Assembly (NCBI RefSeq): GCF_900115785.1
Contig: NZ_FOYS01000001.1
Span: 424,769 to 488,768, forward strand
DNA from: Halogeometricum limi
Lineage (GTDB): Archaea; Halobacteriota; Halobacteria; Halobacteriales; Haloferacaceae
Length of the DNA: 64,000 nt
Direction of reading: 5' to 3'
Position numbers and translations under genes: made by a program
Notes under the pieces: generated by a model
Told to the model about the DNA's origin: nothing
The model's database searches: none
The model's input: the letters and a program-made list of their open reading frames with translations, nothing else
Part shown: one piece after another, positions 1 to 64,000 of the stretch
How positions within the stretch are numbered: position 1 is the stretch's first letter
Layout of the letters: the number at the start of each line of letters is the position of its first letter

Positions 1-46
1 CCACCTTTTTCCGGACGCTCACGGGTTCGCGTCCGCAAAAATCTGG

Positions 47-57
47 ACCAAAAAAGC
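47..57 (-). terminator. T-rich terminator after etfA
   Basis: Just past the etfA stop, the minus strand reads gcttttttgg. An oligo-T tract right after a stop codon is the usual archaeal termination signal. The 60 bases before etfA hold nothing else recognisable. Confidence 0.45.
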
Positions 58-60
58 CGC

Positions 61-1014
61 TTACTGGAACTCGTCGATGAGTTCCGGAACGACCTCGAAC
101 AGGTCGCCGACGACGCCGTAGTCGGCGATGTCGAAGATGGGCGCGTTCGGGTCGGTGTTGATGGCGACGATGGTCTCGGAGCCTTTCATCCCCGCGACGT
201 GTTGCACCGCGCCGGAGATGCCGACGGCGATGTACACCTTCGGCGTGACGACTTTGCCGGACTGGCCGACCTGCCGGTTCTTCGGAAGCCAGCCGTTGTC
301 GACGATGGGACGCGACGAGGAGAGCGTCGCCCCGAGGGCGTCGGCCAGTTCCTCGACGAGTTCGATGTTCTCCTCGTCTTCGATACCGCGGCCGACGGAG
401 ACGAGGACGTCCGCGTCGGCGATGTCCACGTCGCCGCCGGCGACTTCCTCGAACCCGGTGACGGTGGAGTTGATGGCCGACTCGTCGGGCGCGAAGTCGA
501 AGGCGGCGATATCGGCGTCGCCGTCGGCGTCGGTCGCTTTCCACTCGCCGCCGCGGATGGTCACCGTCGCGCGTTCGGCGTCGACTTCGATGGTCGTCTC
601 GACTTTCGACCCGTACATCTCGCGGGTGACCGTGAGGCCGCCGTCGAACGTCATCCCGACGGCGTCGGAGACGAGGGGGAGGTCGAGGCGGTTCGCCACG
701 GCGGGCGCGTAGTCCAACCCGTTCACGGAGTTCGGCATGAGGACGAACTGCGGGTCGATGTCGTCGACGAGGGCGCACGTCGCCTGCGCGTACACGTCGT
801 GGTTGAACTCCTCGCCGTAGTCGACGGTGTGGATGGCGTCGACGCCGTCGAGATTCAGGCGCGTCGCGAACTCGTCGACGTCGCCGCTGACGACGGCCAG
901 ATGGAGGTCACCACCCGTCGCGTCGGCCAGTTCGCGGCCCGCGGTGACGAGTTCGTAGCTCACGTCGCGAATCTCGCCGCGGCGGTGTTCGGCGACGATG
1001 AGGACGTCGCTCAT
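61..1014 (-). CDS. etfA: Electron transfer flavoprotein subunit alpha
   Basis: This is the FAD-binding subunit of a soluble ETF heterodimer, which passes electrons from acyl-CoA and other flavin dehydrogenases towards the quinone pool. The 317 residues match the family length. The C-terminal FAD domain (about 195-317) carries the ETF-alpha signature: YIAVGISGAVQHVAGM followed by INTDPNAPIF. The N-terminal part is the AANH-like alpha/beta domain. Its start overlaps the etfB stop by four bases (ATGA), so the two are cotranscribed and probably translationally coupled, giving equal amounts of both subunits. No ETF-quinone oxidoreductase lies in the window. The partner dehydrogenases cannot be deduced from the context. 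Confidence 0.95.
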   Translation of the reverse strand: MSDVLIVAEHRRGEIRDVSYELVTAGRELADATGGDLHLAVVSGDVDEFATRLNLDGVDAIHTVDYGEEFNHDVYAQATCALVDDIDPQFVLMPNSVNGLDYAPAVANRLDLPLVSDAVGMTFDGGLTVTREMYGSKVETTIEVDAERATVTIRGGEWKATDADGDADIAAFDFAPDESAINSTVTGFEEVAGGDVDIADADVLVSVGRGIEDEENIELVEELADALGATLSSSRPIVDNGWLPKNRQVGQSGKVVTPKVYIAVGISGAVQHVAGMKGSETIVAINTDPNAPIFDIADYGVVGDLFEVVPELIDEFQ

Positions 1015-1814
1015 TCCGCGCCCACCCCCTTCTCTCGCAGGGCCGACGCAAGGGCGGCGGCTTGCTCGCCGGCGTCACCCTCGAAGTACGTCGCGTCGGA
1101 CTCGGTCTCCGGTTCGTACATGTCGGTCAGGAACAGTTCGCTCTCGACGGCCGAGAAGTCCAGACCGAGGTCCGAGAGCGTCTTCGGCGCAATCTCTTTC
1201 GACTGCGCCTGCCGGATGCCGCGGAGGCTGGCGTAGCGCGGTTCGTTGATACCCGTCTGGATGGTCAACACGGCGGGGAGGTCTATCTCGGTGAGTTCCT
1301 CGATACCGCCTTCGAGTTCGCGGTGGACGCGGGCGACGCCGTCGTTCAGGACGCCCTCGATGTCGAGTGCGTTCACGACGGCACCCCACTCGAACCCGAT
1401 GGCGTCGGCGAGGGCGACGCCCGTCGCGCCGAACCCGGTGTCGTGCGCCTGTACGCCCGAGAGGACGATGTCGGGGTCCTCTTCGGCGACGACGGCTTCG
1501 AGCAGTCGGACCTTCGAGGCCACGTCGAGGAACTCCGCGGCTTCGATGTCGTCGTCCCACACGCGAACCGCGCGGTCGACGCCCTTCGCGAGGGCCATCC
1601 GAATCGTCTCCTCGCTCCGTTCGGGGCCGATGGTCACGGAGACGACTTCGACCTCCTCGTCGGCCGCTTCGGCGAGTTGGACGGCCGACTCGACGGCGTA
1701 CTCGTCCCACTCGTTCAGGTCGTACTCCAGGTACCGCGGGTCGACGTCCAGGTCGGCGATCTCGAAGTCGTCCTCGACTTCGGCAACCTCCTTGACGGTC
1801 ACGAGAACCTTCAT
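1011..1814 (-). CDS. etfB: Electron transfer flavoprotein subunit beta
   Basis: This is the AMP-binding beta subunit of ETF and the first gene of the etfBA operon. The protein begins MKVLVTVKEV, the usual archaeal EtfB start. A second ATG lies one codon upstream at 1817; I preferred the inner one by family comparison. The central stretch with DDDIEAAEFLDVASKV, LSGVQAHDTGFGATG and the C-terminal RYASLRGIRQAQSKEI fit the ETF-beta fold and its beta signature. About 267 residues is normal for the family. The 126 bases upstream, up to the next minus-strand gene, must hold the operon promoter. Confidence 0.95.
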   Translation of the reverse strand: MKVLVTVKEVAEVEDDFEIADLDVDPRYLEYDLNEWDEYAVESAVQLAEAADEEVEVVSVTIGPERSEETIRMALAKGVDRAVRVWDDDIEAAEFLDVASKVRLLEAVVAEEDPDIVLSGVQAHDTGFGATGVALADAIGFEWGAVVNALDIEGVLNDGVARVHRELEGGIEELTEIDLPAVLTIQTGINEPRYASLRGIRQAQSKEIAPKTLSDLGLDFSAVESELFLTDMYEPETESDATYFEGDAGEQAAALASALREKGVGAE

Positions 1815-1940
1815 CATCGACCACTACCGTCACGCGTCGGTAAACCCTTTCGGAAACCCCGCTCCCGCGGCCCGAGTTCTCTCCCGGTGGAAGCGCTTCC
1901 GGTCGTCCACTCTCGCTTCCGGTCGCTCTCGCACCAGTTG

Positions 1941-3176
1941 CTACTCTTCGTCTGCTTCGTCGGGCAGCGAGATGAGGTTCTCGCGGCCGAGGCGGAGTTT
2001 CTCCACGCGGCCCTCGTCGGCCATCGCGGACAGCAGTTGCGACACCTTGGCGTCGGACCAGCCGGTCTCTTTGACGATGTTCGCCTGCTTCATCCGTCCG
2101 CCCTCGCGTTCGAGGAGGTGTTCGACGCGCTCCTCGTCGGAGAGCAGGGAGAGGTCGACTTCCTCTTCTCCCTCGCCTTCGTCTCCGTCCGCGTCGCCGC
2201 CGGCGTCCGTCGGTGAGGCGGTCGCGTCGCCGTCGGCACCGCCGGCATCCTCGTTCGCGGCGGTGGGGGCGTCGCCGGACTGCTTCGCGACGCCGCCGTT
2301 CATCGCCGCGTCGCCCGCGTCCGTCGCCGACCCCGGACCGCCGGCTTTCGTACCGCTCCCACCGCCCGACTGCCACCGGAAGACGACGGCCGCGACGAGG
2401 ACGAGGAGGGCGACGACGATGCCGCCGCCGACGACGAGGTCCCACGGCACGCCGGCGGGTTCGGTGCTCGTCTTCCGGTAGGTGACGACGAGGCCGTCTT
2501 CGCCCTCGAACGTTCCGGGGCCGTCGACGATGATGCTGTTGTTGCGCTGGAGGACTTCGATGCTCGTCGTGTCCGTCGCGTACCCCGGCGGCGTCTGGAC
2601 GACGAGGCGTTGGTCGGAACTCAGAAGCGACAGCCACGACCGCGGTTCCTCGGACTCCCCGGACGGAAGGCGGAACGCGTCCCCGAGTGCGAGGTTCCCG
2701 TCGCCCCGTTCTTCGAGGAAGTTCGTCCAGACGAACTCGACGGTCAGGGTCCCGGTCGAGGACCCCTCGTCGACGCTGTAGCCGTACGAGGCGTTTCGCA
2801 CCTCCATCTCCCGACCGGTGGCTTCGCTCGTCCGGTTGGCGATTCGGCGAAACAGGCCGGCGTCGACGCCGACGTCGCTGTCGCCGTTCGCGTACTCCCG
2901 GCCGATTCGCTCGAACGCGGCCGTCTCGTTCGGGGTGTCGAGCGCGTACCGCATCTCGACGCGCCACACCGCGTCGCCGCTGTCTCGCAGTCGCACGCGC
3001 AGTACGGTCCGCGGTTGGTCCTCGAACTGCGCCGCGGTCTGTGCGACGGCGGCAGAATCGGGTCCGACGGCGTGAGGGGCGTCGCTCTCGGCCGTCGCCG
3101 TCGACGCCGACGCGACGACAGGAACGGCACCGGAGAACACCAAGAGGAGGGCTACGGTCAACGCGGCTATCCGCAT
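1941..3176 (-). CDS. Membrane-anchored winged-helix protein (haloarchaeal DUF7345/DUF7343 type)
   Basis: The 411-residue protein has three visible parts. A signal peptide starts MRIAALTVALLLVFSGAVP. An extracellular domain of about 230 residues follows, ending at one transmembrane helix (GGGIVVALLVLVAAVVF). The cytoplasmic part is an acidic Ala/Gly/Asp linker and a C-terminal winged helix (ERVEHLLEREGG, MKQANIVKETGWSDAKVSQL). This layout suggests a one-component sensor that links an outside signal to DNA binding at the membrane. The frame is open further upstream, but the start at 3176 directly precedes the signal peptide and lies about 28 bases from a TATA-like box. The ligand is unknown and the DUF names are from memory. 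It is divergent from the secreted protein at 3293, a possible target. Confidence 0.8.
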   Translation of the reverse strand: MRIAALTVALLLVFSGAVPVVASASTATAESDAPHAVGPDSAAVAQTAAQFEDQPRTVLRVRLRDSGDAVWRVEMRYALDTPNETAAFERIGREYANGDSDVGVDAGLFRRIANRTSEATGREMEVRNASYGYSVDEGSSTGTLTVEFVWTNFLEERGDGNLALGDAFRLPSGESEEPRSWLSLLSSDQRLVVQTPPGYATDTTSIEVLQRNNSIIVDGPGTFEGEDGLVVTYRKTSTEPAGVPWDLVVGGGIVVALLVLVAAVVFRWQSGGGSGTKAGGPGSATDAGDAAMNGGVAKQSGDAPTAANEDAGGADGDATASPTDAGGDADGDEGEGEEEVDLSLLSDEERVEHLLEREGGRMKQANIVKETGWSDAKVSQLLSAMADEGRVEKLRLGRENLISLPDEADEE

Positions 3177-3292
3177 TTGTTGGAGGTTGTACGTGGAGCG
3201 CTCAAAACGCTTTCCATCGCCACGAGCGGGTTTGAGTCGGCCGTCTGAGCGAATGGCGACGTTTTTTGTACTCCTCCGCGGTACTACGGGCA
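3177..3292. promoter_or_regulatory. Divergent promoter region
   Basis: These 116 bases separate two divergent genes. On the plus strand ttttttgtact (about 3260-3270) lies 25-30 bases before the ATG at 3293. On the minus strand gcgttttgagc (about 3201-3211) lies the same distance before the ATG at 3176. Both fit leaderless haloarchaeal promoters. Confidence 0.5.
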
Positions 3293-4624
3293 ATGAGAGC
3301 CCTCCCCGCGATGGTCGTCGTCGTTCTGGTGTTCTCGTCAGTCGTCGGCGCGGTGGCACCGGGGACCGCATCACCCGCCGGTGACGCCGGGCCGTCGCTC
3401 GCGCCCGCCGCCTCCCCTCCCTCCTCCGACGTCGTCGTGACGAACCAGACGGCACAGAACGCGACGCTCCACATTCTCGGTATCACGCAGGCCGAGACGA
3501 CGCAGAGTTCGCTGGAAACGCGGCACGTCAGCCTGGGTCCCGCGCTCGCGTTCGACGAGAACGAGACCGACGCTCGCGTCGAGACGCTCGCGACGCTCGA
3601 CCGCATCGAGTCGGCGCAGACGACGGACAGGCGCCAGCAGATTATCCTGCAGGAACTCTCCGAGATAGAACAGCGTGCCATCTCGCTGCGAACGCGACAG
3701 CAGGCGGCGATTCGAGCGTACGGCGCGGGTCGAATCGACGCCCGAACGTTCCTCGTCCAACTCGCCACCATCGACATCGACGCTCGGGCGCTCGAAGAGC
3801 GCCGGCAACTGATTCGGGAGTCCGCCGGGTCGATGGACGACTTCACCGTCGATTCGCGGTCGGCGACGCTCGAACGCGAACTCGACACGTTCACCGGCCC
3901 GGTCAGACAGCACGCCGCCGACGTTCTCCGCGGCGCGGACGACCCGTCGCGCTTCTTCCTCCAGACGGGGTCGAACAGCGTCGTCATCAGCACGATTCAC
4001 GACGACACGTACGTCAGAGAGGCGTACCTCGGCGACCGACGGGCGCGCGGGTCCGGACGCATCACGCTCGACGAGGCGGCGAACATCACCGCCGAGGCGT
4101 ATCCGTCCATCTTCGCGCTGCAGACGTCCCAAGACGGCGTCAACGTCGTCGGGACGCTGTCGGGCGACAACAGCTACCTCGTCCGCGTCCAGCACCGCCG
4201 GGGGCAACTGGTCTCCTTCGTCGACAGCGGGTCCCAGCGCGTGTTCAAAGAGTTCCAGTACCGACCGCTCGACACGATGCAGACGGCCCCGGAGCAGAGC
4301 GCGGTGAAAGACGGTCTGGAACTCTCGGCTGCGCAGACCTATCCGGGAGGCCCGGTTCGGATTCGGCTCAACGACAGCCAGACGGGCGCACCGACCGACG
4401 CGCGAATCACCGTCGGTCCGCGCGGCGGACGGAGCGTCGTCGTCGGCGAGACGGGGTCCGACGGGTCGCTCTGGACGATGGCCCCCGGTCAAGCGTACCA
4501 GGTGACCGCCATCCGCGGCAACTCCGTCGTCGTTCTCACGGTCCAACCGAGCGACCCGCCGTTGGTGAACGAGACGGCGTCCGAGAACAGTTCGCTCGTC
4601 ACCTCCACCCCCATACAGTCCTGA
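3293..4624 (+). CDS. Secreted haloarchaeal protein of unknown function
   Basis: The protein has 443 residues. A signal peptide (MRALPAMVVVVLVFSSVVG) is followed by a mainly alpha-helical, Glu/Arg-rich middle (about 60-190) that could form coiled coils. Then come beta-rich parts containing VRIRLNDSQTGAPTDARITV, which looks like an Ig/CNA-B-type repeat of the kind found in surface proteins. I see no transmembrane helix near the C-terminus, so it may be released. The chosen start gives a clean signal peptide and the right distance to the TATA box. I do not recognise an enzymatic domain. It may belong to the haloarchaeal DUF7096 group, but this is from memory. Confidence 0.7.
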   Translation: MRALPAMVVVVLVFSSVVGAVAPGTASPAGDAGPSLAPAASPPSSDVVVTNQTAQNATLHILGITQAETTQSSLETRHVSLGPALAFDENETDARVETLATLDRIESAQTTDRRQQIILQELSEIEQRAISLRTRQQAAIRAYGAGRIDARTFLVQLATIDIDARALEERRQLIRESAGSMDDFTVDSRSATLERELDTFTGPVRQHAADVLRGADDPSRFFLQTGSNSVVISTIHDDTYVREAYLGDRRARGSGRITLDEAANITAEAYPSIFALQTSQDGVNVVGTLSGDNSYLVRVQHRRGQLVSFVDSGSQRVFKEFQYRPLDTMQTAPEQSAVKDGLELSAAQTYPGGPVRIRLNDSQTGAPTDARITVGPRGGRSVVVGETGSDGSLWTMAPGQAYQVTAIRGNSVVVLTVQPSDPPLVNETASENSSLVTSTPIQS

Positions 4625-4672
4625 GCGCCGCGGTCACGAACCTTCTTGTCGGAAGCCGGGACCAGACCCCCC

Positions 4673-5164
4673 GTGACCGACCGTGCGCTCTCGCCCGTCG
4701 TCGGGACGGCGCTTCTCGTCGTCCTGGTCGTCTCGCTCTCGGCCGCCGTCGCGACGGCGAGCGGTGCCGTCGTCTCCGTCGGTGACCCCCCACCTCGAAA
4801 CGCCGACTTCGACGCCCCGACTGCGTTCTCGCTGTCCGTCTCGGGGGACTGGCTCGCGGTGACGTACGAACGGGGGCCAGCGCTCGTCGTCTCGGACCTC
4901 CGACTCGTCGTGGTCGTCGACGGCGACGCGTTGAAGCACCAGCCACCGCTCCCGTTCTTCGCCGCGCGCGGGTTCGGGTCCGGGCCGACGGGACCGTTCA
5001 ACGTCGCGGGAGACGGCGTCTGGTCGGCGGGCGAGACGGGACGTCTCCGCGTCGCGGGAACGAACGACCCCGTTCCCGAGGCCGGTCGGACGGTCACGGT
5101 GCGACTGTATCGCGGAACGTCGTCGCGTCCGCTCGCGACGCTGCGGGCGGCGGTCAGAACGTAG
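4673..5164 (+). CDS. Archaeal type IV pilin-like protein
   Basis: This protein of about 163 residues starts V/MTDRALSPVVGTALLVV. The short basic N-terminus followed by SPVVG and a hydrophobic helix is typical of haloarchaeal pilins processed by prepilin peptidase PibD. The rest is a beta-rich domain of about 120 residues with no Cys. The GTG at 4673 was chosen over an in-frame TTG at 4646, because a TATA-like ttcttgt lies about 28 bases before it and the processing site then sits near the N-terminus. It may be a minor pilin or a pilin-anchored surface protein. No pilus assembly genes are in the window. Confidence 0.75.
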   Translation: MTDRALSPVVGTALLVVLVVSLSAAVATASGAVVSVGDPPPRNADFDAPTAFSLSVSGDWLAVTYERGPALVVSDLRLVVVVDGDALKHQPPLPFFAARGFGSGPTGPFNVAGDGVWSAGETGRLRVAGTNDPVPEAGRTVTVRLYRGTSSRPLATLRAAVRT

Positions 5165-5220
5165 CGGACGCAGAAGGTAGCGGGCGCAGAAGGTAGCGGA
5201 CGGGGTCCTGCGCGTCCGCG

Positions 5221-5940
5221 TCAGGCTTCGGTCTCGACACCGACGTCCGCCGAGGACGCCGATTCGGACGCCGCGTCGGTCGTCGAACGCTCGTCCGCTT
5301 CGGCGTCGCGGGTCTCGTCGGACTCCGGTGCGCGCGCGATGGTCGTAATCGCCTTCGGGCTTCCGGGGTACGCCTGCTGGATGTGGTGTTCGATGTCGAC
5401 GAACCCGGCCTCCTCGAACATCCGCTGAGCCTCGTTCTCGTCGTAGAACAGCATGATTGCGTCGGCGACACGCTGAAACAGGCCGCTCTGTGGGTAGTCG
5501 GGGCCGACGACGAGCACGCGGTGGCCGGGCTTGACGACGCGGCGGAACTCCTCGAGGGCGTCGACGGGGTTCGGCCAGTACTCGATAGACCCGGACGACC
5601 ACACGACGTCGAAGGAGTCGTCCGCGAACGGCAGGCGCTCGGCGTCGCCGCGGTAGAAGCGGACTTCGTCGGTCTTTCCGAACTTGGCGAACGCCTTCTG
5701 CAGTTGGTGGATGCTCTGGTCTAAGCCGTGCACGTCGTCGGAGTAGCGGAGGAGGCCCTCCGTGGCGAACCCGGTGCCGCACCCGACGTCGAGGACGCGG
5801 TCGTCGGGCTCGACGCCGAGGAGTTCGAGTACCTCGTCGCGCATCTCCTCGTTCCAGATGTAGGGGTTGATCTGGTCGTACACCTTCGAGAGGTACTTGT
5901 AGAACAGACGTGCCCGTGACTTGTTCTCGAGGACTCCCAT
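5221..5940 (-). CDS. SAM-dependent methyltransferase, MPBQ/MSBQ (VTE3)-like, probably quinone-modifying
   Basis: This is a class I SAM methyltransferase of 239 residues. Motif I is LDVGCGTGFATEGLL, with an acidic motif II (HGLDQSI) and RGDAERLPFADDSFD. The phrase SGSIEYWPNP followed by GPDYPQSGLFQRVADAIMLF closely resembles the plant and algal 2-methyl-6-phytyl-benzoquinol methyltransferase VTE3, rather than UbiE. Haloarchaea make menaquinones, so ring methylation of a naphthoquinone is the likely reaction; this is inference. The last 40 residues are an acidic, low-complexity tail. It diverges from the ATP synthase cluster, which fits respiratory-chain housekeeping. Confidence 0.8.
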   Translation of the reverse strand: MGVLENKSRARLFYKYLSKVYDQINPYIWNEEMRDEVLELLGVEPDDRVLDVGCGTGFATEGLLRYSDDVHGLDQSIHQLQKAFAKFGKTDEVRFYRGDAERLPFADDSFDVVWSSGSIEYWPNPVDALEEFRRVVKPGHRVLVVGPDYPQSGLFQRVADAIMLFYDENEAQRMFEEAGFVDIEHHIQQAYPGSPKAITTIARAPESDETRDAEADERSTTDAASESASSADVGVETEA

Positions 5941-6038
5941 CGCCGCGAAGTTAGGACCCGGCGGTGATAACCGTGCGGATTCTCGCTCGCGCGCGCGGCT
6001 CCGACGTGGGTCGGACCGCGCGAGGTTTCCGCAAACAC

Positions 6039-6045
6039 CTTATAC
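6039..6045 (+). promoter_or_regulatory. TATA box of the ATP synthase operon
   Basis: The sequence cttatac lies about 30 bases before the expected transcription start and 32 bases before the atpH ATG at 6077, leaving a very short leader. It is the best promoter match in the etfAB-to-atpH interval on this strand. Confidence 0.6.
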
Positions 6046-6076
6046 GCCGGTGATGCAACTTTTCGGTGATACGAGT

Positions 6077-6409
6077 ATGCCGAGACCAGAGGTTCTCGAA
6101 CGGATCAAGACGGCCGAATCCGACGCTGACGACATCGTCGCCGAGGCTGAGGCGGACCGCGAGGAGCGGATCGCTGACGCGCGACGGAAGGCCGAAGAAA
6201 TCCGTCAACAAGCCGAAGAGGAGGCACGTGAACACGAATCCGAGCGTCTCGCGGCGGCTCGCGAGGAGATAGAAGCCGAACGCGAAGAGATTCTGAAAGA
6301 GGGCGAGGAGGCCAGAAAACGCCTCGTCCGCGACGCAGAGGCGAACACCGAGGAGGCGGTCGAGTACGCCATCGACCAGTTCGAGGAGGCGGTGCATGCT
6401 CAGACCTGA
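6077..6409 (+). CDS. atpH: A-type ATP synthase subunit H
   Basis: This is the peripheral-stalk subunit that pairs with AtpE as a coiled coil joining the A1 head to the membrane subunit I. It has 110 residues, almost entirely charged heptads (EAEADREERIADARRKAEEI), as expected for AhaH. The start at 6077 (MPRPEVLERIK) fits the family; an in-frame ATG at 6053 would add eight residues but lies too close to the TATA box. It overlaps atpI by 14 bases and opens the atpHIKECFABD cluster. Confidence 0.9.
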   Translation: MPRPEVLERIKTAESDADDIVAEAEADREERIADARRKAEEIRQQAEEEAREHESERLAAAREEIEAEREEILKEGEEARKRLVRDAEANTEEAVEYAIDQFEEAVHAQT

Positions 6410-8675
6410 ACAGATGAGCAAGGTCTCGGTGACCGGGTCCAAGCGCGTGATGGACTCGGTCGTCGAGACGGTCCACGACCTCCGCCTGCTTCACATGACC
6501 GAGTACGACGGTTCGTGGGAGGGGTTCTCCCCCGGCGACCCGGCCGAGGGCGCAGAGAGCGCCTCGGACAAGCTCGTCACCGTCCGGTCGTTAGAGAGCA
6601 TCCTCGACGTCGACGAGGCCGACGCGGGACCGACCCGCATCGTCACCGACGACGCGTTGGAGGCGGAACTCGAAGAGATTCGAGCGCAGGTGAACGAACT
6701 GGACGACGAGCGGCAGGCGCTCCGCCAGCAACTCCGCGACATCGAAGAGCGCATCGACACGATGTCGCCGTTCGAGGACCTCGGCATCGACCTCGACCTC
6801 CTGTCGGGCTACGACTCCCTGCAGGTCGCGGTCGGCCGGGGCAAGCGTGACGCCGTCGAACGCGCCATCGTCGACTCCGAGGAACTCGTCGACTACGAGA
6901 TATTCGAGGGCGACCAGACGCTCGCCGTCTTCGCCCGCCCGGCGTCCGACGCCGACGACTCCGCACTCGCGGACGCCCTCGTCAGCGCCGACTTCGCCTC
7001 GCTCGAAATCCCCGACGCCGATTCGAGTCCGCAGGAGTACGTCCGCGAACTCGAACACGAGCATCAGCAGGTCCAGTCCGACCTCGAAACCGTCGAGGAC
7101 GAACTGGAGAACCTGAAACTCGACGCCGCGGGCTTCCTGCTCGCCGCCGAAGAGAAGCTCTCTATCGACGTCCAGAAGACCGAAGCGCCGCTCTCCTTCG
7201 CGACGACGGAGAACGCCTTCATCGCCGAGGGCTGGATTCCGTCCGCTCGCTTCACGGAGTTCAAGTCCGCGCTCAAAGAGGACGTCGGCGAACGCGTGCA
7301 GGTCGAAGAACTCGAACGCGCGACGTTCTCGAAGAGCGGCGACGACCACGTCCGCGAGGACCCGGCCGCCGGCAGCGGTGGGTCGGGTAAGCCCGCCGCC
7401 GCCGCAGACGGCGGCGAGGCGCGCGCCGACGGCGGTCACGGTAACGTGGCCTCGTCGGACGTGCGGTCCGACGGCGGCGCAGTCGTCATGAAGAACGACG
7501 AACCGCCGACGGTCCAGGACAACTCCGGACCGGTCAAGCCGTTCGAGATTCTCGTGCAGGCGGTCAGCCGTCCGAGCTACTACGAGTTCGACCCGACGGT
7601 CATCCTCTTTCTCACGTTCCCGGCGTTCTTCGGGTTCATGATCGGTGACTTCGGGTACGGTATCCTCTACACGCTCATCGGCTACTTCCTCTGGACGAAG
7701 TTCGACGACCGTCCGGCGTTCAAGAGCATGGGCGGAATCACCATCGCGGCCGGCTTATTCACGACGCTGTTCGGTATCCTCTACGGTGAGATATTCGGAC
7801 TGCACCTCATCGCGTCGCAGTTCTGGGAGGGCGTCGTCGGTCTCTCGCACGCCCCGATAGAGAAGGGTCTCTCGCCCGCGACGTCTGAGTGGGCACTCGG
7901 CTGGCTCGTCGTGAGCGTGCTCCTCGGAATCATCCACCTGAACATCGGGTGGATATTCGACTTCTTCGAGAACCTCGAACTCCACGACGCGAAGCACGCC
8001 GTCTACGAGAGCGGCTCGTGGCTCCTGATGCTGAACGGCCTGTGGGTCTGGATATTCAGCGACGTGGTCTCCGGGACCGCTCCGGAGTTCCTCTACACGA
8101 CGTTCTCCGCGGAGGGCGTCCTGCCCATCGGATTCGCCGGCTTCTCGGCCACCGTCGGCTGGGTCGGCTTCGGGCTGTTCGTGCTCGGCGTCGTCCTCCT
8201 CGCCGTCGGCGAACCCATCGAAGTCGTCGAGTTCCTGAACGTGCTCGTGAACGTCCTGTCGTACACCCGTATCGCGGCGGTGTTGCTCGCGAAGGCCGGG
8301 ATGGCCTTCACGGTCAACCTGCTGTTCTTCGGCGTGTACGTCGACTCCAAGGGCGGCTGGCACTTCGGACTCGGCGGGATGCCGGACGCCAGTGCCGTGG
8401 CGGCACTCGGCCCCGGCGAGACGCTGGCCTACCACGGCTACGAGGTCACCGAAATCATGTTCGGCGGCCTCGTCCACGGCGGTGCGGCGACGGTCCTCGT
8501 CGGACTGCTCGTCCTCGTCATCGGCCACGTTCTCGTGCTCGCACTCGGTGTGACGAGCGCCGGCCTGCAGGCCGTGCGTCTCGAGTACGTCGAGTTCTTC
8601 AACAAGTTCTACGAGGGCGGCGGCCGCGACTACGAACCGTTCGGCTACGACCGGAAGTTCACGACCGAAGACTGA
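6396..8675 (+). CDS. atpI: A-type ATP synthase subunit I (a-subunit)
   Basis: This is the membrane stator subunit that carries the two proton half-channels and anchors the peripheral stalks. It has 759 residues. The N-terminal half (about 1-330) is a soluble coiled-coil arm. A Gly/Ala/Asp-rich linker follows (about 325-370). The C-terminal half has about seven hydrophobic helices (FLTFPAFFGFMIGDFGYGIL, LGWLVVSVLLGIIHLNIGW and others). The conserved FGYG and the polar stretch LVNVLSYTRIAAVLLAKAG, with the key Arg, are visible. After this gene comes a 305-base gap with extra promoter signals before atpK. Confidence 0.95.
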   Translation: MLRPEQMSKVSVTGSKRVMDSVVETVHDLRLLHMTEYDGSWEGFSPGDPAEGAESASDKLVTVRSLESILDVDEADAGPTRIVTDDALEAELEEIRAQVNELDDERQALRQQLRDIEERIDTMSPFEDLGIDLDLLSGYDSLQVAVGRGKRDAVERAIVDSEELVDYEIFEGDQTLAVFARPASDADDSALADALVSADFASLEIPDADSSPQEYVRELEHEHQQVQSDLETVEDELENLKLDAAGFLLAAEEKLSIDVQKTEAPLSFATTENAFIAEGWIPSARFTEFKSALKEDVGERVQVEELERATFSKSGDDHVREDPAAGSGGSGKPAAAADGGEARADGGHGNVASSDVRSDGGAVVMKNDEPPTVQDNSGPVKPFEILVQAVSRPSYYEFDPTVILFLTFPAFFGFMIGDFGYGILYTLIGYFLWTKFDDRPAFKSMGGITIAAGLFTTLFGILYGEIFGLHLIASQFWEGVVGLSHAPIEKGLSPATSEWALGWLVVSVLLGIIHLNIGWIFDFFENLELHDAKHAVYESGSWLLMLNGLWVWIFSDVVSGTAPEFLYTTFSAEGVLPIGFAGFSATVGWVGFGLFVLGVVLLAVGEPIEVVEFLNVLVNVLSYTRIAAVLLAKAGMAFTVNLLFFGVYVDSKGGWHFGLGGMPDASAVAALGPGETLAYHGYEVTEIMFGGLVHGGAATVLVGLLVLVIGHVLVLALGVTSAGLQAVRLEYVEFFNKFYEGGGRDYEPFGYDRKFTTED

Positions 8676-8980
8676 CCGAGTCCGACGGGGACTCGTCTCT
8701 CCTCTCTTTCGCTGCGCCGTGAGCGACCGCGACGGACCGTTCGCGGAGACGACTTCTCCCGTGCGAGAACGTTCGTTCACGACGAGAGCACCGACCGCAT
8801 CTCGATTTGTTTATGACCCTCTAACTCGAACCCGTTCGGCCAGTCGGTTCTGTGTGAATCCACCGGAATCGGGGGTCCTTCTCACCGTTTTCCGACTCGG
8901 TTTGGGAAGCTTTATGAGATGCCCCCGGTGACATATGCCTGTTCGGAGACGCAATCCGGTAAAAAGGAGATTCATACAAA
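8676..8980 (+). promoter_or_regulatory. Intergenic promoter region ahead of atpK
   Basis: These 305 bases lie between atpI and atpK. Two TATA-like boxes are visible: tgtttatga (about 8809-8817) and ctttatga (8910-8917). A purine-rich SD, aaaaaggaga (8961-8970), precedes the atpK ATG by about 11 bases. A 70-codon open frame at 8719 shows no protein-like features. The region probably gives atpK extra, leadered transcripts, which fits the multi-copy c-ring. Confidence 0.5.
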
Positions 8981-9214
8981 ATGCTCGAAAACATCGCACT
9001 TCAGTCGTCTGGCCCGGCTATCAGTCCTTCCGCCGCCGCTGCTCTCGCAGTCGGCCTCGCCGCCTTCGGCGCAGGCTACGCAGAGCGTGGTATCGGTGCC
9101 GCCGCGATGGGCGCCATCGCAGAGGACAACGACCTCTTCGTCAACGGTCTCATCCTGACCGTCCTGCCGGAGACGCTCGTCATCCTCGCGCTGGTCGTCG
9201 TGTTCATCGTCTAA
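8981..9214 (+). CDS. atpK: A-type ATP synthase subunit K (c-ring proteolipid)
   Basis: This is the rotor proteolipid. At 77 residues it has two transmembrane helices (AAAALAVGLAAFGAGYA and LILTVLPETLVILALVVVF). The ion-carrying glutamate is in LPETLVI of helix 2. The glycine/alanine-rich helix 1 and the loop ERGIGAAAMGA are typical of c-subunits. This is the single-hairpin form, not the duplicated 16-kDa form. It has its own upstream region, with TATA and SD signals as described for 8676-8980. Confidence 0.95.
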   Translation: MLENIALQSSGPAISPSAAAALAVGLAAFGAGYAERGIGAAAMGAIAEDNDLFVNGLILTVLPETLVILALVVVFIV

Positions 9215-9237
9215 AGCACCCTCTCCCTTTCCATCAA

Positions 9238-9816
9238 ATGAGTTTGGATAACGTCGTCGAAGACATCCGAGACGAAGCCCGCGCGCGTGCGGAGGAAATT
9301 CGAGAGGACGGAGAGCAACGCGCCGACGAGATTATCGAGGAGGCGGAGGCTGACGCCGAAGAACTCCTCGAAGCGCGTGAGACCGACGTCGAACGTCAGG
9401 TCGAACAAGAGCGCGAGCAAGCCCTGTCCAGCGCGAAACTCGAGGCCAAGCAGAAGCGCCTCGAAGCGCGTCGCGACGTTCTCCAAGACGTCCGCGGGCA
9501 GGTCGAGGACGAACTCGCCTCTCTCTCCGGTGACCGCCGCGAAACGCTCACCCGTTCGCTACTAGACGACGCGGCCGACGAGTTCGACGGCGGCGACGTC
9601 GTCGTCCACGGCCGCGCCGCCGACAAAGCGCTCATCGAGGACATCCTCGAAGACTACGACGGCTACGCCTTCGGAGACAGTTACGACTGTCTCGGTGGCG
9701 TCGTCGTCGAGAGCACACAGTCGCGCGTTCGGGTCAACAACACGTTCGACTCCGTTCTTGAGGGCGTCTGGGAGGACAACCTCAAGGAAGTGAGTTCACG
9801 ACTGTTCGACCAATGA
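9238..9816 (+). CDS. atpE: A-type ATP synthase subunit E
   Basis: This is the second peripheral-stalk subunit and partner of AtpH. It has 192 residues. The first 100 form a charged coiled coil (DEARARAEEIREDGEQRADEI) and the C-terminal globular domain holds the A1 top (DYDGYAFGDSYDCLGGVVVES). The start at 9238 (MSLDNVVEDI) fits the family length; the frame is open much further upstream through atpK but without homology. It overlaps atpC by four bases (ATGA). Confidence 0.93.
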   Translation: MSLDNVVEDIRDEARARAEEIREDGEQRADEIIEEAEADAEELLEARETDVERQVEQEREQALSSAKLEAKQKRLEARRDVLQDVRGQVEDELASLSGDRRETLTRSLLDDAADEFDGGDVVVHGRAADKALIEDILEDYDGYAFGDSYDCLGGVVVESTQSRVRVNNTFDSVLEGVWEDNLKEVSSRLFDQ

Positions 9817-10859
9817 GTACTGCCGGCGGTTCCAACCCCGAGTACGTAAATGCCCGCGTCAGAGCGCGCAGTGCCGCTCTGTTCGACGAGGAGGAGTACC
9901 GCAAACTGGTCCGGATGGGGCCGGCCGAGATCGCCCGTTTTATGGAGGAGTCGGAGTACGAAGAGGAGATCAACGCACTCGGGTCGCGGTTCTCGGGTGT
10001 CGACCTCATCGAGTTCGCGCTGAACCGTAACCTCGCGAAGCAGTTCAACGACATCCTCAAGTGGGCGGACGGCCGCCTGTACGACCTCATCGCCCGGTAC
10101 CTGCGCAAGTTCGACGCGTGGAACGTCAAGACCATCGTCCGCGGCATCTACTCGGAGGCCGACAAAGAGTCGGTCGACGCGGACCTGATCCGAGCCGGCG
10201 AGTTCGACGACCGGTTCCTCGACCGGTTGCTCGACGCGACGACCATCGAAGAGGTCGTCGAACGCCTCGACGGTACGATGTTCGACGCCGGTCTCGAACA
10301 GGCGTACGAGGACTACGAGGACAGCGGCGTCCTCGTCCCCATCGAGAACGCACTCGACCGCGCGTACTACGAGAACCTCCTCGACGGCCTCGTCGTCGAC
10401 GAGGCGACAGAGCAGTACCGCGAGTACCTCGAAGCGGAGATCGACTTCCGGAACGCCCGGAACGCGCTCCGCCTCGCGCGAAGCGGTGCGGACATCGACC
10501 CCGCAGACTACTACATCGAAGGCGGGTCACTGTTCTCCGCGACGGAACTCGTGACGCTGGCGCAGAACCCCGACGAACTCGTCGCGAAGATTCGCGACTC
10601 GAAGTACGGCGACGAACTCTCGAACGCGCTGGACGAACTCGAATCGGCGAGTAGCCTCATCGGGTTCGAGCGCGCGCTGGAGTCGGCGCTTCTCGAGTAC
10701 GCGGACGGCCTCGGCTACGTGTTCCCGCTGTCGGTGAGTCCGGTCGTCTCTTACATCCTCGCGAAGGAACAAGAGGTCGACAACATCCGGGCCATCGCAC
10801 GCGGCCGAGAAGCCGGTCTGTCGGAGGACGAGATAGAGCAGGAGCTGGTCATCCAATGA
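9813..10859 (+). CDS. atpC: A-type ATP synthase subunit C
   Basis: This is the V-type d-subunit homologue, the conical adaptor that couples the central stalk (D/F) to the c-ring. It has 348 all-helical residues with the usual family pattern (NPEYVNARVRARSAALFDEEEY near the N-terminus and SPVVSYILAKEQEVDNIRAIARG near the C-terminus). Its start overlaps the atpE stop and its stop overlaps the atpF start, both as ATGA, so translation is coupled. Confidence 0.94.
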   Translation: MSTAGGSNPEYVNARVRARSAALFDEEEYRKLVRMGPAEIARFMEESEYEEEINALGSRFSGVDLIEFALNRNLAKQFNDILKWADGRLYDLIARYLRKFDAWNVKTIVRGIYSEADKESVDADLIRAGEFDDRFLDRLLDATTIEEVVERLDGTMFDAGLEQAYEDYEDSGVLVPIENALDRAYYENLLDGLVVDEATEQYREYLEAEIDFRNARNALRLARSGADIDPADYYIEGGSLFSATELVTLAQNPDELVAKIRDSKYGDELSNALDELESASSLIGFERALESALLEYADGLGYVFPLSVSPVVSYILAKEQEVDNIRAIARGREAGLSEDEIEQELVIQ

Positions 10860-11185
10860 GTCAGGAGATTGCCGTCGTCGGCAGTCCGGACTTCACGACC
10901 GGCTTCCGTCTCGCCGGCGTCCGAAAGTTCGAGAACGTGCCCGACGAAGAGAAAGACGAACAGCTCGACGAAGCCGTCAGCCGGACGCTGGAGGACGACG
11001 ACGTCGGCATCATCGTGATGTACGACGGCGACCTCGACCTCCTCTCCCGGCAGGTCCGCCAGTCCGTCGAGACCAGCATCGAACCCACGCTGGTCACCCT
11101 CGGCGGCGGTGCGGGCGCAGGCGGCCTCCGAGACCAGATCAAACGAGCCATCGGTATCGACCTGATGGACGAGGACGAAGACTAA
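10856..11185 (+). CDS. atpF: A-type ATP synthase subunit F
   Basis: This is the small central-stalk subunit that sits beside AtpD. It has 109 residues with the Rossmann-like N-terminal half ([18 protein letters not shown]) and a C-terminal helix that can change position during regulation. The family motif [16 protein letters not shown] is present. It is separated from atpA by a single base. Confidence 0.94.
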
Positions 11186-11186
11186 C

Positions 11187-12944
11187 ATGAGTCAGACACA
11201 AGAGTCCGTTCGCGAGGACGGCATCATCGCAAGCGTGAGTGGTCCTGTCGTGACCGCCCGTGACCTCGACGCCCGTATGAACGACGTCGTCTACGTGGGC
11301 GACGAAGGGCTGATGGGCGAAGTCATCGAGATTGAGGGCGACATCACGACGATTCAGGTGTACGAGGAGACCTCCGGCGTCGGTCCCGGCGAACCCGTCG
11401 AGAACACGGGCGACCCGCTGACCGTCGACCTGGGTCCCGGCCTGCTCGACACCATCTACGACGGTGTCCAGCGACCCCTCGACGTGCTTGAGACCAAGAT
11501 GGGTAGCCCCTACCTCGACCGCGGTGTGGACGCACCCGGTATCGAGTTAGAGAAAGAGTGGGAGTTCGACCCCACCGTCGAAGTCGGAGACGTCGTCGAA
11601 CCCGGCGACGTCGTCGGCGTCGTCGAAGAGACGGTCACCATCGACCTCAAGGTCATGGTGCCGCCGGACTTCGAGGGCGGAGAAGTCGACAGCGTCGAAT
11701 CCGGTTCGTTCACCGTGACCGAACCCGTCGTGACGCTCGACAACGGCGAAGAGATCACGATGCGGCAGGAGTGGCCGGTCCGCGAGGCCCGACCCTCCGC
11801 GACGAAGAAGACGCCCCGGAAACCCCTCGTCTCCGGTCAGCGCATCCTCGACGGTCTGTTCCCCATCGCGAAGGGTGGGACGGCCGCGATTCCCGGTCCG
11901 TTCGGGTCGGGGAAGACCGTCACCCAGCACAGCCTCGCCAAGTTCGCCGACGCGGACATCATCGTCTACGTCGGCTGTGGTGAGCGTGGCAACGAGATGA
12001 CGGAGGTCATCGACGACTTCCCGGAACTCGAAGACCCGTCGACGGGTAACCCGCTCATGGCGCGGACGTCGCTCATCGCGAACACGTCCAACATGCCCGT
12101 GGCGGCCCGCGAATCCTGCGTGTACACGGGTATCACCATCGCGGAGTTCTACCGCGACATGGGGTACGACGTGGCACTCATGGCCGACTCCACCTCCCGG
12201 TGGGCGGAGGCCATGCGCGAGATTTCCTCGCGTCTCGAAGAGATGCCCGGAGAGGAGGGCTACCCCGCCTACCTCTCCGCGCGTCTCTCCGAGTTCTACG
12301 AGCGCGCCGGTGCGTTCGAGAACATCAACGGGACGGAAGGGTCCATCTCGGCTATCGGCGCGGTGTCGCCGCCCGGCGGCGACTTCTCCGAGCCGGTGAC
12401 GCAGAACACCCTGCGTATCGTCAAGACGTTCTGGGCGCTCGACGCCGACCTCGCAGAGCGTCGTCACTTCCCGGCTATCAACTGGAACGAGTCGTACTCG
12501 CTGTACAAAGAGCAGCTCGACCCGTGGTTCCAGGAGAACGTCGACGACGACTGGCCCGTCGAACGCCAGTGGGCGGTCGACGTCCTCGACGAGGAGGGCG
12601 AACTCCAAGAGATCGTTCAGCTCGTCGGCAAGGACGCGCTCCCCGAGGACCAGCAGCTCACCCTCGAAGTGGCGAGCTACCTCAAGGAGGCGTACCTCCA
12701 GCAGAACGCGTTCAACCCGAACGACATGTACTGTCCGCCGGAGAAGACGTTCGCGATGCTCACCACCATCCACCACTTCAACGACGAAGCGTTCAAGGCG
12801 CTCGAAGCGGGCGTCCCCGTCGAGGAGATTATCTCCATCGACGCCGCACCGCGGCTGAACCGCATCGCCGTGCAGGACGACTGGAAGGAGTTCATCGCGG
12901 AACTGGAAGCAGACATTCAAGAACAGCTCCGGGAGCTGTACTAA
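11187..12944 (+). CDS. atpA: A-type ATP synthase catalytic subunit A
   Basis: This is the catalytic ATPase/ATP-synthesising subunit, 585 residues. The P-loop GPFGSGKT is at 237-244, and the catalytic glutamate lies in GCGERGNEM (E266). The non-homologous region typical of A/V-type A subunits (about 115-200) is present. The length shows there is no intein, although archaeal atpA genes are frequent intein hosts. An [10 protein letters not shown] motif and the [10 protein letters not shown] region also match the family. It is tightly packed between atpF and atpB. Confidence 0.97.
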
Positions 12945-12945
12945 C

Positions 12946-14355
12946 ATGAAAGAGTACCAGACAATCTCCGAGATCAGCGGTCCGCTGGTGTTCGCCGAAG
13001 TCGACGAGCCGATCGGATACGACGAAATCGTCGAAATCGAGACGCCAGAAGGCGAAACCAAGCGCGGACAGGTTCTCGAATCATCGGAAGGCGTCGTCGC
13101 CATCCAAGTGTTCGAGGGAACCACCGGTATCGACAAGAACGCGTCCGTCCGCTTCCTGGGTGAGACGATGAAGATGCCCGTCACCGAGGACCTCCTCGGG
13201 CGGGTCCTCGACGGTTCCGGTCAGCCCATCGACGGCGGCCCGGACATCGTCCCCGACGAGCGCCACGACATCGTCGGGGCGGCCATCAACCCCTACTCGC
13301 GCGAGTACCCCGAGGAGTTCATCCAGACGGGCGTCTCCGCGGTGGACGGCATGAACACGCTCGTCCGCGGGCAGAAGCTCCCCATCTTCTCCGGGTCGGG
13401 ACTGCCGCACAACGACCTCGCGCTTCAGGTCGCCCGTCAGGCGACGGTGCCGGAAGAGGCGGACGACGAGGACGGCGGCTCGGAGTTCGCAGTCATCTTC
13501 GGCGCGATGGGTATCACGGCCGAAGAGGCCAACGAGTTCATGGACGACTTCGAGCGCACGGGCGCGCTCGAACGCTCCGTCGTCTTCATGAACCTCGCGG
13601 ACGACCCCGCAGTCGAGCGGACGGTCACGCCGCGGATGGCGCTCACGACGGCCGAGTATCTCGCGTTCGAGAAGGACTACCACGTGCTCGTCATCCTGAC
13701 GGACATGACCAACTACTGCGAGGCGCTCCGAGAGATCGGTGCCGCGCGTGAGGAGGTTCCGGGCCGACGTGGCTACCCCGGATACATGTACACCGACCTG
13801 GCGCAGTTGTACGAGCGCGCCGGTCGTATCAAGGGTCGTGAAGGCTCTGTCACGCAGATTCCCATCCTCACGATGCCCGGCGACGACGACACGCACCCCA
13901 TCCCGGACCTGACCGGGTACATCACCGAGGGGCAGATTATGATGGACCGCGACCTGAACAGTCAGGGCGTCCAACCCCCGGTCAACGTGCTCCCGTCGCT
14001 CTCGCGCCTGATGGACGACGGTATCGGCGAGGGCCTGACCCGTGAGGACCACGCGGACGTCTCCGACCAGATGTACGCCGCGTACGCGGAGGGTGAGGAC
14101 CTTCGTGACCTCGTGAACATCGTCGGCCGCGAGGCGCTGTCGGACCTCGACAACAAGTACCTCGACTTCGCCGACCGCTTCGAGGACGAGTTCGTCGACC
14201 AGGGCTACGACACCAACCGAACCATCGAAGAGACGCTCGAAATCGGCTGGGACCTGCTCTCGATGCTCCCCAAGGACGAACTCAACCGCGTCGACGAGGA
14301 GCTCATCGAAGCACACTACCGCGAAGAAGAGACCGAAGAAGTCGCCGCCGACTGA
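12946..14355 (+). CDS. atpB: A-type ATP synthase regulatory subunit B
   Basis: This is the non-catalytic nucleotide-binding subunit that alternates with AtpA in the A3B3 head. It has 469 residues. The P-loop position reads [10 protein letters not shown], the degenerate form expected for B subunits. [22 protein letters not shown] and the [13 protein letters not shown] region with the arginine finger are conserved. The C-terminus is acidic. A 221-base gap follows before atpD. Confidence 0.96.
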
Positions 14356-14520
14356 AGCGACGCACTCTCACTCCCGTTTCTCTTTCACCGCCCGACGTCA
14401 AAGCGGCGGCGCTGTCGGATACTGTTCGCGTATCACGGCTTGCAGACCCTCTGCTCGACACGCTGACCGCCCCCGTATCCGCACCGCCGTCTCCGCGCTC
14501 GACCGGGAAGGAGGGCTGTG

Positions 14521-14547
14521 GTCACCACGGTGACTGAAAAGGATTAA
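14521..14547 (+). promoter_or_regulatory. Palindrome and TATA-like box before atpD
   Basis: A palindrome, gtcacc-ac-ggtgac (14521-14534), is followed by aaaaggattaac, a TATA-like stretch about 30-35 bases before the atpD ATG. It suggests that atpD can be transcribed separately and possibly bound by a regulator. The rest of the atpB-atpD gap has no other visible signal. Confidence 0.35.
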
Positions 14548-14576
14548 CCCCCTCCACCCACAACGAACCCGCAAGG

Positions 14577-15272
14577 ATGGCCGAAGACGTCAAACCCACT
14601 CGCAAGAACTTGATGGCGATAGAGGACCGCATCGAACTCTCCGAGCGAGGCCACGACACGCTCGAACAGAAGCGTGACGGTCTCATCATGGAGTTCATGG
14701 ACATCCTCGACCAGGCGCAGGACGTCCGCTCGCAACTGAACCAAGACTACGAGACGGCGCAGTCGAAGATCAACATGGCTCGCGCGATGGAGGGCGACGT
14801 GGCGGTTCGCGGTGCCGCCGCGGCCCTCAAAGAGCACCCCGAGATTACGACGCAGTCGAAGAACATCATGGGCGTCGTCGTGCCCCAGATCGAGTCTTCG
14901 CGCGTGAAGAAGTCGCTCGACCAGCGCGGGTACGGTCTGCTCGGCTCCTCCGCTCGCATCGACGAGGCCGCCGACGCCTACGAGGAACTCTTAGAGTCCA
15001 TCATCCTCGCCGCAGAGGTCGAGACGGCGATGAAGAAGATGCTCGAAGAGATAGAGACGACGAAACGCCGCGTCAACGCGCTGGAGTTCAAACTCCTGCC
15101 CGACCTCTACGAGAACAAAGAGTACATCGAGCAGAAACTCGAAGAGCAAGAGCGCGAAGAGATCTTCCGCCTGAAGAAGATCAAGGCGAAGAAGGAAGAA
15201 GAGGAGAAGGCGGCCCGCGAGGAAGAGGGCCCCGAGACGACGCCGCCCGAGACGGTTCCCGCGGACGACTGA
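14577..15272 (+). CDS. atpD: A-type ATP synthase subunit D (central rotor)
   Basis: This is the rotor axle inserted in the A3B3 head. It has 231 residues, mostly two long antiparallel helices. It starts [25 protein letters not shown] (shown here only by its ends: [17 protein letters not shown]), which matches the KPTRxNLxxL family signature. The C-terminal tail is a highly charged Lys/Glu helix ending in an acidic, Pro-rich low-complexity stretch, longer than in non-halophiles. It completes the atp cluster. Confidence 0.94.
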
Positions 15273-15383
15273 CGTCGGACCCGTCGCCCGCCACCGACGT
15301 CGCGGGCGTCTCCTCGCGCACGTCTTCGGCAGCCATTCGTCGCCGAACCCGGTCGTCGCCGCGACGCAGACACATTCTCTCGG

Positions 15384-16196
15384 CTACAGGTAGGAGCCGT
15401 CGTAGTTCTCGTCGGGGGCTCTCGTGTTCCCGCAGTTCGCACACTCCAACCGCTCCATACTGTCTATCGACACGTCGACCGACGCGCAGTTCCCGCAGTA
15501 GTAGCCGTACGCTTCGTTCAGACCGCCGTCGAGGTACGTCGGAACGAACGCGCCTTCCGTCCCCGTCAACGGGTCCGTTCCGAGGTACACCGTCTCGCCG
15601 TCGGCTTCGACGGTGTCCGGGAACGACGACGTGTCGACGTCTGCCGCCGTCTCGCCGTCTCCCTCCTCGGACGCGTCTCGTTCGGAGGTGTCCGCCTCGT
15701 CTTCGTCCGTCGCCGCCGGTTCGGCGTAGACGTACTCGACGACCTCTCGGCCGCCGACCTCGACGGTCCGTTCTCCGACCTGTTCGAGGCCGAACCGCTC
15801 GAAGAACGCTCCGGCGGTGTTGTTGGCCGCCATCGCGACCGCGTGCGGAGTCGTCCCGTCTCGGTCTCTGAGTTCCTCGGTAGCGCGTTCGAACAGGGCC
15901 GTTCCGATGCCCATCCCCCGCCGTTCGGGGTCGACGTGGAGTCGCCGCACTGACTCGCCGTCGACGACGACGACGCCCGCGAGCACGTCGTCTTCGGTCG
16001 TCTCGGCGACGAACGACTCGTAGTCGTCCGCGTCTCGTCGCCGTCGCCGTTCCGCTTCGCCGAACTCGGCGTCGACCATCTGCTCGATGTCGCGCGGGCT
16101 CAGCGCGTACGAGGCGGTCATCGAACTCTCGGCGACGGTTCGGAGTCGCTCCCCGTCGCCGTCTTCCGCCCGGCGGACGGTGAACTGGTCGCTCAC
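15384..16196 (-). CDS. GNAT N-acetyltransferase with C-terminal zinc ribbon (DUF5816-like)
   Basis: This 270-residue protein has two domains. Residues 5-160 form a GNAT fold with the acetyl-CoA loop RRGMGIGTALF and the NNTAGAFFERFGL region. An Asp/Glu-rich linker (about 163-200) leads to a C-terminal domain with YCGNCASVDV and LECANCGNTR, two CxxC knuckles forming a zinc ribbon. The substrate is unknown. The zinc ribbon suggests a nucleic acid or protein target. It is followed four bases away by another zinc-ribbon gene on the same strand upstream, so the two probably form an operon. Confidence 0.85.
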   Translation of the reverse strand: MSDQFTVRRAEDGDGERLRTVAESSMTASYALSPRDIEQMVDAEFGEAERRRRRDADDYESFVAETTEDDVLAGVVVVDGESVRRLHVDPERRGMGIGTALFERATEELRDRDGTTPHAVAMAANNTAGAFFERFGLEQVGERTVEVGGREVVEYVYAEPAATDEDEADTSERDASEEGDGETAADVDTSSFPDTVEADGETVYLGTDPLTGTEGAFVPTYLDGGLNEAYGYYCGNCASVDVSIDSMERLECANCGNTRAPDENYDGSYL

Positions 16197-16199
16197 GGT

Positions 16200-16526
16200 T
16201 CAGTCCTCCCGCTTTCGGTAGACGGCGTCCGACCCACAGTCCGGACACGTCGTCGACAGGCCGTCTTCGAGGTCACCGACGGCTCCGCAGTCGTCGCACC
16301 GCCACTGCAGGTAGCCCTCGCCGAACTCTTGACCCGGAACCTGCTCTCGCTGTTCGCCCTCGCGTTGGCTCCGGTCCACCTCGTCGACGCCGGCGTCGAT
16401 ATCGACCTCGAAGCCGACGTCGGTGAACCCGTCTACGACGCCCAGCGCGGTTCCGTCGCCGTCGTATACGACCGTTCCCGCTTCTATCGGCGTGGTGTCT
16501 ACCGTCGTCTCTGAGTCGTCGCTCAT
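16200..16526 (-). CDS. Small zinc-ribbon protein (haloarchaeal, DUF7130-like)
   Basis: This protein has 108 residues. The N-terminal part (VVYDGDGTALGVVDGFTDVG) looks like a PRC-barrel-type beta domain. The C-terminus has WRCDDCGAVGDL and TTCPDCGSDAVYRK, a CxxC-CxxC zinc ribbon. It is first in a two-gene operon with the GNAT gene, with three bases between them. The function is unknown, and the DUF number is from memory. Confidence 0.75.
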   Translation of the reverse strand: MSDDSETTVDTTPIEAGTVVYDGDGTALGVVDGFTDVGFEVDIDAGVDEVDRSQREGEQREQVPGQEFGEGYLQWRCDDCGAVGDLEDGLSTTCPDCGSDAVYRKRED

Positions 16527-16652
16527 ACCGTGTCGACGTGCGGGCAGCGCACGCTTGAGGCTGGTGGCCCCGGGGTTCGGGTCTCCCCTGAAACTACTCC
16601 GACGGTCCAGTCACCGGTGAAGCTATTCCGGCCCGCCCCGTCTCTCTCGGAC

Positions 16653-17066
16653 GTGAACTGCGAGCACTGCGACGGCGAACTCGTCGTCTTCGCCGTCCCG
16701 GACGACCTGCGCGCCTACGCGCCCGACGACGCCGCGACGGCGTCGCTGTGTGCGACCTGCCTGCGAGTCGACGCGCCGCCCGACGACGGCGGCGCGGACG
16801 GGGGTGACTCCTCGTCGGACGCCGGGTTCGCGGCGGTCAGCGACGCGTTTCCGTCGGGTCGCGGCGGCGTCGCACTCGCTCTCCTCCTCGGTCACCTCGA
16901 CTCGCTGGCGCTGAACCGCGCGGCCGTCGAGACGCTGGCCGAGGAGGCCGAACGCGCCGGCGCGGACCCGTTCTTGACTCTCGACAGACTCGGCGACGAC
17001 GACGGCGTCGTCCCGCACTTCGACTTCGAGCGTCGACGTCGGCAGGCCGAGTCCGTGCTGTTCTGA
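16653..17066 (+). CDS. Small Cys-motif protein of unknown function (DUF6276-like)
   Basis: This is a protein of 137 residues with an N-terminal CEHCDGELVVF and a second pair, CATCLRV, which could bind one zinc. The C-terminal half is helical (GGVALALLLGHLDSLALNR, VETLAEEAERAGADPFLTLD). The GTG at 16653 was chosen because the zinc motif then lies at the very N-terminus and tattcc lies about 28 bases upstream. A GTG at 16618 is the alternative. Assignment to DUF6276 is from memory. Confidence 0.65.
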   Translation: MNCEHCDGELVVFAVPDDLRAYAPDDAATASLCATCLRVDAPPDDGGADGGDSSSDAGFAAVSDAFPSGRGGVALALLLGHLDSLALNRAAVETLAEEAERAGADPFLTLDRLGDDDGVVPHFDFERRRRQAESVLF

Positions 17067-17126
17067 CGACGACTACGCGGATTCGGACCCCCCGAGATGG
17101 GCGGTTACGCGTCGTCTCCGTCGCGG

Positions 17127-17954
17127 TTACGCGTCGTTCCCGTCGCGCTGTCTCTCCTCGGGTTCGTCGCCGTCGCCCGACTCCGCGCCGAACTCGACCG
17201 GGTCGGCCCACCGTTGGTTCGGGTGGACGGGTTCGACGGCGTGGGCAATCTCGTCGTCGTCGTACTCCACGTCCGAGAGCGCCATGTTGAGCCGTTGCCA
17301 CCGCGCGCTCTGTTCGTCCTCTCCCTCGGGGCCGACCCGCGCGCCGAACCGCTTGAAGAAGCCGTCGCCGCGGCCGAGACGCGACCCTTCGGCGGTGTGT
17401 TTGTCGAACGCGACGTCGTACGTTCCGCCCGTCTCGAAGTCGCCGACGGGGAAGTCCACCGCCGGGTCGTCGTCGGTGTCTCTCACGTCGGCGCGGGCCC
17501 TCGCCGCGTTGCGGAAAAACTCGTCGGCGTTCGACGCCTCTCGGGACGACTGCGCGCGTGCGCACGCGAGGGCGGCGTGAATGGCGCAGAGTCGTCCCTT
17601 CCACGACTTCGGGTCCCATCGCTCGTTCGCCAACGTCTCGTAGCGTTCGACGAGCAACGCCACGTCCTGTCCCGCGCGGAGGTCCTCCACCACGTAGAGG
17701 TGGAGTCGGTCCCAGAGGTTCCATGCGTACCCCGAGCGCGCGAGTTCCCACGCGGCCCACGCGGCGACTTCCTCGTCGGAGCGTCGGACGGCCTTCTGGA
17801 GGAGGCTCGACACGTCGTAGCGGTTGTACCCGCCGTCGGTCTCCCCGTCGCCCTTGGGTTCTCCCCAGTCGGTCGTTCCCTCTCTGGCTTCCGGCGGCGT
17901 CTCGGTGTCGAGGCTCCCGTCGGACCCGAACGTCGCCTGTCGGTCGTCGCCCAT
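17127..17954 (-). CDS. Stand-alone RarA/MgsA collar-like protein
   Basis: This acidic 275-residue protein has no P-loop. Residues about 40-150 (YDVSSLLQKAVRRSDEEVAA, ELARSGYAWNLWDRL, VVEDL) resemble the helical C-terminal collar of the RarA/MgsA clamp-loader ATPases, where YDLxSAxxKSxRGSD and IASEDIG are typical. The AAA+ motor is absent. The rest, including TGGTYDVAFDKHTAEGSRLGRG, matches the terminal segment of that fold. It may bind single-stranded DNA-related partners or SSB as RarA does, but that is inference. It is a single gene convergent with the one at 16653. Confidence 0.6.
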   Translation of the reverse strand: MGDDRQATFGSDGSLDTETPPEAREGTTDWGEPKGDGETDGGYNRYDVSSLLQKAVRRSDEEVAAWAAWELARSGYAWNLWDRLHLYVVEDLRAGQDVALLVERYETLANERWDPKSWKGRLCAIHAALACARAQSSREASNADEFFRNAARARADVRDTDDDPAVDFPVGDFETGGTYDVAFDKHTAEGSRLGRGDGFFKRFGARVGPEGEDEQSARWQRLNMALSDVEYDDDEIAHAVEPVHPNQRWADPVEFGAESGDGDEPEERQRDGNDA

Positions 17955-18075
17955 GCTCGCGGGTGACGGCGGCGTGAGTGAAGTGTGGTCCGGTCCCCGG
18001 CGAACGAGGGTCGAGACCCACGGAACCTGTGGTCAGAACACGATTCAGTGTTCAAAAAATGATAGTCAACTCAGA

Positions 18076-18088
18076 ACAAATTACTTCT
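18076..18088 (+). promoter_or_regulatory. TATA-like box of the receiver-kinase gene
   Basis: An A/T-rich acaaattactt lies about 28-36 bases before the ATG at 18114, in an unusually AT-rich 60-base stretch. It fits a leaderless or short-leader promoter. Confidence 0.5.
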
Positions 18089-18113
18089 ACGAGTGGGTAG
18101 TAGCGGTAACTAA

Positions 18114-19523
18114 ATGGAAACCGTCTCGACGAGCGATTCGATACGCGTCCTTCACGTGGACGACGACCCGCAGTTCCGCGATCTCGTCGAGGCGTATCTG
18201 GAGAAACTCGACGACCGGATAGCCGTCACCTCGAAGGCGGACGTCCGGGAAGCGCTCGACGGAACCGACATCGGTACCGTCGACTGCATCGTCAGCGACT
18301 ATCAGATGCCCGGAATGGACGGTATCGACTTTCTCAACGCCGTCCGGGATGACTATCCCAATCTCCCGTTCATCCTGTTCACGGGGAAGGGAAGCGAAGA
18401 GGTCGCTTCGGAGGCGATAAACGCCGGTGTGACCGCCTATCTTCAGAAGAACGGGACCGAGGTGTACGAACTGCTCGCGAATCAGATTCAGAACGCGGTC
18501 GGGTTTCGACGCTCACAGCACAAAGCGAAAGTCACGCAGAGCCGTTTGCTGGCGCTGTACGAGCAGACGGACGGGTTCTTCGCCGTCGACGACGAGTGGA
18601 CGTTCACGTATTGGAACCAGCAGATGGAAGCCCGGACCGGGCTGTCTTCCGAAGAGGTCGTCGGTGTCCCGTTCTTGGAGGCGTTCCCCGACGCGGCCGG
18701 GACGGAGCTGTACGAGCGTTATCGAGAGGCCATGAACCAGCAGGTGCCGGTGGAGTTCCAGACCCACTACGAACCGCACGGCTACCACGTCGAGGTTCGC
18801 GCCTATCCGCACGAAGGCGGACTGTTCGTCCACTCTCGGGACGTCTCGACCGAAGTCGAAGACAGCCAAGAGATCGAACGGCGAAACCACATCCTCGAAT
18901 CGTTCGCGAACACGGTGTCGCACGACCTGCGGAACCCCCTGAACGTCGCGGAAGGGCGACTCCAACTGGCGCAGGAGACGGGAGACTTCGAACACCTCGA
19001 AGAGGTCGCGCAGGCGCACAACCGAATGCGGAACCTCATCACCGAACTCCTCCGCGTCGCGCGCGGCGAGGAACTTTCCTCCTCGAACGTGTCGCTTCGC
19101 GAAAGCGCCGAGACGGCGTGGCAGACGGTCTCTTCGAAGGATATGGAACTCGTCGTCGTAGACGACGTCACGTTCGAGGCCCACGAAAGTCAGCTCCGCA
19201 GACTGTTCGAGAACCTGTTTTGGAACGCCCTCGACCACGGCGACGCCGCGACGATTCGAATCGGCGTCCTCGACGACGAGAGGGGCTTCTACGTCGAGGA
19301 CGACGGCTCGGGGATACCGACGCACCAGCGCGAGGAGGTGTTCTCGACGGGGTTCTCCACCGAACACGACAGCCCCGGCTACGGGCTCTCCATCGTGCAC
19401 GGCATCACCGACAACCACGGCTGGGACATCGCCCTCGTCGACGGCTCCGAGGGCGGCGCTCGGTTCCAGATTCAGGCTATCGACGTCGTCGGTCGTTCCG
19501 AAGCGTCCTCGACCGACGAGTAG
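18114..19523 (+). CDS. Response regulator-PAS-histidine kinase hybrid
   Basis: This soluble 469-residue signalling protein has three modules. The N-terminal receiver (about 8-130) has acidic pocket D16-D18, phospho-acceptor D62 (VSDYQMPGMDG), T90 and K112. A PAS domain follows (about 145-250). A HisKA/HATPase module has H271 in SHDLRNPLNVA, N372 in the N-box (ENLFWNALDHG) and G-boxes DDGSGIP and GYGLSIVHG. There is no transmembrane helix, so it senses a cytoplasmic signal or receives phosphate from another kinase. No partner regulator or output gene is adjacent. It ends 31 bases from the convergent prf1. Confidence 0.92.
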   Translation: METVSTSDSIRVLHVDDDPQFRDLVEAYLEKLDDRIAVTSKADVREALDGTDIGTVDCIVSDYQMPGMDGIDFLNAVRDDYPNLPFILFTGKGSEEVASEAINAGVTAYLQKNGTEVYELLANQIQNAVGFRRSQHKAKVTQSRLLALYEQTDGFFAVDDEWTFTYWNQQMEARTGLSSEEVVGVPFLEAFPDAAGTELYERYREAMNQQVPVEFQTHYEPHGYHVEVRAYPHEGGLFVHSRDVSTEVEDSQEIERRNHILESFANTVSHDLRNPLNVAEGRLQLAQETGDFEHLEEVAQAHNRMRNLITELLRVARGEELSSSNVSLRESAETAWQTVSSKDMELVVVDDVTFEAHESQLRRLFENLFWNALDHGDAATIRIGVLDDERGFYVEDDGSGIPTHQREEVFSTGFSTEHDSPGYGLSIVHGITDNHGWDIALVDGSEGGARFQIQAIDVVGRSEASSTDE

Positions 19524-19554
19524 CCGACAGGAATAGAGAAGGGAGCGCGTTCGC

Positions 19555-20805
19555 TTAGACGCCCGTAGAGTACCGAAGAATCCCGGCGACGCCGCCGAAC
19601 GCGTCGTACAGTTGCTCGCCTTTCTCGAAGTCCGAGGAGATGAACTTCGTCTCGGTCCCTCGCTGTTCGGCGATGGACATCAGGTGTTCGATGACGTCTT
19701 CACGGTCGGTCTTCTCGGCTTCCTCGCCGCACTCGGTGCAGTCGTGGCCGGGGTCGCCGTGCCGTCTGTCGACGACTTCGTACTCCTCGTGGCCGTTGGG
19801 ACACTCGTAGACGACGACGTCCGAGCGGAGGTCCTCAGAGAGGAGGAGTCGGTCGACGGAGCCCATGATGAGGTTCTTTCGCGTCGGACCGAACCCGTAG
19901 GTGGCCTCCTCGCCGGTATGGAGTTTCTCGAAGAACTCCTCCATCTGGGATTTGTCCTTCATCACCTCTTGGTCGGCCAGCACGTCCTGTGCGGCGTCGA
20001 CGAGGTCTTTCAGGCCGGACTCGTCGGTGTAGGAGACGTCGAACTTGCCGACGACGAGGTCCTGCAGTTCGTGGTGGAGGTAGCCGCCGTCCAGGAACTC
20101 GTCTTTCGTCGGCGACGGACCGCCGACTAAGATTCCGTCCATCTCGTGTCGCTTCGGGACGAACAGGTCGTCCGCCATCCCGGCGACTTCCTGGTAGAAG
20201 TTGTCGATGGCCTCCAAGCGGAGTCGGGCGAAACGCTGGGCGGACTGACCACCTTTGCGCTGTTTGCCGGGGACGAGCGACGAGGCGGACTTGACGGCCT
20301 CGACGCGCTTTCCTTTCAACCAGCCGACGTTCGCCTCGCGGCGGTCGAGGACGACGAGGCCGAACAGGCCCTTGTCGGTCAGCATGTCCTCTAACGGTTG
20401 CGTGAGGAAGTTCGAGTCGCAGTGGTAGCGGAACGACTGGATGGGTTCGGGCGGACTCTCCAGCGTCCGGGTGACCATCTCGGTCTGACCGCCGCCGGAG
20501 TCCACCGCACCGGAGAAGATGACGATACCGTTGTCCGGCGGGAACGTGTCGAAGTAGCGGAGACGGTCTTTGATGGACGTGAGCGCGTCCTGCACGTTCG
20601 TCCGCGTCTGCTTTGATTTGATGTTCGACGCTTCCGAGTGCTCCTGCGTGACGTGCGCTACGACGTCAGATATCTGCTTGTCGTCCGGGATGTAGATGGT
20701 GACGAGTTGCGTGCCGGAACCCTCGAAGTCGTCGAGTTCCTCGATGACCTTCCGGAACTCGTACTTCCGGCGGTCAGCACTCGCCTCGTCGGCGTCGGTA
20801 CTCAT
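19555..20805 (-). CDS. prf1: Peptide chain release factor aRF1
   Basis: This archaeal class I release factor recognises all three stop codons and triggers peptide release. It has 416 residues. The stop-codon recognition motif NIKS is at 61-64, with the YxCxxxF-like element RYHCDSNF near 126-133. The catalytic GGQ lies in GKQRKGGQSAQRF (185-187). The C-terminal domain, with a four-Cys minidomain (YECPNGHEEYE and DCTECGEEAEK), is present. It is divergent from the minD-like gene. Confidence 0.97.
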   Translation of the reverse strand: MSTDADEASADRRKYEFRKVIEELDDFEGSGTQLVTIYIPDDKQISDVVAHVTQEHSEASNIKSKQTRTNVQDALTSIKDRLRYFDTFPPDNGIVIFSGAVDSGGGQTEMVTRTLESPPEPIQSFRYHCDSNFLTQPLEDMLTDKGLFGLVVLDRREANVGWLKGKRVEAVKSASSLVPGKQRKGGQSAQRFARLRLEAIDNFYQEVAGMADDLFVPKRHEMDGILVGGPSPTKDEFLDGGYLHHELQDLVVGKFDVSYTDESGLKDLVDAAQDVLADQEVMKDKSQMEEFFEKLHTGEEATYGFGPTRKNLIMGSVDRLLLSEDLRSDVVVYECPNGHEEYEVVDRRHGDPGHDCTECGEEAEKTDREDVIEHLMSIAEQRGTETKFISSDFEKGEQLYDAFGGVAGILRYSTGV

Positions 20806-20897
20806 TATCCTCTCTAGCCCGTCCAGTAGTTAAGTAACCTATGACTGGTGACCTCGCACGCGCCCACGCGTGACGGCCACGGAACATCTCGGAATAC

Positions 20898-20906
20898 CTT
20901 TATATG
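20898..20906 (+). promoter_or_regulatory. TATA box of the MinD-like gene
   Basis: The sequence ctttatatg is a near-consensus TATA box. It places the transcription start about 7 bases before the ATG at 20937. An in-frame ATG inside this box (20904) was rejected as the start. Confidence 0.65.
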
Positions 20907-20936
20907 TTCCACGTGGGAGTCTCCGAACGACTATAC

Positions 20937-22244
20937 ATGGGACGGGTGTACGCAGTCGTCAGTGCGAAAGGCGGCGTGGGAAAGACCACGACGACGACCA
21001 ACCTCGCGGCGGCACTCGCCGCGGCGGGGGCGGACGTGGCCGTGGTCGACGGTGACCTCGGGATGGCCAACCTCGCGGGGTCGCTGGGTGTCGACTCGTC
21101 GGGAGCGACGCTTCACGACGTACTCGCGGAGGAAGCCGAACTCGGCGACGCGGTACGGGAAGGGCCGCACGGGATGGCCGTCGTCCCCGGGTCGCCGGAC
21201 TTGGACGCGTTCGCTCGCGCGGACCCCGAGGGGCTCCGGGGGGTCCTCGGGGAGTTGGCGTCCGAGTTCGACTACGTCCTCCTCGATACGGGTGCGGGAC
21301 TCAGCAACGACACCGTCGTCCCCCTCACCTACGTCGACGAAGCGCTTCTCGTCTCGACCACCGCCCGCGGTTCGTTGGGCGACACGGAGAAGACGCGACA
21401 GGTCGCAGAACGCCTGGACGTCCCCGTCGCGGGCGTCGTCCTCACCCGCGTCGACCCCGACAAACCGAACGACGACGACGTGGCGTCGACGCTACAGACG
21501 ACCGTTCTCTCCTCGATTCCGCGTACCGACGTGGTCCGCGACGCGGGCGACGCGGGCGAACCCCTGACGACGTACGCGCCGGGTAGCGACGCGGCGACGG
21601 CGTACCGCGAACTCGCGGCCGACCTGACCGGCGAGTCGATTCCGGCCACGCGGTCGGCGACGGCGGACGACGTCGACGAGAGCGCCGACGACGTGGAAGA
21701 CGCCACGGACGACGCCGAAGACGCCACGGACGACGCCGAAGAGGGCACCGAAGACGAGACAGACGCTGACGACGACACGGACGCGGACGCCGAAGACGAA
21801 CCGCTCGTCGCCGACGCCGACGAGGACATCATCGTCGCCGGGAGGCACGACGAGGACGGCGCCTCGGAGGACGCCGACGCCGGCGTCTCGGACGACCCGC
21901 TGGCGGACCCGGTGACGGAAGTCGGCGTGACCGAGACGACGACGGCCGACGCCGACGGCGAGGAACCCGCCGGCGGCGACGAACACGCACCGGAAGACGA
22001 CCGGACGGTCGAAGCGTCCGACCCCGACCCGACGGCGGAGTCAGACTCAGACTCCGACGACGAACCGCTCATCGAGACGGCGGAAGCCGTCGAGGACGCG
22101 GACGAAGACGAGACGGCAGACGTCTCGGAGGCCGAGGACGACGAGGACGAAGAGGAGGGCGTCTACACCACGTCACTCGCCGGCGGTGACGAAGAGGAAG
22201 AAAAAGAGGAGAAGAAGGGGCTGTTCGGTCGGTTCCTCGGCTGA
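20937..22244 (+). CDS. MinD/ParA-type ATPase with long acidic tail (MinD4-like)
   Basis: This 435-residue P-loop ATPase has the deviant Walker A KGGVGKTTTT (about 11-20), with K11 and K16, and a VVDGDLGMANL switch. The MinD fold ends near residue 235. It is followed by about 180 residues that are mostly Asp, Glu and Ala, and then a short basic/hydrophobic end (KKGLFGRFLG) that looks like an amphipathic membrane-targeting helix. In Haloferax volcanii, MinD4 has the same design and position (from memory) and oscillates to place archaella and chemosensory arrays. I infer the same role here. No MinE or FtsZ gene is nearby. Confidence 0.8.
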   Translation: MGRVYAVVSAKGGVGKTTTTTNLAAALAAAGADVAVVDGDLGMANLAGSLGVDSSGATLHDVLAEEAELGDAVREGPHGMAVVPGSPDLDAFARADPEGLRGVLGELASEFDYVLLDTGAGLSNDTVVPLTYVDEALLVSTTARGSLGDTEKTRQVAERLDVPVAGVVLTRVDPDKPNDDDVASTLQTTVLSSIPRTDVVRDAGDAGEPLTTYAPGSDAATAYRELAADLTGESIPATRSATADDVDESADDVEDATDDAEDATDDAEEGTEDETDADDDTDADAEDEPLVADADEDIIVAGRHDEDGASEDADAGVSDDPLADPVTEVGVTETTTADADGEEPAGGDEHAPEDDRTVEASDPDPTAESDSDSDDEPLIETAEAVEDADEDETADVSEAEDDEDEEEGVYTTSLAGGDEEEEKEEKKGLFGRFLG

Positions 22245-22302
22245 GTCGCCAGCCCGTACTCGAAGGAGAAGTTCTTTCACTCGTCTGTGAGGAGTCGTCG
22301 GT

Positions 22303-22455
22303 ATGAAAGATACGAGTTCGAACGTCCCGTTCTGGTGGGTGCTCCTGTTCATCGTCCTCGCACTCGGTGCGGGGGCCGCAATCGTCTTCGCCGTCGGCGG
22401 AAGTCTCATCTCGGCCGGTGCGGGGGCGCTCCTGCCCCTGCCCGGACTACATTGA
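22303..22455 (+). CDS. 50-residue single-span membrane peptide
   Basis: A small open frame starts [15 protein letters not shown], followed by a hydrophobic stretch ([18 protein letters not shown]) and a Gly/Ala/Leu-rich end. That makes one transmembrane helix with the N-terminus probably outside. A TATA-like gttctttcac lies about 28 bases before the ATG, so it looks leaderless. Its last nine bases overlap the convergent argS stop. I do not recognise the family. Being short and antisense at one end, it needs homologues to be sure. Confidence 0.55.
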
Positions 22456-24201
22456 GTCGGGCGCTTCGATGCCGAGGGTGTAGAGTGCGTTGGCGACGGT
22501 GTGCCGGGCCGCCTCGACGAGTCCGAGACGGGCCGCGGCCACGTCGTCGTCCTCGGCGTTGAGGACGGAACACTCGCGGTAGAACGTGTTGAACGTCTCC
22601 GCGAACGTGCGGACGTACGTGGCGACGACGTGCGGTTCGAGGTCGTCTGCGGCCTCCTCGACGACGGCGGGGAACCGCGCGACGACGCGAATCAGTTCTC
22701 TCTCCGCTTCGGTGTCGAGAAGCGACGCGTCCGTCGAGGGTTCGATACCCGCCTCGGACGCCTCGTCGACGATACCGCAACAGCGCGCGTGGACGTACTG
22801 GACGTACGGCGCGGACTGCGCCTCGAAATCGAGCGCGCGTTCCCACTCGAACGTGATTCCCTTCGTCGGTTGCTTCGAGACGATGTCGTAGCGGACGGCC
22901 CCGATACCCACCTGTCGGGCGATACGGTCGATGTCGTCGTCGTCGAGTCTGTCGTCGCGGATGCGCGAGTCGAGGCGGTCTTCGACCTCTTTTCGAGCGC
23001 GGGCGACGGACTCGTCCAACAGGTCGTCTAAGTCGACGCCCGTCCCCTTCCGCGTCGACATCCCGCCCTCGGGGAGGTTGACCCACGAGTAGAACGTCTG
23101 GCGCAGGTCGCTCGTGTCGTTGCCGAGAACCCGGAGTGCGGCGTCTAACTGCTCGGCCTGCAGTTTGTGGTCCTCGCCGAGGACGGTCACCGCCTCGTCG
23201 TAGTTGTCGAACTTCCACTCGTGGTGCGCGAGGTCACGCGTCGTGTACAGCGTCGTGCCGTCCGACCGCAGGAAGACGAGGTTCTTCTCGAAGCCGAACT
23301 CGCTCAGGTCGAGTTGCCACGCGTCGTCCTCGTAGACGGCGTACTCGGAGTTCTTGAGGCGGTCGACCACGTCGTCGGCGTCGCCGTTCCGGATGAAGTT
23401 CGTCTCCTTCACGAACTCGTCGAACTCCGCGGGGAGGCGTTCGAGCGACTGGCGCATCCCGCCGAGCACTTGGTCGACGACGACGGCGACGCGTTCGTAC
23501 GTCGACTCCTCGCCCGCTTCGAGCCCCTGCATTATCTCAGCTATCTTCGCCTCTGCCTCGGCGGCGTCCTCGTCGTCGGCCTCCTCGAGGTAGGCGTTTC
23601 CTTTGCGGTAGTAGCGGACCAGGTCGTAGTCCGAGCGGTCGCGTTCCGGTTCGGGTAACTCCGACTCGTCGAACGTCTCGTACGCCCACGTGAAGACGGC
23701 GACCTGTCGCCCGGCGTCGTTGACGTAGTAGTGGCGTTCGACGTCGTTCCCGGCGAACTCCAGCACGCGAGCGATGGCGTCGCCGAGGATGGGGTTGCGG
23801 GCGCGACCGACGTGGACCGGGCCGGTCGGGTTCGCCGAGGTGTGCTCGACCACGACGTCTTTGCCGGTGTCGGGGAGGTGACCGTAGTCGTCCTCGCGGC
23901 CCGCTTCGACCGTCTCGGCGTAGTAGGCGTCGCTGACGAAGAAGTTCACGTACGGCCCCTGCGGTTCGGCCGATTCGAGGTAGTCGTACGGCGTCGCGTC
24001 GACGGCCTCGGCGACGTCGACGGCGACTTTCGGCGGCGGTGCGCCGACTTCGCCGGCGAGACGGAAGGCCACGCTGGACGCCAGTATCGCCGGCACGTCC
24101 TCCGGCGGTTCTTCGACGCCGAGGTCGTCGGTCGGCAAGTCGAGAGAGGAGAGTGCGGCTTCGACCGCGTCCTCGACCTCCGAACGGAGTTCTCTGAACA
24201 T
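22447..24201 (-). CDS. argS: Arginyl-tRNA synthetase
   Basis: This class Ia synthetase charges tRNA-Arg. It has 584 residues. An N-terminal Add-1 domain (about 1-115) precedes the catalytic core. The HIGH motif appears as HVGRAR (H130). The KMSKS loop position reads MSTRKGTG, the usual weak form in ArgRS. The C-terminal DALR anticodon-binding domain follows ([25 protein letters not shown] ends the protein; quoted ends GLVEAARH and IEAPDSM). It stands alone between the small membrane peptide and the riboflavin genes. Confidence 0.97.
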
Positions 24202-24387
24202 ATCTCCCGATTCAGGAGGTGCGGCTAAAGGCCTTTCCGAACGCCGTCGCGGCGGTTCGCTCTCGCGATGCGCGCGCCGCCGCGACCGACGGACTTAGGC
24301 CGCGGACGCCCCAACTCCGAGTCGAACGCGCGCCCGTCGCCGCCTCGGCGCTTGATTCTCACTTTTGGAACGCTTCTCACATCCGGT

Positions 24388-24419
24388 ACACTTATCGGTC
24401 CGTACTGCCAACTACGGAC
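24388..24419 (+). promoter_or_regulatory. rbkR promoter with operator-like inverted repeat
   Basis: The TATA-like box acacttatcgg (about 24388-24398) is followed directly by a perfect 7-bp inverted repeat, gtccgta-N8-tacggac (24398-24419). The repeat ends one base before the ATG at 24421, so it covers the expected leaderless transcription start. This is the position expected for an autorepressor site, and the gene downstream encodes a DNA-binding regulator. Confidence 0.6.
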
Positions 24420-24420
24420 A

Positions 24421-25128
24421 ATGTCTGAATCGGCACTCGCCGCCGTCGGCTACGACGAACTCGCCGCGCTGAAGTTCGTCGCCCTCGAAGGCGGTCGGAC
24501 CGGTCCCGTGAAGGTCTCTTGTTCGGGTCTCGCCGAACGTCTCGACGCCTCGACGCAGACCGCCTCCCGCCGCCTCCAGCGACTGGACGACGCCGGCTAC
24601 GTCGACAGAGACGTCGTGTCGGACGGCCAGTGGATTTCGCTCACCGAGGCGGGCGAGACGGCGCTCCACCGCGAGTACGCCGACTACCGTCGTATCTTCG
24701 AGGACGACGCGGAGACGTCCGTCGAACTCTCCGGCACCGTCGTGAGCGGGATGGGCGAGGGACGCCACTACATCTCGCTGTCGGGGTACATGGAGCAGTT
24801 CGAGGCGCGCCTCGGCTACGAACCGTTCGCGGGCACGCTCAACGTCGAACTCGACGAGGAGAGCGTCCGGTCGCGGGCCGCGATGTCCTCGCTGGACGCC
24901 GTCCCCATCGACGGCTGGGAGGACGACGAACGCACCTTCGGTCCGGCGACGTGCTACGCCGCCACCGTCCACCACGACGGCGACTCGTTCGACCCGGCCC
25001 ACATCATCGTCCCCGAACGGACCCACCACGACGAGTCGAACGTGGAGCTAATCGCCCCCGCGAAACTCCGCGACGAACTCGGACTGGACGACGGCGACGA
25101 CGTGACCGTCGCCGTGGAGGCGGTGTAG
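24421..25128 (+). CDS. rbkR: Riboflavin regulator and CTP-dependent riboflavin kinase
   Basis: This protein has 235 residues. Residues 1-90 are a winged helix ([21 protein letters not shown] as recognition region; [12 protein letters not shown] as wing). Residues about 98-235 are the archaeal CTP-dependent riboflavin kinase, with [25 protein letters not shown] and [12 protein letters not shown]. RbkR-type proteins both make FMN and regulate riboflavin genes. Here the partner ribB starts on the base after its stop. An inverted repeat over its own promoter suggests autoregulation. The start at 24421 is immediately downstream of that site; the frame remains open to 24268 without homology. Confidence 0.92.
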
Positions 25129-25809
25129 ATGGCGGAGACGCAACGCGCCGACGACGCGCTTTCGCGCGCACTCGACGCGTTCGCCGCGGGCGAACCAATC
25201 CTCGTCCACGACTTCGACGACAGGGAGGGAGAGACGGACGTCGTCTACCCCGCCGGTGCCGTCGCCCCCGTCGACGTGGCCCGCCTGCGCAACGACGCCG
25301 GTGGTCTCGTCTGCGTCGCCCTCTCTCACGAGGTTGCGGACGCGGTCGACCTGCCGTTCCTCGACAGCGTCATCGACCACCCCACGGCGGCCGACCACGA
25401 CCTGGCGTACGACGACCGGTCGTCGTTCTCGTTGCCGGTGAACCACCGCGACACGTTCACAGGAATTACCGACGAGGACCGTTCGCTCACCATCACGGAA
25501 CTGAGCGAGGCGGCCGAACGCGCCCTCGCGGGCGACTACGACGTCGACGACTTCGCCGCCGAGTTCCGCTCGCCCGGCCACGTCCACCTGCTCCGCGGCG
25601 CGCCGAACCTCCTCTCGGACCGGCAGGGCCACACCGAACTCGGCCTCGCTCTCGCCGCCGAGGCGTCGCTTCCGGCGGCCGTCGTCGTCTGTGAGATGCT
25701 GGACGACGAGACGGGCGCGGCCCTCTCGCCCGACGCCGCCCGCGACTACGCGCGGCGAAACGACCTCGTCTACGTCGAGGGCGCGGCCGTCGTCGACCGT
25801 CTCGTCTGA
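25129..25809 (+). CDS. ribB: 3,4-dihydroxy-2-butanone 4-phosphate synthase
   Basis: RibB converts ribulose 5-phosphate to the four-carbon unit of riboflavin, releasing formate, with Mg2+. The protein has 226 residues. The metal-binding/active-site loop DFDDREGETDVVY is near residue 25, and RLRNDAGGLVCVALS and GHVHLLRG are conserved. There is no fused RibA domain, as is usual in archaea. It directly follows rbkR with no gap, so it is in the same operon and is the obvious regulatory target. Confidence 0.93.
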   Translation: MAETQRADDALSRALDAFAAGEPILVHDFDDREGETDVVYPAGAVAPVDVARLRNDAGGLVCVALSHEVADAVDLPFLDSVIDHPTAADHDLAYDDRSSFSLPVNHRDTFTGITDEDRSLTITELSEAAERALAGDYDVDDFAAEFRSPGHVHLLRGAPNLLSDRQGHTELGLALAAEASLPAAVVVCEMLDDETGAALSPDAARDYARRNDLVYVEGAAVVDRLV

Positions 25810-25847
25810 GGGGTGCGGGCGACCCGCTCACCCCGACTCGCAGGCGG

Positions 25848-26771
25848 TCACTCGCGCCAACTCCGCGCCGGTTCCCACCCGAGCATCCGCGCCGCCTTCT
25901 CCGTCGAAATCAACGACTCGTACCCCTCGAACGCCTCGTGCGGCACGTCGGGGTACACCTCCTCGACCAGTTCCTCCGTCGTGAGGTCGGCGCTCGTGTC
26001 CGCCGCCGAGGCGAAGAACCGTTCGTGGCCCTCGAAGTCGGCGGCGACGGCGCGACGGACGAGTTCGGCGGCGTCCGACTGCGCGAGGTACGCGAACACC
26101 GTGTTCCGCGCCGTCTCGAAGTGACCCGCCTCCTTCAGCGCGGCGGGCGTTCGCTCGGCGTGGGCGAACGTCTCGCGCATCTGTCTGTCCGTCGGCATCC
26201 AGGGGAACCGTATCGAGGCGATGGTCCGCGGTCCGTCCGGTCGCTGGGCGAACCCGTCCGCCGTCACTTCGAGGACGTGCTTGCCGAGGCCGTACGGGTT
26301 CGACGGCGACACCGGGTGTTCCTCGTCGAGTGGGAGGTAGGAGAGGCGAATAGGGTCGGGTTCGAAACTCGCGCCGACGGCGGAGAGACTGGACGCGAGG
26401 ACGACGGTGTCGACGTCGAGGGCTTCGGCGGCCTGCAGGACGTTGTACGTGCTCGTCGCGTTGCTCTCGAAGACGACGTGGCCGGGGTCGTGGTCGGGCG
26501 TCGAGAGCATCCCGAGGTGGACGACGGCGTCGGCACCGGCGGTGGCGAACGCGCCGTACGTCTCGCCCGCGTCGGTCATGTCCGCTCGCAGGTCGGCGTC
26601 CGCCTCGGTGTCACTGACCGACCGGGACACGTTGACGACGCGGTGCCCCGCGGCTTGGAGGGCGGCGATCACGGTGGGACCGATACGGCCCGTTCCGCCG
26701 GTGACGACGACCGTCTCCGGCGGCGAGAATTCGGGTGGGCTGTCTCTCGTTTCGAACTCGGACTCTGACAT
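25848..26771 (-). CDS. NAD-dependent epimerase/dehydratase (extended SDR)
   Basis: This extended short-chain dehydrogenase has 307 residues. The nucleotide-binding motif is TGGTGRIGPTVIAAL near residue 20. The catalytic pair is YGLGKHVLE (Tyr-x-x-x-Lys), preceded by ASSLSAVG with the Ser. The substrate is likely a nucleotide sugar or a similar compound, but nothing in the context defines it. It stands as a single gene convergent with ribB. A low-complexity N-terminus (SEFETRDSPPEFSPPE) precedes the Rossmann fold. Confidence 0.85.
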   Translation of the reverse strand: MSESEFETRDSPPEFSPPETVVVTGGTGRIGPTVIAALQAAGHRVVNVSRSVSDTEADADLRADMTDAGETYGAFATAGADAVVHLGMLSTPDHDPGHVVFESNATSTYNVLQAAEALDVDTVVLASSLSAVGASFEPDPIRLSYLPLDEEHPVSPSNPYGLGKHVLEVTADGFAQRPDGPRTIASIRFPWMPTDRQMRETFAHAERTPAALKEAGHFETARNTVFAYLAQSDAAELVRRAVAADFEGHERFFASAADTSADLTTEELVEEVYPDVPHEAFEGYESLISTEKAARMLGWEPARSWRE

Positions 26772-26841
26772 TCGTCCACAACCGACGCGGAGCGCAGAAA
26801 AAAACCCAGCGGGCCGCTTCGGCGGTCCGAGGACGAATCTG

Positions 26842-26856
26842 GACGCTACTATAAAT
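26842..26856 (+). promoter_or_regulatory. Promoter of the leader ORF and ilvE
   Basis: The sequence gacgctactataaat is a strong TATA box. It places transcription start near 26880, about 10 bases before a mini-ORF. Its first 12 bases are identical to the promoter-proximal arm of the inverted repeat at 32305-32316. Confidence 0.6.
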
Positions 26857-26890
26857 TGTTAAGAAGCCATCCGAGAAAGGGTACGTACCG

Positions 26891-26965
26891 ATGCTATCGT
26901 TCGAGGACCGAACAGACGGGACGGACCGCCGCACGACGACGACTCGACCGCTCGGAGGTGCGTGA
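26891..26965 (+). CDS. Candidate leader peptide of ilvE (24 codons)
   Basis: An ATG about 10 bases after the expected transcription start opens a 24-codon frame. Six codons are Thr, four of them in a row (residues 15-18). The last codons contain ggaggt, the Shine-Dalgarno of ilvE, and its TGA lies two bases before the preferred ilvE GTG. Ribosomes finishing this ORF would therefore cover or free the ilvE initiation site. It is too short for homology. Translation is inferred, not shown. Confidence 0.4.
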   Translation: MLSFEDRTDGTDRRTTTTRPLGGA

Positions 26966-26967
26966 GC

Positions 26968-27897
26968 GTGGGATTCGACGAGATGGACGTCGACACCATC
27001 TGGATGGACGGCGAGTTCGTCGATTGGGAGGACGCGCAGATTCACGTCCTCACGCACGGACTCCACTACGGCACGGGCGTCTTCGAGGGCGTGCGCCTGT
27101 ACGACACCGAGAACGGACCCGCTATCTTCCGCTGGGAGGAACACCTCGACCGTCTCTACCAGTCGACGAAGCCGTACGACATGGAGATTCCCTTCGAACC
27201 GGAGGAACTCACCGAAGCGACGCTGGAACTCCTCCGCCGGCAGGACCTCGAAGCGGCGTACGTTCGCCCCATCGCGTTCTACGGCTACGACACCCTCGGC
27301 GTCTCGCCGGGCGACTGCCCGACGAACGTCGCCATCGCGGCGTGGCCGTGGGGCGCGTACCTCGGCGAGGACGCCCTGGAGAACGGTATCGAGGTGATGG
27401 TCTCCTCGTGGCGAAAGCACTCCTCCAGTCAGATTCCGACGAACGCGAAGACGACGGGTCTGTACGTCAACTCCCTTCTCGCCGGCGAGGAGGCGCGCCG
27501 AAACGGCTACCGCGAGGCCATCGTCCTCAACAAAGAGGGCAACGTCGCCGAAGGCCCCGGGGAGAACATCTTCCTCGTCCGCGACGGCGAGATATTCACG
27601 CCCGGCCTCTCCGAGAGCATCTTAGACGGTATCACCCGAAACACGCTCATCACGCTGGCCGAAGAACGCGGCTACGAGGTTCACGACAACGTCTCCATCA
27701 GTCGCGGCGAACTCAACACCGCCGACGAACTGTTCTTCACCGGGAGCGCAGCGGAGGTCACGCCCATCCGTCAGGTCGACAACGTCGAGATAGGCAACGG
27801 CTCTCGCGGCCCCGTCACCGAAGAACTGCAGGAGGCGTTCTTCGACCTCGTGGAACGCCGCACCGACGACCACGACGAGTGGTTCACCTACCTCTGA
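26968..27897 (+). CDS. ilvE: Branched-chain amino acid aminotransferase
   Basis: This PLP-dependent class IV transaminase performs the last step of Ile, Val and Leu synthesis. It has about 309 residues. HGLHYGTGVFEGVR, the catalytic Lys in IPTNAKTTGLYVNSLLAGEEARRNGY (split here as TNAKTTGLYVN and GEEARRNGY) and EGPGENIFLV match IlvE. The start was set at GTG 26968, because ggaggt (26954-26959) is eight bases before it. GTG 26962 would leave only two bases. A Thr-rich mini-ORF lies between the promoter and this start. Confidence 0.93.
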   Translation: MGFDEMDVDTIWMDGEFVDWEDAQIHVLTHGLHYGTGVFEGVRLYDTENGPAIFRWEEHLDRLYQSTKPYDMEIPFEPEELTEATLELLRRQDLEAAYVRPIAFYGYDTLGVSPGDCPTNVAIAAWPWGAYLGEDALENGIEVMVSSWRKHSSSQIPTNAKTTGLYVNSLLAGEEARRNGYREAIVLNKEGNVAEGPGENIFLVRDGEIFTPGLSESILDGITRNTLITLAEERGYEVHDNVSISRGELNTADELFFTGSAAEVTPIRQVDNVEIGNGSRGPVTEELQEAFFDLVERRTDDHDEWFTYL

Positions 27898-27913
27898 ACC
27901 GAGGACGCCGCGC

Positions 27914-28318
27914 TCAGTTCGCTCGCTCTTCCTCGTGAACTATCGCCGTCGCCTCGACTTCGACGAGTAGTTCCGGCGCGACGAGTCGGTTCACCTCGAC
28001 CATCGTCGCCGCCGGTCGCACGTCGCCGAGCAGTTCGGCGTGCGCCTCTCCGACGGCCTCCCAGTCGTCGATGTCGGTGACGTACAGGCGCGTTCGAACC
28101 ACGTCCGCGACCGACGCGTCGGCCTCCGAGAGCGCTCGCTCGACGTTCTTTAGCGCCTGCTTCGTCTGCGCGTAGGCGTCGCCCTCGCCGACGACGTTCC
28201 CGTCGCGGTCCGTCGCCGTCGTCCCCGAGACGTGGACGTGCGGCCCGACGCGAACTGCACGCGAGTAGCCGACGCGCGGTTCCCACTCGGTTCCGGTCGA
28301 GACGTGTCTCCGTTCCAT
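27914..28318 (-). CDS. ridA: RidA family enamine/imine deaminase
   Basis: This 134-residue YjgF/YER057c/UK114 protein has the conserved GPHVHVSGTTATD strand region, the KNVERALSEADASVADVVRTRLYVTD core and the C-terminal VEVEATAIV. RidA hydrolyses reactive enamines made by PLP enzymes such as threonine dehydratase and protects IlvE. It is convergent with ilvE and 17 bases away, which is functionally sensible. The catalytic Arg in RTRLYV is present. Confidence 0.88.
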   Translation of the reverse strand: MERRHVSTGTEWEPRVGYSRAVRVGPHVHVSGTTATDRDGNVVGEGDAYAQTKQALKNVERALSEADASVADVVRTRLYVTDIDDWEAVGEAHAELLGDVRPAATMVEVNRLVAPELLVEVEATAIVHEEERAN

Positions 28319-28371
28319 GTCGTCGGCGCGCGGCGGACCGACAAAAGTACTTCTGGCGTCCCGTCGCCGAC

Positions 28372-28971
28372 CTACCGCTTCCGTTCCCGTTCGTCGTCGA
28401 CGTCGATGTCGATGGCGGACTGCGTCTCGTCTTCGGCGAACCCGGCCGAGAGGATGCGCGTCAACGCCTCCTCGACGCGTTCGTTCGTCTCGGTGAGGTC
28501 CTCGGGTTCGACTTCCATGACGAACCCGGTGGTGATGTTCGGAGCTGTCGGCATGAAGATGACTTCGCGGCCGTCCGAGGTCGTCTTACCCGTCTTGAAC
28601 GCCGTCATCCGAACCCCCGGCCACACTTCGAGTCTGACGGGCTTTTGCAGGTCTTCGGTCCCCGTCAACGCCGTCTCGACGGCCAGTTTCGACGCGTTGT
28701 ACAGCACTCGCACGAGGGGGACGCGGTTCATCGTCGAGTCGATACCGGACTCGAACAACCGCCCCGCCGTCGTCCGCATCAGATAGCCCACCGAGAGCAC
28801 CAACATCAAGAAGACGATGATAGCGACGAAGAAGCCGTACGGTTCCTGCAGTTCCCTGATGACCGGGAGTCTGACGATACTGTTGTAGAGGATACTGAGG
28901 ACGTACAGGATGACGAGAATAGGCACGAGTACGACGAGCCCACTTGCGAAGTCGCGTCTCCACGAAGACAT
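28372..28971 (-). CDS. DUF502 family membrane protein
   Basis: This is an integral membrane protein of 199 residues. Two hydrophobic helices lie in the first half (LVVLVPILVILYVLSILYN and GFFVAIIVFLMLVLSVGYL), followed by a soluble beta domain (GIDSTMNRVPLVRVLYNASK, TSDGREVIFMPTAPNITTGF) that identifies the DUF502 family. The function is unknown. The C-terminal tail is acidic then basic (DDERERKR). It is separated from ridA by about 50 bases on the same strand. Confidence 0.88.
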   Translation of the reverse strand: MSSWRRDFASGLVVLVPILVILYVLSILYNSIVRLPVIRELQEPYGFFVAIIVFLMLVLSVGYLMRTTAGRLFESGIDSTMNRVPLVRVLYNASKLAVETALTGTEDLQKPVRLEVWPGVRMTAFKTGKTTSDGREVIFMPTAPNITTGFVMEVEPEDLTETNERVEEALTRILSAGFAEDETQSAIDIDVDDERERKR

Positions 28972-29034
28972 TTATCGGTCGGTAGGTGACTCCGGAGGGT
29001 TAAGAGGGCTTCTGTCCGCTACCCGGTTCCGAGT

Positions 29035-29874
29035 TCAGACGCCGACGACGGCCCGGAGTGCGAACAGCGCGTTCTCCTTGCGTTCGCGGACCCGGCGGTA
29101 GAAGTACGAGAACCACTTGTCGCCGTACGGCGCGTACTGCCACACCTCTCTCCCGCCGGCGGCCAACTCGCGTTGGGCGTCTTCGCGCACGCCCATGAGC
29201 ATCTGCACCTCGAACTCCCGCCCGTACTCGGCGGCGAGTTCCTCGGCCCGCGCAATCATCTTCGGGTCGTGACTGCCGACGGCGACGCCGCCGACGTACT
29301 CGTCGAAGAGGAACTCCAGGTACTCCTCGTACTTCTCGTTGACCACCTCCTTTCTCTTGTACGCTATCGCGGCGTCCTCGTCGTACGCCCCCTTCACGAG
29401 TCGAATCTTCCCCGGGACGTCCGCGAGTCGCTTCAGGTCGTCTCCCGTCCGCTTCAGGTTCGCCTGCACGCACAGGCCCACGCCGCCGTCGTACTCTCGC
29501 GCCGCCTCCTCGAACACGTCGAGGGTCACGTCCGTCGTGTCCGCGTCCTCCATGTCACACCAGACGAACACGTCGTGTTCCTCGCCCGCGGCGGCGATTC
29601 GGTGGTAGTTCTCGCGGAACACGTCGTCGCCGACGTCGATACCGATCTGGGAGGGCTTGACCGACACGCAGGCGTCCAGTCCCGACCCGGAGATGTCCGC
29701 TATCAACTGTTCGTACGCCGCGGCGTCGCCGTCGGCCGGCGCTCGCTCCTCGTAGTGCTCTCCGAGGAGGTTCAAGATGACCTTCACCCCGTCTTCGTTC
29801 GCCCGGCGGGCGTGGTCCAACGCCGTCGCCGTCGTCTCCCCGGCGACGAACCGACTCGCGATTGGAGGAATCAT
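29035..29874 (-). CDS. putA: Proline dehydrogenase
   Basis: This FAD enzyme oxidises proline to pyrroline-5-carboxylate. It has 279 residues, the compact monofunctional TIM-barrel form. [53 protein letters not shown]-like [12 protein letters not shown], and [11 protein letters not shown] are family motifs. The C-terminal [19 protein letters not shown] contains the substrate-binding YxxRRxxE. No P5C dehydrogenase gene is adjacent. Confidence 0.92.
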
Positions 29875-29998
29875 AGTGCAGAGTACGAGTGTTCAGTTAT
29901 CAGGGTTTTCGTTCGTCCTCGGTCGGACGGATGCGCCGACAGTCCGGGGACGCGACGGAATCACCGACGCTTTTGTTTCGGGCGACGACGCTGCGACC

Positions 29999-30541
29999 AT
30001 GCTACTCGAACTCGTCGCCGGAGCGTTCTGGGCGATGCTCCCGGCGTACGTGCCGAACAACGCCGCCGTTCTGGCCGGCGGTGGGGCCCCGATAGACGGC
30101 GGACGAACGTGGGGTGGCCGTCGGGTCCTCGGCGATGGAAAGACGTGGCGCGGCACCGCCGTCGGAACGCTCGCGGGATTCGCCCTCGCGTTCGCCTGCA
30201 ACGCCGTCGCCGAACCGGTCGGCGCGACGCTCGGGGTGACGCTCCCGACGTTCTCGCTCCTCGGCGCGTTCGGCCTCGCACTCGGTGCGATGCTGGGCGA
30301 CATCGGCGCGTCGTTCCTCAAGCGACGCTCGGGCCGCGAACGCGGTGCCGCGTTCCCGGGCCTCGACCAACTCGACTTCGTCGTCGGCGCACTCGCCCTC
30401 GCCGCCGTCCTCGACTTCGCGTGGTTCCGGACGGTCTTTACGCTCCCCGTCGCCGCCGTCGTCCTCGTCCTCACGCCCGTCCTCCACGTCGTAACGAACG
30501 TGGGCGCGTACTATCTGGGACTGAAGAACGAGCCCTACTAA
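29999..30541 (+). CDS. carS: CDP-archaeol synthase
   Basis: CarS transfers CMP from CTP to unsaturated archaetidic acid (2,3-bis-geranylgeranyl-glycerophosphate), giving the activated precursor of archaeal phospholipids. This protein of 180 residues has about five hydrophobic helices. The cytosolic motifs [13 protein letters not shown] and [28 protein letters not shown] (parts: [19 protein letters not shown]) are diagnostic. The start at 29999 ([13 protein letters not shown]) was chosen by family length; the open frame extends to 29777 across the divergent promoter. Confidence 0.94.
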
Positions 30542-30630
30542 CGAGCTTTTTACACGTTCGGGTCGCGCGGAGCGCGACCGCTCACCGTAAAAAGCTCGAC
30601 CAAAAACCTCCCGCGAGGCGAAGCCTCGCG
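30542..30630. repeat. Nested extragenic hairpins after carS
   Basis: The outer arms cgagctttttac (30542-30553) and gtaaaaagctcg (30587-30598) are a perfect 12-bp inverted repeat. Inside it, ggtcgcgc-gga-gcgcgacc (30561-30579) is a perfect 8-bp stem with a three-base loop. A second 8-bp stem with a three-base loop, cgcgaggc-gaa-gcctcgcg, follows (30612-30630). Further on are direct repeats of accgcctccgc. The structure could end carS transcription, or it could be an extragenic repeat element. Confidence 0.7.
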
Positions 30631-30758
30631 GTACAGCGTCGGCGTTTCTCCGCCTCCGCACCACCTCCTCACCGCCTCCGCCCTGTACCGCCTCCGCATC
30701 ACCTCCGCCTGCCCGAACCGCCCCGTTTAAGCACCTCGCTGGTCGCTCTCGATACGAG

Positions 30759-31301
30759 ATGGCGAACGACGAACTCATCGAGGCGCTTCGCGCCGCGGAC
30801 GCAGTCCAGTTCGGCGAGTTCGAGTTGTCCCACGGCGGCACCTCGAACTACTACGTCGACAAGTACCTCTTCGAGACGGACCCCGAGTGTCTCCGACTCA
30901 TCGCGGACGCCTTCGCCGACGAACTCGACGGCGTGGAGAAACTCGCGGGCGTCGCCCTCGGCGCCGTCCCACTCGTCGCCGTCACCGCCGTCGAGACGGA
31001 CACGCCCTACGTCATCGCTCGGAAGAAGGCCAAAGAGTACGGGACGGCCAAGCGAATCGAGGGCCGCCTCGACGAGGGCGAGGAAGTCGTCGTCCTCGAA
31101 GACATCGCCACGACGGGCAACAGCGCACTCGACGCCGTCGAAGCCCTGCGCGACGCCGGTGCCGTCGTAGAGCGCGTCCTCGTCGTCGTCGACAGACAGG
31201 AAGGGGCCGCAGAACGCCTCGCCGAGGCGGACGTCGAACTCGACTCGCTGGTCACCGCCGACGACTTGCTCGCGGACGCGGACGCCGCGTCCGACGGGTA
31301 A
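30759..31301 (+). CDS. pyrE: Orotate phosphoribosyltransferase
   Basis: PyrE makes orotidine 5'-phosphate from orotate and PRPP in pyrimidine synthesis. This 180-residue protein has the PRPP loop [21 protein letters not shown] and the flexible-loop lysines in [35 protein letters not shown] near the N-terminus binds orotate. Its position after carS matches pyrE2 of Haloferax volcanii (from memory). A related HTH-phosphoribosyltransferase gene follows. Confidence 0.93.
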
Positions 31302-31446
31302 CGCCCGCTTACTCTCCCGTCCCGTCTCGTCCCGTCGCCCGAAGTCTGCTCGCACTCGCGTCAGTGCCTCCTCTCGAACGCTCCCCGTGACTCGCGCCGG
31401 TATCTCACATCCGTGCTGAATTATTGCGCTGTCTTGTATCGAAGTA

Positions 31447-31454
31447 TTCATACT
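31447..31454 (+). promoter_or_regulatory. TATA-like box of the HTH-PRT gene
   Basis: The sequence attcatactt (about 31446-31455) lies about 26-30 bases before the ATG at 31478, consistent with a leaderless transcript. The gap after pyrE is AT-rich here. Confidence 0.5.
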
Positions 31455-31477
31455 TGTGTAACCGCGAATCACGGGGT

Positions 31478-32197
31478 ATGAACAGAGCGGAGAAAGCGGC
31501 CCTCCAACTACAGGCCGTCGCCGTCCTTCGGATGCTCAAAGAGACGCGGACGTACGACGAACTCGCGGACCTGACCGAACTCCCCGCGGGCGATTTGAAC
31601 CGCTACGTCAACGGACACGTCCTCCCCGGCGTCGAACGCGCCCGCGACGTCGTGCAAGGCGTCGGACACGACGCACTCGCCACCGAGTTGGAGAGTCGCG
31701 TCGAGTTCGACGACGAAGGCTACGTCGACAACTCCGGCGTCGTCTTCGACCAGTCGTTCCTCGACCTGGTCGCCCCCGTCGCGGCGAACACCCTCGGCTT
31801 CCAACGGCCGGACGTCGTCCTCACCGCCGCCACCGACGGTATCACCCTCGGTGCGGCGATGGCGAGTTACTTCGACGCCCGCGTCGCCTACGCGAAGAAG
31901 TCCAAGGAGACGGCCGTCGAAGAGTTCATCGAGTCCCGCCAGCGACTCGCCTCCGGCATCGAACTGACGTACTACCTCCCGCAGCGAGCGCTCTCCTCGG
32001 GCGAGAACGTCCTCGTCGTCGACGACCTGATTCGCTCGGGCGAGACCCAAGAACTCCTCCTCGACATCGCCCTCCAGTCCGACGCGAACGTCACCGGCGT
32101 CTTCGCACTCATCTCCGTCGGCAACGAGGGGATGAACCGCGCCAAGGAGATAACCGAGGCGCCCGTCGGCGCACTCACGACGTTCGAGACGGAGTAG
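31478..32197 (+). CDS. HTH-phosphoribosyltransferase regulator (PurR/GfcR-like)
   Basis: This protein has 239 residues. The first 70 form a helix-turn-helix (TYDELADLTELPAGDLNRYVNG). The rest is a type I PRT fold with the PRPP-binding loop VLVVDDLIRSGETQELL and an apparent hood region (YAKKSKETAVEEFIESRQRL). Such HTH-PRT fusions act as PRPP- or nucleotide-sensing regulators, like bacillary PurR or haloarchaeal GfcR. It lies between pyrE and two NCS2 nucleobase permeases, so a nucleobase regulon is the best guess. A large inverted repeat at 32233-32316, next to the first permease, is a candidate target. An intact catalytic role is not excluded. Confidence 0.8.
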   Translation: MNRAEKAALQLQAVAVLRMLKETRTYDELADLTELPAGDLNRYVNGHVLPGVERARDVVQGVGHDALATELESRVEFDDEGYVDNSGVVFDQSFLDLVAPVAANTLGFQRPDVVLTAATDGITLGAAMASYFDARVAYAKKSKETAVEEFIESRQRLASGIELTYYLPQRALSSGENVLVVDDLIRSGETQELLLDIALQSDANVTGVFALISVGNEGMNRAKEITEAPVGALTTFETE

Positions 32198-32232
32198 TTC
32201 CGTCCGCCGCGTCGACGCGTTTCGCTCCGAGA

Positions 32233-32316
32233 TATAGTAGCGTCTGCAACTGTTTACTCATCCGACCGCACGCCGTCGTGCGGTCGAGTGAGCGATGACT
32301 TGCAGACGCTACTATA
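32233..32316. repeat. 17-bp perfect inverted repeat over the permease promoter
   Basis: The arms tatagtagcgtctgcaa (32233-32249) and its exact reverse complement (32300-32316) enclose 50 bases. These contain a second inverted repeat, gaccgcac-N6-gtgcggtc (32264-32285). The right arm ends in ctactata, the TATA box expected for the permease at 32348. The element is either a double operator or a miniature transposable element of 84 bp. Confidence 0.7.
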
Positions 32317-32347
32317 GATACACTTAGGTGTCCGTCTTCGGTGCCCT

Positions 32348-33850
32348 GTGACGGTCATGGGTTCAGCACGGACAGAGGACGCCTCGTCGGACGGTGTTCG
32401 CCGCGCCGTCGCCGACTTCTTCGAACTCGACGAACACGACACCGACGTCAGAACGGAGGCGCTCGCGGGTCTGACGACGTTCCTGACGATGTCGTACATC
32501 ATCGTGGTCAACCCTGCCATCCTCGCGGGCATCGAGGGCGTAAAGCCCGGGATTCTCCTAGACGGGTTCGCGCCGGGGCAGGTCCAGCAGATGCTCGCCA
32601 TCGTCACCATCCTCGCCGCCGCGACGGGGACGTTCGTGATGGCCGTCTACGCGAACCGGCCGTTCGCGCAGGTGCCCGGGATGGGGCTGAACGCCTTCTT
32701 CGCGTTCACCGTCGTCGGCGCGTTGGGCGTCCCGTGGCAGACGGCGCTCGCCGCCGTCGTCGCCGAAGGCGTCCTCTTTCTCGTCCTCACCGTCACCGGC
32801 GTCAGAACGTACGTCGTCCGCGCGTTCCCCGAACCGGTGAAGTTCGCCGTCGGAACGGGTATCGGCCTGTTCCTCGCTATCATCGGCCTGCAGGCGATGG
32901 GTGTCGTCGTCGACGACGGGACGACGCTCGTCGCCCTCGGCGACCTCACGAACCCCGTCGCCCTCGTCTCGGTGCTGGGACTGTTCCTCACGTTCGGTCT
33001 CTACGCGCGCGGCGTCCGCGGTGCCGTCGTCGTCGGTATCCTCGCAACCGCCGTCCTCGGGTGGGCGGCCACCGCCGCCGGACTCGCCGCACCCGACGCC
33101 GGACTGGTCACCGGCACGCGAACGCTCTCGCTCTCGGTGCCCGCAGTCGGCGCGTTCGACCTCCTCGTTCCGGCGACGGGGACGACGGCGACGTACGACA
33201 TCTCGCCGTTGGCCGGGGCGTTCACCGCCGGACTCGCGGGCGTCGACGTCCCCACCTTCCTCCTCGTCGTCTTCATGCTGTTCTTCGTCGACTTCTTCAA
33301 CACCGCCGGGGCCGTCACCGGCGTCTCGCAGGTGGCCGGATTCCTGAACGAGGACGGCAACCTCCCCGAGGTGGAGAAACCGCTCTTCGCCGACGCCGTC
33401 GCGACGACGGTGGGAGGGATGCTCGGCACGTCGACGGTGACGACGTACATCGAGTCCGCCTCGGGCGTCGAAGCGGGCGGCCGGACGGGCCTCACCGCTC
33501 TCTTCGTGACGCTGTTTCTCCTCGTGGCCGTCGTCTTCGTCCCCGTCGTCTCCTTAATTCCGGTGTACGCCTCGCACATCGCCGTCGTCGTCGTCGGCGT
33601 CCTGATGCTCCAGAACGTCGCCGACATCCGCTGGGACGACCTGAGCCACGTCGTCCCCGCGGGTCTCACCATCGTCGTGATGCCGTTCACGTACTCCATC
33701 GCGTACGGCATCGCCGCGGGCATCGTCTCGTACCCCCTCGTCAAACTCGCCGCGGGCGAACGCGGCGACGTGCGGACGGGCCACTGGGCGCTCGCACTCG
33801 CGTTCGTCGCCTACTTCCTCGTCGCCACCGGCGGCGTCCTCGGCGCGTAG
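32348..33850 (+). CDS. NCS2 (AzgA-type) nucleobase permease 1
   Basis: This membrane transporter has 500 residues and about 12 to 14 hydrophobic segments. It belongs to the xanthine/uracil/adenine NCS2 superfamily, AzgA branch. LAGLTTFLTMSYIIVVNPAIL near the N-terminus, the GLNAFFAFTVVG region, VPTFLLVVFMLFFVDFFNTAGA and GGMLGTSTVTTYIESASGVEAGGRTGLTAL (ends GGMLGTSTVTTY and GRTGLTAL) are typical. It most likely imports purine bases with protons. It starts GTG at 32348, with an ATG three codons later (32357) as the alternative. It is a close paralogue of the next gene. Confidence 0.9.
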   Translation: MTVMGSARTEDASSDGVRRAVADFFELDEHDTDVRTEALAGLTTFLTMSYIIVVNPAILAGIEGVKPGILLDGFAPGQVQQMLAIVTILAAATGTFVMAVYANRPFAQVPGMGLNAFFAFTVVGALGVPWQTALAAVVAEGVLFLVLTVTGVRTYVVRAFPEPVKFAVGTGIGLFLAIIGLQAMGVVVDDGTTLVALGDLTNPVALVSVLGLFLTFGLYARGVRGAVVVGILATAVLGWAATAAGLAAPDAGLVTGTRTLSLSVPAVGAFDLLVPATGTTATYDISPLAGAFTAGLAGVDVPTFLLVVFMLFFVDFFNTAGAVTGVSQVAGFLNEDGNLPEVEKPLFADAVATTVGGMLGTSTVTTYIESASGVEAGGRTGLTALFVTLFLLVAVVFVPVVSLIPVYASHIAVVVVGVLMLQNVADIRWDDLSHVVPAGLTIVVMPFTYSIAYGIAAGIVSYPLVKLAAGERGDVRTGHWALALAFVAYFLVATGGVLGA

Positions 33851-33950
33851 CGCGACCCGACGTCTTCTCACCTCGCCTCACTGCCGCTCGACACAAATTT
33901 TCGACACGTCTGTGCGCACCAGACGCGTGTTTAGCCGCTTGCCTCTTCAG

Positions 33951-34002
33951 ATGTATACATATATGTGTATATTCTCCGCCGCGGAGATGGTAACGCTTAT
34001 GC
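33951..34002 (+). promoter_or_regulatory. AT-rich palindromic region and TATA-like box before permease 2
   Basis: A perfect 10-bp palindrome, atgtatacat (33951-33960), runs into atatatgtgtat, followed by a near-palindrome ctccgccgcggag (33974-33986). A TATA-like cgcttatgc (33994-34002) precedes the ATG at 34034 by about 32 bases. The AT-rich part is strikingly different from the surroundings and may bind a regulator. Confidence 0.45.
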
Positions 34003-34033
34003 ACAAAATCGAGAGTATGCTCAAACGTGCATT

Positions 34034-35440
34034 ATGGGGCTCACTGAAACGCTGGCAGATTACTTCGATGTGCAAGAACACGGGTCGTCGGTGCGGACCG
34101 AACTCCTCGCCGGCCTGACGACGTTCCTGACGATGTCGTACATCGTCGTCGTCAACCCGTCCATCCTGACCGCCATCCCGGACGTCAAACCGGGCATCGC
34201 CATCGCGGGGTTCTCTCCCACCGAGGTGCGGTCGATGCTCGCCGTCGTCACCATCATCGCCGCCGCCGTCGCGACGTTCGTGATGGCCGTCTACGCGAAC
34301 CGACCGTTCGCGCAAGCGCCCGGACTCGGCCTGAACGCCTTCTTCGCGTTCACCGTCGTCGGCGCGTTGGGCGTGTCGTGGCAGACGGCGCTCGCCGCCG
34401 TCGTCGTCGAGGGTGTCCTGTTCATCGCGCTCACCGCCGTCGGTGCCCGCGAGTACGTCATCAAACTGTTCCCGAAGCCCGTGAAGTTCGCCGTCGGAAC
34501 GGGTATCGGGCTCTTTCTCACCATCATCGGCCTGCAGGCGATGGGCATCGTCGTCGACGACGGTGCCACGCTGGTCACGATGGGCCAAGTCGCCTCGAAC
34601 CCCGTCGCCATCCTCTCGGTGTTCGGGCTGTTCGTGACGTTCGCGCTGTACGCGCGCGGCGTTCGCGGCTCTATCATCATCGGAATCCTGTTCACCACGC
34701 TCGTCGGCTGGCTTCTCACGGCGTTCGGCCCGTACACGCCCGACGCCGGACTGGTCGCCGGTGGCTCCGGTGCGACGTACAACATCACCCCGCTGACGGG
34801 TGCGTTCGTCTCCGGTCTCGGCCAGATAGAGGCGTTCTCCTTCGCACTCGTCGTGTTCACGTTCTTCTTCGTGGACTTCTTCGACACCGCCGGAACGCTC
34901 GTCGGCGTCGGACAGGCCGGTGAGTTCTTAGACGACGACGGGAACCTCCCCGACATCGACAAACCGCTCATGGCCGACGCCGTCGGGACGACGGTGGGCG
35001 GGATGCTCGGAACGTCGACGGTGACGACGTACATCGAGTCCGCCTCGGGCGTCGAGGAGGGCGGCCGCACCGGTCTGACGGCGCTCACCGTCGCGGGACT
35101 GTTCCTCGCCTCGCTCGCGTTCGTCCCTCTCGCCGCCGCCATCCCCCTGTACGCCTCGCACATCGCGCTCGTCGTCATCGGCGTCGTGATGCTGCAGAAC
35201 GTCGTCGACATCGACTGGTCGGACGTGACGAACACCATCCCCGCCGGGATGACCATCCTCGTGATGCCGTTCACGTACTCCATCGCGTACGGCATCGCCG
35301 CGGGCATCGTCTCGTACCCCCTCGTCAAACTCGCCGCCGGTGACCTCGAAGACGTGCGGATGGGGCACTGGGCGCTCGCCGCCGCCTTCGTCGTCTACTT
35401 CTTCGTCCGCACGAGCGGACTCATCCAGGCGCAGGTCTGA
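34034..35440 (+). CDS. NCS2 (AzgA-type) nucleobase permease 2
   Basis: This second AzgA-type permease has 468 residues and shares most of its sequence blocks with the upstream paralogue (GLTTFLTMSYIVVVNPSIL, PGLGLNAFFAFTVVGALGV, ESASGVEEGGRTGLTAL). It lacks the longer N-terminus. The start at 34034 (MGLTETLADYFDV) was chosen because the TATA-like box and palindromes lie before it. The separate promoter suggests separate control or a different base as substrate. The two come from a tandem duplication. Confidence 0.9.
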   Translation: MGLTETLADYFDVQEHGSSVRTELLAGLTTFLTMSYIVVVNPSILTAIPDVKPGIAIAGFSPTEVRSMLAVVTIIAAAVATFVMAVYANRPFAQAPGLGLNAFFAFTVVGALGVSWQTALAAVVVEGVLFIALTAVGAREYVIKLFPKPVKFAVGTGIGLFLTIIGLQAMGIVVDDGATLVTMGQVASNPVAILSVFGLFVTFALYARGVRGSIIIGILFTTLVGWLLTAFGPYTPDAGLVAGGSGATYNITPLTGAFVSGLGQIEAFSFALVVFTFFFVDFFDTAGTLVGVGQAGEFLDDDGNLPDIDKPLMADAVGTTVGGMLGTSTVTTYIESASGVEEGGRTGLTALTVAGLFLASLAFVPLAAAIPLYASHIALVVIGVVMLQNVVDIDWSDVTNTIPAGMTILVMPFTYSIAYGIAAGIVSYPLVKLAAGDLEDVRMGHWALAAAFVVYFFVRTSGLIQAQV

Positions 35441-35539
35441 CCTGCGTCCGCGTTCCTGCCCGCCTCTGTGGTACCGTGTCACACATTCATCGACATACCG
35501 CAAAAGATTCACCTCTGAATTCGCTGTAACCGAGTAGTG

Positions 35540-36925
35540 ATGGATACGCCCTCTAGACGAACGGCGGTTCGAGTGGTCGCACTCGTCCTCGTCGTTTCAC
35601 TGCTGACTCCTGCGGCCGTCTCTGCGATTACGTACGAACCGGCGGACGAGACGACGCTCACCCGCGGGACGGTCACGAGTCCCGCCAACGGGTCGACCGT
35701 CGTCAGCGTGCAAGGTTACACCTTCCAAGGCAACACGAACCGAAAGAAGCCCGCACGCATCATCTCCGTCGGTGAGCGCGGACAGACCCAGTGGGTACAC
35801 AACGACTCCGTCGACGACGGCGCGTGGTTCTTCGACGTGGACCCGATGCCGAACGGCAACCTCCTCGTCTCCTCGCCCCGAAGCGGTCAGACCGTCGTCT
35901 ACGAACTGGACCCCGACACGCAAGAACGCGTCTGGCAGAAGACGTTCGACATCGAGGACACGCACGACGTCGACGTGTTGAGCGAGGACGAAATCGTCGT
36001 CGCCAACATGCGCGAGTGGAACGAGTCGACGAAGACCAGCGAGGACCGCATCTTCGTCTACAACCGCACGACCGAAGAGATAACGTGGGAGTGGTACTTC
36101 AAGAACCACTTCCCCGAAGACACCGACGGCGGGCACAACGCCGACTGGTCGCACGTCAACGACGTCGACCCCATCAGCGACGACAGACTCGTGCTCTCGC
36201 CGCGGAACTTCGATCAGGTCGTCGTCGTCGACATGGAGACGAAGAACATCACCAACCGCCTCGGCAGCGACGACAACTACGAGGTGATGAACGAACAGCA
36301 CAACCCCGACTGGTTCCTGAGCGAGAACGGGACGCCGACCATCCTCGTCGCCGACAGCGGGAACAACCGCATCGTCGAGTACGCCTACGAGAACGGCGAG
36401 TGGGTCCGGACGTGGAACGTCGGGTCGAACACGCTCAACTGGCCGCGCGACGCCGACCGACTGCCGAACGGGAACACGCTCATCACCGACACGCTGAACC
36501 ACCGCGTGATGGAAGTGACGCCCACCGGAGAAGTCGTCTGGGAGTACTACGCGACGTGGGGGCCGTACGACGCCGAACGCGTCGCTCACGGTGACGAATC
36601 GTCCGGGCCGACCATCCGCGATATGAACGCCAGCGGGACGTACGCCATCACCGGGAGCGCGAACCTGAGCGCCGGGTCCGGCGAAGACGTCGGCTTCGCC
36701 GGGCAGATGCGAGCGACGTTCGCCGGGACCGTCCTGGAAGAACCGATGAACGAGTTCGCGACGCGGTGGGCGCACGTCACGCCGTGGCTCCGCCCCGTCT
36801 GGATGTCCGGGTGGGACTTCGTCTGGGTCATCGGCGCCCTCCTCGTCGTCCTCGCGTGGGGCGGCACCGAACTCGTCCTCGGACGGCGTCGCATCGCCGC
36901 CACCGTGCGGAGCGTCCGGCAGTAA
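35540..36925 (+). CDS. Arylsulfotransferase (ASST)-like exported protein
   Basis: This protein of 461 residues has a signal peptide (VVALVLVVSLLTPAAVSA), a six-bladed beta-propeller body and one C-terminal transmembrane helix (WVIGALLVVLAWGGTELVLG). The propeller has repeats such as DVDPMPNGNLLVSSP, DAVDRLPNG-like DADRLPNGNTLITDTLNHRVMEV, and the HDVDVLSEDEIVVAN blade, which match ASST/PQQ-like families. H in DTHDVD or WSHVNDVD may be catalytic. The substrate is unknown; it acts outside the cell. The ATG 35540 follows a GTG that is also in frame (35537). Confidence 0.75.
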   Translation: MDTPSRRTAVRVVALVLVVSLLTPAAVSAITYEPADETTLTRGTVTSPANGSTVVSVQGYTFQGNTNRKKPARIISVGERGQTQWVHNDSVDDGAWFFDVDPMPNGNLLVSSPRSGQTVVYELDPDTQERVWQKTFDIEDTHDVDVLSEDEIVVANMREWNESTKTSEDRIFVYNRTTEEITWEWYFKNHFPEDTDGGHNADWSHVNDVDPISDDRLVLSPRNFDQVVVVDMETKNITNRLGSDDNYEVMNEQHNPDWFLSENGTPTILVADSGNNRIVEYAYENGEWVRTWNVGSNTLNWPRDADRLPNGNTLITDTLNHRVMEVTPTGEVVWEYYATWGPYDAERVAHGDESSGPTIRDMNASGTYAITGSANLSAGSGEDVGFAGQMRATFAGTVLEEPMNEFATRWAHVTPWLRPVWMSGWDFVWVIGALLVVLAWGGTELVLGRRRIAATVRSVRQ

Positions 36926-36996
36926 GCCCCCGTCGTGTGCGCTTCCGGTGCACTCGACCACCGGACTCTTTATCTACCGACCCGTAGCCCACGCCG

Positions 36997-37251
36997 ATGG
37001 CAAACCTCACGCTGTACGAACTCGAGGGCTGTCCGTACTGTGCGAAAGTGAAGAACAAACTCGCAGACCTCGGACTGGAGTACGACTCCATCATGGTCCC
37101 CCGTTCGCACGGCGAGCGAACGGAAGTGAAAGAAGTGAGCGGACAGACGGGCGTTCCGGTCCTCGTCGACGAGGAACACGACGTCGACGGGATGGCCGAG
37201 AGCGACGACATCGTCGCGTACCTCGAAGAGACGTACGGTAGCGCGAGCTAA
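36997..37251 (+). CDS. Glutaredoxin
   Basis: This is a glutaredoxin-fold thiol-disulfide protein with 84 residues, beginning MANLTLYELEGCPYCAKVKN. The CPYC active site and the cis-proline in TGVPVLVD are present. Haloarchaea use gamma-glutamylcysteine instead of glutathione, so that is the likely reductant (from established knowledge). The last 15 codons are repeated in frame 108 bases downstream, after the stop. Confidence 0.92.
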   Translation: MANLTLYELEGCPYCAKVKNKLADLGLEYDSIMVPRSHGERTEVKEVSGQTGVPVLVDEEHDVDGMAESDDIVAYLEETYGSAS

Positions 37252-37358
37252 GCGCAGCTTTTGGTCAGCTTTTGCCGCGAGGACGTCGTTCCGAGCGGGA
37301 AAAGGTGGGCGCACGACATCGTCGCGTACCTCGAAGAGACGTACGGTAGCGCGAGCTA
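37205..37358 (+). repeat. 46-bp direct repeat of the glutaredoxin 3' end
   Basis: Bases 37205-37250 and 37313-37358 are identical over 46 bases. The second copy carries the last 15 codons in the same frame and ends in TAG. Only the TAA at 37249-37251 separates the frames, so the two form one reading frame with a single stop in between. It is a recent partial duplication. The rest of the gap up to 37480 holds T-rich runs (tccgtttttc) fitting termination. Confidence 0.8.
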
Positions 37359-37479
37359 GACGCTCCGTTTTTCGACTTCCCGGCGGACGCGGCGCGTCCA
37401 CCGAATCTCGCTTCGCCTTCTCGAAGACCGACGGCTATCCGACGCTCACGGGGAAGCGATTCGCGGGTGAGAGAGCCGC

Positions 37480-37881
37480 TCAGACCAGTCGTCGGTCGCC
37501 GGGTGAGTCCGGGGACCGTCCGCGTTCGTTCTCGCCGTCGTCGGCGACGGTCTCCGCCGTCTGGTAACTCTCGGTGATGTAGGGTGCCAGCGCCGCGACG
37601 CCGTCCGGTCTCGTCGAGACGGTGACCCACGACTCGACGCGGTGGTCGTCGGCCTCGAACGGTTCGACGTCGCGTTCGTCCGCGAGACGGCGGCGCGTCT
37701 CGGGCGCGAGGTGCGTGAGACAGAGGCCGCGAGGAGCGAGGAGAGCGAAGGGTTCTCCGTCGACGAGGTACGCGAGACGACCGAACCGACTCTGTACGTC
37801 GACCCGGAGGAGTCGTTCCCGTGCGAGCGTGCGGTCGAACGCCGCACGGAGTGGGTCTGGGCGGTCGGTCGTACTTACCAC
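37480..37881 (-). CDS. Small haloarchaeal protein, possibly TfoX/YjbR-like fold
   Basis: This 133-residue protein contains the stretch GRLAYLVDGEPFALLAPRGLC, then LTHLAPETRRRLADERDVEPFE, and VESWVTVSTRPDGVAALAPYI. The order of a small beta sheet with these motifs and a final helix recalls the TfoX/MmcQ/YjbR type of fold, but I am not certain. The C-terminal 25 residues are acidic and variable. It is on the same strand as the HTH gene at 37929, 47 bases downstream of it. Antisense frames here have no protein-like signature. Confidence 0.55.
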   Translation of the reverse strand: MVSTTDRPDPLRAAFDRTLARERLLRVDVQSRFGRLAYLVDGEPFALLAPRGLCLTHLAPETRRRLADERDVEPFEADDHRVESWVTVSTRPDGVAALAPYITESYQTAETVADDGENERGRSPDSPGDRRLV

Positions 37882-37928
37882 GCGACCGGTATGTGGGGCT
37901 AGTTGATAGCCGTTCCGAGTGTGAGAGC

Positions 37929-38906
37929 TCAGGCTTCGGTCGGGCCGTTCGACCGTTCGCGGATGAGGTCGCGAATCTCGTCGGGGTCGTCGATGGCGGC
38001 GAGTTCGTCACAGCTGACGAGCGCCGTTCCTTCGACGGAGTCGCGCTTGGACTGCTCTTCGGTGAAGTAGACCGAACGAGTCTGCGTCACCTCGCCGAGC
38101 GAGGACATGATTCGGGCGCGCTTTCTGGCGCTCCGGGTGAACGCCGAGTGCCCCGTGAGCATCGGTATCTGGTCCGAATGTCGGTCGTCGTCCTCGCTGA
38201 CCGCCTTGAACGGCGCGCGAGACGTCGGGTGCACCGTGAACCCCGCGCGGGTCAGGATGTGGACGACGTGCTCGTCGTCGGGGTCGGCGTCGGGGTCCTC
38301 CGGCGTCGGTTCGGCGTCGCGAACCTCTTCGGCGCCGTCCAACACCGAGACGGGACTGGAGAACGGCTTGTCGAACATATCCTCTAGGTGGATGGCGACC
38401 TCGATGCTCGCGTTCATGCCGTCCTCGTACTTCGAGACGGTCCGGCGCGAGACGCCGAGTTCCGTCGCCAATCGTCCGAGACTCCACCCGCGCCGCTGTC
38501 GTTCGTCCGCGAGGAGGTCGCCGTCGATGTTGACGTACAGACCGCCGGGCGCGGCGTAGATGAGCGGCGGGACGTCTTCGAGAAAGAGGTCCATCGCCGT
38601 GTCGGGGTTCATCACCGGCACGCCGTGGCGGAAGTAGACCACGCCGGGCTTCAGGTCCTCGTCGCGGGTCCGGAGGCCGACGACCAACGGCGTCGCCGAG
38701 AGGTAGTTCCCGAGTCGACGCATCTCCGCACCGGTCGCCGCGTCGAACGCGTCGATGTTACCCAGCACCTTCAGGAGCGTCAGGTCGTCGCCGCGGCGAG
38801 CGGCGAGGTCGAAGCTCTTGGGCCGGATCGCACAACGGTCGCTGACGACGAACCCCGCGTCCTCGAGCATCGCTGTGAGGTTTCCAACCAGAGCTGACCG
38901 AGACAT
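37929..38906 (-). CDS. Archaeal HTH-type transcriptional regulator (COG1395)
   Basis: This protein has 325 residues. Residues about 10-125 form an N-terminal domain seen in many archaeal regulators of this family. A cro/C1-type HTH lies at about 131-190 ([31 protein letters not shown]; key parts [16 protein letters not shown]). The C-terminal region has a Holliday-junction-resolvase-like nuclease fold in some relatives. The start at 38906 ([14 protein letters not shown]) fits the family. It is divergent from tiaS. Confidence 0.85.
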
Positions 38907-39065
38907 AACCGGAGATAAGCGATTTGAGGCATATAGATGTTGTGGCGCTCTCTCGTCCCCCCGTCCCCCGATTGGCATCTGTATCTTGCGGTATCTTTAT
39001 ATAGATTGTCGGGACCACGGTAACGACTCGAAAGGGGTTACTCGTCGGGCCCGGTACGGGGTGGT

Positions 39066-40403
39066 ATGACCGTCGTTGGACTCGACGACACCGACTCGCG
39101 CGAACGCGGCATGTGTACGACGTACCTCGCGACGCTGGTCGCCGAGGCCATCGAGGCCGCCGGTGGGTCGGTCGAACGCCGTCTCCTCGTCCGTCTGAAC
39201 CCCGCGGTCGAGCACAAGACCCGCGGGAACGCCGCTCTCGCCCTCCACACCGACCTCGACCCCGACGACGCGCTCTCACTCGCCGTCGACGAACTCGAAC
39301 CCCTCGCCGAGACGGACGACCCGCGGACGAGTCCGGGGGTCGTCGTCGCACCCGGCGACCCGGACGCCGTCCCCGACGCCATCTCGTCGTTCACCCGCCG
39401 GTCGATTCGGTCGCTCGTCGACACCGAGGAGGCGGTCGAACTCGCGGAGTCGGCGGGCTACCAGCACCGGGGCTGGGAGGGCGGCCGCGGCCGAATCGGC
39501 GCACTCGCGGCCGTCGGCGCGTGGGCCGCCCTCGACGAGTGGACGTACGAACACATCTCCTACCGCGAGTTCGACCGGTGCGGGACGCCGCGCGACGTCG
39601 ACTGCGACTCGGTGTTCGACGCCGCCGAGGAGTACTATCCCGACGCGTGGGACACCGTCGATACCGTCGAAGGGCAAGCGGTCTGCGTCCCGAACGCACC
39701 CGGCCCCATCCTCTACGGCATCCGCGGCGACGACGCCGACGCCGTGCGGTCGCTGTCGGCGGCCATCGAGTCCGAACCCGTCGAGCGAACCTCGCTGTTC
39801 TACACGAACCAGGGGACGGACGTCCACCTGCGCGACGGCGAAGTCGGCGCACTCGAAGGCGGCGGCGCGTACCGCGTCGACGGCGTCGTCGCGACGGACC
39901 CGGAGACGCGACGCGGCGGGCACGTCTTCTTCGAGTACGCGTCGAGCGAGGCGGAGACCGGCGAGGACGCAGACGCCAGCGAGGACACCGGTGCCAACGA
40001 CGACACCGACGCTACCGGCCCCGCCGTCTCCTGCGCCGCCTTCGAACCGACGAAGCGGTTCCGTGACCGCGTCCGCGCCCTCCGGCCGGGAGACGAACTG
40101 ACCGTCTGCGGGGAGTTCTCCGACGGGACGCTGAAACTGGAGAAGTTCGCCGTCCGCGCGCTGAATCGCACAGAGTCGGTCACGCCGACGTGTCCCGCCT
40201 GCGACCGGACGATGGAGAGCGCCGGCCGGAACCAGGGCTACCGCTGTCGCGACTGCGGGACGACGGCACCGGGGAAGGCCGACGTCGAGGTGGACCGCGC
40301 TCTCGAACGCGGGTGGTACGAGGTCCCGCCGTGCGCGCGTCGGCACGTCGCGAAACCGCTGATTCGCGGCGGATTCGACGCGCCGACGCACCCCGAGCGG
40401 TGA
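39066..40403 (+). CDS. tiaS: tRNA(Ile2) 2-agmatinylcytidine synthetase
   Basis: TiaS attaches agmatine to C34 of tRNA-Ile(CAU) using ATP, so that it reads AUA. It has 445 residues. The N-terminal VVGLDDTDSRERGMCTTYLA starts the kinase-like TCKD. The ferredoxin-like domain includes RLLVRLNPAVEHKTRGNAAL. An OB-fold domain (FVDGTL-like FSDGTLKLEKFAV) precedes the C-terminal zinc ribbon (CPACDRTM and YRCRDCGTT). An acidic insertion of about 30 residues lies before the OB fold. It is essential in archaea. Confidence 0.93.
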   Translation: MTVVGLDDTDSRERGMCTTYLATLVAEAIEAAGGSVERRLLVRLNPAVEHKTRGNAALALHTDLDPDDALSLAVDELEPLAETDDPRTSPGVVVAPGDPDAVPDAISSFTRRSIRSLVDTEEAVELAESAGYQHRGWEGGRGRIGALAAVGAWAALDEWTYEHISYREFDRCGTPRDVDCDSVFDAAEEYYPDAWDTVDTVEGQAVCVPNAPGPILYGIRGDDADAVRSLSAAIESEPVERTSLFYTNQGTDVHLRDGEVGALEGGGAYRVDGVVATDPETRRGGHVFFEYASSEAETGEDADASEDTGANDDTDATGPAVSCAAFEPTKRFRDRVRALRPGDELTVCGEFSDGTLKLEKFAVRALNRTESVTPTCPACDRTMESAGRNQGYRCRDCGTTAPGKADVEVDRALERGWYEVPPCARRHVAKPLIRGGFDAPTHPER

Positions 40404-40410
40404 GCGGTCG

Positions 40411-40863
40411 CTACCCCGCGACCACCAGTATCTCCGTGTTCGCCCGACGGTCGACGAACTGACTCCCGGCGGGGGGTTTCACGTCGACGACGAGCGTTCC
40501 GCTCTCTTGATTCGACCGGAGGTCCGGGGCCACGGTGAGGGTGGCGGTGCCGTCCTCGCCGGTCGTCGCGTGCACGACGTCGTCGATGTCGGCGGTGCCG
40601 TCTTTCACGACGACGGTCGCTCCCTCCACCGGGTCGCCGTCGGGGTCGACGACGAGCATCGTCACGTCCTGTTCGCCCGGCGTCACCACGTCGGGGGTCG
40701 GCTTCACGTCCAACTCGGTGACCGCGAGTCCCTGCACGCCCGAGAGCATGTTCAGCATCACGCTCATCGTCGCGACGCCGACGACGAGGGCGACGACGAG
40801 TCTGATGGGGAGTCCTTCGATGGCGCGGTCGTCGGCGGCGAACCGTCGGAGTTCGTCGAACAT
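40411..40863 (-). CDS. Membrane-anchored Ig-like domain protein (pilin-like N-terminus)
   Basis: This 150-residue protein has a short basic N-terminus and a single hydrophobic helix (PIRLVVALVVGVATMSVML), then an extracellular beta domain with DPDGDPVEGATVVVKDG and TTGEDGTATLTVAP, a carboxypeptidase-regulatory or Big-type fold. It resembles haloarchaeal archaellin/pilin-related surface proteins. It is divergent from the HerA-like ATPase gene at 40939 and convergent with tiaS. The function is unknown. Confidence 0.7.
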   Translation of the reverse strand: MFDELRRFAADDRAIEGLPIRLVVALVVGVATMSVMLNMLSGVQGLAVTELDVKPTPDVVTPGEQDVTMLVVDPDGDPVEGATVVVKDGTADIDDVVHATTGEDGTATLTVAPDLRSNQESGTLVVDVKPPAGSQFVDRRANTEILVVAG

Positions 40864-40938
40864 ACCGGTCGTGGCCTCGTCTCCGTATATAAACCTCCAG
40901 ACGAGGATTCAAGTGCGAACCCGCGGCCAGACCCGGCG

Positions 40939-42102
40939 ATGAAGACGGACGTACTCGGCCGACGTGACGGCGACGCCGACGCGGGCCCACTCGCGCGACT
41001 CGGACACCACCGCGCCCGCGACGGCAGCGACGGTGCCCCCGTCGCACTGGATTTAGACCGCCCCCACGCCGCACTCGTCGTCGGCAAGCGCGGCTACGGC
41101 AAGTCGTACACGCTGGGCGTCCTCGCCGAGGAGGCGGCCCGCGCGCCCGGCGTCGCACCCGTCGTCGTCGACCCGATGGGCGTCTTCTCCGGCCTCACGG
41201 AATCTGCGACGTTCGCGGCCGAGGTAATCCAGCATCCGACCGTTCGGGCCGACGCGATTCCGCCCGCCGCGTGGCCCGCACTCGTCGGCACCGACCCCGA
41301 CTCGCCCGTCGGGTCGACGGTGTGGCGCGCGGCGAGCGAAACGGGGACGCTGTCGGCCATGCGCGCGTTCGTCGACGTGCCGCCGGAAGATTCGCGGGTC
41401 GGCCCGGAGACGACCCGCGCCGCGCAGAACCGCCTGCGCCGGGCGGACTCGTGGGGGGTCTTCGACCCGGACGGACTGGACGCGTCGGCGCTCTGCGGAC
41501 CCGGAGCGACGGTGCTCGACTGCTCGGCGCTCGACCCCGCGCCGACGAACGCCGTCGTCTACGCCGTCGCCCGGTCGCTGTACGACGCTCGCGTCCGCGG
41601 CGCAGTCGAACGCCTCCCGTGGCTGTTTCTGGACGAGGCGCACGTCTTCTTCGACGGCGTCGCCGCGCCCGCACTCCGGGCGATTCTCACGAGGGGCCGA
41701 GCACCCGGCGTCTCGCTCGTCGCGGCGACGCAGCGACCGAGTGCGCTCCCCGACGTGGCTCTCTCGCAGTCGGACCTCAGGATGGTCCATCGACTCACCG
41801 CCGGACCCGACGTGCGAGCGCTGACCGCCGCCGACCCGACGTACCTCTCGGCGGGCGTCGCGACGCGCCTCCCCACGCGTCCGGGCGACGTCCTCGTCGT
41901 CGACGACACCGCCGAGGCGGCGTACGACGTCCGCGTCCGCACGCGAGGCACGCCGCACGGTGGGGAGAGTCCGCGTGCCAGCGCCGTCGCGGCGGACGAT
42001 ACGGGCGACGCGGACCGTTCGGCCGACGGACGCGATACAGGCGACGAGGCCGGAGACGCCGCTCGCACGGCCGATTCGGCCGGAACCGAAACGGCCGAGT
42101 AG
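40939..42102 (+). CDS. HerA-like P-loop ATPase
   Basis: This 387-residue ATPase belongs to the HerA/FtsK superfamily. The Walker A is VVGKRGYGKSYTLGVLAEE, and Walker B is LPWLFLDEAHVFFDG. A sensor-like LVAATQRPSALP follows. HerA proteins act with NurA in DNA end resection; this compact member lacks the extended HAS barrel, and no nurA lies beside it, so its role is open. The C-terminal 50 residues are an acidic low-complexity tail. The start at 40939 gives MKTDVLGRRDGD. It is followed by the crcB pair. Confidence 0.8.
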   Translation: MKTDVLGRRDGDADAGPLARLGHHRARDGSDGAPVALDLDRPHAALVVGKRGYGKSYTLGVLAEEAARAPGVAPVVVDPMGVFSGLTESATFAAEVIQHPTVRADAIPPAAWPALVGTDPDSPVGSTVWRAASETGTLSAMRAFVDVPPEDSRVGPETTRAAQNRLRRADSWGVFDPDGLDASALCGPGATVLDCSALDPAPTNAVVYAVARSLYDARVRGAVERLPWLFLDEAHVFFDGVAAPALRAILTRGRAPGVSLVAATQRPSALPDVALSQSDLRMVHRLTAGPDVRALTAADPTYLSAGVATRLPTRPGDVLVVDDTAEAAYDVRVRTRGTPHGGESPRASAVAADDTGDADRSADGRDTGDEAGDAARTADSAGTETAE

Positions 42103-42124
42103 CCCCGTCGGCGAGAGACGGTCG

Positions 42125-42466
42125 ATGTCGCACAGGCTCGACCCACTGCTCGTCGCGGCGGGCGGGTTCGTCGGCGCGATACTCCGGTACGGCGTCGACG
42201 CCGTGCTTCCGGGCGTCGGCGGGACGCTGGCGGTGAACGTCCTCGGGAGCTTCGCGCTCGGCGCACTCCTCACCGTCGTCACCCGCCCCCGGGTTCGCGT
42301 CCTCCTCGGGACGGGCCTGCTCTCCTCGTTCACCACGTACAGCACCTTCGCCGTCCAGACGGCCGCACTGGGGCCGACGTGGGGCCTCGCCAACGTCGGC
42401 GCGAACTACGCGCTCGGCTTCGTCGCCGCCGTCGTCGGACTCTCCGTCGGGGGTCGGCTTCGGTGA
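42125..42466 (+). CDS. crcB1: Fluoride channel subunit CrcB1
   Basis: This Fluc-type fluoride exporter has 113 residues and four hydrophobic helices. It starts MSHRLDPLLVAAGGFVGAIL. The characteristic RYGVDAV, TLAVNVLGSFALGAL and GTGLLSSFTTYSTFAVQT blocks include the Asn and the pore Phe box. Fluc channels are dual-topology dimers; two separate genes suggest an antiparallel heterodimer. It overlaps crcB2 by four bases. Confidence 0.92.
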   Translation: MSHRLDPLLVAAGGFVGAILRYGVDAVLPGVGGTLAVNVLGSFALGALLTVVTRPRVRVLLGTGLLSSFTTYSTFAVQTAALGPTWGLANVGANYALGFVAAVVGLSVGGRLR

Positions 42467-42837
42467 CGCCGCTGACCGAACTCGCGACGCTCCCGACGCC
42501 GGTGCTCGTCGGCCTCGGCGGGACGCTCGGTGCGCTCTCGCGCTACGCCGTCGACACCGCGCTCTCTGGCGGTCACCGGAGCACGCTGGCGGTGAACGTC
42601 CTCGGGAGCTTCGCGCTCGGCGCACTCGTCGCCGCGCCGGTGTCGACGGCGGCGGCGACGCTGTTCGGGACGGGCTTTTGCGGCGCGTTCACGACGTTCT
42701 CCTCGTTCGCCGTCGGCGTCGCCGAAGACGCGACGAACGGCGACGGGCGGCGGGCGGTTCGCTACGCCGTCGGAACGCTTCTGGCCGCACTCGGGGGCGT
42801 CGCCGTCGGCGGTGGACTCGTCGGAATTCTCGCCTGA
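42463..42837 (+). CDS. crcB2: Fluoride channel subunit CrcB2
   Basis: This is the second Fluc subunit, 124 residues. It has GTLGALSRYAVDTAL, TLAVNVLGSFALGAL and GTGFCGAFTTFSSFAVGV. Its GTG start lies in the crcB1 stop (gtga). It is expected to have the opposite membrane orientation to CrcB1. A 45-bp block (42583-42627) is identical to 42224-42268 in crcB1, which indicates duplication or gene conversion. Confidence 0.92.
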   Translation: MTPLTELATLPTPVLVGLGGTLGALSRYAVDTALSGGHRSTLAVNVLGSFALGALVAAPVSTAAATLFGTGFCGAFTTFSSFAVGVAEDATNGDGRRAVRYAVGTLLAALGGVAVGGGLVGILA

Positions 42838-42905
42838 CCGGCGGTGTGTTCGTGTGCTCCGCTCGGCGACGAGACGCCTCGCTGGAGGACGTAGAGTCAA
42901 AGGAC

Positions 42906-42975
42906 GCCCGGAGCGGGATTTTGAACCTCAGTCGCTCCGCTCACTTCGTTCGCTTCGCTCCCTGGTTCAAATCCC
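42906..42975 (-). pseudogene. tRNA-Asp remnant 1 with inverted T-arm copy
   Basis: Bases 42906-42927 match the 3' end of the tRNA-Asp genes (minus strand), with one extra T. The middle of the tRNA is replaced by a CACTTCGTTCGCTTCGCTCC-like spacer. Then ggttcaaatccc (42964-42975) follows, an inverted copy of the T-arm. No cloverleaf can form, so this is not a functional tRNA. Confidence 0.75.
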
Positions 42976-43053
42976 TTCGCAACCGTTCACAGATTTCAGT
43001 TGCGGTACGCTCGGCGACGAGACGCCTCGCTAGGGAACTGAAATCAGAAGAAC

Positions 43054-43122
43054 GCCCGGAGCGGGATTTGAACCTCAGTCGCTCCGCTCACTTCGTTCGC
43101 TTCGCTCCCTAGTTCAAATCCC
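43054..43122 (-). pseudogene. tRNA-Asp remnant 2 with inverted T-arm copy
   Basis: This is a second copy of the structure at 42906. Bases 43054-43074 are identical to the tRNA-Asp 3' end. The same spacer follows (with cagtcgctccgctcacttcg), and then gttcaaatccc (43112-43122) as inverted T-arm. The flanks of the two remnants are also similar (tcggcgacgagacgcctcgc), so about 150 bases were tandemly duplicated. Confidence 0.75.
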
Positions 43123-43196
43123 TTGTACTTCGTTTCGACGCTCACGGGCACGAGCACACGCTACGCGGTGCTCGTGAGGTAGCTCGCGTCAGAAAC

Positions 43197-43268
43197 GCCC
43201 GGAGCGGGATTTGAACCCGCGTCACGACCGTGACAGGGTCGTATGATGGGCCACTACACCATCCGGGC
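43197..43268 (-). tRNA. tRNA-Asp (GTC), copy 2
   Basis: The 72-base minus-strand sequence starts gcccggatggtgtagtgg and ends with the T-arm ggttcaaatccc and tccgggc. The anticodon loop ctgtcac gives anticodon GTC. The acceptor stem gcccgga/tccgggc pairs fully. No CCA is encoded. It is second in the transcribed order, after the copy at 43300. Confidence 0.97.
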
Positions 43269-43299
43269 AGGTGGTCCGCGTTCGCAGAGAGCAAACAGC

Positions 43300-43371
43300 G
43301 CCCGGAGCGGGATTTGAACCCGCGTCACGACCGTGACAGGGTCGTATGATGGGCCACTACACCATCCGGGC
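43300..43371 (-). tRNA. tRNA-Asp (GTC), copy 1
   Basis: This 72-base tRNA gene is identical to the one at 43197 and transcribed on the minus strand, nearest to the promoter at about 43394-43408. The anticodon is GTC. The 31-base spacer between the copies holds nothing clear. Both probably come from one precursor. Confidence 0.97.
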
Positions 43372-43393
43372 TTGCTCTACTCATTCGTAACCC

Positions 43394-43408
43394 GGTTTAG
43401 TAATTAAG
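43394..43408 (-). promoter_or_regulatory. Promoter of the tRNA-Asp array
   Basis: On the minus strand cttaattactaaacc lies about 25-35 bases before the tRNA-Asp copy 1. It is the only A/T-rich block in this position and fits a TATA box. Confidence 0.5.
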
Positions 43409-43790
43409 ACTTATCATCTGCAACCCGCGTGGTAGCCTCTACCGCGTCGCCCTCGGACACTCTTCGGCCGAGGTTCGGACTCGCCGTCGCCCGTCGTCGA
43501 CGCGCCCAAATCTGCTCTGGTGTTCGAAACACGGACCGTTCGATTCGCCGGAAGGCATTTATTCGACTCTTGCGTTGTCGGTTCCAACGCGAGTGCTGCG
43601 CTGACGTCCGCGGAGGCGGTGCGCCGCCGACTGCGAGCGGTTCGGTCGGCGACTCGGCCGACTTCGGACGCCGGCTTGGGAGGCACTCGTTACGATGAGC
43701 GGCGCTTCTCGACTTACTTAACAAGGGTTAAATGCGTGCCGTCCGAACCCGCCTGTAGTATCTCGTGAGAACTTCTTCCCCCACCCATAC
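43409..43790 (+). promoter_or_regulatory. Non-coding region before the RNA polymerase operon
   Basis: This gap of about 380 bases contains no protein-like reading frame. Close to rpoH, cttacttaac (43713-43722) and ggttaaatg (43726-43734) are TATA candidates for the rpo operon. Further upstream, gcatttattcg (about 43554-43564) is another TATA-like box with no obvious gene behind it, followed by about 120 G+C-rich bases that could fold. Confidence 0.45.
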
Positions 43791-44018
43791 ATGGTAGACG
43801 TAAGCCAACACACACTCGTTCCAGAACATACGCTCCTCGAAGAGGAGGAGGTCGAGGAGATGCTGGACGAGTACGACGTCAAGCGCACGAACCTTCCGAA
43901 GATCAAGCGAACCGACCCGGCGGCGCCCGACGGAGTCGAGACGGGCGACGTGGTGAAGATCGTTCGTGACTCGCGAACCACGGACACGGCCGTCACATAC
44001 CGACTGGTGATCGAATGA
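43791..44018 (+). CDS. rpoH: RNA polymerase subunit H (Rpo5)
   Basis: This small archaeal RNA polymerase subunit equals the C-terminal part of eukaryotic RPB5. It has 75 residues with [32 protein letters not shown] and the terminal VTYRLVIE, all family signatures. It opens the operon rpoH-B''-B'-A'-A''-nusA and overlaps rpoB'' by four bases. Confidence 0.97.
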
Positions 44019-45586
44019 ACCGACAGGACCGACGCGCAGTATCGCGACAGTACTTCTCACAGGAACGGCTCGCAGAGCACCACTTCCGTTCGTTCAACAA
44101 CTTCCTCGAACGGGGCATGCAGGAAGTCGTCAGCGAGAAGGCGACTATCGAGACGGACATCGGTGACAAAGAGGGCGAAGAGCCCGTCTACGTCGAACTC
44201 GGCGATATCCGCGTCGAGACGCCGCGCGTCCGCGAGGCCGACGGTTCTGAGGAACTCCTGTTCCCGCAGGAGGCCCGTCTCCGCAACATCACCTACGCCG
44301 CGCCGGTGTTCATGGAGATGTCCATCATCCGCGGCGGCGAAGAGGAAGAGGAAGTCGTCGTGGACACCACCGAGACGAAGGTGGGCCGCATGCCCATCAT
44401 GGTCGGGTCGACGAAATGTAACATCCACAACCTCTCCGACGAGGAACTCGTCGAAATCGGCGAAGACCCCGTCGACCCCGGCGGCTACTTCATCGTCAAC
44501 GGCTCCGAGCGCGTGCTGATGACCTCGGAGGACCTCGCGCCCAACAAAATTCTCGCCGAGTACGACACGAAGTATGGCGACGAGATTCAGGTCGCGAAGA
44601 CGTTCTCGCAGCGACGTGGCTACCGCGCCCTCGTCCTCTGTGAGCGGAACCGCGAAGGCATCCTCGAAGTGTCGTTCCCCTCTGTCTCCGGCAGCGTCGA
44701 GTTCGTCACGCTCGTGCGCGCACTCGGTCTCGAATCCGACGAGGAGATCGTTCACCGCGTGAGCGACGACCCCGAGATTGTGAAGTTCATGCTGGAGAAC
44801 CTCGAAGAGGCCGAGGTTCAGACGGAAGCCGAAGCCATCGAGACGCTCGGGAAACGCGTCGCCGGCGGGCAGGGCAAGAACTACCAGCTGAAACGCGCGA
44901 ACTACGTCATCGACCGGTACCTCCTTCCCCACCTCCACGAGGACGGCGTCGAGGAGGAAGAGGTCCGCATCAACAAGGCGTTCTACCTCTGCCGGATGGC
45001 GGAGGCGTGCTTCGAACTTGCGCTCCAGCGCCGCGACTCCGACGACAAGGACCACTACGCCAACAAGCGTCTCAAGGTCTCCGGCGACCTGATGAAGGAC
45101 CTGTTCCGGACGGCGCTGAACAAGCTGGCACGCGACGTGAAGTACCAGCTCGAACGCGCGAACATGCGAAACCGTCAGCTCACGGTCAACACCGTCGTCC
45201 GCTCCGACGTGCTGACCGAGCGACTCGAACACCCCATCGCGACCGGGAACTGGGTGGGCGGCCGCTCCGGCGTCTCCCAACTCGTCGACCGGACCGACTA
45301 CATGGGCGTGCTGTCTCACCTGCGTCGCCTCCGCAGTCCGCTCTCGCGGAGTCAGCCGCACTTCGAGGCGCGCGACCTGCACGCGACCCAGTGGGGTCGC
45401 ATCTGCCCCTCGGAGACGCCCGAGGGACCGAACTGCGGACTCGTGAAGAACTTCGCGCAAGCGATGGAGCTCTCACAGAACATCGAGGACGAACAGGCGC
45501 TCAAACGTGAACTGGCGTCGATGGGTGTCGAGGGCATCCCCGGTATCGAAGGCCCCGACCCGACCAACACGCCTGCGGACGACTAA
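44015..45586 (+). CDS. rpoB2: RNA polymerase subunit B'' (Rpo2N)
   Basis: This is the N-terminal half of the split second-largest subunit, with 523 residues. It holds the protrusion and lobe: [35 protein letters not shown], and fork-loop region [20 protein letters not shown] with [21 protein letters not shown]-type signature (parts [17 protein letters not shown]). The split with B' is typical of Euryarchaeota such as halophiles and methanogens. It ends three bases before rpoB'. Confidence 0.97.
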
Positions 45587-45589
45587 ACC

Positions 45590-47422
45590 ATGGCTCAGAC
45601 ACAGCAACGCGAAGCGAAGGTGTACGTCAACGGAAGTCTCGTCGGGACGCACCCCGACCCCGAACAGCTCGCCCAACAGATTCGAGAGGCGCGTCGCCGC
45701 GGCGACGTGAGCGACATGGTGAACGTCTCCATCAAAGAGCGCACCCGCGAGGTCATCATCAACGCCGACGCGGGCCGCGCCCGTCGTCCCCTCATCGTCG
45801 TCGAGAACGGCGAACCGCTGCTCTCGGACGACGAGATTCAGGCGGTCAAAAACGAGGAGCTCTCGTTCGAGGACCTCGTCGAACGCGGCTACGTCGAGTT
45901 CATCGACGCCGAGGAGGAAGAGGACATCTACGTCGCCGTCGACGAGGACGACCTGAACGAGGACCACACGCACCTCGAAATCGACCCGCAGCTCATCTTC
46001 GGTATCGGCGCGGGGATGATTCCGTACCCCGAGCACAACGCCTCGCCCCGGATTACGATGGGCGCGGGGATGATGAAGCAGTCGCTCGGACTGCCCTCCG
46101 CGAACTACCGCATCCGTCCGGACACGCGTCAGCACCTCCTGCACTACCCGCAGCTTTCGATGGTGAAGACGCAGACGACAGAACAGATCGGTTTCGACGA
46201 GCGACCGGCGGCGCAGAACTTCACCGTCGCCGTGATGTCCTACGAGGGGTTCAACATCGAGGACGCGCTCGTCATGAACAAAGGCTCCGTCGACCGCGCG
46301 ATGGCGCGGTCGCACTTCTTCCGCACCTACGAGGGTGAGGAACGCCGGTACCCCGGCGGACAGGAAGACCGCTTCGAGGTCCCGAGTCAGGACGTGCGTG
46401 GTGCGCGCGGGGAAGACGCGTACAACCACCTGGACGACGACGGCCTCGTCAACCCCGAGACGGTGGTGGACGAGAACAGCGTCCTCCTCGGGAAGACGTC
46501 GCCGCCGCGGTTCTTAGAAGAGCCCGACGACATGGGTGGGCTCTCGCCGCAGAAGCGCCGCGAAACCTCGGTGACGATGCGCTCCGGCGAGTCCGGCGTC
46601 GTCGACACGGTCACCCTGATGGAGGGTGAAGACGGCTCGAAACTCGCGAAGGTGTCCGTCCGCGACCAGCGTATCCCCGAACTCGGGGACAAGTTCGCGT
46701 CGCGACACGGTCAGAAGGGTGTCGTGGGCCACTTGGCACCACAGGAAGACATGCCGTTCACGGCGGACGGCGTCGTGCCCGACCTGGTCATCAACCCGCA
46801 CGCCCTCCCGTCCCGGATGACGGTCGGCCACGTGCTGGAGATGCTCGGCGGCAAAGTCGGCGCGCTCGAAGGACGCCGCGTCGACGGCACCGCCTTCCAG
46901 GGCGAGAACGAGGACGAACTCCGCGGTGCGCTGGAAGACCACGGCTACAAGTCCTCCGGGAAGGAGGTCATGTACTCCGGCGTCACCGGCGAGAAGATCG
47001 AGGCCGAGATTTTCGTCGGCATCATCTTCTACCACAAGCTGTACCACATGGTGAGCAACAAGCTGCACGCCCGTTCGCGCGGGCCGGTGCAGGTGCTCAC
47101 CCGCCAGCCCACCGAGGGTCGTGCGCGTGAAGGTGGCCTCCGTCTCGGGGAGATGGAGCGTGACACCGTCATCGGGCACGGGGCCGCGATGGTCCTGCAG
47201 GAACGCCTGCTCGACTCCTCCGACAAGGAGGAGGTGTACGTCTCCGCGGACACCGGGATGGTGGCCGTCGAGGACCGCGACCAGCGCCGTATCTACGACC
47301 CCGTCACCGGCGACGAGGACAACATCCACGAGATAGAGATCAGCTACGCGTTCAAACTGCTGCTGGACGAGATGATCGCCCTCGGCATCCGACCGCGACT
47401 GAACCTCGAAGACGCAGTCTAA
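45590..47422 (+). CDS. rpoB1: RNA polymerase subunit B' (Rpo2C)
   Basis: This is the C-terminal half of the second-largest subunit, with 610 residues: hybrid-binding domain, wall, anchor and clamp. [35 protein letters not shown] and [20 protein letters not shown] are the classical beta-subunit motifs. The usual zinc-site Cys pairs near the C-terminus are absent, as in other halophiles; the segment reads [14 protein letters not shown] instead. Confidence 0.97.
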
Positions 47423-47429
47423 CACAACA

Positions 47430-50366
47430 ATGTCAATGCAGACACCCAAGGAGATCGGGGCCATCCAGTTCGGGCTGATGGACCCGGAGACGTACCGTGA
47501 CATGTCCGCGACGAAGGTCATCACCGCGGACACCTACGACGACGACGGCTATCCGATAGACATGGGCCTCATGGACCCGCGTCTCGGCGTCATCGACCCC
47601 GGCCTGCAGTGCCGCACCTGCGGCTCTCACTCGGGTTCGTGTAACGGGCACTTCGGCCACATCGAACTGGCCGCGCCCGTCATCCACGTCGGCTTCACGA
47701 AACTCATCCGCCGTCTCCTCCGTTCGACGTGCCGCGAGTGCGGTCGCCTCTCGCTGACCGACGAGGAGTCCGAGGAGTTCCGCGACGGTCTCACCCGAAC
47801 CGAGGAACTCGGCGAGGACTGGACGGACGTGCTGAAGTCCGCCGTCCGACAGGCCCGGAAGGCCAACAACTGCCCGCACTGCGGCGCGCCGCAACACGAC
47901 ATCAAACACGAGAAGCCGACCACGTACTACGAGGTCCAAGACGTGCTCGCGGGCGACTACTCCGAGCGAATCGCCAGCGCGATGCAGCCCGACGAGGACG
48001 ACGAGGACGACGCCGGGATGGCCCCCTCGACGCTCGCCGACCAGACGGGCATCGAACTCCAGCGCGTCAACCAGATTCTCTCCGGCGAGTTCCGCCCCGT
48101 TGGCGACGACCGAAAGAAACTGGAGAAGGCGCTCGACGTCGACCTCACCGAAGAGGACATGAACAAGCTGATGCCCTCGGACATCCGCGACTGGTTCGAG
48201 GACATCCCGAACGAGGACATCGTCACGCTCGGTATCGACCCGAATCGCGCCCGTCCCGAGTGGATGATTCTGACCGTGCTGCCGGTGCCGCCGGTGACGG
48301 CGCGTCCCTCGATTACGCTCGACAACGGGCAGCGCTCCGAGGACGATCTGACGCACAAACTCGTCGACATCATCCGCATCAACCAGCGGTTCATGGAGAA
48401 CCGCGAGGCCGGTGCGCCGCAACTGATCATCGAGGACCTCTGGGAACTGCTGCAGTACCACGTCACCACCTTCATCGACAACGAGATTTCGGGCACGCCG
48501 CCCGCTCGCCACCGCTCCGGGCGTCCGCTGAAGACGCTGAGCCAGCGCCTGAAGGGCAAGGAAGGTCGCTTCCGCGGTTCGCTGTCCGGGAAGCGCGTCA
48601 ACTTCTCCGCGCGTACGGTCATCTCGCCGGACCCGACGCTCTCTCTCAACGAAGTCGGCGTCCCCGAACGCGTCGCACGCGAGATGACGCAGACGATGAA
48701 CGTGACCGAACGGAACCTCGAACGGGCCCAGCAGTACGTCCGCAACGGTCCCGAGGGCCACCCCGGCGCGAACTACGTCAAGCGACCCGACGGCCGCCGT
48801 CTGAAGGTGACCGAGAAGAACTGCGAGGAACTCGCGGACAAGGTCGAACCCGCCTGGGAGGTCAACCGACACCTCATCGACGGCGACATCGTCATCTTCA
48901 ACCGACAGCCGTCGCTGCACCGGATGTCCATCATGGCCCACGAAGTGGTCGTGATGCCGTACAAGACGTTCCGCCTGAACACCGTCGTCTGCCCGCCGTA
49001 CAACGCTGACTTCGACGGGGACGAGATGAACATGCACGCCCTCCAGACGGAGGAGGCCCGTGCTGAGGCGCGCGTCCTCATGCGCGTCCAAGAGCAGATT
49101 CTCAGCCCCCGCTTCGGGCAGAACATCATCGGAGCGATTCAAGACCACATCTCGGGCACCTACCTCCTGACCAACGGGAACCCGCATTTCTCCGAGACAC
49201 AGGCGCTCGACCTGCTTCGCGCGACGAGCATCGACACGCTCCCGGAACCCGCGGGCGAAGAGGAGGACGGCCGCCCTTACTGGACCGGCCGGCAACTGTT
49301 CAGCGAACTCCTGCCCGACGACCTGAATCTCGAGTTCAGTTCGTCGACGGGCGACGACGTGGTCATCCGCGACGGCCAACTCGTCGAGGGGACCATCGAC
49401 GAGGACGCCGTCGGCGCGTTCGGCGGCGAAGTCGTCGACACGCTGGCGAAGGTGTACTCGAAGACGCGTTCGCGCGTGTTCATCAACGAAGTCGCCTCGC
49501 TGGCGATGCGCGCCATCATGCACTTCGGGTTCTCCATCGGTATTGACGACGAGTCGATTCCGGAGGAGGCCAACGAACAGGTCGACGAGGCCATCCAGAG
49601 CGCCTACGACCGCGTGCAGGAACTCATCGAGATATACGAGGCCGGCGAACTGGAGTCGCTGCCGGGCCGCACCGTCGACGAGACGCTGGAAATGAAGATC
49701 ATGCAGCAACTCGGCAAGGCGCGTGACTCCGCCGGCGAAATCGCGGACGACCACTTCACCGACGAGAACCCGGCCGTCGTCATGGCCCGGTCCGGCGCGC
49801 GTGGGTCGATGCTGAACCTCACGCAGATGGCCGGCTGTGTCGGCCAGCAGGCGGTTCGCGGCGAGCGAATCAACCGCGGGTACGAGGGTCGTACCCTGAG
49901 CCACTACCAGCGAGAGGACCTCTCGGCCGAGGCCCACGGCTTCGTGGAGAACAGTTACCGTGGCGGCCTGACGCCGCGGGAGTTCTTCTTCCACGCGATG
50001 GGTGGCCGCGAGGGCCTCGTGGACACGGCAGTCCGGACGTCGAAGTCCGGATACCTGCAGCGTCGTCTCATCAACGCGCTCTCGGAACTGGAGGCGCAGT
50101 ACGACGGCACCGTCCGAGACACCTCGGGCACCATCGTCCAGTTCGAGTTCGGCGAGGACGGCACCTCGCCCGTGAAAGTCTCCTCGAACGAGAAGGACGG
50201 CATCGACGTCGAGAACATCGCGGACCGCGTGATGGACGCCGAGTTCACCTCCGACGAGGAGAAAGAACGCTTCCTCGGTCGCCGCGAACCGCCGACGAAC
50301 CTCTCCGAGTACGCCGGTCCCGGCCTCGACAAGGCCCAGAGCACGGAGGTGGAGTCCGATGACTGA
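47430..50366 (+). CDS. rpoA1: RNA polymerase subunit A' (Rpo1N)
   Basis: This is the N-terminal part of the largest subunit, with 978 residues. The zinc motif [20 protein letters not shown] and CPHC lie near the N-terminus. The active-site Mg motif [10 protein letters not shown] has D527, D529 and D531. The bridge helix and trigger loop region ([20 protein letters not shown]) lies near 800. It has no intein. It overlaps rpoA'' by eight bases. A long antisense frame over this gene is only a codon-bias shadow. Confidence 0.98.
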
Positions 50367-51606
50367 GTACGAACACGTGACTGAAGACGTCGAAGCCCTC
50401 GTCGAGGACCGCGACATCCCGCGACGGCTGAAGCTCCGCATCTACGACACCATCGAGGAACGCGAGGGCGTCTCGCCCGCGCAGGCCGACGAGATAGCGC
50501 AGGCCGTCGAGGCGCGCTACCTCGACACCCGCGTCGACCCTCTCGACCCCGTCGGAACCGTCTCCGCGCAGTCCATCGGGGAACCGGGGACGCAGATGAC
50601 GATGAACACGTTCCACTACGCGGGCGTCGCCGAAATCGACGTCACGCAGGGACTCCCCCGTCTCATCGAACTTGTTGACGCGCGGAAGACGCCCGACACG
50701 CCGATGATGACGGTGTACCTCGAAGGCGAGTACGCGACCGAACGCGAACGCGCCCACGAGGTCGTCTGGTCGATGGAGGCGACCAAGATTCTCGCTCTCG
50801 GTGACGTGTCGACGAACGTCGCCGACATGGTCGTCCAAATCGACCTGAACGAGGACACGCTCATGGAACGGTGGCCCACGGTGGACAACGTGGACACCGT
50901 CGCCCAGGAGATAGCCGAGACCATCGAAGACGCCCTCGGCGTGAAGACCCGCCGTTCGGGTACCGTCGTCGAGTTCGGCCCCGAAGCGCCGAGTTACCGC
51001 CGACTGCTCCAGTTGGTCGAGGAACTCCGCGACATCGTCTTCAAGGGTATCGAAGACATCACCCGCGTCGTCATCCGCAAAGAGGAGAACGACGAGACCG
51101 GCGACGAGGAGTTCGTCCTCTACACCGAGGGGTCGGCGTTCGGCGACGTCCTGCCCATCGAGGGCGTGGACGCCTCGCGCACGACGAGTAACAACATCCA
51201 CGAGATTCACCGCAACCTCGGCATCGAGGCCGCCCGCGAGGCCATCATCAACGAGACGATGAACACGCTGCGCGAGCAGGGTCTCGACGACGTGAACGTC
51301 CGACACCTGATGCTCGTCGCCGACATCATGACGAACCGCGGCGAAATCGAGTCTATCGGTCGTCACGGCATCTCGGGGTCGAAAGACTCCGTGCTCGCCC
51401 GCGCGGCGTTCGAGGTGACGGTCAACCACCTGCTTGACGCCGCCATCCACGGCGAGGAAGACGACTTAGACGGCGTCATCGAGAACGTCATCGTCGGCAA
51501 GCCGATCGCCATCGGCACCGGCGACGTCGACCTCCGCATGGGCTCCATTGAGGCGTCGGCCGACGACGAGACGGACGCGGCGGCGCCCGAACCCTCCGAC
51601 GACTGA
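50359..51606 (+). CDS. rpoA2: RNA polymerase subunit A'' (Rpo1C)
   Basis: This is the C-terminal part of the largest subunit, with 415 residues: rest of the trigger loop region, jaw and clamp end. The [32 protein letters not shown] block (parts [19 protein letters not shown] and TQGLPRL) and [20 protein letters not shown] are diagnostic. It is translated from an ATG inside the end of rpoA'. The nusA gene follows after three bases. Confidence 0.97.
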
Positions 51607-51609
51607 CGC

Positions 51610-52029
51610 ATGACGGTCACACTGTCGGACACGGCACGCCAGTTCATCGCCCTCTTCGAAGACGAGACCGAGGCGGTCGCACGAGACTGTCTCGTGTTCG
51701 ACGACCGGGTGGTCATCCTGGTCGCCGCGGGACAGATGGGACAGGCCATCGGCCCGCGCGGACAGCACGTCCGCACGGTCGAAGAGAAACTCGGTCGCTC
51801 GGTCGAACTGGTCGAGGACGCGGACACGACGGAGGCGTTCGTCGCGAGCATGCTCGCGCCCGCCGCCGTCCGGCACGTGACCATCTCCGAACAGGACGAC
51901 CGCGTGGCGTACGTCGAAGTCGCGAACGAGGACCGCGGCGTCGCCATCGGGAAAGAGGGCCGCAACATCGAGACGGCCCGAACGCTCGCGCAGCGACACC
52001 ACGGCGTCGACGACATCCAGTTGACGTAG
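51610..52029 (+). CDS. nusA: NusA-like KH-domain transcription factor
   Basis: The archaeal NusA homologue is a short protein with two KH domains and no S1 or N-terminal RNAP-binding domain. Here it has 139 residues, with KH1 around AAGQMGQAIGPRGQHVRTVEE and KH2 around VAIGKEGRNIETARTLAQRH; both GxxG loops are intact. It is the last gene of the rpo operon. In many archaea it precedes rps12 directly; here two unrelated genes are inserted. Confidence 0.95.
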   Translation: MTVTLSDTARQFIALFEDETEAVARDCLVFDDRVVILVAAGQMGQAIGPRGQHVRTVEEKLGRSVELVEDADTTEAFVASMLAPAAVRHVTISEQDDRVAYVEVANEDRGVAIGKEGRNIETARTLAQRHHGVDDIQLT

Positions 52030-52099
52030 GCGGCCCGGCGACGGGTCGTCCGCGGCCACGGCACACTTTATTCGTCGCCTCGAACGACGAGCAACTGCT

Positions 52100-52960
52100 A
52101 TGTTCGTCGCCTCGGCCGCACAGGTGGACCTCCCCCCGGTAGAGACGCTCGACCCGTTCGTCCGGTCGGCTCTCGCCGCCGTTCTCGCCGCACTCGTCGT
52201 CCTCCTCGTCGGACGACTGTTCGTCACGCCGGCCGTCGTCCGCGTCGTCCGGAGTCGAAACCGCGACAATCCGACGATTCAGGAGGCGACCAGCCTCTAC
52301 CTCCGCGTCGTCGTCCTCACCGTCGCCGTCGTCGCCGCCGTCGTCACGGCGGGGTACGGCGACGTCCTCACCGACTCCGCACTCGTCGTCGCCGCGGCGA
52401 CGCTCGCCATCGGCGTCGCCGGACAGGACGTCATCGGCAACCTCGTCAGCGGTGTCTTCCTCGTCGCCGACTCGAACTTCAACGTCGACGACTACATCGC
52501 GTGGAACGACCGGGAGGGCACCGTCGAGGCCATCGGCTTTCGGACCACGCGCGTGCGCACCATCGACCACCGAGAGGTGACCGTCCCGAACACCGAACTC
52601 GCGGCGAACGCCGTCGTCAGACCGTTCGCGCGGAGTCGCGTCCGAAAGACTGTCCGCCTGCCGTTCGACTACGGCGCGGACGTCCCCGCGGTCAGAGCGG
52701 CACTCGTCCCCGTCGTCGAGGGCACCGAGGGCGTCCGCGAGGAACCCGACCCGACCGTGTCGATAGCCGAGTTCGGCGAGGCGGCGGTGTGGCTCAGAGT
52801 CGACTACTGGGTGGCGAACCCGATGGAGACGGACGTGGCCGCCGTCGAGACGACGGTGACGGACGAGGTAAAACGCGTCTGCGACGACGAGGGGTTCCCG
52901 CTCAGTCCGCCGACGTACGGTCACCTCTCGGGCGACGTGACGTTCGCGGACTCGGGGTGA
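52100..52960 (+). CDS. mscS: MscS-type small-conductance mechanosensitive channel
   Basis: This 286-residue membrane protein has three N-terminal transmembrane helices (LAAVLAALVVLLVGRLFV, VVVLTVAVVAAVVTAG and the pore helix with AAATLAIGVAGQDVIGNLVSGVFLVADSNFNVDDYI; key GVAGQDVIGNLVSG), and then the beta and alpha/beta cytoplasmic cage domain. It would release solutes on hypo-osmotic shock. A TATA-like acactttattcg lies about 25-35 bases before the ATG. It splits the usual nusA-rps12 junction. Confidence 0.9.
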   Translation: MFVASAAQVDLPPVETLDPFVRSALAAVLAALVVLLVGRLFVTPAVVRVVRSRNRDNPTIQEATSLYLRVVVLTVAVVAAVVTAGYGDVLTDSALVVAAATLAIGVAGQDVIGNLVSGVFLVADSNFNVDDYIAWNDREGTVEAIGFRTTRVRTIDHREVTVPNTELAANAVVRPFARSRVRKTVRLPFDYGADVPAVRAALVPVVEGTEGVREEPDPTVSIAEFGEAAVWLRVDYWVANPMETDVAAVETTVTDEVKRVCDDEGFPLSPPTYGHLSGDVTFADSG

Positions 52961-52973
52961 TTCCTCTCTGGAA

Positions 52974-53372
52974 TTACTGCCGTTCTCGTATCGCCGCGAC
53001 GAAGCGTGACGCATCGGGGACCCCTTCGAACTTCATCGTTCCTCCGTGTTGTATGTCGATGAGCACCGTTCCCACCGTGAAGAGAAGCATGCGGCGTGAC
53101 TGTTCCGTACTTACTTTGGCGATATCGTCGAGTCGGGTGTCGTCTACCGTCACATTTCGATTTCCGGTTTTTTCGATAACTCGGTCCGTCGTGACTGCGT
53201 ACGTTGTTCCTGAGCGAGCGCGATACGCTTTCCAGAGTGGCCACAGCCCGACTATTACCAAACTGAACGGGACTCCGAGAATGATGCTCCAAAACCACTG
53301 AACCCAAGACGGTTTTGTCTGGTAGACTACCTCCTCTCCCTCGAATAGTGTCACCCCGCTAATTGTTGACAT
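52974..53372 (-). CDS. Membrane protein with bacterial PH-like (bPH2) domain
   Basis: This protein has 132 residues. LFEGEEVVYQTKPSW starts the bPH2 fold, a hydrophobic hairpin follows (WFWSIILGVPFSLVIVGLWPLW), and the second half has TTYAVTTDRVIEKTGNRNVTV and LIDIQHGGTMKFEGVPDAS. These are typical of PH-domain (YdbT/YdbS-like) proteins. Codon use is visibly less G+C-rich than in neighbours, which suggests recent transfer. It faces mscS, 13 bases away, on the opposite strand. The 237 bases between its start and rps12 have no gene. Confidence 0.75.
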   Translation of the reverse strand: MSTISGVTLFEGEEVVYQTKPSWVQWFWSIILGVPFSLVIVGLWPLWKAYRARSGTTYAVTTDRVIEKTGNRNVTVDDTRLDDIAKVSTEQSRRMLLFTVGTVLIDIQHGGTMKFEGVPDASRFVAAIRERQ

Positions 53373-53576
53373 AGTTGCTCGACAATCCCCATGCTCATAA
53401 AACATCAGGAGAATGTCAGCATCCGCTCCGACGACAGCGAGACGGACTCTCAGAACCGTTCGACTCCTGCGCGGACCACAGAAGCCGTAACTTCGAACTC
53501 CGAAACGGCCTCAGAATCGTCCTTAGGGGGTGCTAATCGAACCTGCGGCCGTCTCGTCGTGATTCGAAAAGGGAGG

Positions 53577-53586
53577 CTTAAGTAGC
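53577..53586 (+). promoter_or_regulatory. TATA-like box of rps12
   Basis: The sequence gcttaagtag lies 24-33 bases before the rps12 ATG at 53610. It is consistent with a leaderless or short-leader promoter of the rps12-rps7 unit. The region 53373-53576 upstream is A/T-richer than average and has no recognised gene. Confidence 0.5.
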
Positions 53587-53609
53587 TCCATCTGGAAGTT
53601 GTGTCCACT

Positions 53610-54038
53610 ATGGCGAACGGCAAATACGCCGCGCGCAAACTCAAGCAGGACCGGCAGAAGCGACGCTGGTCTGACTCGGAGTACGCGCGCCGCGAACGCG
53701 GTCTTCGGAAGAAGTCCGACCCCCTCGAAGGCGCACCGCAGGCACGCGGTATCGTCCTCGAGAAGGTCGGTATCGAGGCAAAGCAGCCGAACTCGGCGAT
53801 TCGAAAGTGCGTCCGAGTTCAGCTCATCAAGAACGGCAAGCAAGTCACCGCCTTCTGTCCCGGTGACGGCGCTATCTCGTTCATCGACGAACACGACGAA
53901 GTCACCATCGCCGGTATCGGTGGGGCGAAGGGTCGTGCGATGGGTGACCTCTCCGGTGTCAACTACAAGGTCGAGAAGGTCAACGGCGTCTCGATGATCG
54001 AACTGGTCCGCGGTAACGCAGAGAAACCGGTACGATAA
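53610..54038 (+). CDS. rps12: 30S ribosomal protein S12 (uS12)
   Basis: This protein of 142 residues starts [58 protein letters not shown] (parts [28 protein letters not shown]) is the conserved decoding-centre core, and [19 protein letters not shown] is the C-terminal block. It shares one base with rps7 (TAATG). An in-frame GTG three codons upstream was rejected because the family starts at MANG. Confidence 0.97.
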
Positions 54039-54652
54039 TGTCTGAAAGCGAACAACCCGAGCCGGACGCGCCGGCCGACTCCGAGGAAGCGGTCGAGAAC
54101 GCACAGCTGTTCGGCGTGTGGGAGATCGGCGAAATCGAGTACGCCGACCCCTCGACGCAGCGGTACATCAACGTCACGCCCATCGCGCACACGATGGGTC
54201 GTCACGCGTCGAAGCAGTTCAAGAAGAGCGAGATCAGCATCGTCGAGCGACTCGTCAACCGCCTCATGCAGTCCGAGGACAACACGGGTCACAAGCAGAA
54301 GACGCTGAAAATCGTGAAGGACGCGTTCGAGATCGTCAACGAGCGCTCCGAGGAGAACCCGATTCAGGTGCTCGTCACCGCCGTCGAGAACGCCGCCCCG
54401 CGTGAGGAGACCGTTCGCCTCAAGTACGGTGGTATCTCGGTGCCGCAGGCCGTCGACGTCGCGCCCCAGCGTCGCGTCGACCAGGCGCTGAAGTTCCTCG
54501 CCGACGGGACGGCGAGCGCGTCGTACAAGTCCACGACAAGCGCCGCCGAGGCGCTCGCACAGCAGCTTCTGGGCGCTGCGGACTACGACGTCCAGACGTA
54601 CGCCATCAACCAGAAAGAAGAGCGCGAACGCGTCGCGGAAGCGGCCCGGTAA
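54038..54652 (+). CDS. rps7: 30S ribosomal protein S7 (uS7)
   Basis: This protein of 204 residues has a halophilic acidic N-terminal extension (SESEQPEPDAPADSEEAVEN), then TPIAHTMGRHASKQFKKSE, GHKQKTLKIVKDAFEIV, and RRVDQALKFLADGTASASYK as uS7 core. The last residues (KEERERVAEAAR) are the archaeal-type C-terminus. A 76-base, pyrimidine-rich stretch (tttctctcttctctcctctctc) separates it from the convergent gene and may end both transcripts. Confidence 0.97.
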   Translation: MSESEQPEPDAPADSEEAVENAQLFGVWEIGEIEYADPSTQRYINVTPIAHTMGRHASKQFKKSEISIVERLVNRLMQSEDNTGHKQKTLKIVKDAFEIVNERSEENPIQVLVTAVENAAPREETVRLKYGGISVPQAVDVAPQRRVDQALKFLADGTASASYKSTTSAAEALAQQLLGAADYDVQTYAINQKEERERVAEAAR

Positions 54653-54728
54653 GCGCGCGGTTTCTCTCTTCTCTCCTCTCTCGACCGCCGAGCGACCGCT
54701 CCGTTCGTTTTCGGCTCCGGTCTGCCGC

Positions 54729-55493
54729 CTAGTCCGCCGCGGCCGACCCGCCTCTCGTCCCGATGGCGTACGCGCGCGTCACATCCACGAGCGCTTTCCG
54801 GTAGTCGCTCTCGGTCGGGTCGGCGGCGAGCGAGTAGAACCGTTCTTTGAACGCCGAGAGTTCGACGTTCGGGGCGTCGTCGGCGGCGGCGTGCGCCAGG
54901 TCGTAGATGCGGTGGTCGGTGTCGACCAGGTCGTGTCGTTCGACGAGTGCGAGGGCGAACGCCGCGTTCACGGCGGTTATCTCGGGGTCGGCGTCGGCCG
55001 TGAGGAGTCGGGAGTCGGGCCACGGCGACGGTCCGGGGTTGGCGACGACGGCGCGGGCGAGTTCCGATTCGAGGAAGTGGACGAGTTTCTCCGCCGGCGC
55101 GAGCGAGAGCGTGATGTCGTCGGCGTAGATGTCTTTCATGTGGTTCGCTATCTGGTAGCAGTGCGCGAGCTTTCGACGTTCGACGGAACTCCCCGACAGT
55201 GCGAGATAGAGCGCTTCCTCGGTCGACTGGACGTGCGAGGCGTGGCGCTCCTCGTTGCGAGCCATGTGCGAGAGTTCGTGGAGGACGAGTTCGCGCGCCA
55301 TCGCACTCGTCGCGGCCTGTCGCGAGATGTTCAGTTCGTGCCGGTCGTCGTAGTGAGCGGCCCACGTCCGCGCATCCGGGTCGTCGCGGACGGTGACGTG
55401 GACCGGTCTGTCGAGGTCGTACTCGGTCTCGAACAGGTCGGCCGCGCTCAAGAACGGATCCGCGGGTGCGGACCCGAGCACTCGGAGGTCCAT
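54729..55493 (-). CDS. Putative zinc metallopeptidase-like protein (DUF5781-like)
   Basis: This protein has 254 residues. The motif VLHELSHMARNEERHASHV contains HELSH, the HExxH signature of zinc peptidases, with further His/Glu residues downstream (HCYQIANHMKD, HFLESELARAV) that could complete the site. No signal peptide is seen, so it is cytoplasmic. It lies between rps7 and fusA on the opposite strand. The family name DUF5781 is from memory; the protease activity is inference. Start 55493 gives MDLRVLGSAPADP; an ATG/GTG five codons upstream is possible. Confidence 0.65.
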   Translation of the reverse strand: MDLRVLGSAPADPFLSAADLFETEYDLDRPVHVTVRDDPDARTWAAHYDDRHELNISRQAATSAMARELVLHELSHMARNEERHASHVQSTEEALYLALSGSSVERRKLAHCYQIANHMKDIYADDITLSLAPAEKLVHFLESELARAVVANPGPSPWPDSRLLTADADPEITAVNAAFALALVERHDLVDTDHRIYDLAHAAADDAPNVELSAFKERFYSLAADPTESDYRKALVDVTRAYAIGTRGGSAAAD

Positions 55494-55693
55494 GCGTATC
55501 ACTACCATAGTCTGCGTAACAAAGACTCTTTTGCCGAGCGACTGGTCGGGGACGGGCGCGAACGCGGGCGACTGTCGCGAATCCGGATTGTGCCAAAACG
55601 GGACATACCACGGCGACAGCGGCGTCCTCGCGGCCGTTTCGCCACCGGCAAAACACTACCCTTTTGACCCTCCTACCGGTACGGGTCAGTATA

Positions 55694-57883
55694 ATGGGCC
55701 GACGAAAGAAAATCGTCCAGGAATGTGAGAAGTTGATGGACAAGCCGGAGCAGATCCGGAACATCGCCATCGCCGCTCACGTCGACCACGGAAAGACGAC
55801 CCTCACCGACAACCTCCTCGCTGGCGCGGGGATGATCGCAGACAAGGGTGAGGCGACGCAACTGATGATGGACACAGAGGAGGACGAACAGGAACGCGGA
55901 ATCACCATCGACGCGGCTAACGTCTCGATGACGCACGAGTACGAGGACCGCAACCACCTCATCAACCTCATCGACACGCCCGGCCACGTCGACTTCGGTG
56001 GCGACGTGACGCGTGCGATGCGCGCCGTCGACGGTGCGCTCGTCGTCGTCGACGCCGTCGAGGGTGCGATGCCGCAGACCGAGACGGTCGTCCGGCAGGC
56101 GCTCCGCGAGGGTGTCAAGCCCGCGCTGTTCATCAACAAGGTCGACCGCCTCATCTCGGAACTCCAAGAGGGTCCCGAGGAGATGCAGAAGCGTCTCACC
56201 GACGTCATCGGCGACGTCAACGAACTCATCCGCGGGATGACCGAGGACATGGACGACGTCGACGACTGGACCGTCTCCGTCGAAGACGGCACCGTCGCGT
56301 TCGGGTCCGCCCTCTACAAGTGGGGCGTCTCGCTCCCGTCGATGCAGGCGACGGGCATGTCGTTCGGCGACATCATCGACCTCGAACAGGCCGACAAGCG
56401 CCAGGAACTCCACGAGAAGACGCCGCTCTCGGACGTCGTTCTCGACATGGTCGCCGAGCACTTCCCCAACCCGCTCGACGCCCAGCCTCGTCGTATCCCG
56501 CGCGTCTGGCGCGGTGACGACGACCTCGACATCGCGCGCCAGATGCGCGAAGTCGACGACGACGGCGAAGTCGTCTTCATGGCGACCGACATCGGGATGG
56601 ACCCCCACGCGGGCGAAATCGCGACCGGTCGCGTCTTCAGCGGGACTATCAAGAAGGGCCAGGACCTCTACGTCTCCGGGACGGCCGGGACGAACCGCGT
56701 CCAGTCCGTTGGTATCTTCATGGGTGGCGAACGCGAGGAACTGGACCGCGGTGTCCCCGCGGGGAACATCGCGGCCGTCACGGGTCTCCGTGACGCCATC
56801 GCCGGTTCCACCGTCTCCTCTATCGAGATGACGCCGTTCGAGTCCATCGAGCACATCTCCGAACCCGTCATCACGAAGTCCGTCGAGGCAGAGAACATGG
56901 ACGACCTGCCGAAGCTCATCCAGACGCTCCAGCAGGTCGCAAAAGAGGACCCGACCATCCGCGTCGAGATTAACGAGGACACGGGCGAGCACCTCATCAG
57001 CGGTCAGGGTGAACTCCACCTCGAAGTCATCACCCAGCGTATCCAGAAGAACCAGGGCATCCCGGTCATCACCGGTGAGCCCATCGTCGTCTACCGCGAG
57101 TCGCCGCAGAAGCAGTCTCGCGAAGTCGAGGGTGTCTCCCCGAACCGCCACAACAAGTTCTACATCACCGTCGAACCCCTCTCGGAGGACATCGTCGAGC
57201 AGATCAAACTCGGCGAAGTCTCGATGGACATGCCCGAACTGGAGCGCCGTGAAGCGCTGCAGGAGGCCGGCATGGACAAGGACACCTCCCAGAACGTCGA
57301 ACACATCCACGGGACGAACATCCTCATCGACGAGACGAAGGGTATCCAGCACCTGAACGAGACGATGGAACTCGTCATCGAGGGTCTCGAAGAGGCGCTC
57401 GACGACGGTCCGCTGGCGGCCGAACCCGTCCAAGGTGCGCTGCTCCGTCTGCACGACGCGAAACTCCACGAGGACACCATCCACCGCGGTCCCGCACAGG
57501 TCATCCCCGCGACGCGGGAGGCCGTCCACCGTGCGCTCATCGACGGTGACATCAAGCTCCTCGAACCCATCCAGAACGTCCGCATCGACGTTCCGTCCGA
57601 GCACATGGGTTCGGCGTCCGGCGAGATTCAGGGTCGCCGTGGCCGCGTCGACGACATGTTCCAGGAAGGTGACCTCATGGTCATCGAGGGCATCGCGCCC
57701 GTCGAGGAGATGATCGGATTCTCCTCGGACATCCGCTCTGCGACCGAAGGTCGCGCGTCGTGGAACACCGAGAACGCCGGCTTCCGCGTCCTCGCGGACA
57801 ACCTCCAGCGCGAGACCATCATGGAGATTCGAGAGCGCAAGGGAATGAAGCTCGAACTCCCGCAGTCCATCGACCAGTTCTAA
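55694..57883 (+). CDS. fusA: Translation elongation factor 2
   Basis: This is aEF-2, the GTPase that translocates the ribosome. It has 729 residues. The P-loop AHVDHGKTT lies near residue 28, followed by [16 protein letters not shown] (switch I), [12 protein letters not shown] (G3) and NKVDR (G4). Domain IV carries the diphthamide target histidine in [14 protein letters not shown] (H597). The start at 55694 ([15 protein letters not shown]) fits archaeal EF-2. Confidence 0.98.
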
Positions 57884-57900
57884 ACTGAGACCCGCCGACC

Positions 57901-57991
57901 GCGCGCCGCCTTCCCGGCGCGCTCACGGTCGGCCTTCCGCCGCGGTCCGCGCCCGGCGGTGACCGTCGGCCCACGACGTTTCGCTTTTTTC
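57901..57991 (+). terminator. Hairpin and T-run after fusA
   Basis: An inverted repeat gcgcgcc-N8-ggcgcgc (57901-57922) follows the fusA stop. About 60 bases later a run of six Ts occurs in cgcttttttcg (about 57982-57992). The T-run is a typical archaeal stop signal for transcription. Confidence 0.4.
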
Positions 57992-58071
57992 GACGCGCCA
58001 GCGACGCCGCTCTCGGTACGGTGTCTCTCCCGCACCGGCGAGACGCCGGACAGATTTGCAATCGACGAAGG

Positions 58072-58079
58072 CTTATAAC
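58072..58079 (+). promoter_or_regulatory. TATA box of the ACT-hom operon
   Basis: The sequence cttataac is a good TATA box. It places transcription start at about 58100-58103, which is exactly the ATG of the leader ORF at 58103. Confidence 0.6.
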
Positions 58080-58102
58080 GCGCGGAACGAGTGTGAGGTA
58101 GT

Positions 58103-58207
58103 ATGCTGACGGGGTCATACCGCCCGGCACGCATCGGCACGAAGCCACACAGCGACCGCTTCGAGCCGACAACAGGGACAGCGCGTGCCACGGAGGTGGC
58201 GCGATGA
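58103..58207 (+). CDS. Candidate leader peptide of the ACT-hom operon (34 codons)
   Basis: A leaderless ATG at the expected transcription start opens a 34-codon frame beginning MLTGSYRPARIGTK. Six residues are Thr, three of them encoded by the rare codon ACA. Its TGA overlaps the ATG of the ACT gene (ATGA). The SD of the ACT gene, ggaggt (58192-58197), lies within its last codons. Translation of this ORF should therefore control initiation downstream. Evidence is positional only. Confidence 0.5.
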   Translation: MLTGSYRPARIGTKPHSDRFEPTTGTARATEVAR

Positions 58208-58758
58208 CCGAGACCGAAGCCGTCCCCGAGACGGACGGCGGCGAGCAGCCGAAGCCGCACACGATTCGGCTCGAACTCGCCGACGAACCCGGTCAACTGT
58301 TGGACGCGCTCCGCCCCATCGCCGAGAACGGCGGGAACCTCCTGTCGATATTCCACGAACGGGGCAACCTCACGCCGCGGGGTCGCATCCCCGTCGAGGT
58401 GGATTTAGAGTGTCTCCCCGACCGGTTCGACGCCATCGTCGACGCTCTGCGCGCGGAGGGCGTGAACGTCATCCAGGCTGGTGCCGAACACTACGGCGAG
58501 ACGGTGACCGTCCTCCTGGTCGGCCACCTCGTCGACAGCGACCTCTCGGACACGCTCCGCCGCATCGAGCAGTGTTCGTCGGCGTCGCTGTCGGACATCT
58601 CGCTGAGCGCCCCCGAGGGCCGAGACGACGTCTCCAGCGCGAGTCTCCGATTGGCGACGTACACCGGGCGGACGGAAGACGCGCTCGAAGTCGTCCGGAA
58701 GGTGGCCCGCGAGAAGGACCTGCACGTCATCGAGCCGTTGACGGAGGTGAGCCAATGA
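58204..58758 (+). CDS. ACT-domain amino-acid-binding regulatory protein
   Basis: This 184-residue protein has two tandem ACT-like ferredoxin folds: TIRLELADEPGQLLDALRPI (about 20-95) and VTVLLVGHLVDSDLSDTLRRI (about 100-180). The LADEPGQLL motif is the usual ligand loop. It lies directly before homoserine dehydrogenase, overlapping by four bases, and that enzyme lacks its own ACT domain. This suggests a detached allosteric subunit, binding threonine or a related amino acid. It is preceded by a leader ORF. Confidence 0.85.
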   Translation: MTETEAVPETDGGEQPKPHTIRLELADEPGQLLDALRPIAENGGNLLSIFHERGNLTPRGRIPVEVDLECLPDRFDAIVDALRAEGVNVIQAGAEHYGETVTVLLVGHLVDSDLSDTLRRIEQCSSASLSDISLSAPEGRDDVSSASLRLATYTGRTEDALEVVRKVAREKDLHVIEPLTEVSQ

Positions 58759-59714
58759 GCGACGGCAAGCGACTCGCCGTCCTCGGTGCGGGCGCGGTCG
58801 GCGGGTCCGTCGTCGAACTCGCCGCGGAGTACGGCCATACCGTCACGGCGTTCGCCGACTCCGCTTCGGCCGTCGTCGACGCCGACGGCATCGACACCGC
58901 GGCGGCCCTCGGGTCGAAGGCGGAGACGGGACGCGTCGGCACCGCGGACCCCGATGCGGCACTCGACGCCGACTACGACGTGCTGGTGGAGGCGACGCCG
59001 ACGACGCTCGATGACGCGGAACCGGGATTCTCGCACGTGCGAGACGCCCTGGAACGTGACCGCCACGTCGTGCTGGCGAACAAGGGACCGGTCGCCGAAC
59101 GCTACGCGGACCTGATGGCACTCGAACGAGAGAGCGCGGGCGACGTGCGGTTCGAGGCCACCGTCGGCGGCGCGATACCCGTGCTCTCGACCATCGAAGA
59201 CCTCTCGCCCGCGCACGTCACCGCCGCGCGCGGCGTCCTCAATGGGACGGCGAACTTCATCCTCTCGCGGATGGCTGCGGAGGGACTCGGCTACGAACAC
59301 GTCCTGGCCGAGGCGCAGGACCTGGGCGTCGCGGAAGCCGACCCCTCCTTCGACGTGGACGGCACCGACGCCGCGCTGAAGTGCGTCATCCTCTCGAACG
59401 TCCTCGCGGACGGCGACCGCGAGTACACGCTGGCGGACGCCGACGTGGAGGGAATCAAGAACGTTCCCGGGAGCGCCTTGGAACTCGCCGCGGAGGACGG
59501 GCAGACGATTCGACTCATCGGCGAGGCGACGCCGGACGGGGCGCGCGTGAGTCCGCGCCTCGTCTCACAGAACGCTGCGCTCGCCGTGACGGGCACTCGA
59601 AACATCGTTCAACTGGAGTCTGAGCACGCCGGGCAACTCAACATCAGCGGTCGCGGCGCGGGCGGCCCGGAGACGGCGTCGGCCGTGTTGGCCGACGTCG
59701 GCCGCCTCGACTGA
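58755..59714 (+). CDS. hom: Homoserine dehydrogenase
   Basis: This enzyme reduces aspartate semialdehyde to homoserine with NAD(P)H, on the path to Thr, Ile and Met. It has 319 residues, starting with the Rossmann motif [16 protein letters not shown]. The active-site segments [43 protein letters not shown] and [15 protein letters not shown], with the two catalytic lysines, are present. There is no C-terminal ACT domain; the preceding gene encodes one separately. Confidence 0.95.
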
Positions 59715-59902
59715 GCGGTAGACCGGCGTCTCCACTCTCCTCCCGCACGATTTTCGCAGGGCGTGATACTCGTTCTCGCCCGTGGCATACGGTCCCACAA
59801 AACGCGATATGCGGCCGTCTCGGCGCGTATACGTATCGAAATGGTTTTAGGGCATTCAGGCCAAACACGGCATCACAGAGCGCCTTAGCGCGTGACCTAT
59901 CC

Positions 59903-61168
59903 ATGAGTGACAAACCGCACCAGAACTTGGCCATCATCGGCCACGTTGACCACGGTAAGAGTACGCTGGTCGGACGACTCCTGTTCGAGACAGGGTCCGT
60001 TCCGGAACACGTAATCGAGCAGCACCGCGAAGAAGCAGAAGAGAAGGGCAAGGGCGGGTTCGAGTTCGCCTACGTGATGGACAACCTCGCCGAAGAGCGT
60101 GAGCGTGGTGTCACCATTGACATCGCCCACCAAGAGTTCGACACCGACGAGTTCTACTTCACCATCGTCGACTGTCCGGGCCACCGTGACTTCGTCAAGA
60201 ACATGATCACGGGTGCCTCGCAGGCTGACAACGCGGTTCTCGTCGTCGCCGCCGACGACGGTGTCGCGCCGCAGACCCGCGAGCACGTCTTCCTCGCCCG
60301 CACGCTGGGCATCAACGAACTCATCATCGCCGTCAACAAGATGGACGTCGTTGACTACAGCGAAGACACCTACAAGGAAGTCAAAGAGGAAGTCCAGAAC
60401 CTCCTCAAGCAGGTTCGCTTCCGCTCGGAGGACGCGACGTTCGTCCCCATCTCGGCGTTCGAAGGCGACAACATCGCCGAGGACTCCGACAACACCGGCT
60501 GGTACGACGGGCCGACGCTGCTGGAAGCCCTCAACGACCTGCCGGCTCCGGAGCCGCCGACGGACGCACCGCTCCGTCTGCCCATCCAGGACGTCTACAC
60601 CATCTCGGGTATCGGTACCGTCCCCGTCGGACGTATCGAGACGGGTACGCTCAACCCCGGTGACAACGTCTCCTTCCAGCCGTCCGACGTGGGCGGCGAA
60701 GTGAAGACGGTCGAGATGCACCACGAGGAAGTCGACCAGGCCGGCCCCGGTGACAACGTCGGGTTCAACGTCCGTGGCGTCGGCAAGGACGACATCCGCC
60801 GCGGCGACGTCTGTGGCCCCGCCGACGACCCGCCGAAGGTTGCAGAGACCTTCAAGGCGCAGATCGTCGTCATGCAGCACCCCTCGGTCATCACCGCTGG
60901 CTACACGCCGGTCTTCCACGCCCACACGGCGCAGGTCGCGTGTACCATCGAGGCCATCGACCAGAAGCTCGACCCCGCGTCGGGTGAGGTCGCAGAGGAG
61001 AACCCCGACTTCATCAAGTCCGGCGACGCAGCAGTCGTGACCGTGCGACCGCAGAAGCCGCTCAGCATCGAACCGTCCGGCGAGATTCCGGAACTCGGTT
61101 CCTTCGCAGTCCGCGACATGGGTCAGACCATCGCGGCCGGGAAGGTCCTCGAGGTCAACGAGCGATAG
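59903..61168 (+). CDS. tef1a: Translation elongation factor 1-alpha
   Basis: This aEF-1A delivers aminoacyl-tRNA to the ribosome. It has 421 residues. G1 is GHVDHGKST, switch I contains [13 protein letters not shown]3 is DCPGHRDF and G4 is NKMD. Domains 2 and 3 follow ([38 protein letters not shown]). A TATA-like ggtttta (about 59841-59847) lies about 55 bases before the ATG, giving a leader of some 25-30 bases. It is followed directly by rps10. Confidence 0.98.
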
Positions 61169-61477
61169 ATGCAGCAGGCACGCGTTCGTCTCGCCGGGAC
61201 CAGCCCGGAGGACCTCGACGACATCTGCGACGACGTCCGCGAAATCGCAAACAAGACGGGCGTCAACCTCAGCGGACCGATTCCGCTGCCGACGAAGACC
61301 CTCGAAGTTCCCGCCCGCAAGTCCCCCGACGGTGAGGGGACGGCGACGTGGGAGCACTGGGAGATGCGCGTCCACAAGCGTCTCATCGACATCGACGCTG
61401 ACGAACGCGCCCTGCGCCAGCTGATGCGGATTCAGGTGCCGAGCGACGTCAGTATCGAGATCGTCCTCGAAGACTGA
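61169..61477 (+). CDS. rps10: 30S ribosomal protein S10 (uS10)
   Basis: This protein of 102 residues has [40 protein letters not shown] and [23 protein letters not shown], the uS10 signatures. Its ATG directly follows the tef1a stop. The following 218 bases up to tRNA-Ala have a promoter for that tRNA and nothing else I can identify. Confidence 0.97.
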
Positions 61478-61660
61478 ACTCGCCGCACCGTCGCATCGAA
61501 TCGCTGCGTCGAGGTGACCCGCCTTCGGGCGGTGTCACCCCACGACGCTAAGGCGCGATGCCGTTCTTTCTCTCTTTGCCGACGCGTGAGCGACGGCGTC
61601 GTCGGTCCCACCACCGGCTCCGACGTGTGCGACCGACTGGCTCGGTGGCCGCGAAACAGA

Positions 61661-61670
61661 AGGTACAAAT
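61661..61670 (+). promoter_or_regulatory. Promoter of tRNA-Ala
   Basis: The sequence aggtacaaat lies 26-35 bases before the tRNA-Ala 5' end, the expected TATA position. Confidence 0.45.
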
Positions 61671-61695
61671 GAGCGGGTGCCTTCAAACAGAGTGC

Positions 61696-61767
61696 GGGCT
61701 CGTAGATCAGTGGCAGATCGCTTCCTTCGCAAGGAAGAGGCCCGGGGTTCAAATCCCCGCGAGTCCA
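61696..61767 (+). tRNA. tRNA-Ala (CGC)
   Basis: The 72-base gene starts gggctcgtagatcagtgg and ends with cgagtcc plus discriminator A. The anticodon stem-loop cttcc-ttcgcaa-ggaag gives CGC. The acceptor stem contains the G3-U70 pair that marks tRNA-Ala. No CCA is encoded. Its 3' end is repeated downstream. Confidence 0.96.
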
Positions 61768-61899
61768 TCTCCTTCCGTCGCTTCACTTCGTCAGTCGATG
61801 GACTCGCTTGCCCCCACTCGCTTCGTCGCCGGCGCTACGCGCCGGCTTCCGGCGGGACCGAAGGTCCCGCACTGCTCGTGGGGACCCCGCGAGTCCATC
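61755..61899. repeat. Direct and inverted copies of the tRNA-Ala 3' end with paired hairpins
   Basis: The 15 bases ccccgcgagtccatc at the tRNA 3' end (61755-61769) recur at 61885-61899. An inverted copy gatggactcgc lies at 61797-61807. Between them are two perfect 8-bp stems with three-base loops: gccggcgc-tac-gcgccggc (61828-61846) and gcgggacc-gaa-ggtcccgc (61852-61870). The layout looks like a small element or scar between att-like repeats. Confidence 0.75.
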
Positions 61900-62027
61900 A
61901 TGCTTCTCGGTTGTCGTCGTGTGCGATAGCTTCTGATTCGGGTCGTCTACGAGGCGCGGCTATTTCGACGCGAGAATACGACTGCTGTTAGTGTGGGTTC
62001 CCCCTCGACGGCGGTGAGACGCGAGAG

Positions 62028-62144
62028 GTGACGGGTGAACTCGACGTGACTCGTGCAGAGATGCGTCGACACCTCGCACGCGAGGCTCGGTCGTCGCCGT
62101 TCGAGACGCCGGAGCAGTCGCTCGGGAACAACGTCGAAGTGTAA
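62028..62144 (+). pseudogene. Gene fragment of 38 codons in accessory stretch
   Basis: The frame from GTG 62028 (open from about 61992) to TAA 62142-62144 reads VTGELDVTRAEMRRHLAREA, then SSPFETPEQSLGNNVEV. The composition is protein-like (charged helix, then Pro/Ser), but it is short and has no obvious promoter. I take it as the tail of a decayed gene; I cannot name the family. Confidence 0.35.
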
Positions 62145-62146
62145 GA

Positions 62147-62200
62147 GGGACCTACGAAATGACCCTACCTAATCCTAAATTGGGAGTCCTCGTAGGTCCC
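62147..62200. repeat. 11-bp inverted repeat
   Basis: The arms gggacctacga (62147-62157) and tcgtaggtccc (62190-62200) are perfect and enclose 32 A/T-rich bases (with taatcctaaattggg). It lies between two gene fragments. It could be a terminator, an operator or the end of a lost element. Confidence 0.6.
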
Positions 62201-62259
62201 GTTCGTCACTCGCGCACCCGCGCACGTAAGCGTACTGACTGCGCGGAGGTGGTCGACTC

Positions 62260-62418
62260 GTGACGCTCGTTGCAGAGGCACCCGTCACGACCATCTCCCA
62301 CGGCACCGCGTGGTACCGCGAGTTCGGACACGACGGCGCGCTCCGGTACGAGAGCGGCATCGAACTCTACCGCGACTACGTTCGTCCCTGTGACTCGGCC
62401 GTCCTGTGCCCCCCATAA
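62260..62418 (+). pseudogene. Short ORF or gene fragment of 52 codons
   Basis: A frame from GTG 62260 to TAA 62416-62418 reads VTLVAEAPVTTISHGTAWYR, then EFGHDGALRYESGIELYRDY and VRPCDSAVLCPP. The aromatic and acidic pattern looks like real coding sequence, but I recognise no family. The GTG has gcggaggtgg about 10 bases upstream, a possible SD. It may be a complete small gene or the remains of a larger accessory one. The rest of 61900-62461 holds nothing else clear. Confidence 0.4.
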
Positions 62419-62461
62419 GAGAACGTTAGTGGAACAGCATCTCGACGCGTACCGACCCGCT

Positions 62462-62629
62462 TCACTCCCGATAGTCGGTCCCGTCGGGTTCCTGCAGAAC
62501 ACGCTGAAGGTCCCCGACGCTGTCTTCGCGCCACTTTCGCGTACACTCCTCACAGACGTAGTCCGCGCCGTCGGCGTCGTGCGGGTCCGCCTCTTGCAAC
62601 GCGTGGCCGCAGTTCGGGCACTCGGTCAT
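62462..62629 (-). CDS. Small zinc-ribbon protein
   Basis: This 55-residue protein starts MTECPNCGHALQEADPHDAD and has CEECTRKWRED, giving a CxxC-CxxC zinc ribbon. The rest is acidic. The start at 62629 puts the first Cys pair at the N-terminus; ten residues upstream are open but not family-like. It is divergent from the CBS-domain gene. The function is unknown; such proteins often bind RNA or act as small regulators. Confidence 0.7.
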   Translation of the reverse strand: MTECPNCGHALQEADPHDADGADYVCEECTRKWREDSVGDLQRVLQEPDGTDYRE

Positions 62630-62770
62630 GTCCGGAGAGTCGACGCAGGCGGCATTCAAACTGGTGGCACCGCTCGCGACGGACGAAGACGCGGACAGCC
62701 CTGACGACGACTCCCCGACAGAACCGAACCGAGACGGAATCGCGGTCCGGCGACTCGATTCTCGGCGCTA

Positions 62771-62780
62771 CGCTTATCAG
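62771..62780 (+). promoter_or_regulatory. TATA-like box of the CBS gene
   Basis: The sequence cgcttatcag lies 22-31 bases before the ATG at 62802, the distance of a leaderless gene. It supports this start over the upstream in-frame ATG at 62628. Confidence 0.55.
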
Positions 62781-62801
62781 TCGAGACTGTTAGATACGTT
62801 C

Positions 62802-63206
62802 ATGGATGATATCTTCGTCGCCCGACTGATGTCCACCGAACTCCACACAGTCACGCCCGACACGCTCGTCGAGGACGCCGCGAAGGTGATGATGGAGGAG
62901 GGAATCGGGTCGGTTCTCGTCGTCGACGAGGAGAACCAGTTAGCGGGTATCCTGACGAACACGGACTTCGTCCGCATCGTCGCCGAACGGCAACCGAAAG
63001 ACCAGACGCCCGTCTCCGAGTACATGACGCGCGACGTGGTGACGACGACGGCGCAGGTGGCCATCACGGACGTCGCGGACACGATGATGGAACGGGGCTT
63101 TCACCACGTTCCCGTCGTCGACGACGACGAGGGCGTCATCGGCATCGTCACCACGACGGACCTCGCGGCCTACGTCTCGACGGCCGAAGCACCCAGTCCG
63201 TCGTAG
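62802..63206 (+). CDS. CBS-domain pair protein
   Basis: This 134-residue protein is a Bateman module of two CBS domains: LMSTELHTVTPDTLVEDAAKVMMEEGIGSVLVVDEENQLAGIL (ends LMSTELHTVTPD and VVDEENQLAGIL), and YMTRDVVTTTAQVAITDVADTM with HHVPVVDDDEGVIGIVTTTDL. CBS pairs bind adenosine nucleotides or SAM and control other proteins. No catalytic domain is fused. Start 62802 was chosen by the TATA distance; 62628 would add 58 acidic residues unlike any CBS family. Confidence 0.88.
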   Translation: MDDIFVARLMSTELHTVTPDTLVEDAAKVMMEEGIGSVLVVDEENQLAGILTNTDFVRIVAERQPKDQTPVSEYMTRDVVTTTAQVAITDVADTMMERGFHHVPVVDDDEGVIGIVTTTDLAAYVSTAEAPSPS

Positions 63207-63270
63207 AACACGGCGACCGCGCCACGGTGTGCATCGGTACCACTAAGCGTACGCCGCTCGCACGGAGCGT

Positions 63271-63504
63271 ATGGACGACGCGGAGTACGACGAACTCACC
63301 ACCTCGTTGACGCCGAACGAGTCCGTCGACGGGGTCACGACGTACAGAAACACCGTGAGCATCGCCTGTCCGGCCTGCGAGAAACCGTTCGACGACCTGG
63401 TCGTCTGCGAGGACGAGTACAGCAGTCTCGAACTCAGTCGGATGTTGGACCTCTGCGTAACCACGCACGAGGACGAAGTCGTGCTGTTCACGCACAAGAA
63501 GTAA
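63271..63504 (+). CDS. Small conserved haloarchaeal Cys protein (DUF7385-like)
   Basis: This 77-residue protein has one CPAC pair in NTVSIACPACEKPFDDLVVC, with a further Cys soon after, and another at LDLCVTTHEDEVVLFTHKK. It may bind a metal. The C-terminal beta strands are well formed. The function is unknown and the DUF number is from memory. A TATA-like ccactaagcg lies about 30 bases before the ATG. Confidence 0.65.
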   Translation: MDDAEYDELTTSLTPNESVDGVTTYRNTVSIACPACEKPFDDLVVCEDEYSSLELSRMLDLCVTTHEDEVVLFTHKK

Positions 63505-63545
63505 TCGCGGCAGTCGCGACCGGAGGGCGTCTTCGGTCGGTCGGA

Positions 63546-64000
63546 CTACTCTTCTTTCGGCGGGAGGCCGTCTTCGTCGACGACGGTGCCGTCCTCGTCG
63601 ACGGTGACGATACCGCGGTTGTTCACCGCGTAGGGGTCGAGTCCGACCTCTTCGAGGAACTGCTTGTACAGTCGCTCTGCGGTCTCGGCGTCTTTCTGGC
63701 GGTCCGAGGCGCGGTCGCAGAGTTCGATGAGGTCCTCGGGGACGTCGTTCTCGTGGACGATCCAGTGGTTGATGAGGTCCGAGAGGCGTCGGATGGGCGA
63801 GGTGAAGTGGCCGTAGATGTCGAAGTTCAGCGCGTGGTGTCCGCCGAATGGGTCGTTCATGTACTTCGCGCGCGGCATCACCTTCAGCACGGCGCGCTGA
63901 ATCTTGTTCAGCGCGCGTCCGGGCGAGTCTTCGAGCGCCGCGTTGACGGCCTTCCGCGGGTCGTCGAACGACGCGCTCGGAATCTTCACGCCGTCGAGTT
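63546..64000 (-). CDS. rnr: RNB-family ribonuclease (RNase R/II type), 3' end only
   Basis: Only the C-terminal 151 or so codons are in the window; the frame stays open to the right edge. DPFGGHHALNFDIYGHFTSPIRRLSDLINHW (key GHFTSPIRRLSDLINH) is the last conserved motif of the RNB exonuclease domain. The following helix (SDRQKDAETAERLYKQFLEE) and the acidic end complete the protein. No S1 domain follows, as in archaeal members. The role is 3'-5' RNA degradation in the cytoplasm. Confidence 0.92.
   Translation of the reverse strand, partial: LDGVKIPSASFDDPRKAVNAALEDSPGRALNKIQRAVLKVMPRAKYMNDPFGGHHALNFDIYGHFTSPIRRLSDLINHWIVHENDVPEDLIELCDRASDRQKDAETAERLYKQFLEEVGLDPYAVNNRGIVTVDEDGTVVDEDGLPPKEE

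Follow-up and report, generated by a model that had tools for sequence, protein, structure and literature searches.

The window analysed here is a stretch of 64,000 nt from Halogeometricum limi, which carries on its forward (+) strand a gene for an ACT-domain protein of 184 residues (58204–58758; Pfam PF01842) followed by a gene for homoserine dehydrogenase (hom, 58755–59714; Pfam PF00742, E 4e-49, and the homoserine dehydrogenase family of NCBIfam). The NCBIfam matches of the ACT protein were weak, falling below cut-off, and were to the C-terminal ACT domain of threonine ammonia-lyase. As read from the sequence, the end of the ACT gene and the beginning of hom share an ATGA. Isoleucine is made from threonine, so that both amino acids are products of the hom pathway. 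Upstream of the ACT gene and on the same strand lies a short ORF (58103–58207) of 34 codons plus TGA, with the product MLTGSYRPARIGTKPHSDRFEPTTGTARATEVAR, hereafter the leader or relay ORF. Its ATG is located 30 nt downstream of the sequence TTATA (58073–58077), the TATA box of a promoter block (58034–58079) that is strongly conserved within the genus in an alignment of its members, and from this spacing the mRNA probably begins at the ATG itself, i.e. it is leaderless. There are six threonine codons in the leader, namely ACG at codons 3, 13 and 30 and ACA at codons 23, 24 and 26, the last three falling within the sequence ACA ACA GGG ACA (codons 23–26, 58169–58180; Thr-Thr-Gly-Thr), which we propose to be a regulatory codon cluster. 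The Shine–Dalgarno (SD) sequence of the ACT gene, GGAGGT (58193–58198), is contained within leader codons 31–32, and the leader TGA (58205–58207) overlaps the ACT ATG (58204) as a further ATGA (58204–58207), a putative site of termination–reinitiation. An earlier note on this DNA had described an ORF that starts where the TATA box predicts, has six Thr codons, embeds the SD and ends in the ATGA overlap, and each of these features was found again when the sequence was re-read, the leaderless start being a prediction. When the window was scanned, 58103–58207 was the only leaderless ORF with a stop overlapping a gene start under the scan criteria used. The ACT frame is open across the entire leader (58102–58204), and gene callers could therefore set the ACT start too far 5′ and hide the leader.

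Both the ORF and the promoter block are present in all four genus relatives. A homologous leader was found in nearly all Haloferacaceae ACT-hom loci sampled and also in some Halobacteriaceae loci (Halobacterium and Halarchaeum). Most loci with a leader have TTATA precisely at position −30 relative to its ATG, and the offset between the SD and the ACT start is constant in most lineages. The leader set comprised 84 distinct sequences, two of which (L076 and L144) are frame-broken; the other 82 are in frame and end exactly on the ACT start despite having 17 different lengths, from 34 to 60 codons counted with the stop. Apart from the two frame-broken cases, the stop and start meet as ATGA in 48 leaders, as GTGA in 22 and as TGA/ATG in 12, so that the geometries are all −4 or 0 nt, with the −4 overlap in 70 of the 84; a TAG/ATG junction was seen in two further lineages, L046 and L130. 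If 16 of 18 indels are counted as multiples of three, where one third would be expected, P is ~2e-6; the total of 18 was itself estimated from how many different leader lengths occur. The retention of frame through many indels fits a translated, coupled ORF. The earlier note had itself proposed looking in relatives for the ORF, the Thr codons and the overlap, and all three proved to be conserved there. Conservation of frame, together with the position of hom downstream, suggests that this is a short translated ORF ahead of a biosynthetic operon, as would be required of a leader-peptide attenuator, and its overlap with or very short spacing from the ACT gene is that of a pair coupled by termination–reinitiation (TeRe).

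Threonine is the commonest residue of the leaders, accounting for 15.9% of residues compared with 5.8% in the genes of the window. The codon ACA, which the earlier note had taken to be rare, does indeed occur at only 1.6 per 1000 in 40 window genes, but reaches 48 per 1000 in the 82 distinct leaders, a 30-fold difference; in the two alternative reading frames the leaders have it at 11 per 1000 (by frame, 4.84% in the leader frame against 1.07% and 1.10%). With weighting for kinship the values were 54.7 per 1000 for leaders, 1.6 for genes and 14.2 for the other frames, and among rare codons in the weighted leaders ACA was far ahead of the next, CCA, at 16.2. ACA is present at codons 23–26 in 80 of the 84 distinct leaders, and across 43 lineages threonine peaks at codons 3, 5, 13 and 23–26. 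In four lineages (Haloplanus, L061, L046 and L130) the Thr cluster is accompanied by rare isoleucine codons, AUU or AUC; the cluster reads AUU ACA AUU AUU ACG in Haloplanus, ACA ACA AUU AUU in one Halobacterium, AUU ACA AUC ACA in L046 and ACA GGG AUU AUC in L130. Ile codons beside Thr codons are what would be expected of a sensor of the Thr/Ile pathway, and the leaders thus have the excess of codons for a pathway product (Thr codons, ACA, Ile codons) that is looked for in an attenuator. The cluster is not invariant. In Halorubrum the ACA pair has shrunk to a single ACA with a nearby Thr or Pro codon, and in a Halobellus-like clade of eight sequences (L090, L108, L112–L115, L117 and L118) the leader and its GTGA overlap are kept and the ACA/Thr cluster is gone. 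Several of the Halobellus-like genomes without the cluster have two or three ACT-hom copies.

The mRNA of the leader can form a hairpin, P1 (58134–58169; UCGGC-A-CGAAGC / GCUUCG-A-GCCGA), which in most lineages extends as far as the ACA codons; this arrangement was absent from the earlier note. In 21 leaders placed in one hand-chosen register, 83% of P1 cells were paired compared with 31–40% when the register was slid, and cells in which both positions had changed numbered 8 against 3.0 in shuffles (0/500). In Haloferax, Haloplanus and Halorubrum P1 occurs in shifted registers, assessed by folding only. Across 40 lineages the 47 nt 5′ of the first ACA exceeded dinucleotide shuffles in stability (mean z −1.40, t −7.0), an excess that is absent in some lineages; P1 of the window had a z of −3.6.

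Other short leaders were also found. Within the genus, the lysC (aspartokinase) gene is preceded by a relay ORF, MPQHQSQSLRANRPGVGPCE (L202:1445–1507, + strand, with equivalents in L201 and L203–L205), which is leaderless with TTATA at −30, has a TAG overlapping the GTG start and has kept its frame through a 6-nt indel (a deletion). A relay ORF before ilvB in the genus (M..RTRDRRP..; L160:1316–1396, L161:1361–1429 and L164:1334–1408 on the + strand, and on the opposite strand in L162 and L163) contains the SD, shares an ATGA with the start of ilvB and has kept its frame through several indels in five genomes; it has at most one Ile, Leu or Val codon and a conserved ACA. Both ORFs are Thr-poor and lack codons for the products of their own pathways. 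No comparable leader was found before trpC, hisG, thrB or thrC in the genus. A second ACT-hom copy in L006–L008, with about 60% identity, is preceded by a separate leader of 12 codons, MNDGSTRWCTDE (around 1440–1480), which overlaps the ACT start as ATGAGTGA. In Natrialbaceae (L028–L069) many loci have a conserved ORF of 23 residues, MGVDRTEGGRGDWGSSNPGKDHL, 240–340 nt before the ACT match, and a different short leader resembling MTTCGRPQAGGDGDG overlaps the ACT start.

On balance we favour the reading that the leader is a regulatory relay ORF in which the decoding of Thr and Ile codons gates ACT-hom translation by termination–reinitiation, that is, a form of leader-peptide control. Ribosomes would enter at the 5′ AUG of the leaderless mRNA, melt hairpin P1 and then decode the rare codons for Thr, or for both Thr and Ile in some lineages, at positions 23–26; they would terminate at the UGA overlapping the ACT start and reinitiate there with the assistance of the SD, and hom would in turn be coupled to ACT through the second ATGA. 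Work on Haloferax volcanii found strict coupling in nine of nine pairs of overlapping or adjacent genes; genes overlapping as ATGA depended strictly on translation of the upstream gene, and the SD reportedly did not function when initiation was de novo (Huber et al., 2019; PMC6728339). Strict coupling and an inactive SD make the leader the likely point of ribosome entry for ACT and then hom, and by analogy with those pairs (PMC6728339) translation of ACT is likely to depend on translation of the leader. If ribosomes do enter there, translation of ACT-hom would be gated by the charging state of the tRNA decoding ACA (and AUU), and the products of the pathway would feed back via the leader peptide. 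Stalling, the sensing of Thr and Ile and the direction of the response are all steps that we infer. We lean towards higher ACT-hom expression on Thr shortage, on physiological grounds and from bacterial precedent; P1, which a ribosome stalled at ACA would keep from folding, is then a candidate switch, and it is the only conserved one. Simple coupling or gating predicts the opposite, lower hom when Thr is short, and the sequence is compatible with either sign.

The earlier note had suggested a translational attenuator, in which a leader of Thr codons hides or exposes the SD; the position of the leader ribosome would then control access to the SD when ACT is initiated de novo. The SD of the window can indeed pair in a hairpin, GCCAC-GGAG-GUGGC, but this hairpin is not conserved, nor is SD sequestration when judged by covariation, opening energies and simulated stalls; the 47 nt 3′ of the first ACA, a stretch that takes in the SD in most lineages, were close to shuffles over 40 lineages (mean z −0.25, t −1.6), and simulated ribosome stalls did not consistently open the SD. 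Neither a conserved structure sequestering the SD nor conserved alternative structures switching a terminator or the SD were found, P1 being conserved but located 5′ of the codons. Since, in addition, the Haloferax work reports that the SD does not serve de novo initiation (PMC6728339), we regard this part of the earlier proposal as very unlikely and have abandoned it. An antisequestor was also considered, in which the 5′ arm of P1 (GGCACG) would pair with a CGUGCC preceding the SD. The match is perfect in the window and in some relatives, but this pairing, judged by eye, was rejected, as it would span the stalled ribosome. A frameshift at hungry codons into the ACT frame was likewise rejected as not general, the 5′ open frame being too short in relatives such as L071. 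It is scarcely credible that the ORF encodes a small functional protein: its frame is conserved and appears to be translated, but variable leader sites in four genera have no third-codon-position bias, lengths range over 34–60 codons and there is little conservation of the peptide between genera.

The main rival to control by Thr/Ile decoding is a generic coupling leader: a leaderless mini-ORF would bring ribosomes to the gene through termination–reinitiation, and ACA would be a fixed slow spot spacing them, with no sensing of amino acids. The similarly built relay ORFs before lysC and ilvB, which have no product codons, the Halobellus-like clade without the ACA cluster and an ACA-to-start distance that is often 32–35 nt, approximately one ribosome, are all in its favour. 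However, this distance is 47 to 107 nt in Halorubrum, ACA is well ahead of all other rare codons, CCA coming next, and the additions in four lineages are codons for Ile, a product of the same pathway; we consider this explanation unlikely, although it deserves serious weight. Next to it stands a structured RNA element, in which P1 and the adjoining unpaired ACA sequence would form a binding site for a protein or nuclease, or a processing site, and the ORF would be open only for coupling. Conservation of leader nucleotides is not protein-like, and the conserved hairpin P1 stops at the ACA codons, as such an element would have it. Against this, the cluster moves by whole codons relative to P1 (GGG is inserted in L073–L077 and ATT in Haloplanus), extra ACA codons have been gained in frame in L013, L021, L050, L085 and L147, neighbouring replacements are Ile codons, and Rfam covariance models gave no match to the leader at E values up to 5, so that an RNA element seems improbable. 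The Ile codons are poorly explained by either generic coupling or an RNA motif.

Leader-peptide attenuation is a textbook bacterial mechanism. The thrL leader of the Escherichia coli thr operon attenuator is likewise a short, Thr-rich ORF before homoserine dehydrogenase, and like it the haloarchaeal leader has Ile codons mixed with Thr codons in some lineages. However, the sequences are unrelated, the haloarchaeal mRNA is probably leaderless, the leader stop overlaps the next start, no terminator or U-run was seen, and the hairpin lies before the codons rather than after them. Erm-type translational attenuators share the upstream leader ORF and the proposal of ribosome pausing as the signal, but in these a stalled leader ribosome frees the SD, whereas the haloarchaeal leader has no conserved structure that sequesters the SD; nascent-peptide stalling of the Erm kind is also unlikely because the leader peptide is not conserved. 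The coupled ATGA pairs of Haloferax volcanii (Huber et al., 2019; PMC6728339) share the −4 overlap and the SD inside the upstream ORF, but consist of ordinary genes, whereas the upstream ORF here is a leader of 34–60 codons with a conserved Thr cluster. Small ORFs before normal-sized genes have likewise been described in long 5′-UTRs of this species by dRNA-seq (PMC4983044); those encode 15–31 aa and are described by their low isoelectric point, and in the text of that report we found no Thr leader, conservation test or link to amino acids. That haloarchaea control amino-acid synthesis by a leader peptide, in which ribosomes on a leaderless mRNA stall at rare codons for Thr or Ile and the output is termination–reinitiation in place of a terminator or SD switch, is a proposal to which we give slightly less than an even chance. 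To our knowledge, attenuation with such an output is known in neither bacteria nor archaea. The literature searched reported no such leader for an archaeal biosynthetic operon, an absence that is not proof of novelty.

A conserved leader of Thr and Ile codons extends through most of one haloarchaeal family and into a second. As members of Haloferax are easy to manipulate, the question of a leader peptide is directly testable. Judging from the relay ORFs of lysC and ilvB, haloarchaea may make broader use of leaderless mini-ORFs that pass ribosomes on to a coupled gene.
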